IMG/VR virus record: IMGVR_UViG_3300044707_000152
Span: 1 to 55,433 of that record
Origin: a virus
Direction: 5' to 3' (one strand)
DNA length: 55,433 bases
Shown here: piece by piece, positions 1-55,433 of the stretch
Layout: every line of letters begins with the position of its first letter
How positions within the stretch are numbered: the first letter of the stretch is position 1
Made by a program: the position numbers and the translations under genes
Notes under the pieces: generated by a model
What the model was told of the DNA's origin: nothing
Databases searched by the model: none
What the model saw: only the letters and a program-made list of their open reading frames with translations

Positions 1-362
1 TTATCCCTGATCCTCAAGTTGGCCGTGCGCTTTACTTCCAAGCCAAGCGCAACAATGGCTACTGGGATGCTAACACTGATTTCGACGAACGCCTTACCCG
101 TCTGAAGCTCGGCATCAATCGTATCATCGGCGACTACGCCTTTGGTTACGACATCAACGCCGCTCGTTTCAACGCTGACACTGCCTTCAATGCAACGCTT
201 CCAGCTTTCAATGAAGCTGATCCTGCGACATGGGCACGTCTCGTTCGCGTTCCTCGTTACATCAAGGTTGTCCAAGAAAACGGCTGCTCCTATGTTCCTA
301 ACCGCGCTTACCGCAATGCCGACTTCGGTATCTCGGTTGCTATGGTTAACAAAGCAATGTGC
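1..362. repeat. Imperfect terminal repeat, left copy (pairs with 55072-55433)
   Basis: Base 1 aligns with 55072 and base 362 with 55433 without gaps. I count 18 mismatches over 362 bases, about 95% identity; 60 bases at the inner end (301-360) are identical. The differences change three amino acids. This is either an assembly overlap between co-occurring strains of one circular or permuted genome, or two diverged tandem capsid genes. Confidence 0.9.
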
Positions 363-674
363 AAATGGACAATGCCATCCTCGACTGGATACGGCCAAGC
401 CCAACAGATGACCCAGAACTACGCTGGTGATTGGGAATGGAAGAACCCAGATTGGGAGTGCAACCGCTGGCGCAAATCGGGCTTCTATCAAGCTCAGTTC
501 CGTCTCGCCGCACAGGTCAAAGACCCAACCATCATGCACTCGTTCCTGCATCGCCTGCCTAAGAGCAAGAACCTCTACGGTTCCTGCTGCCCAGTTCAGA
601 GCTACATCGTTCCTGAAAACAATCAGGACTGCTATAGCTGCGCTGGTGTGGGTGACATCGTTGTGCCTTCCTAA
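1..674 (+). CDS. Major capsid protein, C-terminal part (5' end cut by window edge)
   Basis: The open frame starts at base 3 and ends with TAA at 674, giving 223 residues of the capsid C-terminus. The first 120 residues match the end of the partial gene at 54333-55433 with only three differences (Thr/Ser, Pro/Ala, Val/Ile), so this is the other half of the same gene if the map is circular. Joined across the overlap the protein would be about 470 residues, a normal size for an HK97-fold capsid protein. The C-terminal tail is cysteine-rich. Identity as capsid rests on position after portal and scaffold and on length; the HK97 fold itself is inferred. Confidence 0.75.
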   Translation, partial: IPDPQVGRALYFQAKRNNGYWDANTDFDERLTRLKLGINRIIGDYAFGYDINAARFNADTAFNATLPAFNEADPATWARLVRVPRYIKVVQENGCSYVPNRAYRNADFGISVAMVNKAMCKWTMPSSTGYGQAQQMTQNYAGDWEWKNPDWECNRWRKSGFYQAQFRLAAQVKDPTIMHSFLHRLPKSKNLYGSCCPVQSYIVPENNQDCYSCAGVGDIVVPS

Positions 675-682
675 GTTAAATA

Positions 683-710
683 GGGGAGGGGCTTATTCAA
701 GCCTCTCCCC
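683..710 (+). terminator. Hairpin after capsid gene
   Basis: A 12-base-pair stem (GGGGAGGGGCTT with AAGCCTCTCCCC, one G-U pair) and a 4-base loop lie nine bases after the capsid stop codon. No U-tract follows, so it may act as an RNA 3' stabiliser or partial terminator instead of a strong intrinsic terminator. Confidence 0.55.
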
Positions 711-734
711 ACAACCTTAAATAAAATACAAAAT

Positions 735-1352
735 ATGTCTAATTCACGACCACTCGCTTATGATCGCGTCAACTTGTTTGGCCCGATTGCCGTTAACCTC
801 CTCGCTGCTGGAGACGCTGACCTCCTCGTTCTTAACGACGAAGACACTAAGTTTTTTCCAACAAACATTGTTCTTGAGAACGCTTACGTTCGTGGAACTA
901 CTGCAACTGATCCAGTAATCGTTATTGATAATGGAACCAATGGACAAGATATTATTCCATCAACTACTATTACTGATGCTGATGATAATCAAAGGTTTTC
1001 AAACCTTTTAATTCCAGTAGGTAATTCAGTTCCTGTTATTACTGGTTCAGCAAAACTTCGTTTGCGTAAAACGACTGTTGGACTCGGACAAGCTACTGCA
1101 ACTCGCGCTCGCACTGCTGGCGTTGCTACAATCGTTACTGGTGCTGCTCATGGTTTTTCCACGGGTGACACGATCACGATTGCAAACATGACTGACACTA
1201 CGTTCAATGATGTGCAGGCTGAAGTTACTGTCGTTAACTCGACCACCTTCACCTATGCAAACGCTGGCGTAAATGTCGCTTCCGGTGCTGATACTGCTGG
1301 ACGTGTTGGCGCACTCTACGTGAATGCCTACGTTGTTGGTATCTACTACTAA
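735..1352 (+). CDS. Virion-associated protein with E1-FCCH-like beta domain
   Basis: A 205-residue protein encoded directly after the capsid gene and bracketed by two hairpins, so probably made in large amounts with it. The segment around residues 125-195 (hydrophobic strands with HGFSTGDTITI and STTFTYA) resembles the small beta domain related to the ubiquitin-activating E1 FCCH domain that recurs in phage structural proteins. The N-terminal half is strand-rich and unassigned. A head decoration or head-completion protein is the likely role from position. The leader is A/T-rich with no SD. Confidence 0.6.
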   Translation: MSNSRPLAYDRVNLFGPIAVNLLAAGDADLLVLNDEDTKFFPTNIVLENAYVRGTTATDPVIVIDNGTNGQDIIPSTTITDADDNQRFSNLLIPVGNSVPVITGSAKLRLRKTTVGLGQATATRARTAGVATIVTGAAHGFSTGDTITIANMTDTTFNDVQAEVTVVNSTTFTYANAGVNVASGADTAGRVGALYVNAYVVGIYY

Positions 1353-1363
1353 ACCTAAACCTT

Positions 1364-1392
1364 GGGTGGGGGAGTTATATTCTCCCTCACCC
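1364..1392 (+). terminator. Intrinsic terminator-like hairpin
   Basis: Stem GGGTGGGGGAG (1364-1374) pairs with CTCCCTCACCC (1382-1392) through 11 pairs including one G-U. A short pyrimidine/T tract follows (CCCCTTTT). It separates the capsid-proximal gene from the small gene at 1411. Confidence 0.65.
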
Positions 1393-1410
1393 TTACCCCT
1401 TTTCTAAATT

Positions 1411-1674
1411 ATGGCTTGTTTCACATCTCTTCCTTACCGCGATAAAACCTATCCATTTCTTCAAACTATTTTTGCTGCTACTGAACTTACTCCCATTTCT
1501 TTTGGTTGCTATGATGCAGCAAGTGATGCCTCCAAGCTCTATCAGTTTTACCTTGGCTTCGCAACCATTGGCGGCCTCACCCCAGTTACTGAAAATTGCT
1601 TTGTGCAAAAAACTGAAGACCAGCAATACTTCCTCACTAACGAAGCTCTTGCTACTGCTCTTAACCCAGCGTAA
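1411..1674 (+). CDS. Small virion-module protein, unknown
   Basis: An 87-residue protein starting MACFTSLPYRDKTYPF. No domain recognised. It contains three cysteines and no signal peptide or membrane segment. It lies between the E1-FCCH-like protein and the glycine-rich adhesin in the same direction, and the palindrome TTATCGTTAACGATAA follows its stop codon. A minor structural role is inferred from position only. Confidence 0.6.
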   Translation: MACFTSLPYRDKTYPFLQTIFAATELTPISFGCYDAASDASKLYQFYLGFATIGGLTPVTENCFVQKTEDQQYFLTNEALATALNPA

Positions 1675-1696
1675 TTATCGTTAACGATAAAATATT

Positions 1697-3784
1697 ATGC
1701 CGACTGATTCACAGTTCTTAGATGGAACAAGCGATATTCAACGCCTTGCTATTTTGCGAGCAGCAGAAGCGCAAGGGACATATATTAGTCCACTGACTGA
1801 CACTTGTTTCAAAGATGCAACTGAAGATGTCCAGAGGCTTGAAATCCTTCGTGCTATTGAAGGCATATCGGGCGGTGGATCAGGAACTGTTACAAGCATA
1901 ACTGGTGGAACTGGACTTACTGGTGGAACAATTACCACTTCTGGAACACTTGCTGTTAGCTATGGCACTACTGCTGGAACAGCTTGCGAAGGTAATGATT
2001 CTCGGCTTTCGGATTCTCGCACTCCAACTGGTTCTGCTGGTGGTGATTTGGCTGGAACATACCCCAATCCTACTGTAGATGGATTGCAAGGAACTCCGGT
2101 AAGCAACGCAACACCAGTCAATGGACAAGTTTTGCAATACAATGGAACAAGTTGGGTTCCGGGGACTATTCCTTCTGGCGGGTCTGGTGGTGGTGGTGTA
2201 ATTTATTATTTGAATTTCAACACAGCAGCAGACGCTCCTGTAACAAATATTCCTCAAACTCCAAACGCATCGAAAGAACTTGGAATTGTTGGAGAAACAA
2301 CAGCGACAAGTTATCTTTCTCCAATTCTCTCTACTGCGACTTACGACTTTCTCGCATCGTTTGTTACTGATCTCAATGTTCCATCTGCTACAGCAATCCC
2401 TGCTGGCATTTGGGATTTTAATATTTTTATAGAATCAACGACTACAAACTCTGCAAACCAAATTCGTTTCAAAGTTGAAGTTTTGAAATATGATGGAGTA
2501 AACGCCCCAACGCTCCTTGCGACTTCTAACGACGTTTACATCTACGATCCATCTGAAATTAACCAACAGGTTGCATCAGTAGTCATGCCACAAACTACGA
2601 TTCTTGCAACTGATCGAATCCTTGTTTATTTGTATGGACGAGCGAATCAAAACAACAATCGTCTTACATTCCATTTTGGCGGGAACTATCCATCACATAC
2701 TCACACAACAATGCCATCCGTCACAGGAACTGGCGTTGTTAAAGTAGTCAATGGCGTATTCCAATCACCAGCATCCACGATTGTAAATGCTGACGTGTCT
2801 GCAACCGCAGCTATTGAAGTAAGCAAACTTTCTCAAGCAAGTAATCGAATCCTTGGCAGAACAACTGCTGGAACTGGATCGGTTCAAGAGTTGAGTGTTG
2901 CAGGCAATCTTACGCTTGCATCTGGAACACTAACTTCACTTTCTCCTCAAATTGATATTTATACTGCATCAGGAACTTGGACAAAACCAGTAGGCGCAAG
3001 GGAAGTTGTAGTTCAATGTGTGGCTGGTGGTGGTGGTGGTGGTTATGGTGGCAAGCAGACTGCTGGAACTGCAGTTTTTGGCGGTGCTGGTGGTGGTTCT
3101 GGTGGTTATTCTCATGCTTCAATTAACGCATCAGAACTTACAGATGCAAGTTATACAATAACTGTAGGTAGTGGAGGAACTGGAGGAGTTGGAACTACTT
3201 TAACAAACGCTACTCTCGGAACGCTTACATCATTTGCTGGTATCACTCAAGGAACACTCGTCAGAGCTTCTGCGGGTGGGACTGTTGCTGGCAATGGAGG
3301 CACAGTCGCACCAACATCAGGTGGTGCTGGTGCGCCAGCAGGAAATGGTGGAGGAGCGGCAAACATAACTGGAACTGGAGGGTCAGGTAGCGGAACAAAC
3401 TTTGCTCCATCAAGTGGAGGTGCTGGTGGTGGCATAACTGCGGCGGCAGTTGTTGGATCGTTGACAGGTGTATTCAATGGAGGAACGAGCGGAACTAATC
3501 ATTTTGTTGGTTTGATAAGCAACGGAGGCGTTGCAAGCGCAACAGCAAATGGAGGTTCTGCAACCCAAACTACTCCAAGAACACTATCTACATTGATGAT
3601 TAATGGCTCTGGTGGTGGCGGCGGCGGTGCTTGTTCATTCGCTACTGGCTCTGGTGGAAATGGAGCTAATGGAACTGGATATGGTTCTGGTGGCGGTGGT
3701 GGAGGATCGACTATTGGTTCCGGCGACCGAAGCAACGGAGGCAATGGCGCACCCGGAGCATTAATGATTACAACATATTTTTAA
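1697..3784 (+). CDS. Glycine-rich tail fibre / adhesin
   Basis: A 695-residue protein with low-complexity glycine-rich stretches (runs such as GGGGGGYGG near residue 445 and more to the C-terminus). Such stretches are typical of phage adhesin tips built from polyglycine-II-like sandwiches, as in gp38-type adhesins. The N-terminal 60 residues carry two related segments (QRLAILRAAE and QRLEILRAIE). The middle portion (about 170-360) is a beta-rich domain. The start codon follows the palindrome at 1677-1688 by eight bases, with no SD. Receptor binding is inferred. The glycine repeats explain the long shadow frames on the other strand. Confidence 0.65.
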   Translation: MPTDSQFLDGTSDIQRLAILRAAEAQGTYISPLTDTCFKDATEDVQRLEILRAIEGISGGGSGTVTSITGGTGLTGGTITTSGTLAVSYGTTAGTACEGNDSRLSDSRTPTGSAGGDLAGTYPNPTVDGLQGTPVSNATPVNGQVLQYNGTSWVPGTIPSGGSGGGGVIYYLNFNTAADAPVTNIPQTPNASKELGIVGETTATSYLSPILSTATYDFLASFVTDLNVPSATAIPAGIWDFNIFIESTTTNSANQIRFKVEVLKYDGVNAPTLLATSNDVYIYDPSEINQQVASVVMPQTTILATDRILVYLYGRANQNNNRLTFHFGGNYPSHTHTTMPSVTGTGVVKVVNGVFQSPASTIVNADVSATAAIEVSKLSQASNRILGRTTAGTGSVQELSVAGNLTLASGTLTSLSPQIDIYTASGTWTKPVGAREVVVQCVAGGGGGGYGGKQTAGTAVFGGAGGGSGGYSHASINASELTDASYTITVGSGGTGGVGTTLTNATLGTLTSFAGITQGTLVRASAGGTVAGNGGTVAPTSGGAGAPAGNGGGAANITGTGGSGSGTNFAPSSGGAGGGITAAAVVGSLTGVFNGGTSGTNHFVGLISNGGVASATANGGSATQTTPRTLSTLMINGSGGGGGGACSFATGSGGNGANGTGYGSGGGGGGSTIGSGDRSNGGNGAPGALMITTYF

Positions 3785-3786
3785 TT

Positions 3787-4002
3787 ATGGAAATCGACGA
3801 TTGGGCAATAATCAATACGGCAGGCGGATGGCTTGAAATGGTTGTCCGTTGGGATGGGAATACCGAAACATGGCCAATTCCAGAAGGAACATACGCAGTT
3901 CGCCGTTCAGAAATAAATTTAGATTCCCTTCCATTGAGTCCAGAAATTTTAAACGATCCAGTCGAGATTTTCGTTGACATCGAAGAAGCTGGATCATATT
4001 AA
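3787..4002 (+). CDS. Small protein after adhesin gene, unknown
   Basis: A 71-residue acidic, tryptophan-containing protein whose start lies two bases after the adhesin stop. No family recognised. The tight spacing suggests co-expression with the adhesin, perhaps as a chaperone or accessory subunit, which is a guess. Confidence 0.5.
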   Translation: MEIDDWAIINTAGGWLEMVVRWDGNTETWPIPEGTYAVRRSEINLDSLPLSPEILNDPVEIFVDIEEAGSY

Positions 4003-4074
4003 CACTTTCATTGTTGAAAAACTCAACAAGAAAAACAAAAACACAAAAACTAAACTAAACAACATAAACTAATT

Positions 4075-5652
4075 ATGCCAAACAACGACATCAACCGCAC
4101 ACGCTTCAGTAATCGTCATCGTCTTCTCGGTGATCCAGCAGGAGCAGGCGCACCGCAATCCGCTCTCACAGCAGAGTTGGCCCACAACGAAAACGACAAC
4201 ATCCTCTACATCGGAACTGGCAATGACGGAGCAGGTAATGCTACCGCAATCGTCCCAATCGCTGGTGAAGGTCACTTCTCGACCCGTAGCTATGCTGAGT
4301 CCCTGAGTGGTGGAGTTCAATCCGCCCTCGACGCAGAGGTTACTGCACGTCAAACTGCGGTGAGCGAACTTTCCAGCCGAGTTGACGCTATTGTGTCCAA
4401 CACGGATGCAGCGGCCCTTGACTCCCTCTCGGAAATCGTTACCGCTTTCCAAGGCGCAGATAGCGACCTCAATGGTGCTATCACCGCTCTCGGCACATCG
4501 GCCACATCGGCCATTGGTGCAGAGCAAACCCGTGCTGAAGCCGCAGAAGCTGCCCTCGCTTCGGATATTTCCGACGAAGAAGCCGCTCGTATCGCCGCTG
4601 ATAACATCCTGACTGGCGATGTCAGCAATCTCGTTAGCCGCGCCAACACCAACGACACTCGTAGCACCGCTATTGAGACTGCCGCTGGTATTGTCGAAGG
4701 CCGTGTGAGTGAAGCTGAAACAGACATTATCGCAATTGAAAACGCTGCTACGACCTTGACTGGCCGTGTTAGCACTTTGGAGAGCGATCTCGCTTCCGAG
4801 GTTTCCGCACTTGAATCCGCTATTAGCTCCGAGCAAACCCGCGCCGAAGCTGCTGAGTCCGGTCTTGCTGACGACATCGCCAGCGAAACCTCCGCTCGTG
4901 AAGCTGCTATCTCTGCGGAACAAACCGCACGTGCTGCTGCCGTTTCTGCCGAAGCAACTGCTCGCGCTGCTGCGATCTCTGCTGAGACCACTGCCCGTGA
5001 ATCCGCTATCTCGGCTGTTAATAGCCGTGTTGACAGCGTTCTCTCGAACATCGACCCTGCTGCCCTTGACAGCTTGACCGAAGTTGTTGCCGCCTTTCAA
5101 TCGGCTGATAGCTCCCTCACGGACGCAATCACCAACCTGACTGCTGGTTCTGCTGCCGCTGTTGCTGCTGAAGAGACCCGCGCTCTTGCCGCTGAAGCCG
5201 CTCTGCAAACTGCAATCGACAACGAGGTTTCTGCTCGTCAGACCGCTATCAGCGATCTCGCTTCGGAAATTGCCAGTGATATTGCAGACGAAGTTACTGC
5301 ACGCACAAGCGACGTTCAGAGCGTCCGCGATGTTACCGACAACCATGAGACCCGCCTTTCGTCGGCTGAAGGCACGATTGCTGGTCTTGGCACAATGTCA
5401 ACCCAGAACTCCAACAACGTAAACATCACTGGTGGTTCTATCAGCGGTGTTAACCTCCAAGCCTCCAGCATGGAAATCAGCGGTGCAGGTTCGACTGCAC
5501 TCTTCGTTGGTGCTGCTGGTTCGGTTGGTATCGGAACTGAAACTCCTTCCACTGCGCTCGACGTTGTTGGATCGGTCACTGTTTCGCAAGACCTCATCGG
5601 TTCTGGAACAAGCGTTCTCCGTGGATTCGTCCTCGCTGGCGGCACGTTCTAA
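4075..5652 (+). CDS. Coiled-coil tail fibre
   Basis: A 525-residue alanine/glutamate-rich protein. Residues about 80-450 are heptad-like segments (for example EQTRAEAAE, SARQTAISDL), the signature of a long trimeric fibre shaft. A 60-residue block is duplicated (residues about 103 and 319). The C-terminus holds a GIGTETPSTALDVVG motif, which recurs as GIGTTTPTEKLDVNG in the fibre protein encoded at 12228, so both may share a tip module. A full-length reverse-strand frame (4069-5346) is a composition artefact. Confidence 0.7.
   Translation: MPNNDINRTRFSNRHRLLGDPAGAGAPQSALTAELAHNENDNILYIGTGNDGAGNATAIVPIAGEGHFSTRSYAESLSGGVQSALDAEVTARQTAVSELSSRVDAIVSNTDAAALDSLSEIVTAFQGADSDLNGAITALGTSATSAIGAEQTRAEAAEAALASDISDEEAARIAADNILTGDVSNLVSRANTNDTRSTAIETAAGIVEGRVSEAETDIIAIENAATTLTGRVSTLESDLASEVSALESAISSEQTRAEAAESGLADDIASETSAREAAISAEQTARAAAVSAEATARAAAISAETTARESAISAVNSRVDSVLSNIDPAALDSLTEVVAAFQSADSSLTDAITNLTAGSAAAVAAEETRALAAEAALQTAIDNEVSARQTAISDLASEIASDIADEVTARTSDVQSVRDVTDNHETRLSSAEGTIAGLGTMSTQNSNNVNITGGSISGVNLQASSMEISGAGSTALFVGAAGSVGIGTETPSTALDVVGSVTVSQDLIGSGTSVLRGFVLAGGTF
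4372..5208 (+). repeat. Internal duplication in coiled-coil fibre
   Basis: Two blocks about 190 bases long, starting near 4372 and 5020, encode matching segments (SRVDAIVSN...AALDSLSEIVTAFQ and SRVDSVLSN...AALDSLTEVVAAFQ). The offset of 648 bases equals 216 codons, so frame is kept. This looks like shaft lengthening by segmental duplication. Confidence 0.7.
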
Positions 5653-5673
5653 TCTGAACTAAAAACAAATAAC

Positions 5674-5712
5674 ACCCTGCCGTTACAATGACGTAGCGGC
5701 AGGGTTATTTTG
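5674..5712 (+). terminator. Intrinsic terminator
   Basis: ACCCTGCCG (5674-5682) pairs with CGGCAGGGT (5697-5705), followed by TATTTT. It ends the transcript of the coiled-coil fibre. Confidence 0.7.
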
Positions 5713-5732
5713 GCAATTTATTTTTTAATATT

Positions 5733-6404
5733 ATGGCACTTACAGACAACCTACAGGCTTTTTATAAACTCTCCGACACTTCTGATTCGTCCGGCAATAA
5801 TCGCACCCTCACCAACAATGGTAATGTTTCTTTTGCTTCAGGCAAGATTGGAAATGCTGCTGTGTTTGATGGAGAAAACTTTTTTAATTTTTCTGTAAAT
5901 AACACTATCAAAACCGTTTCTTGCTGGTTTAAAACGGAATCTCAAAACAGTTATAATGTTTTGCTTGAATTTTTTAATGCTCAACTTCAATTCATCGGGA
6001 GCGGTCAACTAAGAGTAAATGGTCAAGATGGAGAAGAGGTATTTGGTGATAATGTAAATGACGGAAATTGGAAACACGCGGTTTTTGTTTTGGATGAAAA
6101 CGTAAATAGTGCATATTTAAATGGCACGAAATACTTGCTGTCCACAAGTTACACTGAATTAAATTCCGGAGAAGTTGCAGTAGGAGCTACTCTGGGAGGA
6201 GTTTGGGACAAATGGATTGGTCAAATCGACGCAGTTGGTATCTGGAACAGAGCATTGAGCGACGCAGAAGTTGCTGAACTCTATAACAACGGAACTGGAC
6301 TTGAGATTGACAACGGAGGCAATGGCGGTGGTGGTGGAAATCCAACGCTTGTCAAAATGCAAGCTCCAGTTAAATTCTTCGGAAAAGTTAAATTTGGAGT
6401 ATAA
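5733..6404 (+). CDS. LamG/concanavalin-A-like lectin domain protein
   Basis: A 223-residue protein with the hallmarks of a Laminin-G-3/ConA-like jelly roll: AVFDGENFFNF at about residue 48, a CWFKTE strand, DGNWKHAVFVLD near 110, AYLNGT near 129, and the terminal IDAVGIWNRALSDAEVAELYNNG at about 165-190. A glycine-rich linker and a short basic tail follow. Such domains bind glycans and are common in phage fibres. It has its own terminator upstream, and a carbohydrate-binding virion role is likely. Confidence 0.8.
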   Translation: MALTDNLQAFYKLSDTSDSSGNNRTLTNNGNVSFASGKIGNAAVFDGENFFNFSVNNTIKTVSCWFKTESQNSYNVLLEFFNAQLQFIGSGQLRVNGQDGEEVFGDNVNDGNWKHAVFVLDENVNSAYLNGTKYLLSTSYTELNSGEVAVGATLGGVWDKWIGQIDAVGIWNRALSDAEVAELYNNGTGLEIDNGGNGGGGGNPTLVKMQAPVKFFGKVKFGV

Positions 6405-6410
6405 AATCAA

Positions 6411-6656
6411 ATGCCGTCCGAAACCGAAATCCCAACACGCATCCTCCCATTGCAGAGTTTAATCCCCGGTGCTAAACCATCAACTGCTCAATGGATCGAA
6501 CGCGAAATTGCGATCAACGTGACGGACGGCAAGATTTACGTTCGGGTTGACGAGGCTCCAATCCTCGTCGCCGAGCGTATGCCTACACCACCAAGCAACA
6601 CTGGAACATTTGCACTTAAAGTTGTGAATGGAGTTTACACTTGGGTTGAAGAATGA
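6411..6656 (+). CDS. Short fibre-type protein with Mtd-N-like motif
   Basis: An 81-residue protein. The segment IEREIAINVTDGKIYVRV matches the pattern at the N-terminus of many phage fibre/tropism proteins (EIAVNTADGKIY). The end LKVVNGVYTWVEE resembles VVKVVNGVFQ in the glycine-rich adhesin. Its stop overlaps the start of the next gene by four bases. Probably a small fibre or adapter segment. Confidence 0.5.
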   Translation: MPSETEIPTRILPLQSLIPGAKPSTAQWIEREIAINVTDGKIYVRVDEAPILVAERMPTPPSNTGTFALKVVNGVYTWVEE

Positions 6657-7021
6657 AAATCCTTGTTTCCATATTTGTTATTTTATTGACAAGCTGCACA
6701 TCTACTCCCCCAGTAGATCAACCGCAATTCGTCGGTAAATACAAAAATGCTTGTTTGCCAGAAGCAATTGCGATGACGCAAGCATTGAAACAAAGTGGAA
6801 TTCAAGCAAAAGTTCTCATTGTAAACACTCCGAAATTTAGCCATGCGTTGTCATGCTACCTTTATCCAACAAACCAAAACAAACTTTGGGTTTGGGATTC
6901 ATATTGGAAAAGCATGAACCTTCGCGCATGGTGGAATGATTCGGATTCGGTTGCAAAAGAATGGCTGAAATGGTGCAGTGCAGAAACCAAACTTACGAGT
7001 TCTCACTTTATAGAAAACTAA
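6653..7021 (+). CDS. Lipoprotein with Cys-His-Asp protease/transglutaminase-like core
   Basis: A 122-residue protein. The N-terminus (MKILVSIFVILLTSC) is a lipoprotein signal peptide with lipobox LTSC at residues 12-15. The mature part has NACLPEA, SHALSCYLY and WVWDSYW in order, spaced like the Cys-His-Asp triad of transglutaminase-like/papain-fold peptidases. It begins the lysis cassette, so it may be an envelope-acting accessory enzyme. The enzymatic assignment is by motif only. Confidence 0.55.
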   Translation: MKILVSIFVILLTSCTSTPPVDQPQFVGKYKNACLPEAIAMTQALKQSGIQAKVLIVNTPKFSHALSCYLYPTNQNKLWVWDSYWKSMNLRAWWNDSDSVAKEWLKWCSAETKLTSSHFIEN

Positions 7022-7025
7022 TCTT

Positions 7026-7247
7026 ATGATGGAGCAAGACGACATTCAACGAACACTCGGAATACTTTCCGGTAAACTTGATCTTGTGTTAGAAAATCAA
7101 AAAGACTTTGGCAGCAAATTTGCTGACTTTGAAAAACGACTACGCTCCTTAGAATCTCATCGCGGCTACGCATTCGGAATTATTGCAGCAGCGGCATTTA
7201 TTTGGACAGTGTTTTTTGAGTTCGTCAAAAACAAAATTGGAAATTGA
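7026..7247 (+). CDS. XhlA-like membrane protein (holin accessory)
   Basis: A 73-residue protein with an amphipathic coiled-coil N-terminus (residues about 5-45) and one C-terminal membrane segment (GIIAAAAFIWTVFFEFV), the architecture of XhlA-like holin partners. A second ATG lies one codon in (7029). It is encoded inside the lysis cassette between two lipoproteins. Likely role: aiding membrane permeabilisation. Confidence 0.6.
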   Translation: MMEQDDIQRTLGILSGKLDLVLENQKDFGSKFADFEKRLRSLESHRGYAFGIIAAAAFIWTVFFEFVKNKIGN

Positions 7248-7249
7248 AA

Positions 7250-7408
7250 ATGAAACCTAACCAACTTGCGCTTGTGCTGATTTTGATTTCACTTGTATTT
7301 CTTGCAATGGCATTTTTGAGTGGATGCACAACACTTGGCGTTTCATTAGAGACAGACTACGGGAGGCTGACATACGAACTGCCCGAACCAAAAGGAACAA
7401 AGAAATGA
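7250..7408 (+). CDS. Small lipoprotein in lysis cassette (outer-spanin-like)
   Basis: A 52-residue protein. The hydrophobic N-terminus leads to a lipobox LSGC at residues 23-26, leaving a mature peptide of about 27 residues rich in charged residues. Size, lipobox and position beside holin and endolysin suggest an outer-membrane spanin subunit, which would imply a Gram-negative-type envelope. Its stop overlaps the next start as ATGA. No separate inner spanin was recognised. Confidence 0.6.
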   Translation: MKPNQLALVLILISLVFLAMAFLSGCTTLGVSLETDYGRLTYELPEPKGTKK

Positions 7409-7578
7409 AAAAAACAATTAACGCATTGCTCGCAAAGTTAAGCGAGAATTCTACATGGCGCGGTTTGATTCTGATTGCTACGGCAGCAGGGGTTAAACTT
7501 GAGCCAGAACTCCAAGAGGCTATTCTTGTTGCAGGACTCGGCCTTGTTGGGTTAATCAATATTATCCGTAAAGGCTAA
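7405..7578 (+). CDS. Small holin
   Basis: A 57-residue protein (MKKTINALLAKLSE...) with two hydrophobic stretches, GLILIATAAG (about 20-29) and AILVAGLGLVGLINII (about 39-54), and a basic end. I chose the ATG at 7405, which overlaps the previous stop, over an upstream ATG at 7324 that would overlap most of the lipoprotein gene. The endolysin gene follows two bases after its stop. Two short helices plus context fit a class II holin. Confidence 0.65.
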   Translation: MKKTINALLAKLSENSTWRGLILIATAAGVKLEPELQEAILVAGLGLVGLINIIRKG

Positions 7579-7580
7579 TC

Positions 7581-8120
7581 ATGGTTCCTAACTCCAGACC
7601 GCAACAAGCGAAAGAGAAGACCCTTGCCATGGTAATCAAGGCAGGGATTGAAGATCGCGTTGCTCTGGTAGGAATAAGAGGATACTACTCTGAAACATTT
7701 GCGCCATCTGGAAACCAAAGGGGAATTTATGATGACGCGATTATTCTTCTATCACCTTCAGTCCATGCTACATTCAATGCAAATACTGATCCATCTGTAT
7801 ATCGAAAAGGTATCGCGGTTCTTAAAACGGGCGTTCACCGCTTTCGTAAAGGCAATCATGGTATCAGCAAGCCCGGAGGTGGCTATCCAGCGTTGCGACC
7901 TGCTAACTCCAAAGAGGAGTTGCCTGTTACGCGAGACATTACTGGAGACGATATGGGCATCGCTATCAACATCCATAAGGGTAGTTACAAATCAACTTCC
8001 TCGGAAGGATGTCAAACAATCTACCCTTCACAGTGGGACGGATTCATCAACCTCGTCTATTCAGAAATGAATAGATACAACCAAAAAACGATTCCATATC
8101 TATTAGTGGAAAACACTTGA
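7581..8120 (+). CDS. Endolysin, L,D-transpeptidase/peptidase-like
   Basis: A 179-residue protein encoded right after the holin. Residues 130-146 (NIHKGSYKSTSSEGCQT) hold a His...Ser-x-Gly-Cys arrangement (H132, S141, C144) like the YkuD-type catalytic motif of L,D-transpeptidase folds, which some phages use as peptidoglycan peptidases. Other conserved-looking parts are YDDAIILLSP and HRFRKGNHG. No signal peptide is present, which fits holin-dependent export. Peptidoglycan cleavage is well supported by context; the bond cut is uncertain. Confidence 0.65.
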   Translation: MVPNSRPQQAKEKTLAMVIKAGIEDRVALVGIRGYYSETFAPSGNQRGIYDDAIILLSPSVHATFNANTDPSVYRKGIAVLKTGVHRFRKGNHGISKPGGGYPALRPANSKEELPVTRDITGDDMGIAINIHKGSYKSTSSEGCQTIYPSQWDGFINLVYSEMNRYNQKTIPYLLVENT

Positions 8121-8152
8121 CTTAACCTAAACTATCGTTAACGATAAAAACT

Positions 8153-8458
8153 ATGAGTTGCGGAAATTCCAGAAGTTCTAAATGCAATCCATGCGGCCCA
8201 AGTGAGGCGGCATTGAATGAGATTGTAAATCGTGCAGCTTACTATGCTCGTATCGCAGTTGAGGCCGCTGGAGGCACAACGGGCGGCAAGGCTCCAACTG
8301 GTGGAAATACCTTCGGAGTATTCTACGAGAATGACCAAGTAATGGTAACTGACTACACCATCACAACCGACCGCAACGCCATGTCAGCAGGGCCAATCAC
8401 AGTAAACCCCGGAGTAACTTTAACAGTGCCAGCAGGCAGCACCTATACAATCGTATGA
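8153..8458 (+). CDS. Small fibre-associated protein
   Basis: A 101-residue protein whose N-terminus is Cys-rich (MSCGNSRSSKCNPCG) and whose C-terminus (ITVNPGVTLTVPAGSTYTIV) is the repetitive strand motif often found at the ends of phage fibre subunits. It overlaps the tail-spike start by four bases (ATGA). The palindrome at 8134-8145 lies seven bases before its ATG. Confidence 0.55.
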   Translation: MSCGNSRSSKCNPCGPSEAALNEIVNRAAYYARIAVEAAGGTTGGKAPTGGNTFGVFYENDQVMVTDYTITTDRNAMSAGPITVNPGVTLTVPAGSTYTIV

Positions 8459-10296
8459 GTCTCATCAAAGCAAACGCAGTCCAAGTAGGACAATCACCGA
8501 CAGCAACGCAGAACTTTACTCTGGCAGTGCCATCGTCACCAGACGGCACGATTAAGCTGGCACGGGGCAATGCTGGCGCAACTACGCAGGATGTGTTGAA
8601 TGTAGATGCAAATGGAAATATCAATGGTCTTGTTAAATCTACTAACAGCACTACGCCTCGATCACTATCCAATCGCTTCACAGATATAGTCAATGTGTTG
8701 GATTATGGGGCCGATCCTACTGGTGTAACTGACTCATTTCCAGCTTTTGTTGCGGCATTAAATTCTACTGGAACAACAATTCTTGTTCCAAATGGAACAT
8801 ATACAATATCAAGCAATGCACTTGGATCAGTTTCAAAATGGTGGGTTTTTTCACAAAATGCCACACTAATAACAAATGAAGTTCCAGCACCGGGATTTAA
8901 ACCAACTGGTCAATTTTATGGAAAGGTAATTCCTGCTCGTCCATACGGGCCTTTTTGCATTGCAAATCCATCTTCAGTATCAACAATTGCTGGAGAAGCA
9001 ACTGGATTACGAGTTTCAAATAATCAATTTCCAGAATTAACTCCAGCAGCAAATGATAGAGTTCTTGCAAGTTTTACAGTAAATAATGAAAATTTACCAA
9101 TCGGATCATCATCTGTTTGGGGATTAAATATAGTATCTAACCAAATAGCAGGTCAACCAGAATGCAGAATAATTGGTGCTGAAATTGAAATTGCAAGAAA
9201 TAAAGGAGATAACTCTGATGCAAGTTCAAATCCATATCAAGGATTTGTTTCAACAGGAGTTCAAATTACAGGCAAGGATAGTGGCGCAACAGGAGGAAAA
9301 ACAACTTGTGCAATATCCACATGGGCAAATGACACAACTGGTCAAAAATGGTTTCAAAATGGAATAGCTATTTCCAGAACTACAAAATGGGGTTTATTAT
9401 TTAAACAAAATCCCGATGACTGGAATAGCATTATAGATACTGGAACTTTTTTGGGTGGAAAAACAACAGATGGGAGTTGCATAAGAGTAGAAGGAAATGC
9501 AACAAGCATAATTAGTTCCAGTGGCTCTCATAACCATGTAATTGATTTATCTCAATCACCATCTCCGGGATTTGGTGTTTTTTGCAAAATGCCAACTTAT
9601 GGAAATGTAGTATCATTATTTGCAAATTATGCTGACTACAATAATCACATTTCAGTATCCTCTGGAAATACATCAGCAGCTCAATCTGGAATTATATTTG
9701 AGGATAGGCAAACTTCAAAATGGCACGTTCAAAAATTAAGCGATAATAGATTCAATATTTATGGAGTTTTAAATAATGTATCTCCAGTTTTAATAACTGA
9801 AGGTGGAGAGATGCAAATTGGCGGCAATCTTGTTCCTCAAGTTGATAATAGTGTTAGTTGCGGCAAGTCTGGCAACAGGTGGTCTGCTATATGGGCAGCA
9901 AATGGAACAATTCAAACTTCTGACGAAAGAGAAAAAACAGAAATCAAAGATTCTGAACTTGGATTAGATTTTATTACTTCTCTTCGACCTGTATCATATA
10001 AATTCAAAGTTGGAGAAAATATAGTAGTAGAGAAAGATGAAAATGGTATTCCAACAAAAACAGAATCAAGAATTGGAATTAGAAAGCACTTTGGATTGAT
10101 TGCTCAAGAAGTTAAGACTGCACTACCAAAAGGAGTTGATTTTGGTGGCTGGATTCTTACTGATAAAAATGATCCAGATTCAGAGCAAGGATTGCGTTAC
10201 GAAGAATTTATAGCTCCTCTTATCAAAGCAGTGCAAGAACTTTCTCAAGAAAACGCATTGCTAAAACAAAGAATTGAAGCATTAGAATCCAAATAA
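8455..10296 (+). CDS. Tail spike: pectate-lyase-like beta-helix with S74 intramolecular chaperone
   Basis: A 613-residue protein. Residues about 60-110 carry the SNRFTDIVNVLDYGADPTG / LVPNGTYTI pattern that begins pectate-lyase-superfamily spikes. The C-terminus from about 487 (TSDEREKTEI, LRPVSYKFK, HFGLIAQEV, YEEFIAPLIKAVQELS) is a Peptidase_S74 auto-cleaving trimerisation chaperone; the serine of TSDERE is the expected cleavage nucleophile. A coiled coil ends the protein. The central part is A/T-richer than its neighbours, which suggests exchange of the receptor-binding portion. Likely a capsule or polysaccharide depolymerase. Confidence 0.8.
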   Translation: MSLIKANAVQVGQSPTATQNFTLAVPSSPDGTIKLARGNAGATTQDVLNVDANGNINGLVKSTNSTTPRSLSNRFTDIVNVLDYGADPTGVTDSFPAFVAALNSTGTTILVPNGTYTISSNALGSVSKWWVFSQNATLITNEVPAPGFKPTGQFYGKVIPARPYGPFCIANPSSVSTIAGEATGLRVSNNQFPELTPAANDRVLASFTVNNENLPIGSSSVWGLNIVSNQIAGQPECRIIGAEIEIARNKGDNSDASSNPYQGFVSTGVQITGKDSGATGGKTTCAISTWANDTTGQKWFQNGIAISRTTKWGLLFKQNPDDWNSIIDTGTFLGGKTTDGSCIRVEGNATSIISSSGSHNHVIDLSQSPSPGFGVFCKMPTYGNVVSLFANYADYNNHISVSSGNTSAAQSGIIFEDRQTSKWHVQKLSDNRFNIYGVLNNVSPVLITEGGEMQIGGNLVPQVDNSVSCGKSGNRWSAIWAANGTIQTSDEREKTEIKDSELGLDFITSLRPVSYKFKVGENIVVEKDENGIPTKTESRIGIRKHFGLIAQEVKTALPKGVDFGGWILTDKNDPDSEQGLRYEEFIAPLIKAVQELSQENALLKQRIEALESK

Positions 10297-10298
10297 CT

Positions 10299-11948
10299 AT
10301 GAGCGCAAACATTAAAGCATCCACAGACGGAACACAGGCAATTATCGGCGTAGGTGGCGTTGACCAAATGACTGTGAGCAATACTGGCGTAGTGACGGCA
10401 AACAGCTTTGTAGGGCTAAATAGCTCCAGCGTGACGGCAACTGGATCGACTACGGCAAGGACATTGGCAAATAGGTTCGCTGATATAGTCAATGTGAAAG
10501 ACTTTGGCGCGGTTGGTGATGGCGTTGCAGATGATACTACTGCACTTCAAGCTGCTATTAATACTATTGGGGTAAATGGTGGGTCAATTTTTATTCCAAA
10601 AGGAATATTTTTAATAAACTCAACATTAAATATAAACAATAAATCTATAACAATTTCTGGAGAGGCTACTCATCTAACTGAAATTAGATTTGGATCAAGT
10701 GTTGTTAATGGATTTGTATGGTATGGAGGAACACCAAGCACAAATCTATCTAAAAAAATTGAAATTAAAAAATTAACAATTAGCACAAATAATCGTTCTG
10801 GTGCTGGAACTGCTCTTACTATTTCAACAGATGGATTAGGTTTTCCCGGCCCAACAGCTCTTATTTCAGAAATTAGAATAAGGTTTGAAAATAATGGCTC
10901 AGATTATTATGGATTTTACGAACCAATAGGTTATTGGACTACTGGAATATTGTTTGATAAAGTAGGAGAAGTTATTGTAGAAAAATCACTTATTGTAGGT
11001 AGAAATTCTCCGGGTGAATTTGGAATATTTGAACTTGATTCTGGAATTAAAATTACTGGAACAGCAGATGCTCCGGTTGTGTATTCGATAACAGATACAT
11101 CAATTGGTTCTTGCGATAAAGGGGTTTATGTTGTAGATACATCTGCTGAAGGATTGTATTTTACCGGATGCACGATTGGTGGTGCAAACTACGGAATATA
11201 CTGGGATACTCCACAAGATGAACTTCAAATTGCATGGTCAAATGGTCATATTTCATCCAGAAAAGCTGCATTCAACTTAAAATCATTGAGTGCATTTACA
11301 ATTTCAAATTCATTTTTTGAATCTGGATTTACCCCCGGTGGGCGTAAAGATAGTTGGTCTTGTTTGCTGACAGATACAGTGTCAGCTCTTCAATTGTCAA
11401 CATTTAATGGAAATGCTGTTTTTGGTTTTGGAACATCAACAAATAATTGGAGTCCATTTAATACAATTACATCAACGGGAGTTGAAATTACAGGTGGGGG
11501 ATTAGTAAATATTGTTGGAAATACATTTTACTCATTGTCATATGGAATTAAAATAGACGGATTAACAGTTGGTAAAAGTTCTGCTACTTCAAATTTATTT
11601 CATCAAGTTACAAATGAATATGATGATGGTAAAATTGGACAAAATTTTGGATACAAAAATATTTCAAGAACAAATGGTTATCTTGATTTACCAAATACAA
11701 CAAGAACAGTATTTGGAAGCGAAGTATTAACATTTGATGCTCTTGGTCAATGTATTAAAATATTGGACAGACCATTTAATGGGCAAATTAGTTCTGTTGT
11801 ATGCACATACCATGAACCACAACCATTAGGAGAAAGTATTTATATTGCAATAAACAACACAACAACAACGCAAATATGGTTTCAAATGACTCCAGCACCC
11901 GGTTCTACTGTAACAAGAAGAATTGGTTATTATGCAATAGGTCAATAA
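10299..11948 (+). CDS. Second pectate-lyase-like tail spike
   Basis: A 549-residue protein starting two bases after the first spike. Its N-terminal module (ANRFADIVNVKDFGAVGDG, ADDTTALQAAIN, SIFIPKGIFLI, residues about 50-110) parallels the first spike, so both may anchor the same way. The rest is a long right-handed beta-helix-like region with many short strands. It has no S74 domain; the end is a short beta domain. Composition is A/T-rich like the first spike's centre. Confidence 0.75.
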   Translation: MSANIKASTDGTQAIIGVGGVDQMTVSNTGVVTANSFVGLNSSSVTATGSTTARTLANRFADIVNVKDFGAVGDGVADDTTALQAAINTIGVNGGSIFIPKGIFLINSTLNINNKSITISGEATHLTEIRFGSSVVNGFVWYGGTPSTNLSKKIEIKKLTISTNNRSGAGTALTISTDGLGFPGPTALISEIRIRFENNGSDYYGFYEPIGYWTTGILFDKVGEVIVEKSLIVGRNSPGEFGIFELDSGIKITGTADAPVVYSITDTSIGSCDKGVYVVDTSAEGLYFTGCTIGGANYGIYWDTPQDELQIAWSNGHISSRKAAFNLKSLSAFTISNSFFESGFTPGGRKDSWSCLLTDTVSALQLSTFNGNAVFGFGTSTNNWSPFNTITSTGVEITGGGLVNIVGNTFYSLSYGIKIDGLTVGKSSATSNLFHQVTNEYDDGKIGQNFGYKNISRTNGYLDLPNTTRTVFGSEVLTFDALGQCIKILDRPFNGQISSVVCTYHEPQPLGESIYIAINNTTTTQIWFQMTPAPGSTVTRRIGYYAIGQ

Positions 11949-11968
11949 ATTAAAACAAACAATAAAAT

Positions 11969-12223
11969 ATGGCACTTAAATTAACAAAAACAACTGAAAC
12001 TGGATTCACCTCAAATGACGCATATCATAGAGTTGAAAATACTGCAATATACTCCAAAAATAAAATGGCATTTGTTGTAAAAATTTACAATGATACAAAT
12101 AAAGAATCCTTTGATGCAAAAACATTTACTTGCGAATATGACCTTAACGGAGAAAACCCAATCAAGCAAGCATATCTTCATCTCAAAACATTGCCAGAAT
12201 TTGATGGCGCAGTAGATTGCTAA
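11969..12223 (+). CDS. Small protein after spike gene, unknown
   Basis: An 84-residue protein rich in Lys, Thr and aromatic residues, no family recognised. The leader is A/T-rich with no SD. Position between spike and fibre genes suggests a virion or spike-assembly role. Confidence 0.5.
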   Translation: MALKLTKTTETGFTSNDAYHRVENTAIYSKNKMAFVVKIYNDTNKESFDAKTFTCEYDLNGENPIKQAYLHLKTLPEFDGAVDC

Positions 12224-12227
12224 TCCT

Positions 12228-12938
12228 ATGAGCTACTGCACACCTTGCCCACCTTGCGATTCCGAGTTTCCATTACTCTGTGAACCACTCGAAACAACTG
12301 CCAATGGCAAACGATTGGTAGTAGAAGACTCCGCTGCTTGTCAGAAAACGATTCAGTCTCCAGTTGCCCAGCAAGTATTGAAGACTGATGGTGCTGGAAA
12401 TCTGACTTGGACAAACGGGGCTAACAGCACTGTTCTTGGAAAAGACTCTACAGGACTGCTTGAGTTTGCTACGCTCAATAGTGTTCTTCAAGCCGGGCCT
12501 ATTGATCTTGGTAGCCAACCATTGACTACAACTGGAGCAGTAAGCGCAGGTTCTATTACTTCTACTGGAGATGTTGGTATTGGAACAACTACACCTACAG
12601 AAAAACTTGACGTAAATGGACGCATTATAACGAAAGCGTTGTTAGTTAATGCCACAACAGGAGAAGGATACATAGAAGTTGGCGGCCCAACAGGAGCCTT
12701 TATTGATTTAAAATCCCCATATTCCGATGATATTGATCTTCGTCTTGGAACAAATGGAACTGGTGGATATATTTCAACAAGTGGAAATGGTGTGATATTT
12801 TTATTTCCCGGTGGAAGTGGATGTGTTCAAATTGGAAATATTCGAACATACGCAGACAATGCAGCAGCAGTTACTGGCGGTCTTGCTGTAAATAGCGTTT
12901 ACAAAACTGTAACTGGTGAGCTTCGTATTGTTGTATAA
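12228..12938 (+). CDS. Fibre-like protein with GIGTTTP motif
   Basis: A 236-residue protein. The N-terminus is Cys/Pro-rich (MSYCTPCPPCDSEFPLLC). The centre has VGIGTTTPTEKLDVNGRI, shared with the coiled-coil fibre, and the C-terminus (RTYADNAAAVTGGLAVNSVYKTVTGELRIVV) is a common fibre end. The last base of its stop is the first base of the next ATG (TAATG), so the two are translationally coupled. Confidence 0.65.
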   Translation: MSYCTPCPPCDSEFPLLCEPLETTANGKRLVVEDSAACQKTIQSPVAQQVLKTDGAGNLTWTNGANSTVLGKDSTGLLEFATLNSVLQAGPIDLGSQPLTTTGAVSAGSITSTGDVGIGTTTPTEKLDVNGRIITKALLVNATTGEGYIEVGGPTGAFIDLKSPYSDDIDLRLGTNGTGGYISTSGNGVIFLFPGGSGCVQIGNIRTYADNAAAVTGGLAVNSVYKTVTGELRIVV

Positions 12939-14932
12939 TGCCAGCAGAAGGATCAGTCTTTGATGGATTCACAAGTATCATCGCGCAAGACGCAGATACT
13001 CATCCATCGTATTTACCAGAGTCTGTAGTATCAGAATCAGTAAATAGGACATTCCGAGGTGGTATCAACAGGACAAGGCCAAGTATTCGGAACATTCCGA
13101 TTATCGCGGGAGACGGAGAAGCCGAGACTATCGTTAACGATATTCTTGGTGGTAGCTTCCAAGGTGCGTATCCATATCGGGCGACTAACTTCAGAACGAG
13201 CGATGGTATTCTGTTATCTGTATCTGGGATTATCTACTTCCTCAAGATCGTAAACAATCGCGCATTTGCCTACAAGATTATCGAAGGCAACGATCCGGGT
13301 ATGATGCACACATTCTTCGTGCAAGCCGAAGATCGGGCGTATATCCAAAACGGCTACCAAAATGCCATAGCATGGGATGGAGTATTGGGAACGCTGACTG
13401 CAAGTGAAATCCAGAACGGAGACTACTGCGAGATTGTGTCAGTTGGGACTACAAACTTCATGCTGATCGGCGCACCATCCAATACAGTTGGAGTTAAGTT
13501 CACAGCAACTGGTGCTGGAGTTGGGACTGGCACAGTTAAACTTCCTGCTTATCGTTTGAATCCCTACCTCGCCAAGATGCCAATTGGGACTGTAATGGAA
13601 TACGCTTTCGGAAGAGTCTTTGTTTCTGATAGGTTCAATCAAATATACGCTTCAGATATTATCTATGGCGGTGGGTTTACTGACACCAAGAATACGGAGA
13701 ACTTCACAGAGATAGGATACTGGGCAGAAGGTGGGGCTTTCTCGACTCCAGCCATGATGGGAAACATCACAGGGATGAAGGTCATGCCAGAGCTAGGCTA
13801 CAACCTTCGCGGCCAAGGTCAGCTTGTAGTGCTTACTGGAAACGGAGCATTCTCAATGGATGTCTCTCTACCAAGGTCACAATGGAACACATCAAACATC
13901 CAGCGTATCTCACTCCTTGGGCGCGGATGCACCAGCCCTAATCTTGCATTGGTAAACTCCGAACTTTGGTTCAGATCACACGATGGTTGGGCGTTCTATT
14001 CCAATACTCAATCCGAGTTCAATAGATACTTCTCCCTTCGTAAACTATCAAGGGATGTGAACAAGTGGGTATCAAATGATACCCCGTGGATGAAGCAATT
14101 CGCTTCGACTATCTTTTTCGACAACTACCTAATCAATACTGTCTCGCCACAGACATACCGCGCAGAAGGCGTAGAGGGACTGAACAGGTTTCATAGGGGC
14201 ATGGTTGTTCTCGACCTCGACCAATCCTCAACTCCAGCACCGGACGCACAACTATCATTCCGCTGGAATGGAGTATGGACGGGAATCAGGCCAACCCAAC
14301 TTCTAACTGCACTGATCCAAGGCGAAAAGCGGGGATTCGGATTCTCATTCGACAAAGACAACAAGAACCGACTCTACGAGTTCACCACAGCACAAGGCGA
14401 TGACTACGGGCCGAATGGAACTAGACAGATTGAATCCTTCTTCACAACTGGAAGGTATGACTTCAACCGAAGCGGGGCTACAAACAAGTTCCTCCGTAAA
14501 AAGATTACTGGTGGAGAAATGTGGATGAGTGAGATTAAAGGTGAAGTAGATAGCTACGTCGATTTCCGCGCCGACTCTAACCCTTGCTGGTCACAACTCA
14601 AAGTGCCTACGACATTCGGGTGCGATCCATGCTCACCAGTAGTAACTGAATGCTTCCCACAGCGAGGCGGTAATCGCTACAAACGCTACAAGTTTAACAC
14701 GCCAGACCCAAGTGAGTGCAATGACTTGGCAGGCATCCCATCAGTAGAGGGAAGTGAATTCCAGATCAAAGTCAACCTAACCGGAGCAGCTACAGTTGAC
14801 CGAGTAAGATTGATGGCAAACATTAAGAACAACGACGACTCTCCGGTTGGCGACTGCCCAGAAGAAAACCAAGAGTGTGAACCATTTTTGTGTTGCCAAG
14901 AAAAATATTGGAACTACAATATCGTGAATTAA
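12938..14932 (+). CDS. Large tail protein, nozzle-like (gp12-type)
   Basis: A 664-residue, strand-rich protein beginning MPAEGSVFDGFTSI, with RTRPSI and multiple NG/WDG turns typical of podovirus nozzle (T7 gp12-like) beta-propeller proteins. The C-terminal quarter contains many cysteines, including FGCDPCSPVVTEC and ECEPFLCCQEK. Genome order (nozzle, adaptor-like, internal proteins) supports the role; the fold was not tested. A palindrome copy at 13130-13141 is encoded as ETIVNDI. Confidence 0.5.
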   Translation: MPAEGSVFDGFTSIIAQDADTHPSYLPESVVSESVNRTFRGGINRTRPSIRNIPIIAGDGEAETIVNDILGGSFQGAYPYRATNFRTSDGILLSVSGIIYFLKIVNNRAFAYKIIEGNDPGMMHTFFVQAEDRAYIQNGYQNAIAWDGVLGTLTASEIQNGDYCEIVSVGTTNFMLIGAPSNTVGVKFTATGAGVGTGTVKLPAYRLNPYLAKMPIGTVMEYAFGRVFVSDRFNQIYASDIIYGGGFTDTKNTENFTEIGYWAEGGAFSTPAMMGNITGMKVMPELGYNLRGQGQLVVLTGNGAFSMDVSLPRSQWNTSNIQRISLLGRGCTSPNLALVNSELWFRSHDGWAFYSNTQSEFNRYFSLRKLSRDVNKWVSNDTPWMKQFASTIFFDNYLINTVSPQTYRAEGVEGLNRFHRGMVVLDLDQSSTPAPDAQLSFRWNGVWTGIRPTQLLTALIQGEKRGFGFSFDKDNKNRLYEFTTAQGDDYGPNGTRQIESFFTTGRYDFNRSGATNKFLRKKITGGEMWMSEIKGEVDSYVDFRADSNPCWSQLKVPTTFGCDPCSPVVTECFPQRGGNRYKRYKFNTPDPSECNDLAGIPSVEGSEFQIKVNLTGAATVDRVRLMANIKNNDDSPVGDCPEENQECEPFLCCQEKYWNYNIVN

Positions 14933-14936
14933 TATA

Positions 14937-15458
14937 ATGGACAATCAATCTTCGTCTCCAGCACTTACGTTTCCAAATGTTCCAGATGACTTCTGTCCAA
15001 CTGGTAACTGGCAAAATGTATTTCAACAATTCATTGATGAGGTTCTTACTAACGGAACTATCAATGTGCCGGGATTGGGCGATGTAACTCCAGCGCAAGT
15101 TGCTCAAATCAACGAAGACCTTGCTGACCAACAGAGTCAGATTAGCGCACTTGATACGCGAGTCGATACATTGGAAACAACTGTTGCTACAATTCCTACT
15201 GTCAAAGTTCGTTACGGAACGCAAACAGGAATTGCGGCTGGAGACACAACATCTATTGGAATTACATTTAGTTCCGCTCTCCCGTCTGCTGTTTATGGGA
15301 TTTCGTTGACTCCTATCTATGGTTCTGGAACTCCAGCATCAACTCCTCTTTACACAATTATTTCCCAAAACGCATCAGGATTTACAATTCGCGTTGATAA
15401 CAACATCGCAGAAATTACGAGCTTGAACTGGATGGCAGTTCATTCTTCGCAACCATAA
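14937..15458 (+). CDS. Short tail fibre with coiled coil and gp53-like tip
   Basis: A 173-residue protein. Residues 50-85 form a short coiled coil (AQINEDLADQQSQISALDTRVDTLETTV). The C-terminal part ends SGFTIRVDNNIAEITSLNWMAVHSS, which resembles the small beta tips (gp53-like) of phage fibres where a conserved Trp precedes the end. It follows the nozzle-like gene by four bases. Confidence 0.6.
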   Translation: MDNQSSSPALTFPNVPDDFCPTGNWQNVFQQFIDEVLTNGTINVPGLGDVTPAQVAQINEDLADQQSQISALDTRVDTLETTVATIPTVKVRYGTQTGIAAGDTTSIGITFSSALPSAVYGISLTPIYGSGTPASTPLYTIISQNASGFTIRVDNNIAEITSLNWMAVHSSQP

Positions 15459-15481
15459 GCCATCACAAAGAAAATAAACAT

Positions 15482-15646
15482 ATGACACCACTAAAAGGAA
15501 CAGACCCACGCTTAGTTTCAGGCGGCTCACCAACTCGCGGCATGATCCGTGAAGGTATGGGCAATATGAACCCGCCTAACACTGGCAAGAATCCATACTC
15601 CAGCGCACCGCTTCCTAAATCTGGAAAGCCCGTTGGCGGAAAATAA
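15482..15646 (+). CDS. Small basic Gly/Pro-rich protein, unknown
   Basis: A 54-residue frame (MTPLKGTDPRLVSGG...) ending in PVGGK. It fills the gap between two virion genes and is in the same direction. No domain was recognised. The palindrome at 15649-15660 begins two bases after its stop codon. Confidence 0.55.
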   Translation: MTPLKGTDPRLVSGGSPTRGMIREGMGNMNPPNTGKNPYSSAPLPKSGKPVGGK

Positions 15647-15667
15647 TTATCGGAAACGATAATCCCT

Positions 15668-16630
15668 ATGGCTGATACCCTCGAAGAGATGGTAGAGCTT
15701 GTGAAGGGTTTCTGCGGAGACTCTGGAACTTGCTCGTATGAGCGCGGAGTCAAGGCTGTTAATCAAGCTCGTAGATTGTTGTGGAATAAAAGAGGCTGGA
15801 CAAGCATAGAAGAGTATGTCCAGATTTGCTGCGTGAACGATTGCTTCACGCTTCCAGCCCGTTATGAGCAAATCAAACTTGCTTGGATTGGAGATGACTC
15901 AGCCAGTCTCGGGGATGAGTGGTTTAATGCGACCAACGCTTTTGCTCTTCAAGCAGGGAACTCATGCCATAGAGGAATCGTAGAAGTAGGAGGACTCCAT
16001 GTTCTCTTCCGAGATTATACTACTCATCCATACCAAATCGGGGTAATGGCCGAGGAAGCTGAAGACATCGGAGTGGAGTTGATGTTTGAAGCACAAGACC
16101 AGTATGACACCTACCACAAGGTTAAGGTAACTACTGCAAATCCTCCAACGCTGGCAAAGTCTGATCTCCTTGTGAAAGGGATTCGGTCAGTAACCAAGCC
16201 AATTACTAAAGGTAGGATTCGCGTGTATGCCTACGATACAGCATTGGAAGCAAAGACGCTGATAGCAATCTATCAACCCAACGATGCTCATCCTACATTC
16301 CGTAGGTTCAAAGCACCAAGGACTTGCGAGTGTATCACGCTTTACGCATCGAAGAAATACTTTGATTTGACCGACCCGAAAGAGTTGGTTGAGTTTATTC
16401 CAGATGCAATGATCTATGCTGTGCTTGCATTGAACTCGCGTGAGAATCGCAAGGCGCAAGAGTTCTTGAGTAACCTGTCGCTTGCTGTGCAGGAGCAAGA
16501 GAAGGAGATGGAAGGCTTAGAAATTCCAACTTGCGCTCCATTGCGGATAGCAAACTATAGTCGGGCAGACAACCTAATCGGTGCTGATATATTGTCACCA
16601 ACGCCAAACGATTATTTCCTCTACCGATGA
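15668..16630 (+). CDS. Head-tail adaptor-like protein
   Basis: A 320-residue protein with an N-terminal helix bundle (LEEMVELVKGF, ERGVKAVNQARRLLWNKRGW) and the ECITLYASKKYFDLTDPKELVEFIPDAMIYAVLALNSRENRKAQEF region, the kind of helical adaptor that docks on portals in podoviruses. Its start lies seven bases after a palindrome copy with a GAAA centre, and its stop overlaps the next ATG. Assignment is from size, order and helical ends; gp11-type homology was not tested. Confidence 0.45.
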   Translation: MADTLEEMVELVKGFCGDSGTCSYERGVKAVNQARRLLWNKRGWTSIEEYVQICCVNDCFTLPARYEQIKLAWIGDDSASLGDEWFNATNAFALQAGNSCHRGIVEVGGLHVLFRDYTTHPYQIGVMAEEAEDIGVELMFEAQDQYDTYHKVKVTTANPPTLAKSDLLVKGIRSVTKPITKGRIRVYAYDTALEAKTLIAIYQPNDAHPTFRRFKAPRTCECITLYASKKYFDLTDPKELVEFIPDAMIYAVLALNSRENRKAQEFLSNLSLAVQEQEKEMEGLEIPTCAPLRIANYSRADNLIGADILSPTPNDYFLYR

Positions 16631-17085
16631 CGCTGACAATTCCAGACAAGATTGAAGCAAAGAGCGTAATTGGATATGGTGATCCAAACTACGAACTAAA
16701 CTTGATGGACTTGGAGATTCTAAAACTACCTCCACGGGAATGTCCGCTGGTGCATAGGTTCACGCCGGGTATGTATATTCGGGAAATCTATATGCCGAAG
16801 GATACGATTCTGACAAGTTTGCTTCACCTAACTACGCATCCATTCTTCGTGATGAAAGGTGATGTGACTGTCTGGTATCATGGCATCCCTGCCCACCGCT
16901 ACAAAACAGGCTACAGCGGCATCACAGAAGCAGGAACAAGGCGATTGCTGGCTACTCACAAAGACACAATCTGGACTACCTGCCATGTCACAGACTTAAC
17001 TGATCCAGACGAAATTATTGACAGCATCACTTCAAGAGACTTTAATCGCCAAGGAAGACCCAAGGGTGCAGAAGTGGCGGCATAA
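16627..17085 (+). CDS. Cupin-like virion-module protein
   Basis: A 152-residue protein. Residues about 70-125 (HPFFVMKGDVTVWYHG, TRRLLATHKDTIWTTCHVT) fit a small cupin or jelly-roll barrel as seen in several phage head-tail proteins. It overlaps the adaptor-like gene by four bases. Possibly a decoration or tail-completion factor. Confidence 0.5.
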   Translation: MTLTIPDKIEAKSVIGYGDPNYELNLMDLEILKLPPRECPLVHRFTPGMYIREIYMPKDTILTSLLHLTTHPFFVMKGDVTVWYHGIPAHRYKTGYSGITEAGTRRLLATHKDTIWTTCHVTDLTDPDEIIDSITSRDFNRQGRPKGAEVAA

Positions 17086-17103
17086 CCGAACCGACTTAAT
17101 CAA

Positions 17104-18177
17104 ATGAGATCTTTTGAACATTTAGAAAACTTGTTTCGCAATAAACATCCAATGATGTTTCACTCCAGCGGATTCGCTATTGCTGCTGGTGTGGTTGCTG
17201 TAGGTGCGGCGGCGGGTTCTGCGGCTATCTCAATGTCGGCAGCAGATCGAGCCAAGAAAGCTCAGGGTGCAGCTTCAAAACAATTTCAAAAACAACAAAG
17301 GAAAGCTACCAAAGGTTTTCTTAAAGGACAAGAACAAGTCCAAGGGATGATTAGTGAAGTCAAAGCTCCAGAGTATAACCTTGGAGCAATGCTTGGTGAT
17401 GCTGGTCAAATTTCAAATTACTATCGTCAACAACTTGAGCAATTCCAGCCCGGAGCAGCACAGCAACGCCAACAAGCGCAAACTCAAATCGGGCAAGCAA
17501 TGGATGTTATTTCACAATATCTTAAAGGAGATATTCCCCAAGATGTCAAAGACCAAATCACGCGCAATGTTGCTGAGAGTGCAGGCGCAGGATTCAACCC
17601 AGCAACAGCAGGACGCGCTGGAGGATTCCAAGCAGCACAAGGGCAGATGGCGCGTAACCTTGGGCTAACTTCACTTGATATTCAAAGACAAGGTTTGGCA
17701 GCAATGCCAGCAGTTCAAAACACAGCAATGAACTGGCAGCAATTGGCAAGGGCATTCACAGCAGAACCACTCGATGTAGGAAGACTGCAACTTGGATTCC
17801 AAGGTGCGGCAGCAGAAGTCGGATTGCAAAAAGCTAAGATGACATCTGATATGTTCACCAACATCTACAATGCTCAGTCTGGTCTTGCCTCACAAATCTA
17901 CGGAGCGAATAAAGAAAACATCGCCGCAAGCTACGCTGCACAGCAAGCAGTCGGCCAAGGTGTCTCTGACATCGGTAAGGCTACTTCTGGCGCGTTGTCT
18001 GGATATAGCAATGTTCTTGCTGGATTCTCTTATGGTGGACAATCGGGAAATCCATACGGAACAGGACTTGGATCAACACCGCTTTACAATACACCGCGAA
18101 CAACAAGCGGAACTTATTTAGGCGGCAGTCCAGCTACAGGTTCAATGAGCGACAGGCCAGTTGCACTTCCAACATAA
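17104..18177 (+). CDS. Internal virion / ejection protein (gp14-like)
   Basis: A 357-residue protein with a hydrophobic Ala/Gly stretch (FAIAAGVVAVGAAAGSAAIS, residues about 18-37) followed by a Gln/Ala-rich helical region (AASKQFQKQQRKA). This is the architecture of T7 gp14-like ejection proteins that insert into the outer membrane. The C-terminus is Gly/Ser/Thr-rich. A start at the ATG pair near 17152 (MMFHSSG) is an alternative. Confidence 0.6.
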   Translation: MRSFEHLENLFRNKHPMMFHSSGFAIAAGVVAVGAAAGSAAISMSAADRAKKAQGAASKQFQKQQRKATKGFLKGQEQVQGMISEVKAPEYNLGAMLGDAGQISNYYRQQLEQFQPGAAQQRQQAQTQIGQAMDVISQYLKGDIPQDVKDQITRNVAESAGAGFNPATAGRAGGFQAAQGQMARNLGLTSLDIQRQGLAAMPAVQNTAMNWQQLARAFTAEPLDVGRLQLGFQGAAAEVGLQKAKMTSDMFTNIYNAQSGLASQIYGANKENIAASYAAQQAVGQGVSDIGKATSGALSGYSNVLAGFSYGGQSGNPYGTGLGSTPLYNTPRTTSGTYLGGSPATGSMSDRPVALPT

Positions 18178-18189
18178 CATTTTATTACT

Positions 18190-19806
18190 ATGTCTATCGC
18201 AGAACTCATAATGACAGGAACTCAGCAAGCATCCAAATCAACGGATTGGGTGGCAGATTCTTTGGCTAAAATTGGAGACAATGTAAGCAAGGTTCTTCGT
18301 GAACGAGAACAGAATAGGCAAGCCCAAGAGATGTTACCATTCTTGCAACAAAGTATGCAGGACTCAATGAGACTTGCAGGAGAAGGTAAGTCAGGTGAGG
18401 CGTATGCGAAGTTGATGCCGTTCTTGGCTGACCCAGCAGTAATGAATAATCCAAATTTGAGGCAAGCTATACCTGCATTTGAAAGTGGGATAAAGATTGC
18501 GGGAGATGAGTTCTATAAGAAAGAACAACTTCGCATTCGTGAAGATATGTATAACGCGAGGTATGGTGGTGGCGAAACGGAGGTTGTCTATGATACCCCA
18601 ACCGCCGAGCAGATGGCTGATCCAAACTATCGTCCATCTGCTCGCGTTGTTCCAAAAACAACACCAACCAGAAGCGGTGGTGGTGGCGCAGGAATGGGCG
18701 GGGGGTCTGCGCGTGAAGGAGCTATTGCCATAGACCAATCAACTCCGCTTCCCGGTATGGAGGCAAGATTTACGGATACCATTCCTGAAGTGGATACTAA
18801 CGGAGAGCAAAGAGGATTTGGATTTGGTTGGAGCTATCAAGAAGGATACCGCCCGACTGCTGATAGGCGCAAATCATTTGAGAAGGAATACAACGACTTC
18901 CTCAATGCTCCAGTTGAAGAGCAGGAGAAAATAAAGGAGCAGGTTCAAGTTACTCAAGAAGATGTGCCAGAAGGCAAGCAAGTGATCCCATTCCGAATGG
19001 CATTGAATCCAAACATTGTTGGGATTGTTGGCCCCGAAAGTTCTGTCGAAGTAGAAAAGATTGTCCAAGTATTCAAGGATGGAAGCCAAGAAGATCGCAG
19101 AGAGCTAATCAAAAAAAATCCGCTCGCCGCAACGATCAATGACCTAGAGAAAGCAGACAATACTATTTCAAGCAATAACACATTGCTGAACATCCATAAA
19201 CAGGTTGATGGAAATTATTCTAGGATCACAACAGAAAGGGTATTCCAAACTGATGATCCAAAGACTGATACATTCAAAATTTTTATTGATGGAAATGAAG
19301 CTCCTAATGTGCAGACGGACGCTAATGGAGCAGAAGCTATTGGGATAATGAAAGCCAAGGAAGTCGCCGCATTGACAGGCAAATATGATTTTGTCAGAGG
19401 AAAACCCACCGCTCCCGCGCCAACTCAAGGTGGAACAAAGAAACTTTCTTTAGAAGAGATAGCTGGCGGAGGGAGCGCATCTGCTGCCGCCAAACCGCAA
19501 CCGGAAAAATTATCCGCTGATAATCCATTTGCTCAAGCTGTATCTGAAAAACAAACTCAAGCATCTGCTGCCACAAAACAATCTATTGAAACTCAAAAGA
19601 CAAAAATCCAAGATTCAATTTCAGAACTTGAAAATAAACTTAAAATCTTAACTGCCGTTGGTCAGCGGAATCCAGAGATTCTTCCAAATTATCTTCGTAG
19701 AAAAATGAGTGCATATATGAATGCAACGCCATCTCGTAATGCTAAAGATTTTGAAGATACTAAAAAGGAAATTGAAAAACTAAGGTCAAAATTAAAATCT
19801 TTGTAA
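18190..19806 (+). CDS. Internal virion protein (gp15-like position)
   Basis: A 538-residue, mostly helical and charged protein with Ser/Gly-rich linkers (about 160-180 and 430-445) and a C-terminal coiled coil (KIQDSISELENKLKIL, KDFEDTKKEIEKLRSKL). It sits between the gp14-like and the giant protein, the place of the gp15-type ejection protein. No enzymatic motif is visible. Confidence 0.5.
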   Translation: MSIAELIMTGTQQASKSTDWVADSLAKIGDNVSKVLREREQNRQAQEMLPFLQQSMQDSMRLAGEGKSGEAYAKLMPFLADPAVMNNPNLRQAIPAFESGIKIAGDEFYKKEQLRIREDMYNARYGGGETEVVYDTPTAEQMADPNYRPSARVVPKTTPTRSGGGGAGMGGGSAREGAIAIDQSTPLPGMEARFTDTIPEVDTNGEQRGFGFGWSYQEGYRPTADRRKSFEKEYNDFLNAPVEEQEKIKEQVQVTQEDVPEGKQVIPFRMALNPNIVGIVGPESSVEVEKIVQVFKDGSQEDRRELIKKNPLAATINDLEKADNTISSNNTLLNIHKQVDGNYSRITTERVFQTDDPKTDTFKIFIDGNEAPNVQTDANGAEAIGIMKAKEVAALTGKYDFVRGKPTAPAPTQGGTKKLSLEEIAGGGSASAAAKPQPEKLSADNPFAQAVSEKQTQASAATKQSIETQKTKIQDSISELENKLKILTAVGQRNPEILPNYLRRKMSAYMNATPSRNAKDFEDTKKEIEKLRSKLKSL

Positions 19807-19851
19807 TAAAAGATTCTTGAATTTTTAAAACTGAATTGATAGGTTTTTTCA

Positions 19852-22800
19852 ATGAATTTCACTCCCGAAAAGTTAAAAACCGCGAGGGATAGCGGATACA
19901 CCGACGATGAGATTTGGAACTTTCTTGGTAAGGACGATCAACGATTTAATTTAGCCAAGGAGAATGGGCATTCTTTAGACGATACAATAACTTACTTTTC
20001 AAAGGTAAGTCCTCCAGAACCAGAACGCCGCGAAGGTGGGGGTGTAGTCGGTGGTGCAGCAGACATAGGAATCCAGTTTATGAAGGGGTTGGGAACTGGA
20101 ACCCGAATGATTTCTGATGTCTTCGGCGCAAACAATCCAGTATCTAAATCTATAGCAGGCTACGAAGATTATTTTGATAACCTCTTGTCTGCTGAATCGA
20201 AGCAAGACTCACAAGAGATTTCCCGTATTCTCAAAGACGCTGAAGGTAAGGGTATCTTGCCACAGATCATGGCTGGTTTGGAAGCGTTCACAGTTGCTCC
20301 AGCAGAAATGACTGCAACCACAATGGGCATAATGCTACCTAACTTGGCTGGAGGCGTGTATGCTAAAGCCGCGCAATTGACCAAAGCTGGTGTTATTGGA
20401 CTACAGATGGGCATAGGTGCAGCACAAGGGGCAGGATCAGTTAAAGGCCAAATCTACACAGCAGTCCAAGAGGAACTTCGTCAGCAAGGTTTGCCAGAAG
20501 ATAAGATTGACGACATAGCAACCGAGGCTCAAGCGTATAACGGAAAGAATTTGGATCAGATTCTTATCGGCGCAGGACTTGGAGCCGCCGCATCCTCGAC
20601 TGGTGCTGAAAAGATAATGACTCGTTTGATTACGGGGGCAGGCAAAGAAGCGAGTGAAGATATAATTAAATCTGTAATCAAAGGAGGATTCTCTGAAGCT
20701 CCTATTGAAGCATTGCAAGGCGGACAAGAAAAGATTGCCGAGAATGTTGCGCTTCAAAGAATCGGTGTAGATGTCCCAACTATGCAGGGTGTAATTCCAG
20801 CGGCGACAATGGAAGCTACTGCTGGTCTTTTAATTGGTGGTGGATTCGGAGGTGTTGAAGCACTTACTTCTACAGAACAAAAAGAAGAGAAGAAGATTGA
20901 TAAACAATCCAATCAAGTAGCCAACGAACTTTTGGCAGAAAACACACCAGCAACGCAATCTGTAGTAAAAGAATTAGCTCGCCGCGAGAATGCTGTTGCT
21001 AACCTGCAAGAAGCCTACGATGCCTTGGAACCTACTTCACAAGAAGCGCAGAAGTTGAAGTTGGAATTGAGTGAAGCGCAGAGAAACTTGAGTGCATTCA
21101 AGGAAGTAGCTAACAAAGCAGGATTATCGGAACCGATAACAGAAGCCGAGCGTCAGCAAGCCGAGTTAGCCAAGGCGATAGTAGAAGAACCTACCCCAAC
21201 TGTTAAGGAATCCTTACCAGTTCAACCTGCACAAGCTGCACCCGCACCCGCACCAGTAGAACAAGTAGTCACGCCACCAGTAGAGGTTGCACCCACCATC
21301 GCAGAGGCCGCGCCGGTTGAGCCAATCACTCCCGCACCAGTCACCGAGCAGCCTATTGAAGCAAAACCACAGAGATATGTTTTGCAGCAAATTGTAGCCA
21401 CATCAGGAGAATGGAGAACAATACAAATACTTCCCAATAAAGAAGCCGCTGATGCGGAGCAAGCGAAGCTACCAGAAGGTGCTACTGGATGGAGAATAAT
21501 TCCAGAAACACCAGTCACCGAGCAAGCCGCACCAGAAGAAATAACAATAGAAGAAGCCACCGACTTGGGATATACGCAACGCGACCCAAAGGATGTAAGG
21601 GTATTCAAAGCTTCAAAGATAACAAACGAATCACTCACAAATCATTTAGAAAAACAAGGATTCCGAGAAGGGGATATAATTGAAACACCGACTGGAAACG
21701 CGGAATTGTATGTATCCGATTCTGGGTTTGCATATTCTTGGAAACCAAAAAAAGGTAGAGGCAGAGATGGCGTAATCAAAGACCCAATTGAAGGAGTAAG
21801 GATTGAGCCAGTAACATTGCGTGACCCAAATGCGCCAGCAATGAGCGCAAAGGTTTCAAAAACTCAACCGCCAAAAGGTTATGTTAAAGAAGGTGGTAAA
21901 TATATTTTCAAAGCGGGGGTAACTGAACAACCAGTTGGAGCAGCTACACCAGTTGCCGAGGCCGTGCAAGCGACCGCTCCCGCTCCCTCTGCTGCACCAT
22001 CTGCCACCCCCGCAGTATCGGAAACGATAACGGAGCTAGTCCAGCGTGATGTCACGAAGCCAGAGCAGATGACACCGGAGGAGTTTGCTCAATTTGAGGA
22101 AGACTATGACAAACAAGCAAAGGTGCAAAGCGCAAAAAAAGCTAAGGCTCAGATTCCTTCTGAAAGCGGACTTGCAAAGATAGCAGAAGACAATGATATA
22201 TTGCGTATTGAAGGTCAATCCGAGTGGTATTCTTTTCAAGTTTCAGGTAAACGCATAAAGAAGTATACAGTAACCGAGAACGGGGCAAGAGGCACGGGAT
22301 TCTATTCTGCCCCTAAAGGCGGAAGTAACCTGACCTTATCTCAACTCAAACAGTGGCTATTGGATCGCGTGAGCCAAAACGCTCAGATGGGAACCTACAC
22401 TCCATTTGATTCAGAAACCGCTCAAGGAGACGCGATTTATCAGGCCTTTGAGGCGCGACGACCCATTTCTTCTGAGGCGTATGAATCTCTTGAATCTTAT
22501 CAAAAACCCGATCTACCAGAAGGATACGTCAAGCAAGGCGAGTTGTATGTTTACCAACCCGCAGTATCGGAAACGATAACGAAACCAAAACTCGGAGAAA
22601 AAGGCGGCGTTCTAATCCCCACCAAAGAAGACTTCATCCAAGCAGGACAGAACATCTACGAGGCTGGCATGGAGTTTGGTGCTTGGGCTAAACAGATGAT
22701 CCAGAGATTCGGTGATGCGGTCAGAGAGTTTCTTGGGGAAGTATGGCAAGCAGTGAGTGGTGCGCCAGCGAAGTTGAATGAACTGATGGGGTATCTTCCG

Positions 22801-25800
22801 AAGAAGGGTGAGGCTGGAGCGGTCAATGTAGGCAAAGGTAAGATAGGCGAGAAAGCTAAAGCCGCAGAAAAGCCAGCAGAGGAAGCTAAAGTAGAAGAGA
22901 AGCCAGCGGTGGAACCCGACAAAGAACAGATCAAGGGTGAAAAGATTGGCCCACCAAAGAAAACTCCAGAAGGCATTATCGCTAAGACCCAAGAACTATT
23001 ACGCAAGCAGTTTGATCCATCGAAAGTATCAAAAAACAATACTACTGAGGCATTCCGTGCATTGGGAAGATTGACTGGTAGGGGTGGAACTGATTTTGCT
23101 AAAGAACTGAATGATGTTGGAAGGGTAGTAGATGAGTCTGGCGCGGCGAGTGAGATTAGTATGGGTGCAGCGTTGTTCATTAACGACTTGTTTGAGTATT
23201 CTATTAGACTCGCGGCAGAAGGAAATAAGAAACTTCTTGGTATGATGTTGACTAACATCAACAAACTACCGACTGCTGCAATCGGCGTAAGTGATGCCGC
23301 CAGAGATTTACGCGCAAGGCTTGAGTTAACTCAACGATTCCTAATAATGGGACAAGCCGAGCAGGATGCCTACACTAACTATGTAGCAGAGTTTATCTAT
23401 GGGCCTAACCCAACTAAAGATCAGATTCAATCTATCAAGGATGCTTATGCAGCGGTAGAGAAGACCCCGCAAGTAACCGAGCAAGAGTTGACTGATGAGC
23501 TTGAATCGGTTGGTGGCAGAACTGGAACCGACTTGGTAGGTAAAATCAACGAAGAGTTTACTAAAGCTACTGAGAAGGGTAAGGAAAAACGCAAGACTGA
23601 GGAAGCGGAACTGGATGAGGAATACAGTAAGGTTCAAAAGCAAGCAGACGCTGAGATCGAAAAGCTCGCCAAGATTCAGTCTGACACACCTTCATTTGAT
23701 CCAGCAGCAGCAAGACAGACTGCAAATGATGTCCGTGCTATCGTAGCTGCTGACTTAAAACAACGCCCAGACATGGGACGCAAATCTCCTTGGAAGTCCA
23801 TGTTGGTTGCCAAACTCCAAGAAGCAGGAGTTGAGCTAACGGCAGCAGAGACACTGGCAGATATTGTTTGGAGACAGCATGAGATCAACAACCTTTCAAG
23901 GGAACTATCCTCCATCAATAAAGCTATTGAGAAAGGGCCAATCTCGGAGATCGTCAAAGCAATTAAAGACACTCCGCTGGAAGAACAACAGAAACCAAAT
24001 TGGAGATATGAGGTCATGCGTGACTACCTCCGTAGGGCAGGATTGAATGTTGCCCAGTCTGAAAGAATTGCGAAGTTAATGGACATCTCGCTCCAAAAAC
24101 GCTTCACGATGGCACAGGAGCAGGCATTCACAGATGCTATTAGTAAGTCTGCACCTTGGAAATCTGGAGATACCAGAAGCCGCAGAGCATTCCAGAAAGT
24201 ATTGCAAGCCCTCCGCGCTGGTGCATTAGACCCTGCAAGGAATGTGTTGAGCGACATGGCGGCACTTAATGGATGGACTGGGTTTACTCCAGAACAATAC
24301 AAAGTCCTCCTCAAGAATGACGCTATCCTCTCTGATCCAGAAGCAGGTGAACTTAAAAAGGCAGAAGCCTACAAAGCAATCCAAGATGTAATTTCTAAAG
24401 CCAAACTACCAATCCGCGCAAGGGATGTCATCGGGCAATACTACGATGCACAAGCACTGAGTGGTATTCCTACTTTAACTGTGAACTCATTCTCACCAAT
24501 CGCATTTGCTATGCGGAATGCTATTGTTGAGATTGGATCGGGAACTCTTAAGGGTAATCCAAAGGCTATCACCAACGCGGCGACTGCTTTTGTGGATTCA
24601 ATCAAATCATGGGCGAACACAGTTGCTTTCTCTTTCAAGAACAATGTCACAGTTTACTCCAATGTGGATTACATCGTGAACGATGATAATCTTCTTAGGC
24701 TTTATCGTCGCGGAGTAGATCAGTTCAAGGGTGGCAAGACACCAAGAGAACGGGCAGACGGAGTAAAGAACATGATGATTGGTATGATGGATTATGTTCG
24801 TCGCATCTTGAATGCTCTCGACTATGGCGCGATTGCCTCACTTCAAAACCAGAACATTAGCAAGTATTCGATGGCAGTAATGAAGCGACAGAAGATGTCC
24901 ACCAAAGAAGCCAACGATATGTTTGCGGTGATGATGAAGGCTAAGAATGATTTCTACCTCCAGCAAATCGCTATCGGAACCGATAAAAACAAAGCAAGCA
25001 TTCTCGCTGATGAGTTCTACATTTCCTCATGGAACGATGCTCTGACTAAAGCAGGCGTAGAGAAAAGTGATATTAAGCAAGCAATGGATGCCGCAATCAA
25101 TGATGCGCTATCCTCTGTTGGTAGAAACAGGCAGTCACTTGATTCTTTGAAAGATGAGTCAACCAAGTTGAAAGACGCTGGTGTATCTTCGATGCCTGCC
25201 TTGTGGTTGTTGGAGTCGATGGCAAGCGCGGCCAATCAAACTGAAAACCAGATTCTGAAATTGTTCAGCCGAATCATCTATGGGTATGCAATCGTTCCTG
25301 CTCGCGTGATTCGTGAGACAGCTTGGTTTTCGCCATACGGATTCGTGCGTTTTGGATATGATTGGTTAGCAAAGAAGATGGGCAAGACATCACCTTACGC
25401 TCAGTCACTCGGAACCGATGTCCAGTATAGCCAGAGGCTAAACGAGGCTATCGCTGGAACTGTAGCATTGATTGCTCTTGCATCCCTCCGCGCTGGATCA
25501 ACTGACGAACCAGAAGAAGATGAGTTCAAGATAGTATTTACTGGTAATGGCCCAAAGAGAAGCGATGACCCTCAGTTCTATGACTCTTGGTATAAAGCAG
25601 GCAACAAGCCAAACACCATGAGTATTTATTTCGGGAAGTCCAAGTTTGACTTGAACATGATGAGAGGATTTGAAGCGTTCACTTGGCCTGCTATGATGCT
25701 TGGTGCGCTCGATGATTTGGAGATTCGCAAAAAGCAAAAACGCGATACTAACACCGCTTCTCAAATTGAAGATGCAAGCATTGTGGCGGGATTTGTATTT

Positions 25801-26427
25801 GATGCTGCGCTTCGTCGAGGCCCATATGCCTTCACTACAAAGTCACTCTTCGGAACATATGGAGACATCGGTGTAGAGGGCATCGCCAAGGGTCTTACCT
25901 TCCCCGCTAAGACTCTGATTCCAGTATTGGGAACAAGCCTTGCAAGTAACCTGTCGAACTTCATCAACGATCCTGTTGATAGGCGCACATTAGATGGTGC
26001 GGTATGGTCAAACATCCCATTCATCGGGCCTGCCGTAGCACCGAAATCTTTGAATGCTTTTGGTGAACCTGCGCTTTCAACTGACTTCGCAAGCAAAATG
26101 TTTAAGCTCGGAGTTCCGATTGTCTATGACATCCCGACTGACAGAGAATCAATCATGCTCCATGAGTTAGTCTTGAGTAAGGGTGGTGGGCCAAGCATTC
26201 CGACCCGGAATCAGCTTGCACAAAGGCTCGACAGAGACCCGACCAACAAAGAATACGAGATGTTCGTGAAGGAATATGGCGCGGTTCTCACGACATCCAT
26301 GAAGAAGAATTACGAGAAACTTTCTGCGATGAAACCGGAGGCTTACACCAAGGTTGTTGAGCGAATCGGTAATCGTGCAAGGGACATCGCGGAGAACAAG
26401 GTTAGGGTTGCTGCGAAAAAACCTTGA
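19852..26427 (+). CDS. Giant internal virion / polyvalent ejection protein (2191 aa)
   Basis: The largest gene. Residues 1-45 form a small helical domain (FTPEKLKTARDSGYTDDEIWNFLG). Around 150-250 there are Gly/Ala-rich hydrophobic helices. About 360-1080 is low-complexity Ala/Pro/Glu/Val-rich linker with recurring short motifs (GYVKEGGKYIF, GYVKQGELYVY; AVSETIT twice). A segment near 925-960 (FIQAGQNIYEAGMEFGAWAKQMIQRFG) resembles large-polyvalent-protein (LPD) domains. The rest is helical, ending in a basic tail. It is gp16-like by position, but no lytic transglycosylase motif was seen. It carries four palindrome copies in its DNA. Confidence 0.65.
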   Translation: MNFTPEKLKTARDSGYTDDEIWNFLGKDDQRFNLAKENGHSLDDTITYFSKVSPPEPERREGGGVVGGAADIGIQFMKGLGTGTRMISDVFGANNPVSKSIAGYEDYFDNLLSAESKQDSQEISRILKDAEGKGILPQIMAGLEAFTVAPAEMTATTMGIMLPNLAGGVYAKAAQLTKAGVIGLQMGIGAAQGAGSVKGQIYTAVQEELRQQGLPEDKIDDIATEAQAYNGKNLDQILIGAGLGAAASSTGAEKIMTRLITGAGKEASEDIIKSVIKGGFSEAPIEALQGGQEKIAENVALQRIGVDVPTMQGVIPAATMEATAGLLIGGGFGGVEALTSTEQKEEKKIDKQSNQVANELLAENTPATQSVVKELARRENAVANLQEAYDALEPTSQEAQKLKLELSEAQRNLSAFKEVANKAGLSEPITEAERQQAELAKAIVEEPTPTVKESLPVQPAQAAPAPAPVEQVVTPPVEVAPTIAEAAPVEPITPAPVTEQPIEAKPQRYVLQQIVATSGEWRTIQILPNKEAADAEQAKLPEGATGWRIIPETPVTEQAAPEEITIEEATDLGYTQRDPKDVRVFKASKITNESLTNHLEKQGFREGDIIETPTGNAELYVSDSGFAYSWKPKKGRGRDGVIKDPIEGVRIEPVTLRDPNAPAMSAKVSKTQPPKGYVKEGGKYIFKAGVTEQPVGAATPVAEAVQATAPAPSAAPSATPAVSETITELVQRDVTKPEQMTPEEFAQFEEDYDKQAKVQSAKKAKAQIPSESGLAKIAEDNDILRIEGQSEWYSFQVSGKRIKKYTVTENGARGTGFYSAPKGGSNLTLSQLKQWLLDRVSQNAQMGTYTPFDSETAQGDAIYQAFEARRPISSEAYESLESYQKPDLPEGYVKQGELYVYQPAVSETITKPKLGEKGGVLIPTKEDFIQAGQNIYEAGMEFGAWAKQMIQRFGDAVREFLGEVWQAVSGAPAKLNELMGYLPKKGEAGAVNVGKGKIGEKAKAAEKPAEEAKVEEKPAVEPDKEQIKGEKIGPPKKTPEGIIAKTQELLRKQFDPSKVSKNNTTEAFRALGRLTGRGGTDFAKELNDVGRVVDESGAASEISMGAALFINDLFEYSIRLAAEGNKKLLGMMLTNINKLPTAAIGVSDAARDLRARLELTQRFLIMGQAEQDAYTNYVAEFIYGPNPTKDQIQSIKDAYAAVEKTPQVTEQELTDELESVGGRTGTDLVGKINEEFTKATEKGKEKRKTEEAELDEEYSKVQKQADAEIEKLAKIQSDTPSFDPAAARQTANDVRAIVAADLKQRPDMGRKSPWKSMLVAKLQEAGVELTAAETLADIVWRQHEINNLSRELSSINKAIEKGPISEIVKAIKDTPLEEQQKPNWRYEVMRDYLRRAGLNVAQSERIAKLMDISLQKRFTMAQEQAFTDAISKSAPWKSGDTRSRRAFQKVLQALRAGALDPARNVLSDMAALNGWTGFTPEQYKVLLKNDAILSDPEAGELKKAEAYKAIQDVISKAKLPIRARDVIGQYYDAQALSGIPTLTVNSFSPIAFAMRNAIVEIGSGTLKGNPKAITNAATAFVDSIKSWANTVAFSFKNNVTVYSNVDYIVNDDNLLRLYRRGVDQFKGGKTPRERADGVKNMMIGMMDYVRRILNALDYGAIASLQNQNISKYSMAVMKRQKMSTKEANDMFAVMMKAKNDFYLQQIAIGTDKNKASILADEFYISSWNDALTKAGVEKSDIKQAMDAAINDALSSVGRNRQSLDSLKDESTKLKDAGVSSMPALWLLESMASAANQTENQILKLFSRIIYGYAIVPARVIRETAWFSPYGFVRFGYDWLAKKMGKTSPYAQSLGTDVQYSQRLNEAIAGTVALIALASLRAGSTDEPEEDEFKIVFTGNGPKRSDDPQFYDSWYKAGNKPNTMSIYFGKSKFDLNMMRGFEAFTWPAMMLGALDDLEIRKKQKRDTNTASQIEDASIVAGFVFDAALRRGPYAFTTKSLFGTYGDIGVEGIAKGLTFPAKTLIPVLGTSLASNLSNFINDPVDRRTLDGAVWSNIPFIGPAVAPKSLNAFGEPALSTDFASKMFKLGVPIVYDIPTDRESIMLHELVLSKGGGPSIPTRNQLAQRLDRDPTNKEYEMFVKEYGAVLTTSMKKNYEKLSAMKPEAYTKVVERIGNRARDIAENKVRVAAKKP

Positions 26428-26451
26428 CACCCGCAGAAGCTGATGTAGATT
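26424..26451 (+). promoter_or_regulatory. Sigma-70-like promoter overlapping the giant gene's stop
   Basis: TTGACA (26424-26429), 16-base spacer, TAGATT (26446-26451). The -35 box overlaps the TGA stop of the giant gene. The same -35/-10 pair with the same spacing recurs at 26579. Confidence 0.6.
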
Positions 26452-26457
26452 GGTTGC

Positions 26458-26531
26458 GCAGCATTTGGGATGTTGTATTCATGTTATTCATCAGGTTGAC
26501 GCACCTCGGAGAAATTCGGGGTGCGTTTTCT
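26458..26531 (+). ncRNA. Candidate short RNA ending in an intrinsic terminator
   Basis: The promoter at 26424 is followed about 50 bases later by the hairpin ACGCACC...GGTGCGT (26499-26526) and TTTT, with no reading frame between. The result would be a transcript of roughly 70 nucleotides. The hairpin also serves as terminator for the virion operon. Function unknown. Confidence 0.45.
26499..26531 (+). terminator. Intrinsic terminator after the virion operon
   Basis: Stem ACGCACC (26499-26505) with GGTGCGT (26520-26526), then TTTTC. It separates the virion module from the nucleic-acid module. Confidence 0.75.
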
Positions 26532-26578
26532 GTTATAGGAACCGATAAAAATATTTTCTAAAAAGTATTAAAAAAATG

Positions 26579-26606
26579 TTGACACGATAATCGTAGTCTG
26601 TAGATT
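26579..26606 (+). promoter_or_regulatory. Promoter of the nuclease/SSB/dpdA operon
   Basis: TTGACA (26579-26584), 16 bases, TAGATT (26601-26606), 40 bases before the ATG at 26646. The spacer holds CGATAATCG, which is the palindrome half-site pair in inverted, overlapping order. A degenerate palindrome (ATAGGAACCGAT, 26535-26546) lies upstream. Confidence 0.65.
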
Positions 26607-26645
26607 TGCCTTGCGAACGGCACAACCTCCGTCCATAAAAACCTA

Positions 26646-26858
26646 ATGAAAGACACACCAACAGTAAAAAAAGAAGTAACAGAAAAACCCGTAGTGAACT
26701 CCGAACTCCAAAAAGAAATCTATCTCCGCTTGGTATCGGCAGCAGCATCAGATGGCAAATTTGAATTGGGTAAATTGCCCAATGCACAGGCAGTAGTCAA
26801 GCAGGGCGACCACCTCAAGGGTGTGGCTGAACTCCTCGCTAATTGTTTCGAGAAATGA
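26646..26858 (+). CDS. Small early protein, unknown
   Basis: A 70-residue charged protein, first gene after the promoter at 26579. No domain recognised. Its stop overlaps the next ATG as ATGA. Confidence 0.6.
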   Translation: MKDTPTVKKEVTEKPVVNSELQKEIYLRLVSAAASDGKFELGKLPNAQAVVKQGDHLKGVAELLANCFEK

Positions 26859-26998
26859 GAGACGAAGACGATTACGATCTTTCTTCGGAAATCGAAGAGG
26901 CGCGTCACGAAGCATACATCCATAAATGTGCTATGCGCGACATGGATCAAGGCATCCGACCTACCTATTGGGACGAACCAAATGACGATCACGAATAG
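26855..26998 (+). CDS. Small acidic protein, unknown
   Basis: A 47-residue very acidic protein (MRDEDDYDLSSEIEEARHE...) in an ATGA overlap with the gene before it. It overlaps the following nuclease gene by 17 bases. Translational coupling supports a real gene. Confidence 0.55.
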   Translation: MRDEDDYDLSSEIEEARHEAYIHKCAMRDMDQGIRPTYWDEPNDDHE

Positions 26999-27851
26999 AC
27001 ACGATTTGCCAGCCCCAATGTATCGGGCGTTGGCGCACGATGGTTATATGGCGGGTCAAAGAAAAGCTGACATCTCAGTGACTACTTTGATCGGCCCACC
27101 GAAGATCAACCAACTCAAGAAACGCTATTCTGAGCAGATCGTAGAAGACGCATCCGATAGGGTGTGGGCATTGCTTGGTCAGTCAGTGCATAAAGTTCTT
27201 GAGCTGGCAGGCGGCGAAGACGAGATGACTGAGAAGCGTCTATACAAAGAGATTAGTGGTTGGACGCTGACTGGTCAGACTGACTTGTATGAGACTGGTA
27301 ACAAAGTAATCTCTGACTTCAAAGTAACATCGGTCTTCAGTTTCCTCCTCGGCGGCAAGTCTGAGTGGGAAGCACAGATCAACCTCAATGCTATGCTCTG
27401 GAGAGAGTATGGATACGAAGTCAAGAAAGGTCAGATCGTCGCCATCCTTCGGGACTGGCAGGCAAGCAAGGCTGAGTTTGACAAGGAGTATCCTCAATGT
27501 GCAGTCCACATTGTTGACATACCTCTTTGGGATAACGAAGAGTGTTTGGCCTACGCAGCGGAGAGGATTAAACTCCACCAAGCGGCGGCAGCAATGCCAG
27601 ACGATACCATCCCTGCCTGTGATCCAAAGGAACGGTGGGCTAAATCAGATACCTTTGCCATCAAGAAGGACGGGAACAAACGAGCAGCAAAAGTGTGCGA
27701 GACATTGGAGGAAGCTGAAAGACTGCTACCTACCTATGGCGCGAAACACTCAATCGAAACAAGAGCAGGTGGGAATATCCGCTGCGAGCGTTACTGCTCT
27801 GTAGCACCCTTCTGCCACTACTACAAAACAACCTATAATACAAATGAGTAA
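26982..27851 (+). CDS. RecB/Cas4-like PD-(D/E)XK nuclease
   Basis: A 289-residue protein from the ATG at 26982 (MTITNRHDLP); an earlier in-frame start at 26928 would lie deep in the previous gene. H70 (GQSVHKVLE), D101 (TGQTDLYE) and D112-x-K114 (ISDFKVTS) follow the H-D-DxK order of Cas4/RecB-family nucleases. The C-terminal CERYCSVAPFC is a cysteine cluster as used for a 4Fe-4S site in that family. Likely an exonuclease for phage recombination or host DNA processing. It overlaps the SSB-like gene by eight bases. Confidence 0.8.
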   Translation: MTITNRHDLPAPMYRALAHDGYMAGQRKADISVTTLIGPPKINQLKKRYSEQIVEDASDRVWALLGQSVHKVLELAGGEDEMTEKRLYKEISGWTLTGQTDLYETGNKVISDFKVTSVFSFLLGGKSEWEAQINLNAMLWREYGYEVKKGQIVAILRDWQASKAEFDKEYPQCAVHIVDIPLWDNEECLAYAAERIKLHQAAAAMPDDTIPACDPKERWAKSDTFAIKKDGNKRAAKVCETLEEAERLLPTYGAKHSIETRAGGNIRCERYCSVAPFCHYYKTTYNTNE

Positions 27852-28659
27852 CCAATTAGACGGCATTGAGCCAAACGACATCATCAAAAAAGTAACGGGA
27901 AAAATCACCAAACTATACAAAGCAAGAAATGTAAATACAAAGTATGGCGAAAAGAACTTCCAAGATGGAGAAATTGAAATCGACGGAAACGCTTACAAAA
28001 TAACTTTTTGTAATAATGAGCAAAAAGATTCAGTAAAAAATAGAACTGTAACCTTGTCTTCAACTCGCGGTAAACAAGGGTTGAATGGAGTTACATTTGC
28101 CGAAGAAAAATACGAGAACAAAGAAGGTAAACAAGTTTGCAATCAAGTCATCAAGGTTTCAGCCTCAGCTAAGGTGGAATACGATGGCGTAAGCGAAGAA
28201 CCTGCCCGTGTTACATCAACACCCAAAGTTATCGTAACCGATAATCCAGAGAAGGCACTTGATGAGATCGTTGAGATGCACCAATACATCGACTCCTTGG
28301 TTCGCATGGCATACCTTGGAAAGATTACAGACGAAGAGACTCTTCGGGCATATGTCTCGTCGGTCTTCATCGAAGCTAACAGGAAGGGCATTTACTATTC
28401 GACCAAAGTAGAAGCACCTAAGAAGGAAGAACCCAAGGCCGAAGAACTTGATCCTGCTGACTGGGCATCGGTCATCGTCCCAAGCGGATCACAGAAGGGT
28501 AAGAAGCTGGCAGAGATCGGCAAGCCTGCCCTCACTAAACTCTACGAATACTACTTGGAGAAAGGATTCACAACCCCCTTCGCTAAGTGCGTAGAGAAAG
28601 CAGCAGAAGACCTAAACCTCGACGCTCCAGCAGAAGATAGCGACGACATTCCATATTGA
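27844..28659 (+). CDS. SSB-like single-strand DNA-binding protein
   Basis: A 271-residue protein. The N-terminal 110 residues read as an OB-like beta barrel (VTGKITKLYKARNVNTKYG, YKITFCNNEQ). The middle is helical. Residues about 210-250 (VIVPSGSQKGKKLAEIG) resemble the small DUF3820-type module. The acidic end EDSDDIPY matches the SSB tail that recruits replication partners. A palindrome copy at 28231-28242 is encoded as VIVTDNP. Confidence 0.6.
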   Translation: MSNQLDGIEPNDIIKKVTGKITKLYKARNVNTKYGEKNFQDGEIEIDGNAYKITFCNNEQKDSVKNRTVTLSSTRGKQGLNGVTFAEEKYENKEGKQVCNQVIKVSASAKVEYDGVSEEPARVTSTPKVIVTDNPEKALDEIVEMHQYIDSLVRMAYLGKITDEETLRAYVSSVFIEANRKGIYYSTKVEAPKKEEPKAEELDPADWASVIVPSGSQKGKKLAEIGKPALTKLYEYYLEKGFTTPFAKCVEKAAEDLNLDAPAEDSDDIPY

Positions 28660-28701
28660 TTCTGTTCTCCCCAGAACACCTAACCTAAACCTAAACACAA
28701 C

Positions 28702-29685
28702 ATGAAAAAGAAAGAATTAGAATTGTTCAGCCCAACTCAAGAGGGCGTTATTGTCCCTCTGTCAACCTACCTCCGTCACATGGGGGAGTTCGTTAAAACC
28801 GAATGGCCGGGGATCAACATCACCGAAGCTCACATCAAGAAGGCATGGAGCAAACTCCAGAAGAACGAATACCTTGGCGACGATGCTCCAGATGAAATGT
28901 TGGAGATGTATGAGAAGATGTCCGCTGACTTAGACATGGCCGAGGAGATGGAAGAGGAACGCCTCGCCTTGCCAGCAGTAGAAGCAGAAGAAGTTGAGGT
29001 TGAAGTAACCGAAGATGAGCCAGTAAACGCATCCCTCGCCCTTGTGGAGAGTGTGAAGGATGGTTTGGAACTATCCTCATTCACTCAGAAGTTCGACATC
29101 GGATCGGGGATGACTCAGTGCGTTCCTAAAGGTAAGGTAGAGATGAAAGATTGGGTGGCAGCGTTTGCTTTCGGTCTTACTTTGGAATCGGGCGCACAAT
29201 GGATCATTGGTGATTCAGTAGTGGCTCTGGAGAATGCAGGGCATGAAGATGTAGTCAATCAGCTTTGCTCTAACTTCAAGAAGTCCTATCCAACTGTCTC
29301 TGGCTACGCTAGGGCTTGCCGCGCCTTCCCTGTTGGTCAGCGTGATCCTATGCTTCCGTTCACAGTCTACCGTGAGATTGGCAACGCTAACTTCGGAGAT
29401 GAGAAGACCAACAAGAAGAAGCAGGATGAGCTTCTTGAGGCCGCAAAGACCGAAAAGCTATCCTCTACTGAGGTTAGGAACCGAGTCCGACATGAGCAGG
29501 GTAAAGACGATAGGCCAACCCACCACCGCTACCTTGTCCTCAATGTCACCAACTTCGGCAACTCGGAGGTTGTCCGAGCCATGCCAGAAGAAGTTCAAGA
29601 ACACCAACTGCTGATCGACCTTGGCGACAAGTCATGGTTCGACCCCGCCGAAGGTGACTGGATCAAATTCTTAAAGGAGCAATAA
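28702..29685 (+). CDS. Conserved-looking phage protein, unknown
   Basis: A 327-residue protein with an acidic Glu/Val-rich linker (about 85-110) and a helical C-terminal region (SGAQWIIGDSVVALENAG, SYPTVSGYARACRAFP, LSSTEVRNRVRHEQ). That region recalls ParB-like or N15-Cor-type DNA-associated phage proteins, but no family can be named. Its context among SSB and nuclease genes suggests DNA metabolism. Confidence 0.55.
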   Translation: MKKKELELFSPTQEGVIVPLSTYLRHMGEFVKTEWPGINITEAHIKKAWSKLQKNEYLGDDAPDEMLEMYEKMSADLDMAEEMEEERLALPAVEAEEVEVEVTEDEPVNASLALVESVKDGLELSSFTQKFDIGSGMTQCVPKGKVEMKDWVAAFAFGLTLESGAQWIIGDSVVALENAGHEDVVNQLCSNFKKSYPTVSGYARACRAFPVGQRDPMLPFTVYREIGNANFGDEKTNKKKQDELLEAAKTEKLSSTEVRNRVRHEQGKDDRPTHHRYLVLNVTNFGNSEVVRAMPEEVQEHQLLIDLGDKSWFDPAEGDWIKFLKEQ

Positions 29686-29686
29686 C

Positions 29687-29830
29687 ATGAGCAAGAAAGA
29701 TTACGAAGATGATCCAGAGCAATACTGGAAAGACAAAGAAGATCGTGAGTTAAGCGATTCAAAAGAAAAACTAAACCGCTGGGAACGGGAGAACCCGAAC
29801 TGGCCCTACGGATTCAAACCAAAAGACTAA
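29687..29830 (+). CDS. Small charged protein, unknown
   Basis: A 47-residue protein (MSKKDYEDDPEQYWKDK...) starting one base after the previous stop with a proper SD (AAAGGAG eight bases upstream), one of the few clear SD sites here. The segment LNRWERENPNWPYGF suggests a short folded or peptide-like unit. Four bases separate it from the next ATG. Confidence 0.6.
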   Translation: MSKKDYEDDPEQYWKDKEDRELSDSKEKLNRWERENPNWPYGFKPKD

Positions 29831-29833
29831 TTT

Positions 29834-30112
29834 ATGTCAGAACCAACACAACAAAACGAAACCTCGAAAGCCGTGCTTGAAGCATTCACCTTCATTAAGA
29901 GCGGAGACGAGACACTAAACGAACGAGTCCACGCAATGGCTAGTCTGTTGCATACAGCAGCGATGATGGTCATCAAATCAGAATCCCGCAAGGGTGAGGG
30001 GTTTGAATGTATCAAGTATCTGGAACTGGCATTCATGTATTATCAGAACGCCCAGTTCCGCAAGCGATTCGATACTGAAGAGAAGGAAGAGACTTCTCGG
30101 ATCATCAGTTAA
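29834..30112 (+). CDS. Small helical protein, possible anti-defence factor
   Basis: A 92-residue all-helical protein. The segment GEGFECIKYLELAFMYYQNA recalls the helix of Acb2-type cyclic-nucleotide sponges (pattern of a small hydrophilic start, LEEAFMW-like core), and length fits. This similarity is from memory of the pattern and is weak. It is encoded two bases before the dpdA-like gene. Confidence 0.4.
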   Translation: MSEPTQQNETSKAVLEAFTFIKSGDETLNERVHAMASLLHTAAMMVIKSESRKGEGFECIKYLELAFMYYQNAQFRKRFDTEEKEETSRIIS

Positions 30113-30114
30113 CA

Positions 30115-30705
30115 ATGATAGTAATGCTCGATACATCGGGCAGTCTTGAAACGGCTGCAAGTGAGCTTGATTGTGAAGTCGAACAACTTTTAACACCTCT
30201 CACTTGCCGCCGAATTCAAGCCCCCGGCAAACACTTTGCGGTAGATAACGGAGCATTTTCACAATTGGAAATCAAAGGATTCTTGTCTTTACTTAAAAGA
30301 CTTGAACCAGAAAAGCACCTTTGTAGGTGGGTAGCAGTTCCAGATATTGTTGGATCAGCGAGAAGAACGCTTGAAGTATGGAGTAGATGGAAGGATCGAA
30401 TCAACTACCCATTGGCATTTGTATGTCAAGATGGGCAAGAAAACTTTGATCTACCTTGGGATGAATGCTCTGCAATATTCATCGGAGGAACAACTGAATG
30501 GAAAATGTCCAATCATGTTGTTCACCTTATCAAAACAGCAAAGGCTTTAGAGAAATGGATTCATGTTGGCAGGGTCAACACGCCCGGACGATTTGAATAC
30601 TTTGAAGAACTTGGAGTCGATAGCCTTGATGGAACTGGACTAGGTAGATACACCCACATGAGGAAAGCAATATACGAAGAAAGAAACCAACCTAAACTAT
30701 TATGA
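30115..30705 (+). CDS. dpdA: DpdA-like DNA 7-deazaguanine transglycosylase
   Basis: A 196-residue protein with the motif set of phage DpdA proteins, relatives of tRNA-guanine transglycosylase: AVDNGAF (D44), VAVPDIVG (D77), FVCQDG (105-107), IFIGGTTEWK (about 121-130), HVGRVNT (150-156) and DSLDGTG (169-175). DpdA exchanges guanine in DNA for a 7-deazaguanine such as preQ0, which protects phage DNA from restriction. It is shorter than bacterial DpdA. The next two genes overlap it and each other by four bases, and the third is queD. Confidence 0.75.
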   Translation: MIVMLDTSGSLETAASELDCEVEQLLTPLTCRRIQAPGKHFAVDNGAFSQLEIKGFLSLLKRLEPEKHLCRWVAVPDIVGSARRTLEVWSRWKDRINYPLAFVCQDGQENFDLPWDECSAIFIGGTTEWKMSNHVVHLIKTAKALEKWIHVGRVNTPGRFEYFEELGVDSLDGTGLGRYTHMRKAIYEERNQPKLL

Positions 30706-30944
30706 ATATCTACGAGACAACACATAGAGCCGCTTGCCCGAACGGAAAATTGATAGACACATACGATATAAAGATAACGAGTCACAACACGATAATCGTG
30801 GAGGACTTAATTGAACTCTTGAAAGATGCGCCAAAACAAATCTATCAAGAAGACTTGGCTGATCACCTCCGCGCCAAACTTGGAGCGAAGGTAGAAGTAA
30901 TCGGATTGCACTACGGAATCAAAATAACCTGCATCAGAGAATGA
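30702..30944 (+). CDS. Unknown protein between dpdA and queD (putative 7-deazaguanine pathway partner)
   Basis: An 80-residue protein overlapping dpdA and queD by four bases at each end. It contains an ETTHRAACP motif (E5, H8, C12), an alpha helix (QEDLADHLRAKLG) and a terminal strand with a second Cys (C77). The size and beta-alpha-beta pattern could be half of a tunnelling-fold (T-fold) unit or a small adaptor, but I do not recognise the family. Gene order makes a role in precursor synthesis or DpdA function likely. Confidence 0.6.
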   Translation: MNIYETTHRAACPNGKLIDTYDIKITSHNTIIVEDLIELLKDAPKQIYQEDLADHLRAKLGAKVEVIGLHYGIKITCIRE

Positions 30945-31288
30945 AAACTACAGCATTCAAAGACTTCACATTTAGCGCGGCCCATTACCTTAAAATACCA
31001 GATCACCCATGTTCAGTCATGCACGGGCATAACTACAGAGTAAGAATAGAATGTTCTGGTCAAGTAAACACCTTGGGAATGGTAGTGGATTTTGATGAGA
31101 TAAAACGAAGGGTTGATCCAATCATTAAAAAATTGGATCACAAAGTTATCAACGATGTAATATTTGGAGGAGCAACATCAGAGTATATCGCGGCATGGAT
31201 ATTCAAACAGGCTAATGACCAACTTGGAAATGTGGTGCGAGTCACACTATTTGAAACTGATACTTGTGGAGCGATAGTAGAGAAGTAA
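30941..31288 (+). CDS. queD: 6-carboxy-tetrahydropterin synthase (QueD family)
   Basis: A 115-residue protein with the QueD/PTPS signature: FSAAHYL (H15), catalytic C24, MHGHNYRV (H28, H30) completing the zinc site, VVDFDEIK, LDHKVIND (D66-H67), TSEYIA and a glutamate at 105. QueD turns dihydroneopterin triphosphate into 6-carboxytetrahydropterin, the first committed step of preQ0 synthesis. Steps by QueE and QueC would need host enzymes, as neither was recognised here. It ends the cassette begun by dpdA. Confidence 0.85.
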   Translation: MKTTAFKDFTFSAAHYLKIPDHPCSVMHGHNYRVRIECSGQVNTLGMVVDFDEIKRRVDPIIKKLDHKVINDVIFGGATSEYIAAWIFKQANDQLGNVVRVTLFETDTCGAIVEK

Positions 31289-31311
31289 GTATCGTAACCG
31301 ATAAAAATGAT

Positions 31312-31339
31312 TTGACATTGGTCTTCTGTCCGCTAGGTT
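31312..31339 (+). promoter_or_regulatory. Promoter preceded by palindrome copy
   Basis: TTGACA (31312-31317), 16 bases, TAGGTT (31334-31339). A palindrome copy ATCGTAACCGAT (31291-31302) ends nine bases before the -35 box. The -10 lies in an inverted repeat GTCCGCTAG...CTAGCCGGAC (31328-31369). Confidence 0.6.
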
Positions 31340-31340
31340 G

Positions 31341-31442
31341 CTCGTATCCAATACGAGTTCTAGCCGGACTTTGGAGATCAATTTTCAGTCAATAAAATGG
31401 GTCTGTTGTATTCCGGCTAGATGCAACAGGCCCAATTTTTTT
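31341..31442 (+). ncRNA. Candidate small RNA / attenuator
   Basis: Downstream of the promoter at 31312, hairpin CTCGTAT...ATACGAG (31341-31357) precedes a strong intrinsic terminator: GGGTCTGTTGTAT (31399-31411) pairs with ATGCAACAGGCCC (31421-31433), then seven T. The 9-base loop TCCGGCTAG (31412-31420) is exactly complementary to CTAGCCGGA (31360-31368), so the terminator loop can pair upstream (pseudoknot or switch). No reading frame exists here. Confidence 0.55.
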
Positions 31443-31800
31443 GCCACCATTGGATCGTGTAGCCAGCGGGGATGCGTGAAGGACGCACCGAGAGTAGTCT
31501 GCTAAATACTGGTGAAGGAGTGGAGTTGGAATGGCTGCTAAGACTGTTATCCTGCCAACTTAATGTGCCAGCAATGGCGACTTGCAATTAGTCAACGATA
31601 TTAGACTAGTCTAGGTAAAGGAGAACCGCTGGACGTGGATTGCGAAGCGAAGGTGATACACCCATACAGAAACGTGTATGATTCATTCGGCAAGTTTTCC
31701 CAAATTTTTGGGAGACTTGTCGCTCTGGTTCTGCCCCGCCAGAAACGCAGGAGATTCATTCTCCGAGTAGAATATATTCTGAATAGTTTCAGATTGGTTT
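31443..31800 (+). ncRNA. Gene-less region, candidate large structured RNA
   Basis: No reading frame of useful length on either strand. Many local helices are visible: GCGT/ACGC (near 31472), palindrome TAGACTAGTCTA (near 31603), CATACA/TGTATG (near 31664), CAAGTTTTCCCAAA with TTTGGGAGACTTG (31692-31721), TTCTG/CAGAA, GGAG/CTCC, AGAATATATTCT. Length and density recall the giant phage RNAs GOLLD and ROOL, but no sequence match is claimed. Strand is assumed plus. Confidence 0.4.
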
Positions 31801-31809
31801 AGATAACAA

Positions 31810-31845
31810 AAAAACCAGAAAGGAATTTCTTCCAATCTGGTTTTT
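31810..31845. terminator. Bidirectional terminator
   Basis: AAAAACCAGA (31810-31819) pairs with TCTGGTTTTT (31836-31845), with inner pairs GGAA/TTCC. A-runs and T-runs on the two sides serve both the plus-strand RNA region and the minus-strand helicase gene that ends at 31866. Confidence 0.8.
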
Positions 31846-31865
31846 AAGTTTAAGTGAAACTGGTT

Positions 31866-33494
31866 TTAAATCAGATTCTCTTCTTCATCTTTTGGAGCTA
31901 GTGAGATAGTCCCATCTATCTCGCCATCTGCCAGCAAATCCATGTTCTTCAACTTGCCGTCTAGTTTTTCACAGATGGATTCCTCAATCCCTACACCAGC
32001 GGCGTAGATGATATACTGAATCGACTTCGACTTGCCGCCTGCCCGATGCACTCGACCCAATACTTGCTTCAGGTCGAAAACGCTAGGGCTAGGCATTATT
32101 AGCGCGACTCTCGGATGGTTGCCGTTGAGGTCTTGAAGGTTTAATCCTTCCCTGCAAGCTTGTATGATACCCACGATAACCCGTGAGTCATCGCGCTGGA
32201 AGCTGTCGATGTTACCTCTACGCTCTAGTTCATCCTGACCGCCGTGGATAGAGCAACTAGTTTTAAGCTCATCCAGAATAAACTTGCGAGTTTCGCTGTA
32301 GTTGACCGCTACGAATACCGAGTTGCCTTCTTCGATCATATCTCTGACCATAGCGCAAACCGCCGGGGCTTTGTGGAGTTCAATTCTTTGACGAGCGCGG
32401 GTCTGCTCTGCCAAAACATTAGCGGAGAAGTTTTCTAAGCCCCGCAACTCTTCGATACGATTACAAAGATCGTCATACTCACCAGCAATCTTTCGAGCGT
32501 TATCCATATCGAATGCTCTTGCCTTAATCATAGTCTCAGGGAACGCATCACCCAAGTCTGAGTGACGGAGCCGATTGCCTTTCTCTGGATAGATACGAGA
32601 ATGCAACTTCTTCAAGACCGAATGCCCTCCTGTGAACTGCATTCCGAAGCGGGTTTTCCTGCATCCGTTCTGTGATAGGAAACGGAAGTAATCCTTGCCG
32701 CCTTGATGAAGACCTAAAAACTGACCGATTGCCCATAGCTTGGTAGGATCATCCGCAATAGTAGCAGACAGAGCAATGGCAGGAATGTTCTGGACTACTG
32801 AATCCCGAACGAGATAGGCATTCTGTGTAGCTTCACCCTTGCCGCGATGAACCTCATCGAATACGAGTAGAACATCTTCGGGCAACATGAAACGGAATGT
32901 TTTCTTATGCTCATCCGTCCATCGGCCTAACTGACTCTTACCAGTTTTCGCCCATTCCCACCCACAAATCTCAAATACCTCAACGCCCATCATCTTCGCG
33001 GCACGATGCCAGTCCGTTGTAATAGGTTTGGGGCAGACTACCGCGATGCGTTTACCAAGCTCTCTAGCGATACCCAAGGCGCAGAATGTTTTTCCTACGC
33101 CCGTGGAGTGTCCGAGAAGGACGCGATTGTATTTGTTCATCGAAGCAACGCCCATCTGAACTGAGGTTTGCTGATACTCAAAGAGTCCTTCGGGATGAAG
33201 TAGAGGGATCAGATTAAGTTCTGGTTCCACTTCTGTCTGAGTATCGGTTACGATAATTGACTTAAATTTAAGCTGATCATCTGACCAGTGCGTCAACTGC
33301 CACTCTTCGCGGAATTTACCTAACTGAATGCCAGCGTCACCCATTTGCTTCTTGAATAGCTCTTTATCTTCACCATATACTTTCCAGAATTGTGGAGTAA
33401 TGGGAGCTTTCTTGAGGAGTCGAACGCCTCGCTTTGTATTGAGTTGAATGGGATGCGACCACTCAACCGTTGCCATAAGGTCGTGGATGTTCAT
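31866..33494 (-). CDS. DEAD/SNF2-type helicase
   Basis: A 542-residue superfamily-2 helicase. A Q-like motif YQQTSV (about 107-112) precedes motif I HSTGVGKT (129-136); motif II is DEVH (213-216), motif III SAT (243-245), and motif VI lies in VLGRVHRAGGKS near 490. Phages use such enzymes in recombination or to remodel DNA. It ends at a bidirectional terminator and is the last of three overlapping minus-strand genes. A palindrome copy at 33243-33254 is encoded as IIVTDTQ. Confidence 0.8.
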   Translation of the reverse strand: MNIHDLMATVEWSHPIQLNTKRGVRLLKKAPITPQFWKVYGEDKELFKKQMGDAGIQLGKFREEWQLTHWSDDQLKFKSIIVTDTQTEVEPELNLIPLLHPEGLFEYQQTSVQMGVASMNKYNRVLLGHSTGVGKTFCALGIARELGKRIAVVCPKPITTDWHRAAKMMGVEVFEICGWEWAKTGKSQLGRWTDEHKKTFRFMLPEDVLLVFDEVHRGKGEATQNAYLVRDSVVQNIPAIALSATIADDPTKLWAIGQFLGLHQGGKDYFRFLSQNGCRKTRFGMQFTGGHSVLKKLHSRIYPEKGNRLRHSDLGDAFPETMIKARAFDMDNARKIAGEYDDLCNRIEELRGLENFSANVLAEQTRARQRIELHKAPAVCAMVRDMIEEGNSVFVAVNYSETRKFILDELKTSCSIHGGQDELERRGNIDSFQRDDSRVIVGIIQACREGLNLQDLNGNHPRVALIMPSPSVFDLKQVLGRVHRAGGKSKSIQYIIYAAGVGIEESICEKLDGKLKNMDLLADGEIDGTISLAPKDEEENLI

Positions 33495-33679
33495 CGTGTC
33501 TTCCTCGCGTTATCTAAGGCACGGCGGCACTGCATCATAAGAAGCGTGTCACCTTCTCCATAAGCATCAATAACGGCTTCCAGTGCGTCCATCATTTCCC
33601 GCTTCACCGACTCGCCAGAAAGCGGGGAGTCTTTGTAACGGAACAAGGGCTTCTGTTTGTGCATGGTGAATGTTCTCAT
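33491..33679 (-). CDS. Small protein upstream of helicase, unknown
   Basis: A 62-residue helical protein (MRTFTMHKQKPLFRYKD...). Its stop overlaps the helicase start and its own start overlaps the previous gene's stop, both as four-base overlaps, which supports an operon. Confidence 0.55.
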   Translation of the reverse strand: MRTFTMHKQKPLFRYKDSPLSGESVKREMMDALEAVIDAYGEGDTLLMMQCRRALDNARKTR

Positions 33680-33828
33680 TTCTTATATGGGATGGACTTG
33701 ACGTTTTTGTTAGGGTAGACAGTAGACCGGAATTTAGGCATTTCGGTTTGCTTCTCTGCTTTCTGCCATAGGCGGATATAGGCTTCTGGTGGAAGGCAAG
33801 TTGACTCTGTTTTTTCTGTATAACTCAT
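33676..33828 (-). CDS. Small basic protein, unknown
   Basis: A 50-residue protein (MSYTEKTESTCLPPEAYIRL...IPYKK), first of the helicase operon, in an ATGA overlap with the next gene. LPPEAYIRLWQKAEKQ suggests a short helix. No family recognised. Confidence 0.5.
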   Translation of the reverse strand: MSYTEKTESTCLPPEAYIRLWQKAEKQTEMPKFRSTVYPNKNVKSIPYKK

Positions 33829-33883
33829 GTTATGTTATTGGTTTAGGTTTGGTTTATTGTGTTGTGTTGTGGAGGGAAAACTA

Positions 33884-33912
33884 TTGACAAGCGGAAAGGC
33901 GTAGAATAGAAA
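33884..33912 (+). promoter_or_regulatory. Promoter of the terminase-small-like gene
   Basis: TTGACA (33884-33889), 17 bases, TAGAAA (33907-33912), five bases before the ATG at 33918, so the transcript would be nearly leaderless. Confidence 0.5.
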
Positions 33913-33917
33913 AGGGT

Positions 33918-34496
33918 ATGAAGCAAGAATATAATATCGAATCACTCGGAACTCGTGGAGTGAAGCGAGGCAATAGGAAATGGGATACAGCTAAAATTGA
34001 GGCGTTATACATGGCAGGCGCGGAGTTGGGTGACATTCTCAAGACTCCAGAGTTTGAGAAGATGAGTAAAAACTATCTCAAAAATTTGATGGTTCAAGGG
34101 AAGTGGATCGCAAAACGAATCAAATTGCGTGAAGAGGTAGCGAACACGCTTGCGCCAAAGATGGAAGATGTGATGCGTAGGGAGACAGAGAATCACTACA
34201 ACTTCATGCTGCAGCAAATTTCTGAGGAACGGAAACAAATTGAGATACGGAACAAATCGGGGAACATTAAAGACCAGTCGGCACGTCTGGACGTTCTCGC
34301 GCAATACGAGAAAATGGCTACGAGAGCCTTGGGGTTGGATGAAAACAACCTTCACGATAGAAAGGGTTTAAATATCAATGCCATGATAAGCCTCCATGTG
34401 GAGGGGCCGAAGAAAGCGGAGGACATTACTATTGTTCCAATGGAATGTTCCAACCCTGTGGAGGGGGAGTTTGAACCAGTGGAAAGGCAACAATAG
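33918..34496 (+). CDS. Terminase small subunit-like DNA-binding protein
   Basis: A 192-residue protein. The N-terminal part (RKWDTAKIEALYMAGAELGDIL, MSKNYLKNLMVQGKWIAKR, residues about 20-75) reads as a helix-turn-helix of the kind found in small terminases. A charged coiled coil follows (about 78-140) and the acidic tail is unstructured. It is the only plus-strand gene in this interval and lies far from the large terminase (47.7 kb). Small terminase is the best guess; another DNA-binding regulator is possible. Confidence 0.45.
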   Translation: MKQEYNIESLGTRGVKRGNRKWDTAKIEALYMAGAELGDILKTPEFEKMSKNYLKNLMVQGKWIAKRIKLREEVANTLAPKMEDVMRRETENHYNFMLQQISEERKQIEIRNKSGNIKDQSARLDVLAQYEKMATRALGLDENNLHDRKGLNINAMISLHVEGPKKAEDITIVPMECSNPVEGEFEPVERQQ

Positions 34497-34574
34497 GTTA
34501 GCGGAAATCGTGTCATAAAAAAGTATTTACAAAAGGCAGAATAGGATTGGACTATTTCTGCCCTCTGTGGAGGG

Positions 34575-34829
34575 TTAATCTCCCTTTGATAAAATAACCC
34601 TTTGATCGTTACAATATCGCAAAGCCCCTTCGCGTGTGGACTGCGTAGCGATAATCCGGCAATCTGAATCAATCACCCAGAATTTAGCCTTCAAAATGAG
34701 AAGGGAATCCATACCTCCGACAACTTCTCGCTTTAGCATTTCAATGTTTTCTTTGTGTTTGAAATACAACTCATTAGCTAAGTTTCCGGCAATAGTATTT
34801 CCAGATTCAGAAAAAATAATCTCGTTCAT
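34575..34829 (-). CDS. Small protein, unknown
   Basis: An 84-residue protein from the ATG at 34829 (MNEIIFSESGNTIAGN...), which overlaps the upstream stop as ATGA and has an SD (AAGGGGGA); an upstream in-frame start at 34883 is less likely. FWVIDSDCRIIATQSTREGALRYC suggests a small alpha/beta fold. Confidence 0.6.
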   Translation of the reverse strand: MNEIIFSESGNTIAGNLANELYFKHKENIEMLKREVVGGMDSLLILKAKFWVIDSDCRIIATQSTREGALRYCNDQRVILSKGD

Positions 34830-35101
34830 GCTTCCCCCTTTGCTTTGCAAATTGCGTCGGATGCGTCGGAAATAAAAGCCCATATCGGCTCGTTTCCGTC
34901 TGGCGCGTAGTGTTCAGCGTCTTTAACGGCGCGTTTCATTAGCCCTTCCAATGCGGAGAGCAAATCGGGAGCGGCTGAGATGAGGCGAGCGTTGGCAATG
35001 TTTCCGCTGTGGAGAGCGCAAATCTCAGTTTTGCCATATTTGATTATGCCCCATGTTGGATCGTGTTTCCAAGGGCCGGGAGTGTGGAGTGTATTATTCA
35101 T
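34826..35101 (-). CDS. HTPGPW-type conserved phage protein
   Basis: A 91-residue protein with the pattern of a widespread phage family of unknown function: HTPGPWKHD at the N-terminus and NARLISAAPDLLSALEGLMKRAVKD in the middle. The family is common in early regions of phages infecting many hosts. Confidence 0.7.
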   Translation of the reverse strand: MNNTLHTPGPWKHDPTWGIIKYGKTEICALHSGNIANARLISAAPDLLSALEGLMKRAVKDAEHYAPDGNEPIWAFISDASDAICKAKGEA

Positions 35102-35253
35102 GTTTGTGTTGTGTTGTGTTGTGTTGTGGAGGGGAAATCAGTGTGGAGGGATTATCGGAAACGATCACGCCTCATAGAATGCGCGAAAGAAAATAGGAAT
35201 GGCATAGTAGCGGAGAGAGAATAAAAACGAGAATGCGGGGCGAATAGAGCAAA

Positions 35254-35279
35254 GCGGGAGAGGTTCGGACTCTTCCCGC
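35254..35279 (-). terminator. Hairpin after the 35.3-35.8 kb mini-gene operon
   Basis: GCGGGA-GAG pairs with CTC-TTCCCGC with a one-base bulge; on the minus strand CTTTGCTC follows. It lies just after the stop codon at 35295. Confidence 0.55.
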
Positions 35280-35294
35280 ATACTGTGGAGGGGA

Positions 35295-35531
35295 TTAAAA
35301 CAAAATGAAGGAATAATTCACTTCACTTTCAACGGGATTGATTTTCTCCCATGTTTTCTTGCCACAAGTAAGAGTTTTCGCCTTTTCGTTGAAAACTACA
35401 GTGTGTAGAGAAATAAATCCCCCATTGGAAGCGGGGACTGTTTCGCATTTTTTAACGAATCCCCGCCGATTGCCAGCGCGGACGGGCGTATTGGGGGAAA
35501 GTATATCGTCTGAACCAATTTTTCTGTTCAT
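35295..35531 (-). CDS. Small basic protein, unknown
   Basis: A 78-residue protein (MNRKIGSDDILSPNTPVRAGNRRGF...). Its start overlaps the stop of the 36-residue membrane protein gene as ATGA. No family recognised. A plus-strand frame over the same bases is less plausible because it breaks the overlap chain. Confidence 0.5.
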   Translation of the reverse strand: MNRKIGSDDILSPNTPVRAGNRRGFVKKCETVPASNGGFISLHTVVFNEKAKTLTCGKKTWEKINPVESEVNYSFILF

Positions 35532-35638
35532 AGAAGGATGAAGATTAAAGCCGCGCCAATTGTGGAGAGTGTGAGCAAAAAACCAAAAAAGCGATTTTTT
35601 GCGCGATTATATTGGAGAGATGAGGAGAGTTTATTCAT
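35528..35638 (-). CDS. Tiny single-pass membrane protein
   Basis: A 36-residue protein (MNKLSSSLQYNRAKNRFF...) with one membrane helix, GFLLTLSTIGAALIFILL, to its C-terminus. Four-base ATGA overlaps join it to the genes on both sides. Function unknown; small phage membrane proteins in early regions often act on host envelope or defence. Confidence 0.5.
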   Translation of the reverse strand: MNKLSSSLQYNRAKNRFFGFLLTLSTIGAALIFILL

Positions 35639-35763
35639 TGGAAAGATTCTGCTAAGGTTTCAGGGTCAAAGCCACGGCGGGCGCATTCATTGGCGAATGC
35701 CTCCCACGCTGCGGAGGTGTTTTCTGAGATATATTTGAAATAAAGTGAACGGATTTTTGACAT
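35635..35763 (-). CDS. Tiny protein, unknown
   Basis: A 42-residue protein (MSKIRSLYFKYISENTSAAWEAF...) with an amphipathic helix and the end GFDPETLAESFQ. First of three ATGA-linked minus-strand genes. Confidence 0.5.
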   Translation of the reverse strand: MSKIRSLYFKYISENTSAAWEAFANECARRGFDPETLAESFQ

Positions 35764-35779
35764 AAGAAGAGAGAGAAAA

Positions 35780-35802
35780 GCGGGATGGATAGAACATCCC
35801 GC
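35780..35802 (-). terminator. Terminator after the gene at 35811
   Basis: GCGGGAT (35780-35786) pairs with ATCCCGC (35796-35802); reading on the minus strand it is followed by TTTTC. Confidence 0.65.
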
Positions 35803-35810
35803 ATTGGTTT

Positions 35811-36086
35811 TTACTTAGTGAAGGTCAGCCCGGCGATGAAGGCGGAGAGACGCTCATAAGCATCCCTCGCGGTGATATGGCCATTCCAGATCGCGCTCCA
35901 TGTTCCTCCTTCCTCGCTCATCTTTCCAACACCGTATCCGCCGTATGCTTGGGTTAGGATGAAAACACCTTGATTGACGGAACGCGTCCCATCTTCGTGT
36001 AAGGTGTAAGGTGTAGAAGGAAGGCCCAAGATTGAATTGATAGTATCAATGCGGGCTTGTAATAGTTTTTTAGTAATGCGATTCAT
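35811..36086 (-). CDS. Conserved phage protein, unknown
   Basis: A 91-residue protein with LLQARIDTINSILGLPSTPYT and FILTQAYGGYGVGK, a pattern I associate with small phage proteins of unknown function. Trp and Gly rich in the second half. Confidence 0.6.
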   Translation of the reverse strand: MNRITKKLLQARIDTINSILGLPSTPYTLHEDGTRSVNQGVFILTQAYGGYGVGKMSEEGGTWSAIWNGHITARDAYERLSAFIAGLTFTK

Positions 36087-36124
36087 TTTATTATATAGGG
36101 TGTAGGTTTATGTTATGGGGGAAA

Positions 36125-36280
36125 TTATCGGGAAGCTATTTGATCCAAGGCATCGGCAATGATATTAGCAGACCACGCATCAGGGAGCATGGTTTCTACT
36201 TTATCAATGACAGATTGATTCTTTCCATGCTTGTCAATGTATCGGATGACAGCTTGCAATAGTTCGTCGTATGTTCTCAT
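36125..36280 (-). CDS. Small helical protein, unknown
   Basis: A 51-residue protein (MRTYDELLQAVIRYIDKHG...) ending DALDQIASR. Its ATG overlaps the stop of the upstream gene (ATGA). Likely one folded helical unit. Confidence 0.55.
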   Translation of the reverse strand: MRTYDELLQAVIRYIDKHGKNQSVIDKVETMLPDAWSANIIADALDQIASR

Positions 36281-36387
36281 TTTTTCTTTCGTTCTAATTG
36301 TTGGATTTTTAGTTTCAGCGCATGGATTTTTTTCGCATCCGTCATGGATGCAAGTTTGATCTTCAGTGCGTATATTTGTTTATTCAC
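36277..36387 (-). CDS. Tiny Lys-rich helical protein (GTG start)
   Basis: A 36-residue frame from a GTG that overlaps the upstream gene's TAA (GTGAATAA): MNKQIYALKIKLASMTDAKK... ending in three Lys. Coiled-coil-like. Gene-chain overlaps at both ends favour it being real. Confidence 0.45.
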   Translation of the reverse strand: MNKQIYALKIKLASMTDAKKIHALKLKIQQLERKKK

Positions 36388-36601
36388 AGGATTCAATGTC
36401 GGCATTCACGCAAGCTTCACAATAGCCGCCTTCATTCAATAAACGCACGGGATACTTTACTCGGCATTCCGTGCATTTGATTTCAAATCCACTGATGCGA
36501 CGGTCAACGCACATGGCAGCGATTCCGATTGGTAGGATGTCATCATCGCATTTCAAGAAACGCTGACCATCAATTTTTGATTTCATTGGTATAATTGTCA
36601 T
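36380..36601 (-). CDS. Small zinc-finger-like protein
   Basis: A 73-residue protein with two CxxC pairs (IKCTECRVKYPVRL...YCEACVNAD), a zinc-ribbon arrangement. An internal ATG five codons in (36586) is an alternative start. Possibly a DNA- or protein-binding early factor. Confidence 0.55.
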   Translation of the reverse strand: MTIIPMKSKIDGQRFLKCDDDILPIGIAAMCVDRRISGFEIKCTECRVKYPVRLLNEGGYCEACVNADIESCE

Positions 36602-37534
36602 ATAGGGTTTTTTCTAATTGTAGCGGCATGATAGCCACCGGATTTTTCTGCATTGATTCGACACTGACATTTGCCAGTGCGAAAATTATTTTTTAGCCAA
36701 AGAGCGAATTGTGAAATTACCCGCAGACCCTGATTTCATCGGCATCAGCGAGCAGCACGAGAGAGAGAATACAACACAGAGAGAATATGTCAATAGATTT
36801 TTTTTGATTATTTTTAGAATAGGAAAACACGATGATCATTTCAATCATATATCGTCATATAGTTATATAGCTATAGAGCGATACTTGCCATCGAATATCG
36901 ATATATCGCTATACAGCGATGTTTGCTAGGCAAGCCACTTCCCGAGCATTTTTTGGTAGGCATTTTCTGCACCCTGATAAAATCCCCGCACCTCAAATCC
37001 CCTTTTCCGGCCATCGCTCGGAAATGCGATTGCACCCCAATTTCACCCAATACCGATATTCAGCCTCGCCAATAAAAACACGATAGCGGCCATCCTCGCG
37101 CAATAGTTATTGCAAGCCGCTTGCATTACGTCATCCCGCTAATGAGACTGGTAGCTTCTGATAATATCAGTAGGAAATAGCGGCGACCTTTCTAGTCTCA
37201 ATAAGCCCGCAATCATTGGCGATCATGTTCACCCTGTATCATTGGCAAGGCTACGCTGTGACATAGGCAACGCATTACTCGTTAGCATAGCACAGCGCAC
37301 AGTATAGCCATGGCACAGGCCTAAGGAATCTCTTTTTATATAGGACGACGACCCCCGCACCCCTCTACCCCATGCACCCCAGCGCGCCAGCTCCCAATGC
37401 GGAAACCCCTCTCCCCATAAAAACTGCCTTTTTGTATGTCAATATAGTCTATTGACAAGTCTTATATGATGCTCATGTGCAATTGTATTTTTGATGCTGA
37501 AATACAAATCTGAATTCTTGAATTGTATTTATTA
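36602..37534. other. About 930 bases without a convincing gene
   Basis: Frames here are short or lack good starts. 36.83-36.93 kb is A/T-rich with many TATCG/CGATA words. Dyads follow: TGCAAG/CTTGCA (37111-37125), TGAGACT (37143-37149) with AGTCTCA (37194-37200), and CTGAT/ATCAG (37158-37170). 37340-37420 is C-rich. It may hold an origin, a packaging site or an RNA; nothing decides among these. Confidence 0.5.
36838..36920. repeat. A/T-rich cluster of short dyads
   Basis: Closely packed TATCG, CGATAT and TATAGCTATA words, ending in ATCGCT-ATAC-AGCGAT (36908-36923). The cluster is distinct in composition from its flanks and is a candidate DNA-unwinding or binding region. Confidence 0.4.
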
Positions 37535-38080
37535 CTACTCGCAGGAGTAGATAGTCTCTTGGAGTTTGAGTTTTGGGAGGGTAGTGGGTAGGGTGTAGCT
37601 TTTGTCTATGAAGGCTACTTTGTTTGTGGGTTGGATGGTTAGTCTTCCGTTATTGAGTTCTATGAAGATGAATTCTTTGTCTTGTTCTGGGCTATCTGAC
37701 CAGCCATCGTTTAGGTGGGCGGTTGAGAATAGGTAGGTTCCCTTGAGTATATTTGGGCCGACCTTCGTTGTTACTGGCATTCCTCTTAGGATTGGGTTCT
37801 GGAGGATGGTGAAGTTGTATGAGTAGCAGTCCCAGAGTTGGGATTCTTCTATGCGCCAGTTTTCGAGTGCTTTTTCTTTGAATCTGACTGCGTTTGGTGG
37901 GATGTTTCTGTAGAGTGCGCCGCCTTCTCTTAGTATTACATTTATTCCCCATGCTCTGCTTGGGATAGAGGTTAGTCCTACCCACATAGCTTCTACTGGC
38001 CCGATTGGTTTTTCGTGGGTATATTCGCTATCTATCCAGATGTAGCGGTGGGTTGGTAGTGCGCCGATTTTTGTATTCAT
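37535..38080 (-). CDS. Last gene of the long minus-strand operon, unknown
   Basis: A 181-residue protein (MNTKIGALPTHRYIWIDSEYTHEKPIGPVEAMWVGL...), Trp/Pro rich with predicted beta structure and GTYLFSTAHLNDGWSDSPEQDKEF near the middle. Its ATG overlaps the preceding stop by one base (TAATG). No family recognised. Confidence 0.6.
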   Translation of the reverse strand: MNTKIGALPTHRYIWIDSEYTHEKPIGPVEAMWVGLTSIPSRAWGINVILREGGALYRNIPPNAVRFKEKALENWRIEESQLWDCYSYNFTILQNPILRGMPVTTKVGPNILKGTYLFSTAHLNDGWSDSPEQDKEFIFIELNNGRLTIQPTNKVAFIDKSYTLPTTLPKLKLQETIYSCE

Positions 38081-38325
38081 TAGCTATTGTAAGAAGCGCA
38101 TATTACGCCTTGCTGTATTGAGGGGTTTGCTTGGCCGATTAGTTTGCATTTCACATTTGCAGGGGCGCACCAGTATGCTTTCTCTTCCCACCATTCAATT
38201 AGTTCGCTTTTACCAAGCGGGTCGATTCTTCTTGCTGTATCTTCGTCTGGAGCGCATACAACGGCTGAATCGTAGGTGTCCCATTCTACCTTATCATCTG
38301 GGTGAGATATTAAATATAAGTTCAT
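38080..38325 (-). CDS. Conserved phage protein (MNLYLIS family)
   Basis: An 81-residue protein with the pattern MNLYLIS...YDSAVVCAPDEDTARRI...W...VKCKLIGQA...QGVICASYN, known from many phages without a function. A palindrome copy (38340-38351) lies 14 bases before its ATG. Confidence 0.7.
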   Translation of the reverse strand: MNLYLISHPDDKVEWDTYDSAVVCAPDEDTARRIDPLGKSELIEWWEEKAYWCAPANVKCKLIGQANPSIQQGVICASYNS

Positions 38326-38344
38326 TTTGTATTCATGTTATCGG

Positions 38345-38602
38345 TTACGATTTTTCTGGTCTATATTTTTCTTTTGTATCGGCGAATAGAAGGGTTAGCA
38401 CGGCTTCATTTGTGGTGTCCATCCATTCCCATAGGGTTAGATTTGAATTTTGCGACCATTTCCACATGAAGGCTATGAGTTCTTTTTTGTATGTTTCTTT
38501 TTCTGAGTAGTAGGACTCAAGTGCTTTTGCTTGTTTTTTTAAAATCGCCGTTTGTTTTTTCTTTGGCAATTTCAGGTATTCTTTTCTTGTGATTTTTTTC
38601 AT
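38345..38602 (-). CDS. Small helical protein, unknown
   Basis: An 85-residue Lys-rich helical protein (MKKITRKEYLKLPKKKQ...). A palindrome copy (38606-38617) ends three bases before its ATG, the closest placement seen. Confidence 0.55.
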   Translation of the reverse strand: MKKITRKEYLKLPKKKQTAILKKQAKALESYYSEKETYKKELIAFMWKWSQNSNLTLWEWMDTTNEAVLTLLFADTKEKYRPEKS

Positions 38603-38719
38603 ATTATCGTTAACGATAGTGAGAGTCCCAGTTTTATGTGATTACTGGGATGGTTCCATGATTCACCAGAGGTAGACCCACCAAGGTTTATCCCCCGCCA
38701 CAATACCACGTTATTGCTC

Positions 38720-38866
38720 TCAAAGTTTTTGGTTATTTGCTGCTGCCCATCCTTGTCGGAAGGTTACACAGATTAGTTCTTGGGAAAATAGCCAAACGTT
38801 GAAGTCCTCGTATTTTTCTGTTAGGTAGGGGTAGTAGTTTAAGAATGCTTGGTGACAGTCTTTCAT
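38720..38866 (-). CDS. Small protein, unknown
   Basis: A 48-residue protein from the ATG at 38866 (MKDCHQAFLNYYPYLTEKYEDF...); an upstream in-frame start at 38914 is disfavoured because the ATGA overlap with the tiny membrane-protein gene fixes 38866. Aromatic-rich, ends GWAAANNQKL. Confidence 0.5.
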   Translation of the reverse strand: MKDCHQAFLNYYPYLTEKYEDFNVWLFSQELICVTFRQGWAAANNQKL

Positions 38867-38946
38867 TTTCTGGTTGTTGTTTCTACTATGAAGCAGGCTA
38901 CTACTATCGTCCATGCTAAGATCATTGCCATTACTTGGTCATTCAT
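38863..38946 (-). CDS. Tiny membrane protein (27 aa)
   Basis: MNDQVMAMILAWTIVVACFI... is a single membrane helix with a short Lys/Arg/Thr tail. ATGA overlaps join it to genes on both sides. Confidence 0.45.
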   Translation of the reverse strand: MNDQVMAMILAWTIVVACFIVETTTRK

Positions 38947-39146
38947 AGTAGTTCTATTTTATCTGCCCATAGCCACATTGAGTCGTCTTCCCAGTAGTGT
39001 TCATTTGGTTCTACGCGGCTCGTTCCCTTTGCATCTGGGTATTTTTCTTTGATGTATTTCAGCATGGCTTTATGAGTTTTAAATGCAGCTTCTGGTAGGT
39101 CATTGCTGCATCCTTGTAGTCCGCTTGAGAGTATGTAGATTTTCAT
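38943..39146 (-). CDS. Small protein, unknown
   Basis: A 67-residue protein (MKIYILSSGLQGCSNDLPEAAF...) with KAMLKYIKEKYPDA and DDSMWLWADKIELL, probably a small alpha/beta fold. Overlaps the deaminase gene's stop by four bases. Confidence 0.55.
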   Translation of the reverse strand: MKIYILSSGLQGCSNDLPEAAFKTHKAMLKYIKEKYPDAKGTSRVEPNEHYWEDDSMWLWADKIELL

Positions 39147-39532
39147 AATTGGATTACTGTGACTCCCATTTTTTCTGCTATCTCTAAGGCTATTGGATCG
39201 GATTTGTAGATTTCTTTGTAGAGGACTCTCTTTATCTTATAGGCGGCTATGGTCTTTAGGCAGTCTCTACATGGGAGGAGGGTGGATACCAGTGTCTTTC
39301 CTTCGCCGGGGCTTGTATATCTCAAGGCATTCTGCTCTGCGTGGATTACGAACTTTGATCTCTCTTCTCTTGATGACCAATCTTCTTCTACACCTTGAGG
39401 GAATCCGTTATACCCTACTGAGGCTATGGAGTTATCTTCTCGGAGGATCACCGCGCCGACCTTATGCCACGGGTCTTTACTCTTCTTAGCCACTACCTCG
39501 GCTATACTCATTGCGTATTCGTCCCAGTTCAT
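39143..39532 (-). CDS. dCMP / deoxycytidylate deaminase
   Basis: A 129-residue zinc deaminase. HAEQNAL (H64, E66) and PCRDC (C88, C91) form the catalytic zinc site; the N-terminal KDPWHKVGAVI and GYNGFPQG match the ComEB/dCMP-deaminase branch. It makes dUMP for thymidylate synthesis, raising dTTP for phage replication. No thymidylate synthase was found, so host enzymes must complete the path. Confidence 0.9.
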   Translation of the reverse strand: MNWDEYAMSIAEVVAKKSKDPWHKVGAVILREDNSIASVGYNGFPQGVEEDWSSREERSKFVIHAEQNALRYTSPGEGKTLVSTLLPCRDCLKTIAAYKIKRVLYKEIYKSDPIALEIAEKMGVTVIQL

Positions 39533-39735
39533 CTTAATTTTCTCAATACTTCTTTTGCGTAGTCTTCCATATGTCTCGCGGACAATCCAGAGTGTGCTAT
39601 GTATACAAGTGCAGCTATTGCTTCTTCTCGTTCACGCTCCAATTGACGTGCGTGTCTCCATATAATCGGATGAGATAATCTTGCCGCGCTTCCAAGCTGA
39701 TCTTCAATATGGTCTGTTTCTGGTGTATCGCTCAT
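39529..39735 (-). CDS. MSDTPETD-type coiled-coil protein (copy 1)
   Basis: A 68-residue protein from the ATG at 39735 (MSDTPETDHIEDQLG...), which overlaps the glycosyltransferase stop. ARQLEREREEAIAAL is a short coiled coil. A second gene at 42561 shares both the N-terminus and the coiled coil, so these are paralogues. Confidence 0.65.
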   Translation of the reverse strand: MSDTPETDHIEDQLGSAARLSHPIIWRHARQLEREREEAIAALVYIAHSGLSARHMEDYAKEVLRKLR

Positions 39736-40859
39736 GGATAGTATCTGTTCATTGCTTCGATGTCGTTTCCTTTGGCATACCACCCGTCTCCAGTGTAGAC
39801 ATCCATGACATCTGAGAAATATTTCTCATACATGGGTGCTACCCGCTCCAAAGTGAAGTTTTTTCCGAATCGGTGGCAGTCGTATGGGCAAATTCGGTCG
39901 ATGTTCTTAATCGCATCTACGTAGTCTCCCATCGTGCGGCAGCGGAATCCTGTTACACCATGTAGGTTATTCTCTGTGAAGCTACCCCAGTCAGAGGTGA
40001 TTGTTGGAGTCCCAGATAGTAGGTTCTCTACTTGGACACCCCCGAATGGTTCTACATACTGACTTGGTAGAAAGGACGCTTTGGCTTTCGACATGAGCTT
40101 CTTTCTGGTAGGAACATCGGCGTATCCTACATAGTGAACATGGTCTGGTAGCTTGTAACCTTCTTCTTTTTGGCCTGCGATTACCAGTTTAACCCCCGCT
40201 CGGTAGGTAGCTTCAATGGCAATATCTACACCTTTTCCGCTATACACCCTACCAAGATAGAGGAAGTAATCTTCTTTCTGGTCACAGAAGTCGAAGTCTT
40301 CTTTATCGAAGTAGTTTGGGATTACCACGGCATAGTTATCTTGTTGGCAATTTCCTACTGCCTGCATTCCGCAGAACGCATGGTAGATTGCGTAGGATTC
40401 AAATACCTTCCACCGCGCCCAATGTCCACCTGCATATCCAATACCCGGCTCAACTGTGATTAAGTCTGGATGCGCGTCACAAATAGGACGAACACCACTA
40501 CCCCAGAATGGGAGAATGAAGTCATTTTTCTTCTTACGCTGCCCAATTGCCTTAATCGCATTTCGGTAGAAAGTTTGGTAGGCATGGTCATTCGTATTAA
40601 ACTTGAAGAATGTCTTTCTCCAGTCATGTGATCCATAGCTCTTATTGAAGTCATCGTTGGTTAGGACAGGGACGTGTTCTGTGCAGATTAGGTCTGAATC
40701 TTCGTGTCCGTAGTGGATTACTTCATGGCCGCGCTGGGTCATCATCTTCCCGAACTTCACTACCTTTTGGGTGTAAGCGCAGGCGTTGAATTCTTTGGAA
40801 CTAACTGTATGAGGCAAGCCGAGGATATGGAATCTAAATTTATCGTTTACGATACTCAT
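39732..40859 (-). CDS. Glycosyltransferase family 4 (GT-B)
   Basis: A 375-residue protein. The donor half has YLGRVYSGKGVDIAIEA (about 200-216) and EPFGGVQVENLLSGTPTITSDWGSF (about 275-300), the E-x7-E region that binds the nucleotide-sugar in GT4 enzymes. The acceptor half is less conserved. Target unknown: DNA base, virion protein or host surface. The palindrome at 40843-40854 is read as codons 3-6 of this gene (IVND). Confidence 0.8.
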   Translation of the reverse strand: MSIVNDKFRFHILGLPHTVSSKEFNACAYTQKVVKFGKMMTQRGHEVIHYGHEDSDLICTEHVPVLTNDDFNKSYGSHDWRKTFFKFNTNDHAYQTFYRNAIKAIGQRKKKNDFILPFWGSGVRPICDAHPDLITVEPGIGYAGGHWARWKVFESYAIYHAFCGMQAVGNCQQDNYAVVIPNYFDKEDFDFCDQKEDYFLYLGRVYSGKGVDIAIEATYRAGVKLVIAGQKEEGYKLPDHVHYVGYADVPTRKKLMSKAKASFLPSQYVEPFGGVQVENLLSGTPTITSDWGSFTENNLHGVTGFRCRTMGDYVDAIKNIDRICPYDCHRFGKNFTLERVAPMYEKYFSDVMDVYTGDGWYAKGNDIEAMNRYYP

Positions 40860-41059
40860 GGTTTTTTGAACTGAATTTCATCTAACATATCTGATGGGTC
40901 TTGATAGCCATTTGCCATAGCTTCAATCCAACTCGCTGGGTTGATGGTTGCGGTGTGCGCCCATCCTTCACTTGTTAATTTTTCTCCGTGCGCTTCATCT
41001 ACTGTTAAACATCTTACCTTACCTTCTTTGGCATAGATAAAAAGGAATTGTGGTATCAT
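40856..41059 (-). CDS. Small protein, unknown
   Basis: A 67-residue protein from the ATG at 41059 (MIPQFLFIYAKEGKVRC...), chosen because it overlaps the previous stop as ATGA; an earlier start at 41086 would run into that gene. Trp residues in HTATINPASWIEAMANG. Confidence 0.55.
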   Translation of the reverse strand: MIPQFLFIYAKEGKVRCLTVDEAHGEKLTSEGWAHTATINPASWIEAMANGYQDPSDMLDEIQFKKP

Positions 41060-41310
41060 AAGTTGATTAGCATCTTCTTTGCCCATTCGGGCGTATCTTC
41101 ATCTACTTTCACTGTCCACTCTCCAGTAACTGCTTTGGTCATGGATAGGGCTTTAACTACTTTCTTGAAGGTAACTTTCTTTGAATCAGTAATTACTTCT
41201 TTGGTTGAGAACCTTTCTCCGCAGGCACAAAGCCTCCTCCTTACTACTGTGCCATCTTTTTTTCTGCTATTGATGACTTCAGTAGGTGATTTACATTTAG
41301 GACACGTCAT
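41056..41310 (-). CDS. NrdR-like zinc-ribbon protein, no ATP-cone
   Basis: An 84-residue protein whose N-terminus matches the NrdR zinc ribbon: MTCPKCKSPTEVINSR, RRRLCACGERFSTKE (C3, C6, C28, C30). Bacterial NrdR is about 150 residues with an ATP-cone that represses ribonucleotide reductase genes; here only the DNA-binding ribbon plus a short tail remains. It may act on host nrd promoters or phage DNA. Confidence 0.7.
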   Translation of the reverse strand: MTCPKCKSPTEVINSRKKDGTVVRRRLCACGERFSTKEVITDSKKVTFKKVVKALSMTKAVTGEWTVKVDEDTPEWAKKMLINL

Positions 41311-41471
41311 TTCTTTTCTTGTCCAGTAAGCGTGTATCGCTTCATTCCGCGCTTTTTAAAGAAGTCTTCGCAGGCTTTAGCAATCTGCTTGGAGTTGAGT
41401 GGATACTTCCACCCTACTCTGGCATCATCTTGGTCAACATTTCCCTCTGTATCTTTGCCGTTGATCTTCAT
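41307..41471 (-). CDS. Small protein, unknown
   Basis: A 54-residue protein from the ATG at 41471 (MKINGKDTEGNVDQDDARVGWKY...), overlapping the previous stop. The end AKACEDFFKKRGMKRYTLTG suggests a helix plus strand. Confidence 0.55.
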   Translation of the reverse strand: MKINGKDTEGNVDQDDARVGWKYPLNSKQIAKACEDFFKKRGMKRYTLTGQEKK

Positions 41472-41710
41472 TTCATTGACTTGCTTCCCTTGCACTTCCA
41501 CTTCTTGCGCGAAAGATTGTTTGGGGAGTTAGGATCGGATTTCCAATCGCCTTTGATCTTAGCTGAACGGGCGCAATACGCATCACCTTTGGCCGTGCCG
41601 GGGCGAATACGATCACCGCCATCTTTAGCCTTGCCAGCTTGACCATACTTCACAGTCTTAGTCCTGCCAGTCTTTGGGTTCTTTACTACTTTAGTGAATC
41701 TCTTTTCCAT
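41468..41710 (-). CDS. DUF6321-like basic phage protein
   Basis: An 80-residue Lys/Gly-rich protein. RIRPGTAKGDAYCARSAKIKG and DPNSPNNLSRKKWKCKG match a small family I recall from aquatic phages (DUF6321-like), function unknown. Highly basic, so nucleic-acid binding is plausible. Confidence 0.6.
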   Translation of the reverse strand: MEKRFTKVVKNPKTGRTKTVKYGQAGKAKDGGDRIRPGTAKGDAYCARSAKIKGDWKSDPNSPNNLSRKKWKCKGSKSMK

Positions 41711-41856
41711 TACTTTTTCTTTGCAGTTTTAGCTGATTGTTTAAATGCTTTAGCAGTAGGTGCGCCTTTGCTTCCAACCTTGCGCATCTTCTCACCACTA
41801 CCAGCGGCGATGCGTTTCCTCTTTTCGTTAATATTTTTGTAAAGTCCAGTTTTCAT
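41710..41856 (-). CDS. Small Lys-rich phage protein
   Basis: A 48-residue protein (MKTGLYKNINEKRKRIAAGSG...) with the pattern GSGEKMRKVGSKGAPTAKAFKQSAKTAKKK, which recurs in aquatic phages next to DUF6321/DUF6496-like genes. Very basic. Confidence 0.6.
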   Translation of the reverse strand: MKTGLYKNINEKRKRIAAGSGEKMRKVGSKGAPTAKAFKQSAKTAKKK

Positions 41857-42047
41857 AATTCTTCGTTTGGTTTGTGATAAAATCCTCTCATATTTTTACC
41901 TTCACTGATATAAATATATCCCAATAAAAGTTCATCTATCCATCCTTTTATTTCTTCGTTTACACAATGTTTGTGAATTTTAAACTTCGCTCCGTCTTGC
42001 TCGAAAGGTTCGTTTCCTAATTCTTTTTTGCAAACTACACAGTTCAT
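41853..42047 (-). CDS. Small zinc-binding-like protein
   Basis: A 64-residue protein starting MNCVVCKKELGNEPF, with CxxC and a later HKHC, a treble-clef-like set. Four-base overlaps on both sides. Confidence 0.55.
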   Translation of the reverse strand: MNCVVCKKELGNEPFEQDGAKFKIHKHCVNEEIKGWIDELLLGYIYISEGKNMRGFYHKPNEEL

Positions 42048-42229
42048 TTTTTCTTTTTCATTCCTGCTTGGCTCATGGCGATAGCCACGGCCTGTTTGCG
42101 GCTCTTAGCCATAGGTGCTTTCTTCGGGCCTTTAGGGTCAATACCAGCTTTCAGTTTGCCAGCCTTGTATTCACGCATTGTTTTTGCCACTTTCGCGGCC
42201 TTACCTGCTTTTGTTGTTGGTTTTTTCAT
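42044..42229 (-). CDS. DUF6496-like basic phage protein
   Basis: A 61-residue protein: VAKTMREYKAGKLKAG, then KSRKQAVAIAMSQAGMKKKK at the end. This matches the DUF6496-type pattern common in phages. Highly basic; function unknown. Confidence 0.7.
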   Translation of the reverse strand: MKKPTTKAGKAAKVAKTMREYKAGKLKAGIDPKGPKKAPMAKSRKQAVAIAMSQAGMKKKK

Positions 42230-42555
42230 AATGATTCCATTCCATCTCTGAGAAGTTTAAAAAATGTATCTGATGACATGGTTACTTTCCAAGGTTTATT
42301 ATTTTTCTTTGAAGCTACTGCCCACGCAATGCCTTTAGCGTCCCGCTCGGCTTGTTCGCAAGCCTTATCTAAATTCAAATTCTGAACACACTTAACTTCA
42401 AAGTGCAGTTTGCCTTTCAGTTCTTCACAGATTACATCTGGCGAGTCTTGTCCTCCTGCGAATTGCTGTCCTCGTTTAGCAGTGTAGCCTTCGGCGCGAA
42501 GCTGGTCACGCCACTGCCGCTCACCTCTTGCTCCTTTAGCTCTGGAGTTTATCAT
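42226..42555 (-). CDS. Resolvase-like PD-(D/E)XK endonuclease
   Basis: A 109-residue protein from the ATG at 42555 (MINSRAKGARGERQW...); an upstream TTG at 42573 would overlap the neighbour. E12, D40 (GGQDSPDVI), E53 and K55 (FEVKC) make the PD-ExK active site of small phage Holliday-junction-type nucleases. Likely resolves replication or recombination branches before packaging. Confidence 0.75.
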   Translation of the reverse strand: MINSRAKGARGERQWRDQLRAEGYTAKRGQQFAGGQDSPDVICEELKGKLHFEVKCVQNLNLDKACEQAERDAKGIAWAVASKKNNKPWKVTMSSDTFFKLLRDGMESL

Positions 42556-42560
42556 AGTTT

Positions 42561-42815
42561 TTAAAGTTCCCAACTTATTGGAAGCAAATCAAGTTTGTCT
42601 CGGTAGCGATCAACTTGCTCACGCGCCTCATCACGCTCTTTGCAAAGTTTATTAACCTCAAGCATATTTTCTACTGCAAGCGTATCATATTTCTCCCGCG
42701 CCTCGTTGCGCTCGCGTTCAAGTTTTCGTGCAAAATCTGATGACACAACTTTGTATAGTATGCCTTCGCTTGAATCACTCCAAGTATTTTTATCCGTTTC
42801 TGGCGTGTCACTCAT
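42561..42815 (-). CDS. MSDTPETD-type coiled-coil protein (copy 2)
   Basis: An 84-residue protein beginning MSDTPETDKNTW with a long heptad region (DFARKLERERNEAREKYDTL). Paralogue of the gene at 39529. Function unknown. Confidence 0.65.
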   Translation of the reverse strand: MSDTPETDKNTWSDSSEGILYKVVSSDFARKLERERNEAREKYDTLAVENMLEVNKLCKERDEAREQVDRYRDKLDLLPISWEL

Positions 42816-43006
42816 GGGAGCATTGAATCAATATCTTGTATCTGTGTCAATACTTTTGTTTCAGAAAAGTATTGGTTCATTATTTTAGTTCCTTCGTTGT
42901 GGTAGTTCTCTGCTATGCAATATCTTTCCTTGTCTTGAGCTTCCCAGATTGCGTTTGCCGCCTCCAGATACTTCAACGCTTTTCCGTATGCTTGGTCAGT
43001 TGTCAT
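42812..43006 (-). CDS. Small helical protein, unknown
   Basis: A 64-residue helical protein (MTTDQAYGKALKYLEAANAIWE...), resembling a TPR-like helix pair. Its ATG shares one base with the dnaB stop (TAATG) and its end overlaps the coiled-coil gene by four bases. Confidence 0.55.
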   Translation of the reverse strand: MTTDQAYGKALKYLEAANAIWEAQDKERYCIAENYHNEGTKIMNQYFSETKVLTQIQDIDSMLP

Positions 43007-44238
43007 TAGTATACCTCTTCAAGTTTTGAGATGTCACCACGCATGATGATTTCCGTTGTGTAGTTCCTTTGGCCTCGGCGGTTCTTCTTGATTGTCAGCC
43101 TACTCTTCTCTTTGATGTGTTCGATATACACTACTTGGTCAGAGTGCATTCCAATTGCCCGTGATTCGCGCAATCTTCCATCGTCGTTAAGCTGGGAAGC
43201 TGTGAGCATAATCGAGTTATTCTTGAGTGCCGCCAGTTTTAAACGCCTTGCAATCTCTGAAATCTGGCTTTCCCTACCCTCTTCACCATCAGATGAGATG
43301 ATTTGTAGGTAATCTACGACGATTACATCTGCCCGTTTTTCTCCAACGTATCGGTTGATTTGGGCCTCAATCTCGTCAATTTCGGCTACTCCATCCACGA
43401 TTTCGATGGGTAACTGGTGTAATTTCAACAATGCGGCGTTAATTTTGAGGAGTTCGTGCTGGTTTGCGTTCTTGTAATCCTCTGGTTCACGCACTGGATA
43501 CCCTGCCAAGTTACAAGCCATGCGAGTTAGGATGTCCTTCGCTTTCATTTCGAGGCTGAAGAACAGAACTGACTTTCCATCTTGCAGGTTAGCGAGTGCC
43601 GCTTGGACGAGGTAGATAGATTTTCCTCCACCTGTCTCTGAAGCCACTGTCATCATCTCTCCTTTGTGCATTCCGCCCTTCAGCGCACGATCTACTTTGA
43701 GTAGTCCAGTAGGAAAGAATTCCTTTACAGCTTTACCTTCCATCTCATCAATAATTTCGATGATGAGGTCTTTGACTGGTTTTACTTTTGTTGTCCTATC
43801 CTCGGCCAAGTTCATTATCGTTTCCGATAATCCCTTCAAATCGGCCTTGCCTGCGCGGAGGTTTACTTCTTCCTTCTCCATAAGAGTAAGAACATCGCGG
43901 TAGGCTTTAGTGCGGTGCAGGTGCTTCCGGTAGTCATCTGCCATGTCTTGGCAAACCTTACCAGAAGTTACTTTCATTGTGGTTAGGATTTCGTGAATCG
44001 CATCTTCACCACCCGCTGCTTCAAGCTGTCCAGTTGCTTCAAGCTCTGCAATGGCAGAGAACGGGCAGCAAACCCCTGTCCGCTGGTGAACCCCTTGGAG
44101 TGCATTAAAAACGATTCTGTGGGCTGGTATGGCGAAGTAATCGCTATCCCATGTTTGTTGGGAAAGGATGTTTCTATCGATTGCGATGAGCGACAACACT
44201 GCCGCTTCGCTCTTTCGTGCTATTGGGACTTTTTTCAT
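43006..44238 (-). CDS. dnaB: Replicative DNA helicase, DnaB family
   Basis: A 410-residue protein. The N-terminal domain (about 1-130) has the DnaB dimerisation pattern (SEAAVLSLIAIDRNIL). The RecA-like core follows: FFPTGLLKVDRALKGGM, Walker A ASETGGGKS (199-207), SLEM, Walker B VIVVDYLQI (D309) and SQLNDDGRLRESRAI. It unwinds DNA at the phage fork and needs loading by an initiator, which the next gene likely supplies. A palindrome copy (43817-43828) is encoded as LSETIM. Confidence 0.92.
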   Translation of the reverse strand: MKKVPIARKSEAAVLSLIAIDRNILSQQTWDSDYFAIPAHRIVFNALQGVHQRTGVCCPFSAIAELEATGQLEAAGGEDAIHEILTTMKVTSGKVCQDMADDYRKHLHRTKAYRDVLTLMEKEEVNLRAGKADLKGLSETIMNLAEDRTTKVKPVKDLIIEIIDEMEGKAVKEFFPTGLLKVDRALKGGMHKGEMMTVASETGGGKSIYLVQAALANLQDGKSVLFFSLEMKAKDILTRMACNLAGYPVREPEDYKNANQHELLKINAALLKLHQLPIEIVDGVAEIDEIEAQINRYVGEKRADVIVVDYLQIISSDGEEGRESQISEIARRLKLAALKNNSIMLTASQLNDDGRLRESRAIGMHSDQVVYIEHIKEKSRLTIKKNRRGQRNYTTEIIMRGDISKLEEVY

Positions 44239-44244
44239 GTTAGG

Positions 44245-45171
44245 TTAAAAGTTAGAAAATCGTTCTGGTTTGGTAGTTGTTTTTGGTTTTATCCATTCAG
44301 CCTTGAAGCTCTGCCATCCACGGGTGACGCATTCGGTCAGTGCCTCCTCAATGTGCATCGCTGCCTTCTCTGCTTCTTTGGCGATAGACGCGAGGGCGGT
44401 TGCTGATAGCGGGGCGCGTTTGGCTTTACGGAGGGCGATGAAGTCATCCCAGACTTGCTCGCCTACTCCAGCAGGTTTTTCAATTTGGGTAGCTGACGAT
44501 TTTTTATTTCGTGGGGGGGCCGCGCAATGGGGGGCCGTTTCTTTGCCATCGGCGGTGGTTAGCTTAGTTTTAACTAAGCCCGAAGCGTTAGCTTCACTTG
44601 GGTTAGTCGAGAATAGATTTGGTTGATTCAATTCAACCGAGGAATGTGAGGCCACTGCCGAACTTTCCTCTTCCCCTTGAAAAGGGGTTAGGGGTTTTGT
44701 ATTCTCTGTTAGTTTCTCTGTATATTGTTTAATATGACGCGCGCGCACGGAACGAGAAGAATCTTCCACATGGTCAGGAAGAATCTTCCAGATGGATGTG
44801 GAAGAATCTTCCAGATGGTCTGCTCTTTCGGAGGTCAAAATTGTGAGTGCAGATTGGCTGATTGTGTAATACTTCATTGCCTTTCCAGCCTGCAAATCGA
44901 ACTGCTTTGACTTAACCAAACCCATACTTTCAAGCGTCCGAAATACCTCACCGATTGTCCTTGTTGACCAAAACGGAAACGAGAATTCGCGCCATTGCTC
45001 AAGGGTGTTGAATATCCAACGCTCGTCATCCACAACTTTTCCAGATCGTTTTTGACCGCACCAGAACTTCAGAGTTTGAAGCACGATTGCTTCTGGTAGC
45101 CCGATTAGTTTTGCCAAGGTTGGCTGAAAGACGATGGGCGTTTCGTCAATCAATAGATTTGATTTACTCAT
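44245..45171 (-). CDS. Winged-helix replication initiator / helicase loader-like protein
   Basis: A 308-residue protein. Residues 1-120 read as a winged helix (LAKLIGLPEAIVLQTLKFW, RTIGEVFRTLESMGLVKSK), followed by a variable hydrophilic linker containing the iteron-encoded part (about 118-145) and a C-terminal DnaD/loader-like helical domain (VWDDFIALRKAKRAPLSATAL, WQSFKAEWIKP). This is the organisation of phage initiators such as lambda O or DnaD-type proteins. It lies directly before dnaB. Confidence 0.7.
   Translation of the reverse strand: MSKSNLLIDETPIVFQPTLAKLIGLPEAIVLQTLKFWCGQKRSGKVVDDERWIFNTLEQWREFSFPFWSTRTIGEVFRTLESMGLVKSKQFDLQAGKAMKYYTISQSALTILTSERADHLEDSSTSIWKILPDHVEDSSRSVRARHIKQYTEKLTENTKPLTPFQGEEESSAVASHSSVELNQPNLFSTNPSEANASGLVKTKLTTADGKETAPHCAAPPRNKKSSATQIEKPAGVGEQVWDDFIALRKAKRAPLSATALASIAKEAEKAAMHIEEALTECVTRGWQSFKAEWIKPKTTTKPERFSNF
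44756..44818. repeat. Three iteron-like repeats inside the initiator gene
   Basis: GAAGAATCTTCCACATGG (44756-44773), GAAGAATCTTCCAGATGG (44778-44795) and the same at 44801-44818, at 22- and 23-base spacing. Each contains the palindrome GGAAGATTCTTCC or a near match. Spacing is not a multiple of three, so the copies are read in two frames in the protein (HLEDSS, WKIL, HVEDSS). Likely origin iterons. Confidence 0.7.
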
Positions 45172-45173
45172 TT

Positions 45174-45247
45174 AAAAAAAGGCGACCCCTTGTAGTGGCG
45201 AAGAAGTGCGGCAACAGACGCATGAAGGTGGATTACCACCACAAGGG
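45174..45247 (-). promoter_or_regulatory. Structured leader of the replication operon
   Basis: On the minus strand CCCTTGTGGTGG (45247-45236) pairs with CCACTACAAGGG (45198-45187), 11 of 12 pairs, with an internal GGTGG-TAAT-CCACC alternative. A seven-T tract then ends two bases before the initiator ATG. This looks like a leader hairpin with attenuator or translational-block features. No SD is present. Confidence 0.55.
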
Positions 45248-45326
45248 ATCATTTAGTTTTATTTGGTTAACTTAAACTTCTTCAATCCGGCCTTCACCCC
45301 GGATGTGCAATTTCTCGCACAAGACA

Positions 45327-45355
45327 AAACTACTATAGGTTGTGTTCGATGTCAA
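45327..45355 (-). promoter_or_regulatory. Promoter of the replication operon
   Basis: Minus strand: TTGACA (45355-45350), 17 bases, TAGTTT (45332-45327). A palindrome copy (45367-45378) lies 11 bases upstream of the -35 box, the same arrangement as at 31291/31312. Confidence 0.6.
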
Positions 45356-45380
45356 GCATCTTTTTTATCGGTTACGATAA

Positions 45381-46175
45381 TTATCCATCATAGCACCCGC
45401 ATGGAATTTTGTGTGGATCATTCTCGTCAAGCCATTCAAAAAGTTTTAATTGATCGTCGTCAGCTTCAACAATATCGCTCCACGGAACGCCGAAAGATAA
45501 TCCTTTTACTCGGCCCTTCACAACCATGTTTGTTTCCATTGCGATTGCTCTCGCAAAATATTCTGGATATTCTTTTCGCAGGCGAAGAATTTCACTATTC
45601 TTCATTGCGGGGCAGAAGAAGCATGATGACTTTCCGGGTAATGGCAATCCATGTCGTTTGATTGTATCAACGCATTCACTGCGAGTCCACATCCATTCGA
45701 TAAGCGGATACCAGTTATTGGCTTTTTGAGTTTTAGAAAGCTGGGTATATTCTATACTAATCGCACGATGTCCCTCTCCAGCATCATATCCTATTGCACG
45801 AATTATTTCTGAATGATTATTATCTTTCATCCATTTCTTTATCATTTTATTCTGAGGATCAACCTTATGTTTCAATGAGCAAGCCTTAAATCCATAAGCC
45901 AGTGAAGGAAGTATTTTCTTGCGGTGGCACTCATCATACAAGTTCTCTCGTTCTCCTTTGTATGTAGCGTAAACTTTTTCAATCTCAAGACCCCACCATT
46001 CTTGAGTTTTCTTGCTCATCAAATCAATGTGAGCGTAAGTATTCGGAAGTTCACCGCCAGTATCTGCGAATACAATTAGGTCTGGTTTGATTCCTCTATC
46101 AATAAATCCGCAAAGCATGGCGACTGAGTTTGTTCCGCCTCCGTAAGCAACAACTAATGGTTTATCTATTTTCAT
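45381..46175 (-). CDS. PP-loop ATPase, PAPS-reductase-like
   Basis: A 264-residue protein of the adenine-nucleotide alpha-hydrolase fold: YGGGTNSVAM (11-20) is the PP-loop, IVFADTGGE (34-42) the following strand, IGYDAGEGHR a later conserved motif, and C99, C185 and C188 (GKSSCFFCPA) could hold a metal or Fe-S cluster. Relatives activate sulfate or bases, including DndC-type DNA phosphorothioation and QueC. With dpdA/queD present, a part in base modification is possible but unproven. A palindrome copy sits seven bases before its ATG and another just after its end. Confidence 0.75.
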   Translation of the reverse strand: MKIDKPLVVAYGGGTNSVAMLCGFIDRGIKPDLIVFADTGGELPNTYAHIDLMSKKTQEWWGLEIEKVYATYKGERENLYDECHRKKILPSLAYGFKACSLKHKVDPQNKMIKKWMKDNNHSEIIRAIGYDAGEGHRAISIEYTQLSKTQKANNWYPLIEWMWTRSECVDTIKRHGLPLPGKSSCFFCPAMKNSEILRLRKEYPEYFARAIAMETNMVVKGRVKGLSFGVPWSDIVEADDDQLKLFEWLDENDPHKIPCGCYDG

Positions 46176-46186
46176 AATTTTATCGG

Positions 46187-46564
46187 TTACGATAACCAGT
46201 CCATTTCAACCTTCTCAACTTCACCTTTCGACCACTCATACATTTTGTCGTTGAGTAAGTCCCAGATTTGACTGGCATCTTCTTCTGTCTCGCACTGGAA
46301 GGTGGAGCGGCGTTCACCGATACCTTCTTTAGTAATGACAATATCTGACTTAATAACAGTATTACTATTTACACCTGTCGCGGCCATGATTGCGGTGTTG
46401 TTTATTCTGAGTGCCATGACAAGAATACCTTCATCACTTTCGTAGGTAGCCATGAACGGAGTCTCCAGCGCGGCGGCTAAAGATAGGTTTGTAACCATGA
46501 CAGTTTGCTTTACTCCAGCGAGTAATTTTTCTGCGTTGTCTTTGATGTTGTTAGTGTTATCCAT
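46187..46564 (-). CDS. First gene of the leftward early operon, unknown
   Basis: A 125-residue protein (MDNTNNIKDNAEKLLAG...) from the ATG at 46564; an upstream TTG at 46570 would precede the likely transcript start. Beta-rich centre (FMATYESDEGILVMALRI) and an acidic Trp end. The TAA stop lies within a palindrome copy. Its promoter is so close that the mRNA would be nearly leaderless. Confidence 0.6.
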   Translation of the reverse strand: MDNTNNIKDNAEKLLAGVKQTVMVTNLSLAAALETPFMATYESDEGILVMALRINNTAIMAATGVNSNTVIKSDIVITKEGIGERRSTFQCETEEDASQIWDLLNDKMYEWSKGEVEKVEMDWLS

Positions 46565-46572
46565 AAGCAATC

Positions 46573-46601
46573 ATAGTAACAAAAAAGTATTGACTTGTCA
46601 A
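46573..46601 (-). promoter_or_regulatory. Leftward early promoter
   Basis: Minus strand: TTGACA (46601-46596), 17 bases, TACTAT (46578-46573). The -35 overlaps the dyad ATTGAC-TT-GTCAAT (46589-46602), a likely operator shared with the rightward promoter. Confidence 0.65.
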
Positions 46602-46618
46602 TAGTCTTGGTTTATTTT
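46590..46618 (+). promoter_or_regulatory. Rightward promoter of the HTH regulator
   Basis: TTGACT (46590-46595), 17 bases, TATTTT (46613-46618), two bases before the ATG at 46621. Its -35 box is one arm of the same dyad used by the leftward promoter, so one bound protein could control both. Confidence 0.5.
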
Positions 46619-46620
46619 TT

Positions 46621-46959
46621 ATGCAAATGAAACATCCATTAGAAACTGCTTATGAATCCTGCATGAGTGCCTACGAGCAATCACGCACGATCCGTTCTCT
46701 TGGACGAAAGACTTTCGCCAGCCAGCTTCGTGAAACAAGGAGATTGCTGAAATTGACTGTCCGTGAACTTGGAGACAAGATCGGCGTGACAGGATCACTG
46801 GTCAACCAGATTGAAGTAAACTCCAAGAGTATCCTAAAGAAAGAACAAGTCGAAAAAGTAATCGCCCTATGCTACAAAGAAAAACGCCCCTACAGGCAAA
46901 AACAGGATTCAAAAAGCGAGGGGGAAAGCTCAGAGCAGTCTCCGACTCCCGAAGAGTAA
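46621..46959 (+). CDS. XRE-family HTH regulator
   Basis: A 112-residue protein. FASQLRETRRLLKLTVRELGDKIGVTGSLVNQIEVNSKSI (about 35-75) is a Cro/CI-type helix-turn-helix. Encoded at a divergent promoter pair like many phage switches. Candidate binder of the ATTGAC/GTCAAT dyad or of the dispersed palindrome. The tail is acidic and Ser-rich. A second ATG lies two codons in. Confidence 0.75.
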   Translation: MQMKHPLETAYESCMSAYEQSRTIRSLGRKTFASQLRETRRLLKLTVRELGDKIGVTGSLVNQIEVNSKSILKKEQVEKVIALCYKEKRPYRQKQDSKSEGESSEQSPTPEE

Positions 46960-47186
46960 AGAATGCTGATTACGAAAAAGTCAAAGCAGAATACTTTGAA
47001 GAGAAAAACTACAAGTGCGAGATATGCAATGGGCAAGGCACAGACCTTCACCACAAAAAAGGGAGGGGCAAGTTCCTATGCGACAAGTCCTCATTCATGG
47101 TTCTTTGCCGCGCCTGCCACAATCGATGCCACCACGAAGTAGGTTGGGCAAGAGAAAATGGATACATAATTTATGACTACAAATAA
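46869..47186 (+). CDS. HNH endonuclease
   Basis: A 105-residue protein with YKCEICNGQGTDLHHKKGRG and LCRACHNRCHHEVGW, the HNH core with its zinc cysteines. The start lies 91 bases inside the HTH gene in another frame; a shorter start inside is possible but MLQRKTPLQAKTGFKKRG reads well. Could nick DNA for packaging or act as a homing enzyme. Confidence 0.75.
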   Translation: MLQRKTPLQAKTGFKKRGGKLRAVSDSRRVKNADYEKVKAEYFEEKNYKCEICNGQGTDLHHKKGRGKFLCDKSSFMVLCRACHNRCHHEVGWARENGYIIYDYK

Positions 47187-47400
47187 TACATTTGAATCCC
47201 GCATCATCTGCGAGGGAACTGAAGTAAGCAATACACCGGAGAAGATTCTGTTTCGTCAGAAGTTCAATCAATGTTGGGTGAAGAAAAGTGACATCCGACT
47301 GAACGAAACTCTTGGAAATCTTGACGGAGAGAAAATGATTCGTATTGTAGTTCCAGAAGAAGTAGCGAATACTTTAGAACTTGAAGGAATTCTCGATTGA
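47173..47400 (+). CDS. Small protein, unknown
   Basis: A 75-residue protein (MTTNNTFESRIICEGTEVSNT...) overlapping the HNH gene by 14 bases. Small beta-type fold likely (MIRIVVPEEVANTLELEG). No family recognised. Confidence 0.55.
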   Translation: MTTNNTFESRIICEGTEVSNTPEKILFRQKFNQCWVKKSDIRLNETLGNLDGEKMIRIVVPEEVANTLELEGILD

Positions 47401-47457
47401 TCTTTGGAATAATTTGTCACGTTCTTTTGCCAGACGAACGTATTCATTCAATTCGGA

Positions 47458-47580
47458 TTGGGCATTCCCGACGAGATAGTAGATGTAGAAAAGCGCACAA
47501 TGGCAACATGGATGGCCAAGGGACATCAATTGTGCGGCGTGACAATAACTTTACTGGGAAGCATGGAGTCATGCAGCTAA
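47458..47580 (+). CDS. Possible small or broken gene
   Basis: A 40-residue frame from a TTG (LGIPDEIVDVEKRTMATWMAKG...) reads protein-like. Just upstream another frame reads LWNNLSRSFARRTYSF, as if a frameshift split one gene. A further 29-residue frame (47571-47660, MQLTTSFEVVLCKVAKRAK...) overlaps the stop. None is secure. Confidence 0.3.
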   Translation: MGIPDEIVDVEKRTMATWMAKGHQLCGVTITLLGSMESCS

Positions 47581-47685
47581 CTACGAGCTTTGAAGTAGTC
47601 TTGTGTAAAGTGGCAAAAAGAGCCAAACGGCAATACATGGGGCCGTCACTAAAACCATGACCAAGAGTAACGCCTTGGCCCAGTA

Positions 47686-49560
47686 TTACCAATCTCCGTT
47701 ATCGTCTGATCCGTAGTCATCATCTGGAGTGGTATCAATTGATACTTCATCCCGCGCCCAAAATCGGTTAGTTGGAACTGGTTTATCGTTTCCGATAAAA
47801 ACAAGTCCATTACGCCGCGCCATTTCGAGTGCGTAGATTAAGCTATCACTCAAATCAGGCGAGTATCCTGTTCTGCCTTTAAGCTCATCTTTAGTCTCAA
47901 TGGCAATCTTCTTGGACTTAATGGTGTATCGTCGCAAACAAAGTTCCCGCGCCAAATCCGAAGCAGGATCAATCCCAAAGATAACGCGACTCTTGAAGGC
48001 ATGATAGGCTGAGTAGTAGTATTCAGAAACAAGTCTATCGTAAACATCCTTACATGGGCGTTTATCAACCTCTGCCGCGATTCGTTCAGTAGGTTTACCC
48101 ATAGATGAGATAAGAGCGATTGCCGCGCCAGAAGAGTCAAAGCGTAGCCACTCACGAATGATAGCCTGTCCAACTCTACCGCCATCACCAGAAACGTCCA
48201 TACCAAACTTAGAAGGTTGAACGCCAGCCGCACGACATAACTGAACAACTTCAGTAGCAAGTTGAATCTCAAACTCGGCAGCAGCATTAGCGGATAACTG
48301 GATTACCTTCTGACTCTCAAGCCACATCACACGATTGCGAGTGCCGCGCACGAACCCAAGTTTGGCGATAGTAAGAACGCACCTATCTCCACCGATTGTA
48401 AATGCGGTGTCGAATCCAGCTACCTTGGTAAATCCTTCGGAATCCCATAGTGGTTCTTCGTTGGTATCAGCATTACGGATCAAGTCAGCGGTAAGTATGG
48501 TCTGAGCAAATCCAGTCTTCGGCCACCAACCGATAGCGTTACGCACATAGTCAATTGCATTTTCGTCTCCATAACACAATTTGAGCATCATCTCCTGCTT
48601 CTTACGATCCATGAGAAATGGAAACGGAGAGGGTTCATTAGCAGGCGCGGCGAAGTTTGGGCTACGCATACCATTGTAGAACAAGCAAACTCCAGTCTCA
48701 GTCTCCCACTTATCCATGTCTGGGTTTACTGAATCAAAGTTAGAACAACCTTTCGGCATAGCCCAACGAGTGTGAGGATTATCACCAGCAGATGGGTTTC
48801 CGATACCGATAAAGGTAACATCATCGTTTGCACCCAAGTTGACTTTTGAGGTGATCGCGCCCATTTCCATTTCTGGCAACTCATCAAGTGCAAGACGGAT
48901 TCGATCATTCTTACGACCACGGGTGGTATCAACTGCTTTTTGACCTTCATTACCAGATGGAAAGGCGAGGGCTTTGATAGCATTATCGTATTCCTTTTCC
49001 TCATCGTTTGTTGCTCCACCCCAAACAATCATATGACGATAGTCGATTAGTTTACCTATCTGAACGCGAGCGCATTTATAGAGCTTGGAGATGATACCCC
49101 AGATACGATCTTCAGATGCGCCGAGAGTAGTAGTAGCTACCCATGACGAAGTGCAGTGCGGGGCAGCGCACCAATCAAGGTAAATCCAAAGACCAACCGG
49201 AAAACTTTTTCCCATTGAAGCGGCTCCAGCTAAACAAATATCAACATTGCTGCAAAGTTCATCTAAAGTTCTAATTAACTGAGTGTTGGTGTATCCTCGG
49301 TTGTAAATAGAAACTTCAGTCGGCCATTGAAGTTTAACTGCATTAAGAAAATGTTCAGATGGAGAAAGTAGTTTAAAATCTGAAATATTTATATTTTGTC
49401 TAATACAATAAGTTCTACCATATTGTCCTCGGCTTATAGCGTAGCAGTATAACTCAATACCAAGGTCATCCATGTTTTCTGGGAATTGAATTCCGTAACG
49501 ACGAATACCTTTGCTTGAAGAAAAAACTCTTGACATATCAATAGGAAAATATATTTTCAT
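47686..49560 (-). CDS. terL: Terminase large subunit
   Basis: A 624-residue packaging motor on the strand opposite to the portal. The ATPase half has Walker A GAASMGKS (112-119) and Walker B IRLALDEL (220-227) with the catalytic Glu; the nuclease half has GFDTAF (D383), GMDVSGDGG and PDLSDSLIYALEM near the end as acidic metal ligands. An N-terminal extension of about 100 residues precedes the Walker A. The acidic C-terminal tail is Asp-rich. A palindrome copy (47785-47796) is encoded as FIGNDK. Confidence 0.85.
   Translation of the reverse strand: MKIYFPIDMSRVFSSSKGIRRYGIQFPENMDDLGIELYCYAISRGQYGRTYCIRQNINISDFKLLSPSEHFLNAVKLQWPTEVSIYNRGYTNTQLIRTLDELCSNVDICLAGAASMGKSFPVGLWIYLDWCAAPHCTSSWVATTTLGASEDRIWGIISKLYKCARVQIGKLIDYRHMIVWGGATNDEEKEYDNAIKALAFPSGNEGQKAVDTTRGRKNDRIRLALDELPEMEMGAITSKVNLGANDDVTFIGIGNPSAGDNPHTRWAMPKGCSNFDSVNPDMDKWETETGVCLFYNGMRSPNFAAPANEPSPFPFLMDRKKQEMMLKLCYGDENAIDYVRNAIGWWPKTGFAQTILTADLIRNADTNEEPLWDSEGFTKVAGFDTAFTIGGDRCVLTIAKLGFVRGTRNRVMWLESQKVIQLSANAAAEFEIQLATEVVQLCRAAGVQPSKFGMDVSGDGGRVGQAIIREWLRFDSSGAAIALISSMGKPTERIAAEVDKRPCKDVYDRLVSEYYYSAYHAFKSRVIFGIDPASDLARELCLRRYTIKSKKIAIETKDELKGRTGYSPDLSDSLIYALEMARRNGLVFIGNDKPVPTNRFWARDEVSIDTTPDDDYGSDDNGDW
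49530..49557 (+). promoter_or_regulatory. Promoter of the portal/scaffold operon
   Basis: TTGACA (49530-49535), 16 bases, TATTTT (49552-49557), inside the start of the divergent terL gene. The sequence AAAAAACTCTTGACATA is shared with the region before the capsid gene (54059-54073). Confidence 0.5.
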
Positions 49561-49572
49561 TTCAAAAGCAAG

Positions 49573-49950
49573 ATGAAACTAAAAAACAAAAACCTCGCAC
49601 CAATCGGCGGCTGGTTCTTTAAATATGAGATCAAGCGCGATAAACTCACATTTCCTGCAATTGTTCATGGTAGCACATGGAATTCCTTGATAAAGAATAT
49701 CGAGAAAGACTATCGCGCAAACAACATCGAACTTCCTGCTAACATCGAAGCGATGGTCGAAGATCAAATCTGCCAGCGTCAACCAAGTGATCGTTGCTGG
49801 TATGTTGATGGTCTTGGAGACAAGATCGCTAAAGCCATCCATACAGTCGCAGCGGTAACTGACAAAGTTTTGAAAACTAAACTTGAGCAGAAAGCTAAAA
49901 TATGTCCTTCCTGCAATAAACGTAGGGTTGCGCTTAACTCATTATCGTAA
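49573..49950 (+). CDS. Conserved small protein before the portal gene
   Basis: A 125-residue protein (MKLKNKNLAPIGGWFFKYEI...) with AMVEDQICQRQPSDRCW and a CPSCNKRR zinc knuckle near the end. The pattern is one I associate with aquatic phages next to terminase and portal genes, function unknown. Its TAA stop lies within a palindrome copy that directly precedes the portal ATG. Confidence 0.6.
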   Translation: MKLKNKNLAPIGGWFFKYEIKRDKLTFPAIVHGSTWNSLIKNIEKDYRANNIELPANIEAMVEDQICQRQPSDRCWYVDGLGDKIAKAIHTVAAVTDKVLKTKLEQKAKICPSCNKRRVALNSLS

Positions 49951-49962
49951 ACGATAAAATAT

Positions 49963-52452
49963 ATGTCTTTAAGTATCGGCAATGATAATTTCAGTTTGGC
50001 TGCACTTGACCAAGATGGTAATCCGCCAGCCACAAGGATCAGCAACGCTTCGCATTGCTGGAATATAGCTAATAATTTAAGGCTGGCAAATATCGGAAGG
50101 GAGTCGAAGCGTATCCGTATCTATAAGGCGTATAAGATGTTCCCGCCTACAGGTTACAGCAAACTTGCAGAAAAGCGTTTGCCTTGGCAATCGGATGTAA
50201 ACTACGGACAACTTGGATTTATCGTAGATAACCAGAAGTCCAGTTACTACGATGTTATTACAGAACGGCAGGCTTGCTGCACGATCAAAAGTAAATTTGG
50301 CAATGAAAAAGAACGCCTCGTTAACTCAGAGAACATCGGAATCGCATTTGACCAAGCAATCCGCGAATGGCCCGGATACCTCTACAATACAGAGCAAGAC
50401 CTTGAAGAAATGTTGTTGTATGGAAAAGGAATCGGAATGTGGGACTCCCCTATGGGATGGATGCCAGAACACGTTTACCTCTCCGACCTCCTCTTTCCAG
50501 ACGACATTAGGATCGACTTTTGCAACCTTGAGGAGTTTGTCCGCCGTGTCCGTCTGACACCATACGAACTCTACAAGAAGATCGAGAATCGTGCGGCGGC
50601 AGAAGCAATGGGATGGAATGTAGACGCAGCAATTGACGCTATCCGTTTCCATCGTGCATTCAGCAACAATCGCAAGACCCGCGAAGACTTCTTCCGCACT
50701 ATCAGCGAAGCAGGATTTAACTGGTCACTTTCCGTAAATCAGAAGATCGACCTCTACGAAGTTTACTGGAGGGAGTTCGACGGAAAGATCAGCAAGGCGA
50801 TTATCCTTCAAGACTATCAACCCATCTCGGACTACATCAACTCCAATATCAAGGGAGCAGGCAAGATCAGTGAAGATGATGTCAGAAGCCAACATGGATT
50901 TATGATGCTGAAGATTGGACTCTTCAATTCATGGGATGAGATCATGTATATGCTGACCGACTCGGTTGGCAGCGGACTCTTCCAAGACATCAAAAGCCAA
51001 GCAGAGTCGGCATTCGTCGCCTGTCGTCAGTATGACTTCACCATGAACTCGCTGGTCGATGCCGTGCGCCTTAATTCCATGTTGATGATCGAAGGTCAAG
51101 GGCCGGATGCAACGAAGATGTTGAAGCAAATGGAATGGTTGCCAATCAGCGTAATGCCAGATGGCGCAAAATTCATCCAGAACCGCTTCCAGCTTCCAGT
51201 AGCAGAAAGCATGAGTTTCATGCAGTTCTTCATGGGAGATATGTATAGGGGCATGGGTCAGTATCGCATCAACGCACCTACCGCTGGAGGTAAGCAGCGC
51301 ACGAAAGGTGAAGCGGAACTTGATGCCGCTGAGTCTGCAAAATTATCTGGAACTCAGATTCGCCGATTCAACGAGTGCCAAACTTTATATTTCAAACAAC
51401 TCTACAAACGCTTCGTAAACGCTAAGTCCAGCGATGATGGATACGAATATGTTAAGAAGTTTTATGAGATTCTTGAAGAACTTGGAACTCCGAAAGAAGC
51501 CGCCGCTTGGAAGAACATCACAAGCATCCGTTCTAACCTAATCAACGGGGCTGGCAGTCCGTCATTCAAGCTCATCACAGCAGAGAAGCTATTGAGCATT
51601 ACAGCAATTACTCCAGCCAATGAAGGGCAAGAGAACGCAGTTAAAGATGCAATCGCGGCACTCTCTGGCAGGGACAACGTAGCTCGCTATCGCAATACCA
51701 AGCCAACTAAGATTACTGATACCGCTCGCGTAATCGGGTTTGAAAATGCTGGCATGACGGATGCCTTTGTTAACCCGCAAAACTTCCCTGTGCTGCCAAC
51801 TGATCCACATATCGAACACGCAGTTGGTCACTTGCAGGACATGATGATGCAATTGCAGATGAACCTGCAATCTGTGCAGCAAGGTCAACCAGAGCTTGCA
51901 GAGCTTTCCAAGGCAGTCCGCTCAGTCAAATTCAAAGGTGGTCACATCATGGCGCACGTTGAATATATCAGTAAGGATGAATCCAAGCAGGACTTCTTGA
52001 AGCAATTCATGCAGGGAATGAATGAAGCACAAGCAATGGCCGACGAACTTCAACAAGTTTACGTCCAGATGGCTGAAGCCGAAGCTCAGAAATCTGGTCA
52101 GCCAAACTCCGAGGAAGACATCAAACTTCAATACCTCGCTGCTAAATCTGGTATCGAAATTGACACCAAGAAGAAACTTGCTGACATCTCAATTGGCAAG
52201 GCTTCTATCAGTCACGCTCAACGCACTGAACAGCGTAAAGAACAAGGCATCACTCAACTCGCACTTCAGAAGGCTAAAGCTCGCGCTGAGATTCAGAAGG
52301 AGAAAGCAAAGCAAGCAGCAATGCAGGGCGAAGCTCCAGAGATGGAAGAAGAGGAGCCAGAGGAAATGGAAACCGAAGAGGTTGAGACTCCAGAAGTAAC
52401 TGAAGAAGTTGAAGTCGAAGAAACTCCAATGCAGACACCAACACAAACATGA
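49963..52452 (+). CDS. Portal protein
   Basis: An 829-residue protein in the size range of podovirus portals. The N-terminus has a helical clip-like part (IRIYKAYKMFPPTGYSKLAEKRLPW), the middle is a stem/wing (WPGYLYNTEQDLEEMLLYGKGIGMWD, PEHVYLSDLLFPDDIRIDF). The last 200 residues are a long helical, Gln/Glu-rich barrel-like tail ending in acidic repeats. It is followed by scaffold and capsid genes. The palindrome at 49944-49955 lies seven bases before its ATG in place of an SD. Confidence 0.8.
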   Translation: MSLSIGNDNFSLAALDQDGNPPATRISNASHCWNIANNLRLANIGRESKRIRIYKAYKMFPPTGYSKLAEKRLPWQSDVNYGQLGFIVDNQKSSYYDVITERQACCTIKSKFGNEKERLVNSENIGIAFDQAIREWPGYLYNTEQDLEEMLLYGKGIGMWDSPMGWMPEHVYLSDLLFPDDIRIDFCNLEEFVRRVRLTPYELYKKIENRAAAEAMGWNVDAAIDAIRFHRAFSNNRKTREDFFRTISEAGFNWSLSVNQKIDLYEVYWREFDGKISKAIILQDYQPISDYINSNIKGAGKISEDDVRSQHGFMMLKIGLFNSWDEIMYMLTDSVGSGLFQDIKSQAESAFVACRQYDFTMNSLVDAVRLNSMLMIEGQGPDATKMLKQMEWLPISVMPDGAKFIQNRFQLPVAESMSFMQFFMGDMYRGMGQYRINAPTAGGKQRTKGEAELDAAESAKLSGTQIRRFNECQTLYFKQLYKRFVNAKSSDDGYEYVKKFYEILEELGTPKEAAAWKNITSIRSNLINGAGSPSFKLITAEKLLSITAITPANEGQENAVKDAIAALSGRDNVARYRNTKPTKITDTARVIGFENAGMTDAFVNPQNFPVLPTDPHIEHAVGHLQDMMMQLQMNLQSVQQGQPELAELSKAVRSVKFKGGHIMAHVEYISKDESKQDFLKQFMQGMNEAQAMADELQQVYVQMAEAEAQKSGQPNSEEDIKLQYLAAKSGIEIDTKKKLADISIGKASISHAQRTEQRKEQGITQLALQKAKARAEIQKEKAKQAAMQGEAPEMEEEEPEEMETEEVETPEVTEEVEVEETPMQTPTQT

Positions 52453-52694
52453 CAACAGAAAAAGTAAAATCCCTATGCGCGGCGATAACATCACACGAAG
52501 ACTGGAACAAACTACAGGCGTATTTACTACTTAACGTAAATCCCCCAGAAGGAGTAACCACGCTTATCCATGCAATCAAAACTATTGAAGCTATTGGAAC
52601 AGAAGAGCAGGGAGCATTCAAAAAAACAAAAGCTTCTGCAAAGCATAAAGAGCCTGCGGATAACACGATTGATCCAGACCTCGACGAAATCTAA
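52449..52694 (+). CDS. Small protein between portal and scaffold
   Basis: An 81-residue protein overlapping the portal stop by four bases. Helical N-terminal half (VKSLCAAITSHEDWNKLQAYLLL), charged end. Probably a head-assembly cofactor from position. Confidence 0.55.
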   Translation: MTTEKVKSLCAAITSHEDWNKLQAYLLLNVNPPEGVTTLIHAIKTIEAIGTEEQGAFKKTKASAKHKEPADNTIDPDLDEI

Positions 52695-52697
52695 TTT

Positions 52698-53981
52698 ATG
52701 GCAGACACAAACGACACAGCAGACGTAATCGCGGAACTGAAATCCAAACCTCAAGTTCCGATTAAAGGTAACACATCTGACTTCCTCAAGAAGTTCAGCA
52801 AACAACAATCCGACGAGGGTAAGCCAAGTGCTACCAATGTTGGTGATCCTAAACTTGGAATAGCTAAATACAATGAAGAAGAACCACCAGAAGAAGTGGC
52901 GGGAGTTACCGAAGCTGAAATCACATCTGACCGAACAGGAAAAAAGAAAGGTTTTGTCGAGCGACAAATCGAAGAAAACCGCAAACTCAAAGAAGAACTT
53001 GAGAAATACAAGAAAGATGAAATCCCCAAGTTTGAAACCAAAATCCAAGAACTTGAGCGAATGGTCTCCGAGTCAACATCGACTAAAGAAGCCAATCATT
53101 ACCAAGAACAACTCAACAAAGCCAACCAAGAAAAGTTGGAAGTTGAGCAACAACTATCAGAGCAAATCAAAGAACTTCGGGGTAAACTGGACTTCCACGA
53201 CATCACAAGTAATCCAGATTTCAAAAAAACTTACCTCGATCCTATCAAAAGCACCTACGATACTGCGCGACAATTGCTATCGAATGATCCAACTCTTCTT
53301 TCGACATTCTCCCGTGCTGTTAATGCAAATGCCTCCATCTTCAATTCGGCCTCCGAAGAAGATCGCAGGGCAGCAGAAGCCGACCGCGACCAAGCGTTTG
53401 AAGAAATCACAAACTCGCTCTCGCAGTTCAAACAATATCAATTCGCGGAGCAGGTTAACAGCTTCATCAAAGCAACTCAAGGACATCACGCTGCTCTTGT
53501 CAACTTTGAAGAAACCAAGCAGAATATCCTTCAAACCGCTAAACAAAAAGAACAAGAAGGCAGGAACAAGTATCTGAACCAGTGGCGTGAAGGCTACAAG
53601 AATACTCAGCAGGAGATTGATCGGGCTACGGAAATCCCGGACACGATTGCTGACTACATGAAGGAGAAGGGAATCAAGTATGACATCTCCCGCGACGAGG
53701 CTATTGCTCTGGCGGCTACCCAGCAGACCAATGAGCAGGCATCAGTTGAAGACATGAACCGACTGATCCATCAAGGCCGTGCCTATCAGAAGATTCAAGC
53801 ACAACTGAAAGCATACCAAGAAATGGTAAAAGAGAAAGACGATTACATCGCGCAACTGAAAGGTTCGTCGCGCATCTCGTCATCATCAAGTGCATCGGAT
53901 TCCCAGAAACCAAGAATGAGCATCACGGAAGGACTGGCTGCTAAACTTGCGAAGTTCTCACCGCAAGGTCGAACAGCATAA
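52698..53981 (+). CDS. Scaffolding protein
   Basis: A 427-residue, highly charged, helical protein. Residues about 75-165 are a coiled coil (VERQIEENRKLKEELEKYKK, ELERMVSESTSTKEANHYQEQL). The Ser-rich linker and short C-terminal helix (MSITEGLAAKLAKFSPQG) fit the capsid-binding end of phage scaffolds. It sits directly between portal and capsid genes. No protease motif is visible. Confidence 0.75.
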   Translation: MADTNDTADVIAELKSKPQVPIKGNTSDFLKKFSKQQSDEGKPSATNVGDPKLGIAKYNEEEPPEEVAGVTEAEITSDRTGKKKGFVERQIEENRKLKEELEKYKKDEIPKFETKIQELERMVSESTSTKEANHYQEQLNKANQEKLEVEQQLSEQIKELRGKLDFHDITSNPDFKKTYLDPIKSTYDTARQLLSNDPTLLSTFSRAVNANASIFNSASEEDRRAAEADRDQAFEEITNSLSQFKQYQFAEQVNSFIKATQGHHAALVNFEETKQNILQTAKQKEQEGRNKYLNQWREGYKNTQQEIDRATEIPDTIADYMKEKGIKYDISRDEAIALAATQQTNEQASVEDMNRLIHQGRAYQKIQAQLKAYQEMVKEKDDYIAQLKGSSRISSSSSASDSQKPRMSITEGLAAKLAKFSPQGRTA

Positions 53982-54010
53982 GCCTTACATTCTAAAGTCT
54001 GGTCATAGAC

Positions 54011-54053
54011 GGGGGAGGTAGTTTGTCGCTGTTCTACCTCCCCCAATTTTTTT
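54011..54053 (+). terminator. Strong intrinsic terminator before the capsid gene
   Basis: GGGGGAGGTAG (54011-54021) pairs with CTACCTCCCCC (54034-54044), then seven T. It ends the portal-scaffold transcript, so the capsid gene must have its own promoter or antitermination. Confidence 0.85.
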
Positions 54054-54118
54054 GTAAAAAAACTCTTGACATAGTAAATAGATGATTGCAATGTCCGATC
54101 AAAGAGAAATCCGAAATT

Positions 54119-54332
54119 ATCGTTTACGATAAAATTAGGGATTCAGTCGCACTCTGACTGGCGAGTATCAGCACTCGCATCAAAAGCTGTTTCCGGACTG
54201 GTCTTGCAAAAGACACCGAGGGTTGAACTCCGGCTCGAAAACAACAAGCATTCGCTTGGGGCTTTCGAGCCTTTTGCGTTTGCGAACCAAACTAAAACTA
54301 AACCAAAATCAAACTCAAACAAACTAAATATT
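54119..54332 (+). promoter_or_regulatory. Structured leader of the capsid gene
   Basis: Between the terminator and the capsid ATG lie a -35-like TTGACA (54066-54071), a palindrome copy (54119-54130), hairpin GCGAGT/ACTCGC (54161-54178), a GCAA tetraloop hairpin GTCTT/AAGAC (54201-54214) and GGCTCGAAA/TTTCGAGCC (54232-54271) followed by TTTTGCG. A good -10 could not be placed. The dense hairpins suggest leader control or RNA stability for this highly expressed gene. Confidence 0.5.
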
Positions 54333-55433
54333 ATGGCATCAGATCAGCTATATTTCAACAGTTGTGCCGAGATTGACAGTTTCTTCCGCGAGGGCCGCGA
54401 ATATTTCAACGACCTCTACGTCAAGAAGCTCGTCACCAACTCTGCATATTTCACCCGTTTCGAGGAGCAAGCATGGCCTCTTAACCACACAACCGAACAG
54501 AAAGCATTCCGCTTTGGCCGTGGATTCCACGATCCTTGCGCTCCTTTCCGCACGATCACCGACACCTACTGCGAGACTGATTCTTGCGACAGCAAACCCG
54601 AAGTCATTCAGCGTCCCGGCACTGAGAGCTACACTTTTGAGCTTCTCCGTAAAGAGATGACCACTGACTGGATTTGCGTTGAGAGCCTTCTCTATCGCCT
54701 CTTCCCCGCTGAAGAGATTCTTCAGTTCGAGGAGTCGAATGCCCGTATCACCAAGAACGTCCACGAAGAGTTTCTTCGCAGCAACTACATCGGTGGTTCT
54801 GGACACAAATGGATGGGTGTTACCACTGATGACGGAACATACTGCGGACTGGTCGATGACCAATCTTGGTTCGTTCCAGAACACACTCTCAACAACGAAG
54901 CTGGCTACGACCTCTGCGCTCTTCGCGTTAAGATGGCTCCTGCCGACCTCAATAAGATCGCTTATCTCTCGCTTGATATGCTCGACGATGCACTCGTTGA
55001 CCTCCAAGACGAAGATGACGCTTTCCGTCTTGATCTCCAAGACGCGACTGGTCAGCCTTTGCTCGACATCGTTATCCCTGATCCTCAAGTTGGCCGTGCG
55101 CTTTACTTCCAAGCCAAGCGCAACAACGGTTACTGGGATGCTAACACGGACTTCGATGAACGCCTTACCCGTTTGAAACTCGGCATCAATCGTATCATCG
55201 GCGACTACGCCTTCGGTTACGACATCAACGCCGCTCGCTTCAACGCTGACACTGCCTTCAACGCATCGCTTGCAGCTTTCAACGAAGCTGACCCTGCGAC
55301 ATGGGCGCGTCTCGTTCGCGTTCCTCGTTACATCAAGATCGTCCAAGAAAACGGATGCTCCTATGTTCCTAACCGCGCTTACCGCAATGCCGACTTCGGT
55401 ATCTCGGTTGCTATGGTTAACAAAGCAATGTGC
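54333..55433 (+). CDS. Major capsid protein, N-terminal part (runs off window end)
   Basis: 367 codons from ATG 54333 (MASDQLYFNSCAEIDSFFREG...) to the window edge; the remaining 103 residues are found at the window start, total about 470. The segment TTDWICVESLLYRLFPAEEI and the acidic LVDLQDEDDAF are consistent with an HK97-like capsid with an extended loop, though the fold was not verified. The leader ends AAATATTATG without SD. It follows the scaffold gene, as expected. Confidence 0.8.
   Translation, partial: MASDQLYFNSCAEIDSFFREGREYFNDLYVKKLVTNSAYFTRFEEQAWPLNHTTEQKAFRFGRGFHDPCAPFRTITDTYCETDSCDSKPEVIQRPGTESYTFELLRKEMTTDWICVESLLYRLFPAEEILQFEESNARITKNVHEEFLRSNYIGGSGHKWMGVTTDDGTYCGLVDDQSWFVPEHTLNNEAGYDLCALRVKMAPADLNKIAYLSLDMLDDALVDLQDEDDAFRLDLQDATGQPLLDIVIPDPQVGRALYFQAKRNNGYWDANTDFDERLTRLKLGINRIIGDYAFGYDINAARFNADTAFNASLAAFNEADPATWARLVRVPRYIKIVQENGCSYVPNRAYRNADFGISVAMVNKAMC
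55072..55433. repeat. Imperfect terminal repeat, right copy (pairs with 1-362)
   Basis: Gap-free match to the first 362 bases with 18 differences. See the left copy for interpretation. Confidence 0.9.

Follow-up and report, generated by a model that had tools for sequence, protein, structure and literature searches.

A candidate miniature non-reducing QueF-Like enzyme beside a small DpdA-like protein in a compact viral deazaguanine cassette

Here, we propose that P0002, an 80-residue viral protein, is a miniature non-reducing QueF-Like enzyme and the partner of a DpdA-like protein in a compact 7-deazaguanine DNA-modification cassette, a reading to which we give a probability of roughly two in three. 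The window analysed, 55,433 bp long, is an entire IMG/VR virus record. Computation places the P0002 gene in a cassette between a TGT/DpdA-like gene and queD, gives the protein a T-fold and QueF homology, finds its predicted catalytic residues conserved and the NADPH motif of QueF absent, and shows adjacency to a TGT-like gene across the family. Our verdict is that the P0002 family is a new, strongly reduced QueF/QueF-Like variant coupled to miniature DpdA-like enzymes. We found no description of the 80-residue family in the literature covered, outside which lies 2023 work on further phage deazaguanines.

The cassette and its TGT/DpdA-like gene

As an earlier sequence-only reading had reported, three genes are joined here by four-base overlaps, and both junctions are ATGA. 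The features are as follows.

29834..30112, plus strand: 92-residue (92-codon) ORF of no family, ending 2 nt before P0001
30115..30705, plus strand: P0001, predicted 196-residue minimal TGT/DpdA-like base-exchange enzyme (AlphaFold2, Foldseek, conserved columns, annotation of relatives)
30702..30705, plus strand: ATGA stop/start overlap of P0001 and P0002
30702..30944, plus strand: P0002, 80-residue QueF-like T-fold protein (fold, profile, profile-profile comparison); predicted active-site residues C12 (30735-30737), D19, E50 and H70
30941..30944, plus strand: ATGA stop/start overlap of P0002 and QueD
30941..31288, plus strand: P0003, QueD, 6-carboxy-5,6,7,8-tetrahydropterin synthase, 115 codons (Pfam PF01242, 2.1e-31)

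The overlap of P0001 with P0002 would couple their translation, and the identical gene order and overlaps recur in independent contigs (L011, L012, L014 and L018/L019/L046). The upstream 92-residue ORF is probably on the same transcript as the TGT-like gene; it is not a conserved member of the module. Three comparisons with unsaturated dS gave P0002 a dN/dS of 0.06-0.09, and hence it is a real protein gene under strong purifying selection. The identification of the third gene as QueD holds: P0003 matches the PTPS family (2.1e-31), its AAH, C-x3-HGH and C-terminal ET motifs are visible in the sequence, in keeping with the zinc His triad and the catalytic Cys and Glu of that family, and it is 42.6% identical to the QueD of Sonali. 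A related contig (L010, 3168-4141) has queE (radical SAM) between the small gene and queD.

Downstream of queD, 577 bases without a clear gene (31289-31865) separate it from a convergent helicase gene; ARAGORN and Rfam found no RNA elements in the window, this interval included. The minus strand of the window also carries a glycosyltransferase-family protein (39732-40859; phrog_3408 match, 3e-190) and a PAPS-reductase-like gene (45381-46175; phrog_424, 5e-37), and PAPS-reductase genes adjoin or lie near relatives of P0001 in phages ReqiPine5 and R6L.

The first gene had been called DpdA-like, a call borne out by its predicted TGT-like fold and by its phage relatives, which are annotated as “DpdA-like tRNA-guanine transglycosylase”. 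P0001 itself is phrog_15826, “unknown function”, and has no Pfam match; since a PDB sequence-profile search gives no TGT either, it is the fold, the motifs and the context that carry the assignment. The AlphaFold2 model (pLDDT 95.3) is a TGT-like barrel, and the majority of its top Foldseek matches are TGTs at E of about 1e-5, with ThiG comparable, consistent with a TGT-type TIM barrel. Invariant or nearly invariant positions are D44-N45-G46, P76-D77, Q105-D106-G107, G124-G125, H150-x-G-R-V-N155 and D172-G173, among which D44, D77, Q105, G124-G125 and D172 come in TGT order when mapped by motif rather than by superposition. With phage DpdA (9g/CAjan type) and DpdA2, P0001 shares the TGT-like barrel and deazaguanine neighbours. 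Unlike DpdA, it has only 196 aa, being much smaller than TGT and missing the zinc-binding subdomain, and its profile has no match to CAjan or nt-1; weak links run to MED16 (2.5e-4) and to Epa33-type DpdA (to 5e-8). R29Z and Sonali carry a P0001-type gene besides a DpdA-type gene.

Relatives of P0001 occur in at least 514 viral contigs. Among 80 such loci, near-identical contigs included, the adjacent gene is queC in 29, queD in 12, a P0002-family gene in 10, a yhhQ-like gene in 6 and queE in 1, and none of these in 22, the last figure taking in contig ends and a yhhQ gene outside the distance rule (L167). By eye, some of these 22 carry diverged QueD-like neighbours (L155, L162). Escherichia phage phiG7 (gp20-gp21; L004, 5932-6524) and phage SHIN8 both have, near dpdA and adjoining the DNA polymerase, a further TGT-like gene of the P0001 family; as it is divided between two overlapping ORFs, it may be frameshifted or broken. 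In Synechococcus phage Ssp-JY42 (L003, 5753-6004), an 83-aa protein precedes a relative 51% identical to P0001; its C-terminal half is faintly similar to P0002, it is without the CP motif, and the P0002 profile misses it.

Fold and predicted active site of P0002

Routine searches say little about P0002. Pfam, PHROGs (phrog_37496, “unknown function”) and a single-sequence PDB search gave nothing informative, a Pfam scan of 32 family members returned chance matches only, and Pfam QueF (PF14489) matched neither P0002 nor any member scanned. The AlphaFold2 model, built with 32 family members, is confident (pLDDT 93.2) and has the beta-beta-alpha-alpha-beta-beta order of a T-fold unit. Against 350,542 PDB chains, the top 13 Foldseek matches are the archaeosine synthase QueF-Like (5jyx/5k0p), with E from 7e-5 and a TM-score to the query of up to 0.82, followed by GTP cyclohydrolase I and then by Vibrio QueF among the next matches. 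The model of 30702-30944 alone and the Foldseek search thus give P0002 the tunnel (T-) fold of QueF and, from the three options previously offered for the middle protein (a new pathway step, a specificity factor or a small T-fold enzyme), they pick out the last.

Profile comparisons agree. A P0002 profile searched against all PDB sequences placed QueF-Like first each time (E 0.035, 0.099 and 0.0071, the last for 5jyx once divergent members had been added). An hhalign comparison with QueF/QueF-Like gave 87%, E 3.7e-6 and a score of 36.7 over 75 columns, whereas 200 column shuffles scored at most 19.1. A paralogue of QueD or FolE was considered and rejected, the hhalign scores of 14.1 (QueD) and 17.8 (FolE) lying within the shuffle range, against 36.7 for QueF. 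Each match is remote singly; together, we find the structural model and the profiles convincing for homology to QueF, and they indicate that P0002 is a highly reduced QueF relative, closest to QueF-Like. The earlier view of the middle protein as unlike the usual pathway partners is not supported.

In QueF, a Cys bonds covalently to the nitrile of preQ0 as a thioimide, a Glu holds the deazaguanine, and an Asp and a His serve as acid/base. Our alignments place C12 of P0002 on the Cys of SVCP/SLCP, the covalent thioimide position in 5jyx, and D19 on the Asp of QPD in QueF (C+7), and they match Q49-E50 to the HE in FHE, the His of QueF being Gln in P0002. In an alignment of 27 rows, the most divergent members among them, invariance is limited to C12, P13, Y21, E50 and H70. 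Judging from the order of secondary structure, C12 (end of strand 1), E50 (start of helix 2) and H70 (end of strand 3) would be expected together at one end of the fold. In the subfamily linked to P0001-type genes, the Asp before x-Tyr is retained and the motif reads (Y/F)QE; the subfamily linked to Epa33-type DpdA has Ile/Val at the Asp position (C+7) and usually (W/F/Y)HE, sometimes FQE. Hence neither has the full QueF set of C/D/H/E.

The NADPH motif of QueF, E(S/L)K(S/A)xK(L/Y)(Y/F/W), was found in 0 of 52 members of the P0002 family and in all five annotated phage QueF proteins used as a control, Dp-1 included. Its absence makes a reductive reaction by the family unlikely. QueF homology (hhalign 87%; 5jyx, E 0.0071), the catalytic-Cys position and the missing NADPH motif are together the features of QueF-Like.

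Distribution of the family and comparison with known systems

The homologues number about 70 in all. A search with the 80-residue family alone found it in 42 viral contigs, in the phages RHph_X2_30 (Rhizobium), Epa33 (Pseudomonas) and Mae-JY30 (Microcystis), all three of them isolates, in ten Pseudomonas genomes when 84,980 species were scanned, and in nine of 299 further Pseudomonas genomes (one a repeat); six more copies came via loci reached through the neighbouring gene. Pseudomonas prophages are among the carriers, and plasmids gave no homologue.

The sequence-only reading had linked the middle protein functionally to both of its neighbours, and had suggested a survey of homologue neighbourhoods. 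That survey supports the link in that every intact homologue found adjoins a TGT/DpdA-like gene, which belongs to one of two classes and may lie on either side, but queD is not a constant partner, being missing beside the small gene in L013, L015, L020 and the Epa33-type loci. Four arrangements occur, with a P0001-type gene upstream or downstream (the latter in L137), or an Epa33-type gene downstream or upstream (the latter in Mae-JY30). Contig L052 ends within the neighbouring gene, the start of which reads as an Epa33-type DpdA. The one exception (L016, 4712-4828) preserves only the last 39 residues of the small protein with no TGT-like gene alongside, and looks like the remnant of one deletion that removed both genes. 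Other companions of the small gene are yhhQ-type transporter genes (RHph_X2_30, L141) and queE together with queD (L010).

The reverse does not hold. Many phages have an Epa33-class DpdA without the small gene, and the P0002 profile found no hidden copy beside DpdA in the Epa33-class phages BTP1, Athena1, AB3P2, D105, RothD and AH07. Thus, the small gene behaves as an accessory that depends on the DpdA-like enzyme. Within a close group (L013, L014), P0002 is 81-85% identical while the adjoining P0001 drops to about 33%, a pattern that would fit replacement of the TGT-like gene.

How does P0002 compare with known QueF relatives? With QueF-Like (5jyx, 5k0p) it shares a unimodular T-fold, the lack of an NADPH motif and, by profile alignment backed by the fold match, the SVCP Cys, the Asp at C+7 and the (H/Q)E. 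It differs in having 80 rather than 109 residues, Gln for the His of HE and an added, invariant His70-x-Gly, and in the coupling of its gene to a TGT-like gene; the sequence similarity is remote (PDB-wide profile E 0.007). Published phage genomes already include some in which QueF or QueF-L adjoins dpdA (PMC6884629; MMDA13, PMC7472734). Like P0002, Dp-1 gp1, Funsized gp2, R26L, Pan1 and MMDA13 Gp33 are QueF superfamily proteins in a dpdA neighbourhood, and those of Dp-1, Funsized, R26L and Pan1 have Cys and Glu at the same positions. In contrast to P0002, which Pfam QueF misses, the phage QueF/QueF-L proteins come with most of the preQ0 pathway, have 132-173 aa where examined, and contain the NADPH motif in the four compared (Dp-1, Funsized, R26L and Pan1).

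A further parallel is Arthrobacter phage Aoka, in which, as here, a QueF-like protein without the NADPH motif (gp39) directly precedes a P0001-type TGT gene (gp40). Aoka gp39 (L005, 4667-4996; annotated hypothetical) has 109 aa, passes Pfam QueF (PF14489, 8.7e-7, 29.5 bits against a cut-off of 27.3) and is unmatched by the P0002 profile. Instead of queD, Aoka has the yhhQ-like gp38 (L005, 4143-4670; annotated membrane protein; yhhQ/DUF165 profile match, 1e-40). Aoka would thus be an independent precedent for the pairing of a P0001-type gene with a QueF relative that lacks the NADPH motif and is predicted to be non-reducing.

Candidate reaction, alternatives and significance

What reaction might such a cassette carry out? 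QueD would raise flux into preQ0, which QueE and QueC of the host would be expected to complete (L010 has its own queE). By analogy with DpdA (PMC6884629), and given its neighbourhood, P0001 would swap guanine in DNA for a 7-deazaguanine. For P0002 we infer catalysis and product from its sequence and model. Its substrate could be free preQ0 or preQ0 in DNA, before or after insertion. Cys12, at the end of strand 1, would attack the nitrile to form a covalent thioimide, with Glu50 (in YQE, the FHE of QueF) holding the deazaguanine ring and Asp19 and the invariant His70 serving as acid/base. Because the NADPH motif is missing, the thioimide would most likely be resolved without hydride, with ammonia yielding archaeosine's formamidine (dG+) or water yielding the amide (dADG), and not to dPreQ1.

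The enzymes that turn preQ0 into phage DNA bases are incompletely known, and dADG occurs in DpdA-only phages without an assigned enzyme (PMC6884629, PMC8306585). The phages with measured dADG (7-11, MED16, CP220 and nt-1) are without P0002, and known cases therefore reveal no product for it. As the source of dADG in Salmonella 7-11, MED16 and CP220, P0002 was rejected, the gene being absent there. Dp-1 was predicted to carry dG+, its protein having been predicted to be QueF-L, and turned out to carry dPreQ1 (PMC6884629); hence sequence by itself does not tell the product. We lean tentatively, at a little under even odds, towards dG+. A product of dADG is a minority expectation, some other product or none is rather doubtful, and dPreQ1 is improbable.

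One alternative, which we consider unlikely though worth keeping in view, is that the family performs new chemistry on preQ0 in DNA, using a Cys/Glu/His site with an optional Asp, unlike the site of either QueF or QueF-Like, and giving a product that is neither dPreQ1 nor dG+. It might, for example, be a dedicated nitrile hydratase that makes dADG, or the maker of a new derivative. If true, this would add a new last step to the hypermodification of phage DNA.

We think it quite unlikely that P0002 is instead a T-fold subunit without catalysis of its own, which binds preQ0 or DNA and either delivers the substrate or sets the sequence specificity of the TGT-like enzyme. Such a subunit could well be this small, constantly adjacent to a TGT-like gene with ATGA coupling, and found beside two very different TGT classes, and the many phages in which an Epa33-class DpdA does without it would fit an accessory. 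However, invariance falls on a Cys, a Glu and a His that, going by secondary-structure order, share one end of the fold, which is what an active site would show and not a docking surface. A P0002 still 81-85% identical next to a P0001 at about 33% is also unlike a protein co-adapting with one partner.

It is improbable that P0002 is a true nitrile reductase, a mini-QueF that makes preQ1 for a phage DNA carrying dPreQ1. Its homology to QueF by hhalign would suit this, and the dPreQ1 in Dp-1 DNA, where QueF-L had been predicted, is a reminder that product calls based on names are unreliable (PMC6884629); against it, the closest fold is the non-reducing QueF-Like and the NADPH motif retained by Dp-1 and four other annotated phage QueF proteins is found in no member of the family. 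Least probable of all, and in our view very unlikely, is that P0002 diverts preQ0 from host QueF and tRNA while the TGT-like gene acts on RNA: TGT folds do natively work on tRNA, but phage DpdA with deazaguanine genes puts bases in DNA (PMC6884629), relatives of both genes lie amid phage DNA-metabolism genes (in phiG7 and R29Z, for example, dpdA, folE, queD and DNA polymerase), and an Epa33 ORF annotated as “C-5 cytosine-specific DNA methylase” adjoins DpdA.

At about 80 residues and invisible to Pfam, the P0002 family, which phages and Pseudomonas prophages carry coupled to DpdA-like genes, is a small candidate for one of the steps that convert preQ0. Beside it stands a 196-residue TGT-like family with relatives in more than 500 viral contigs, often adjoining one preQ0-pathway gene, and for this reason our sequence survey suggests that deazaguanine DNA modification may be commoner in phages than annotation shows.
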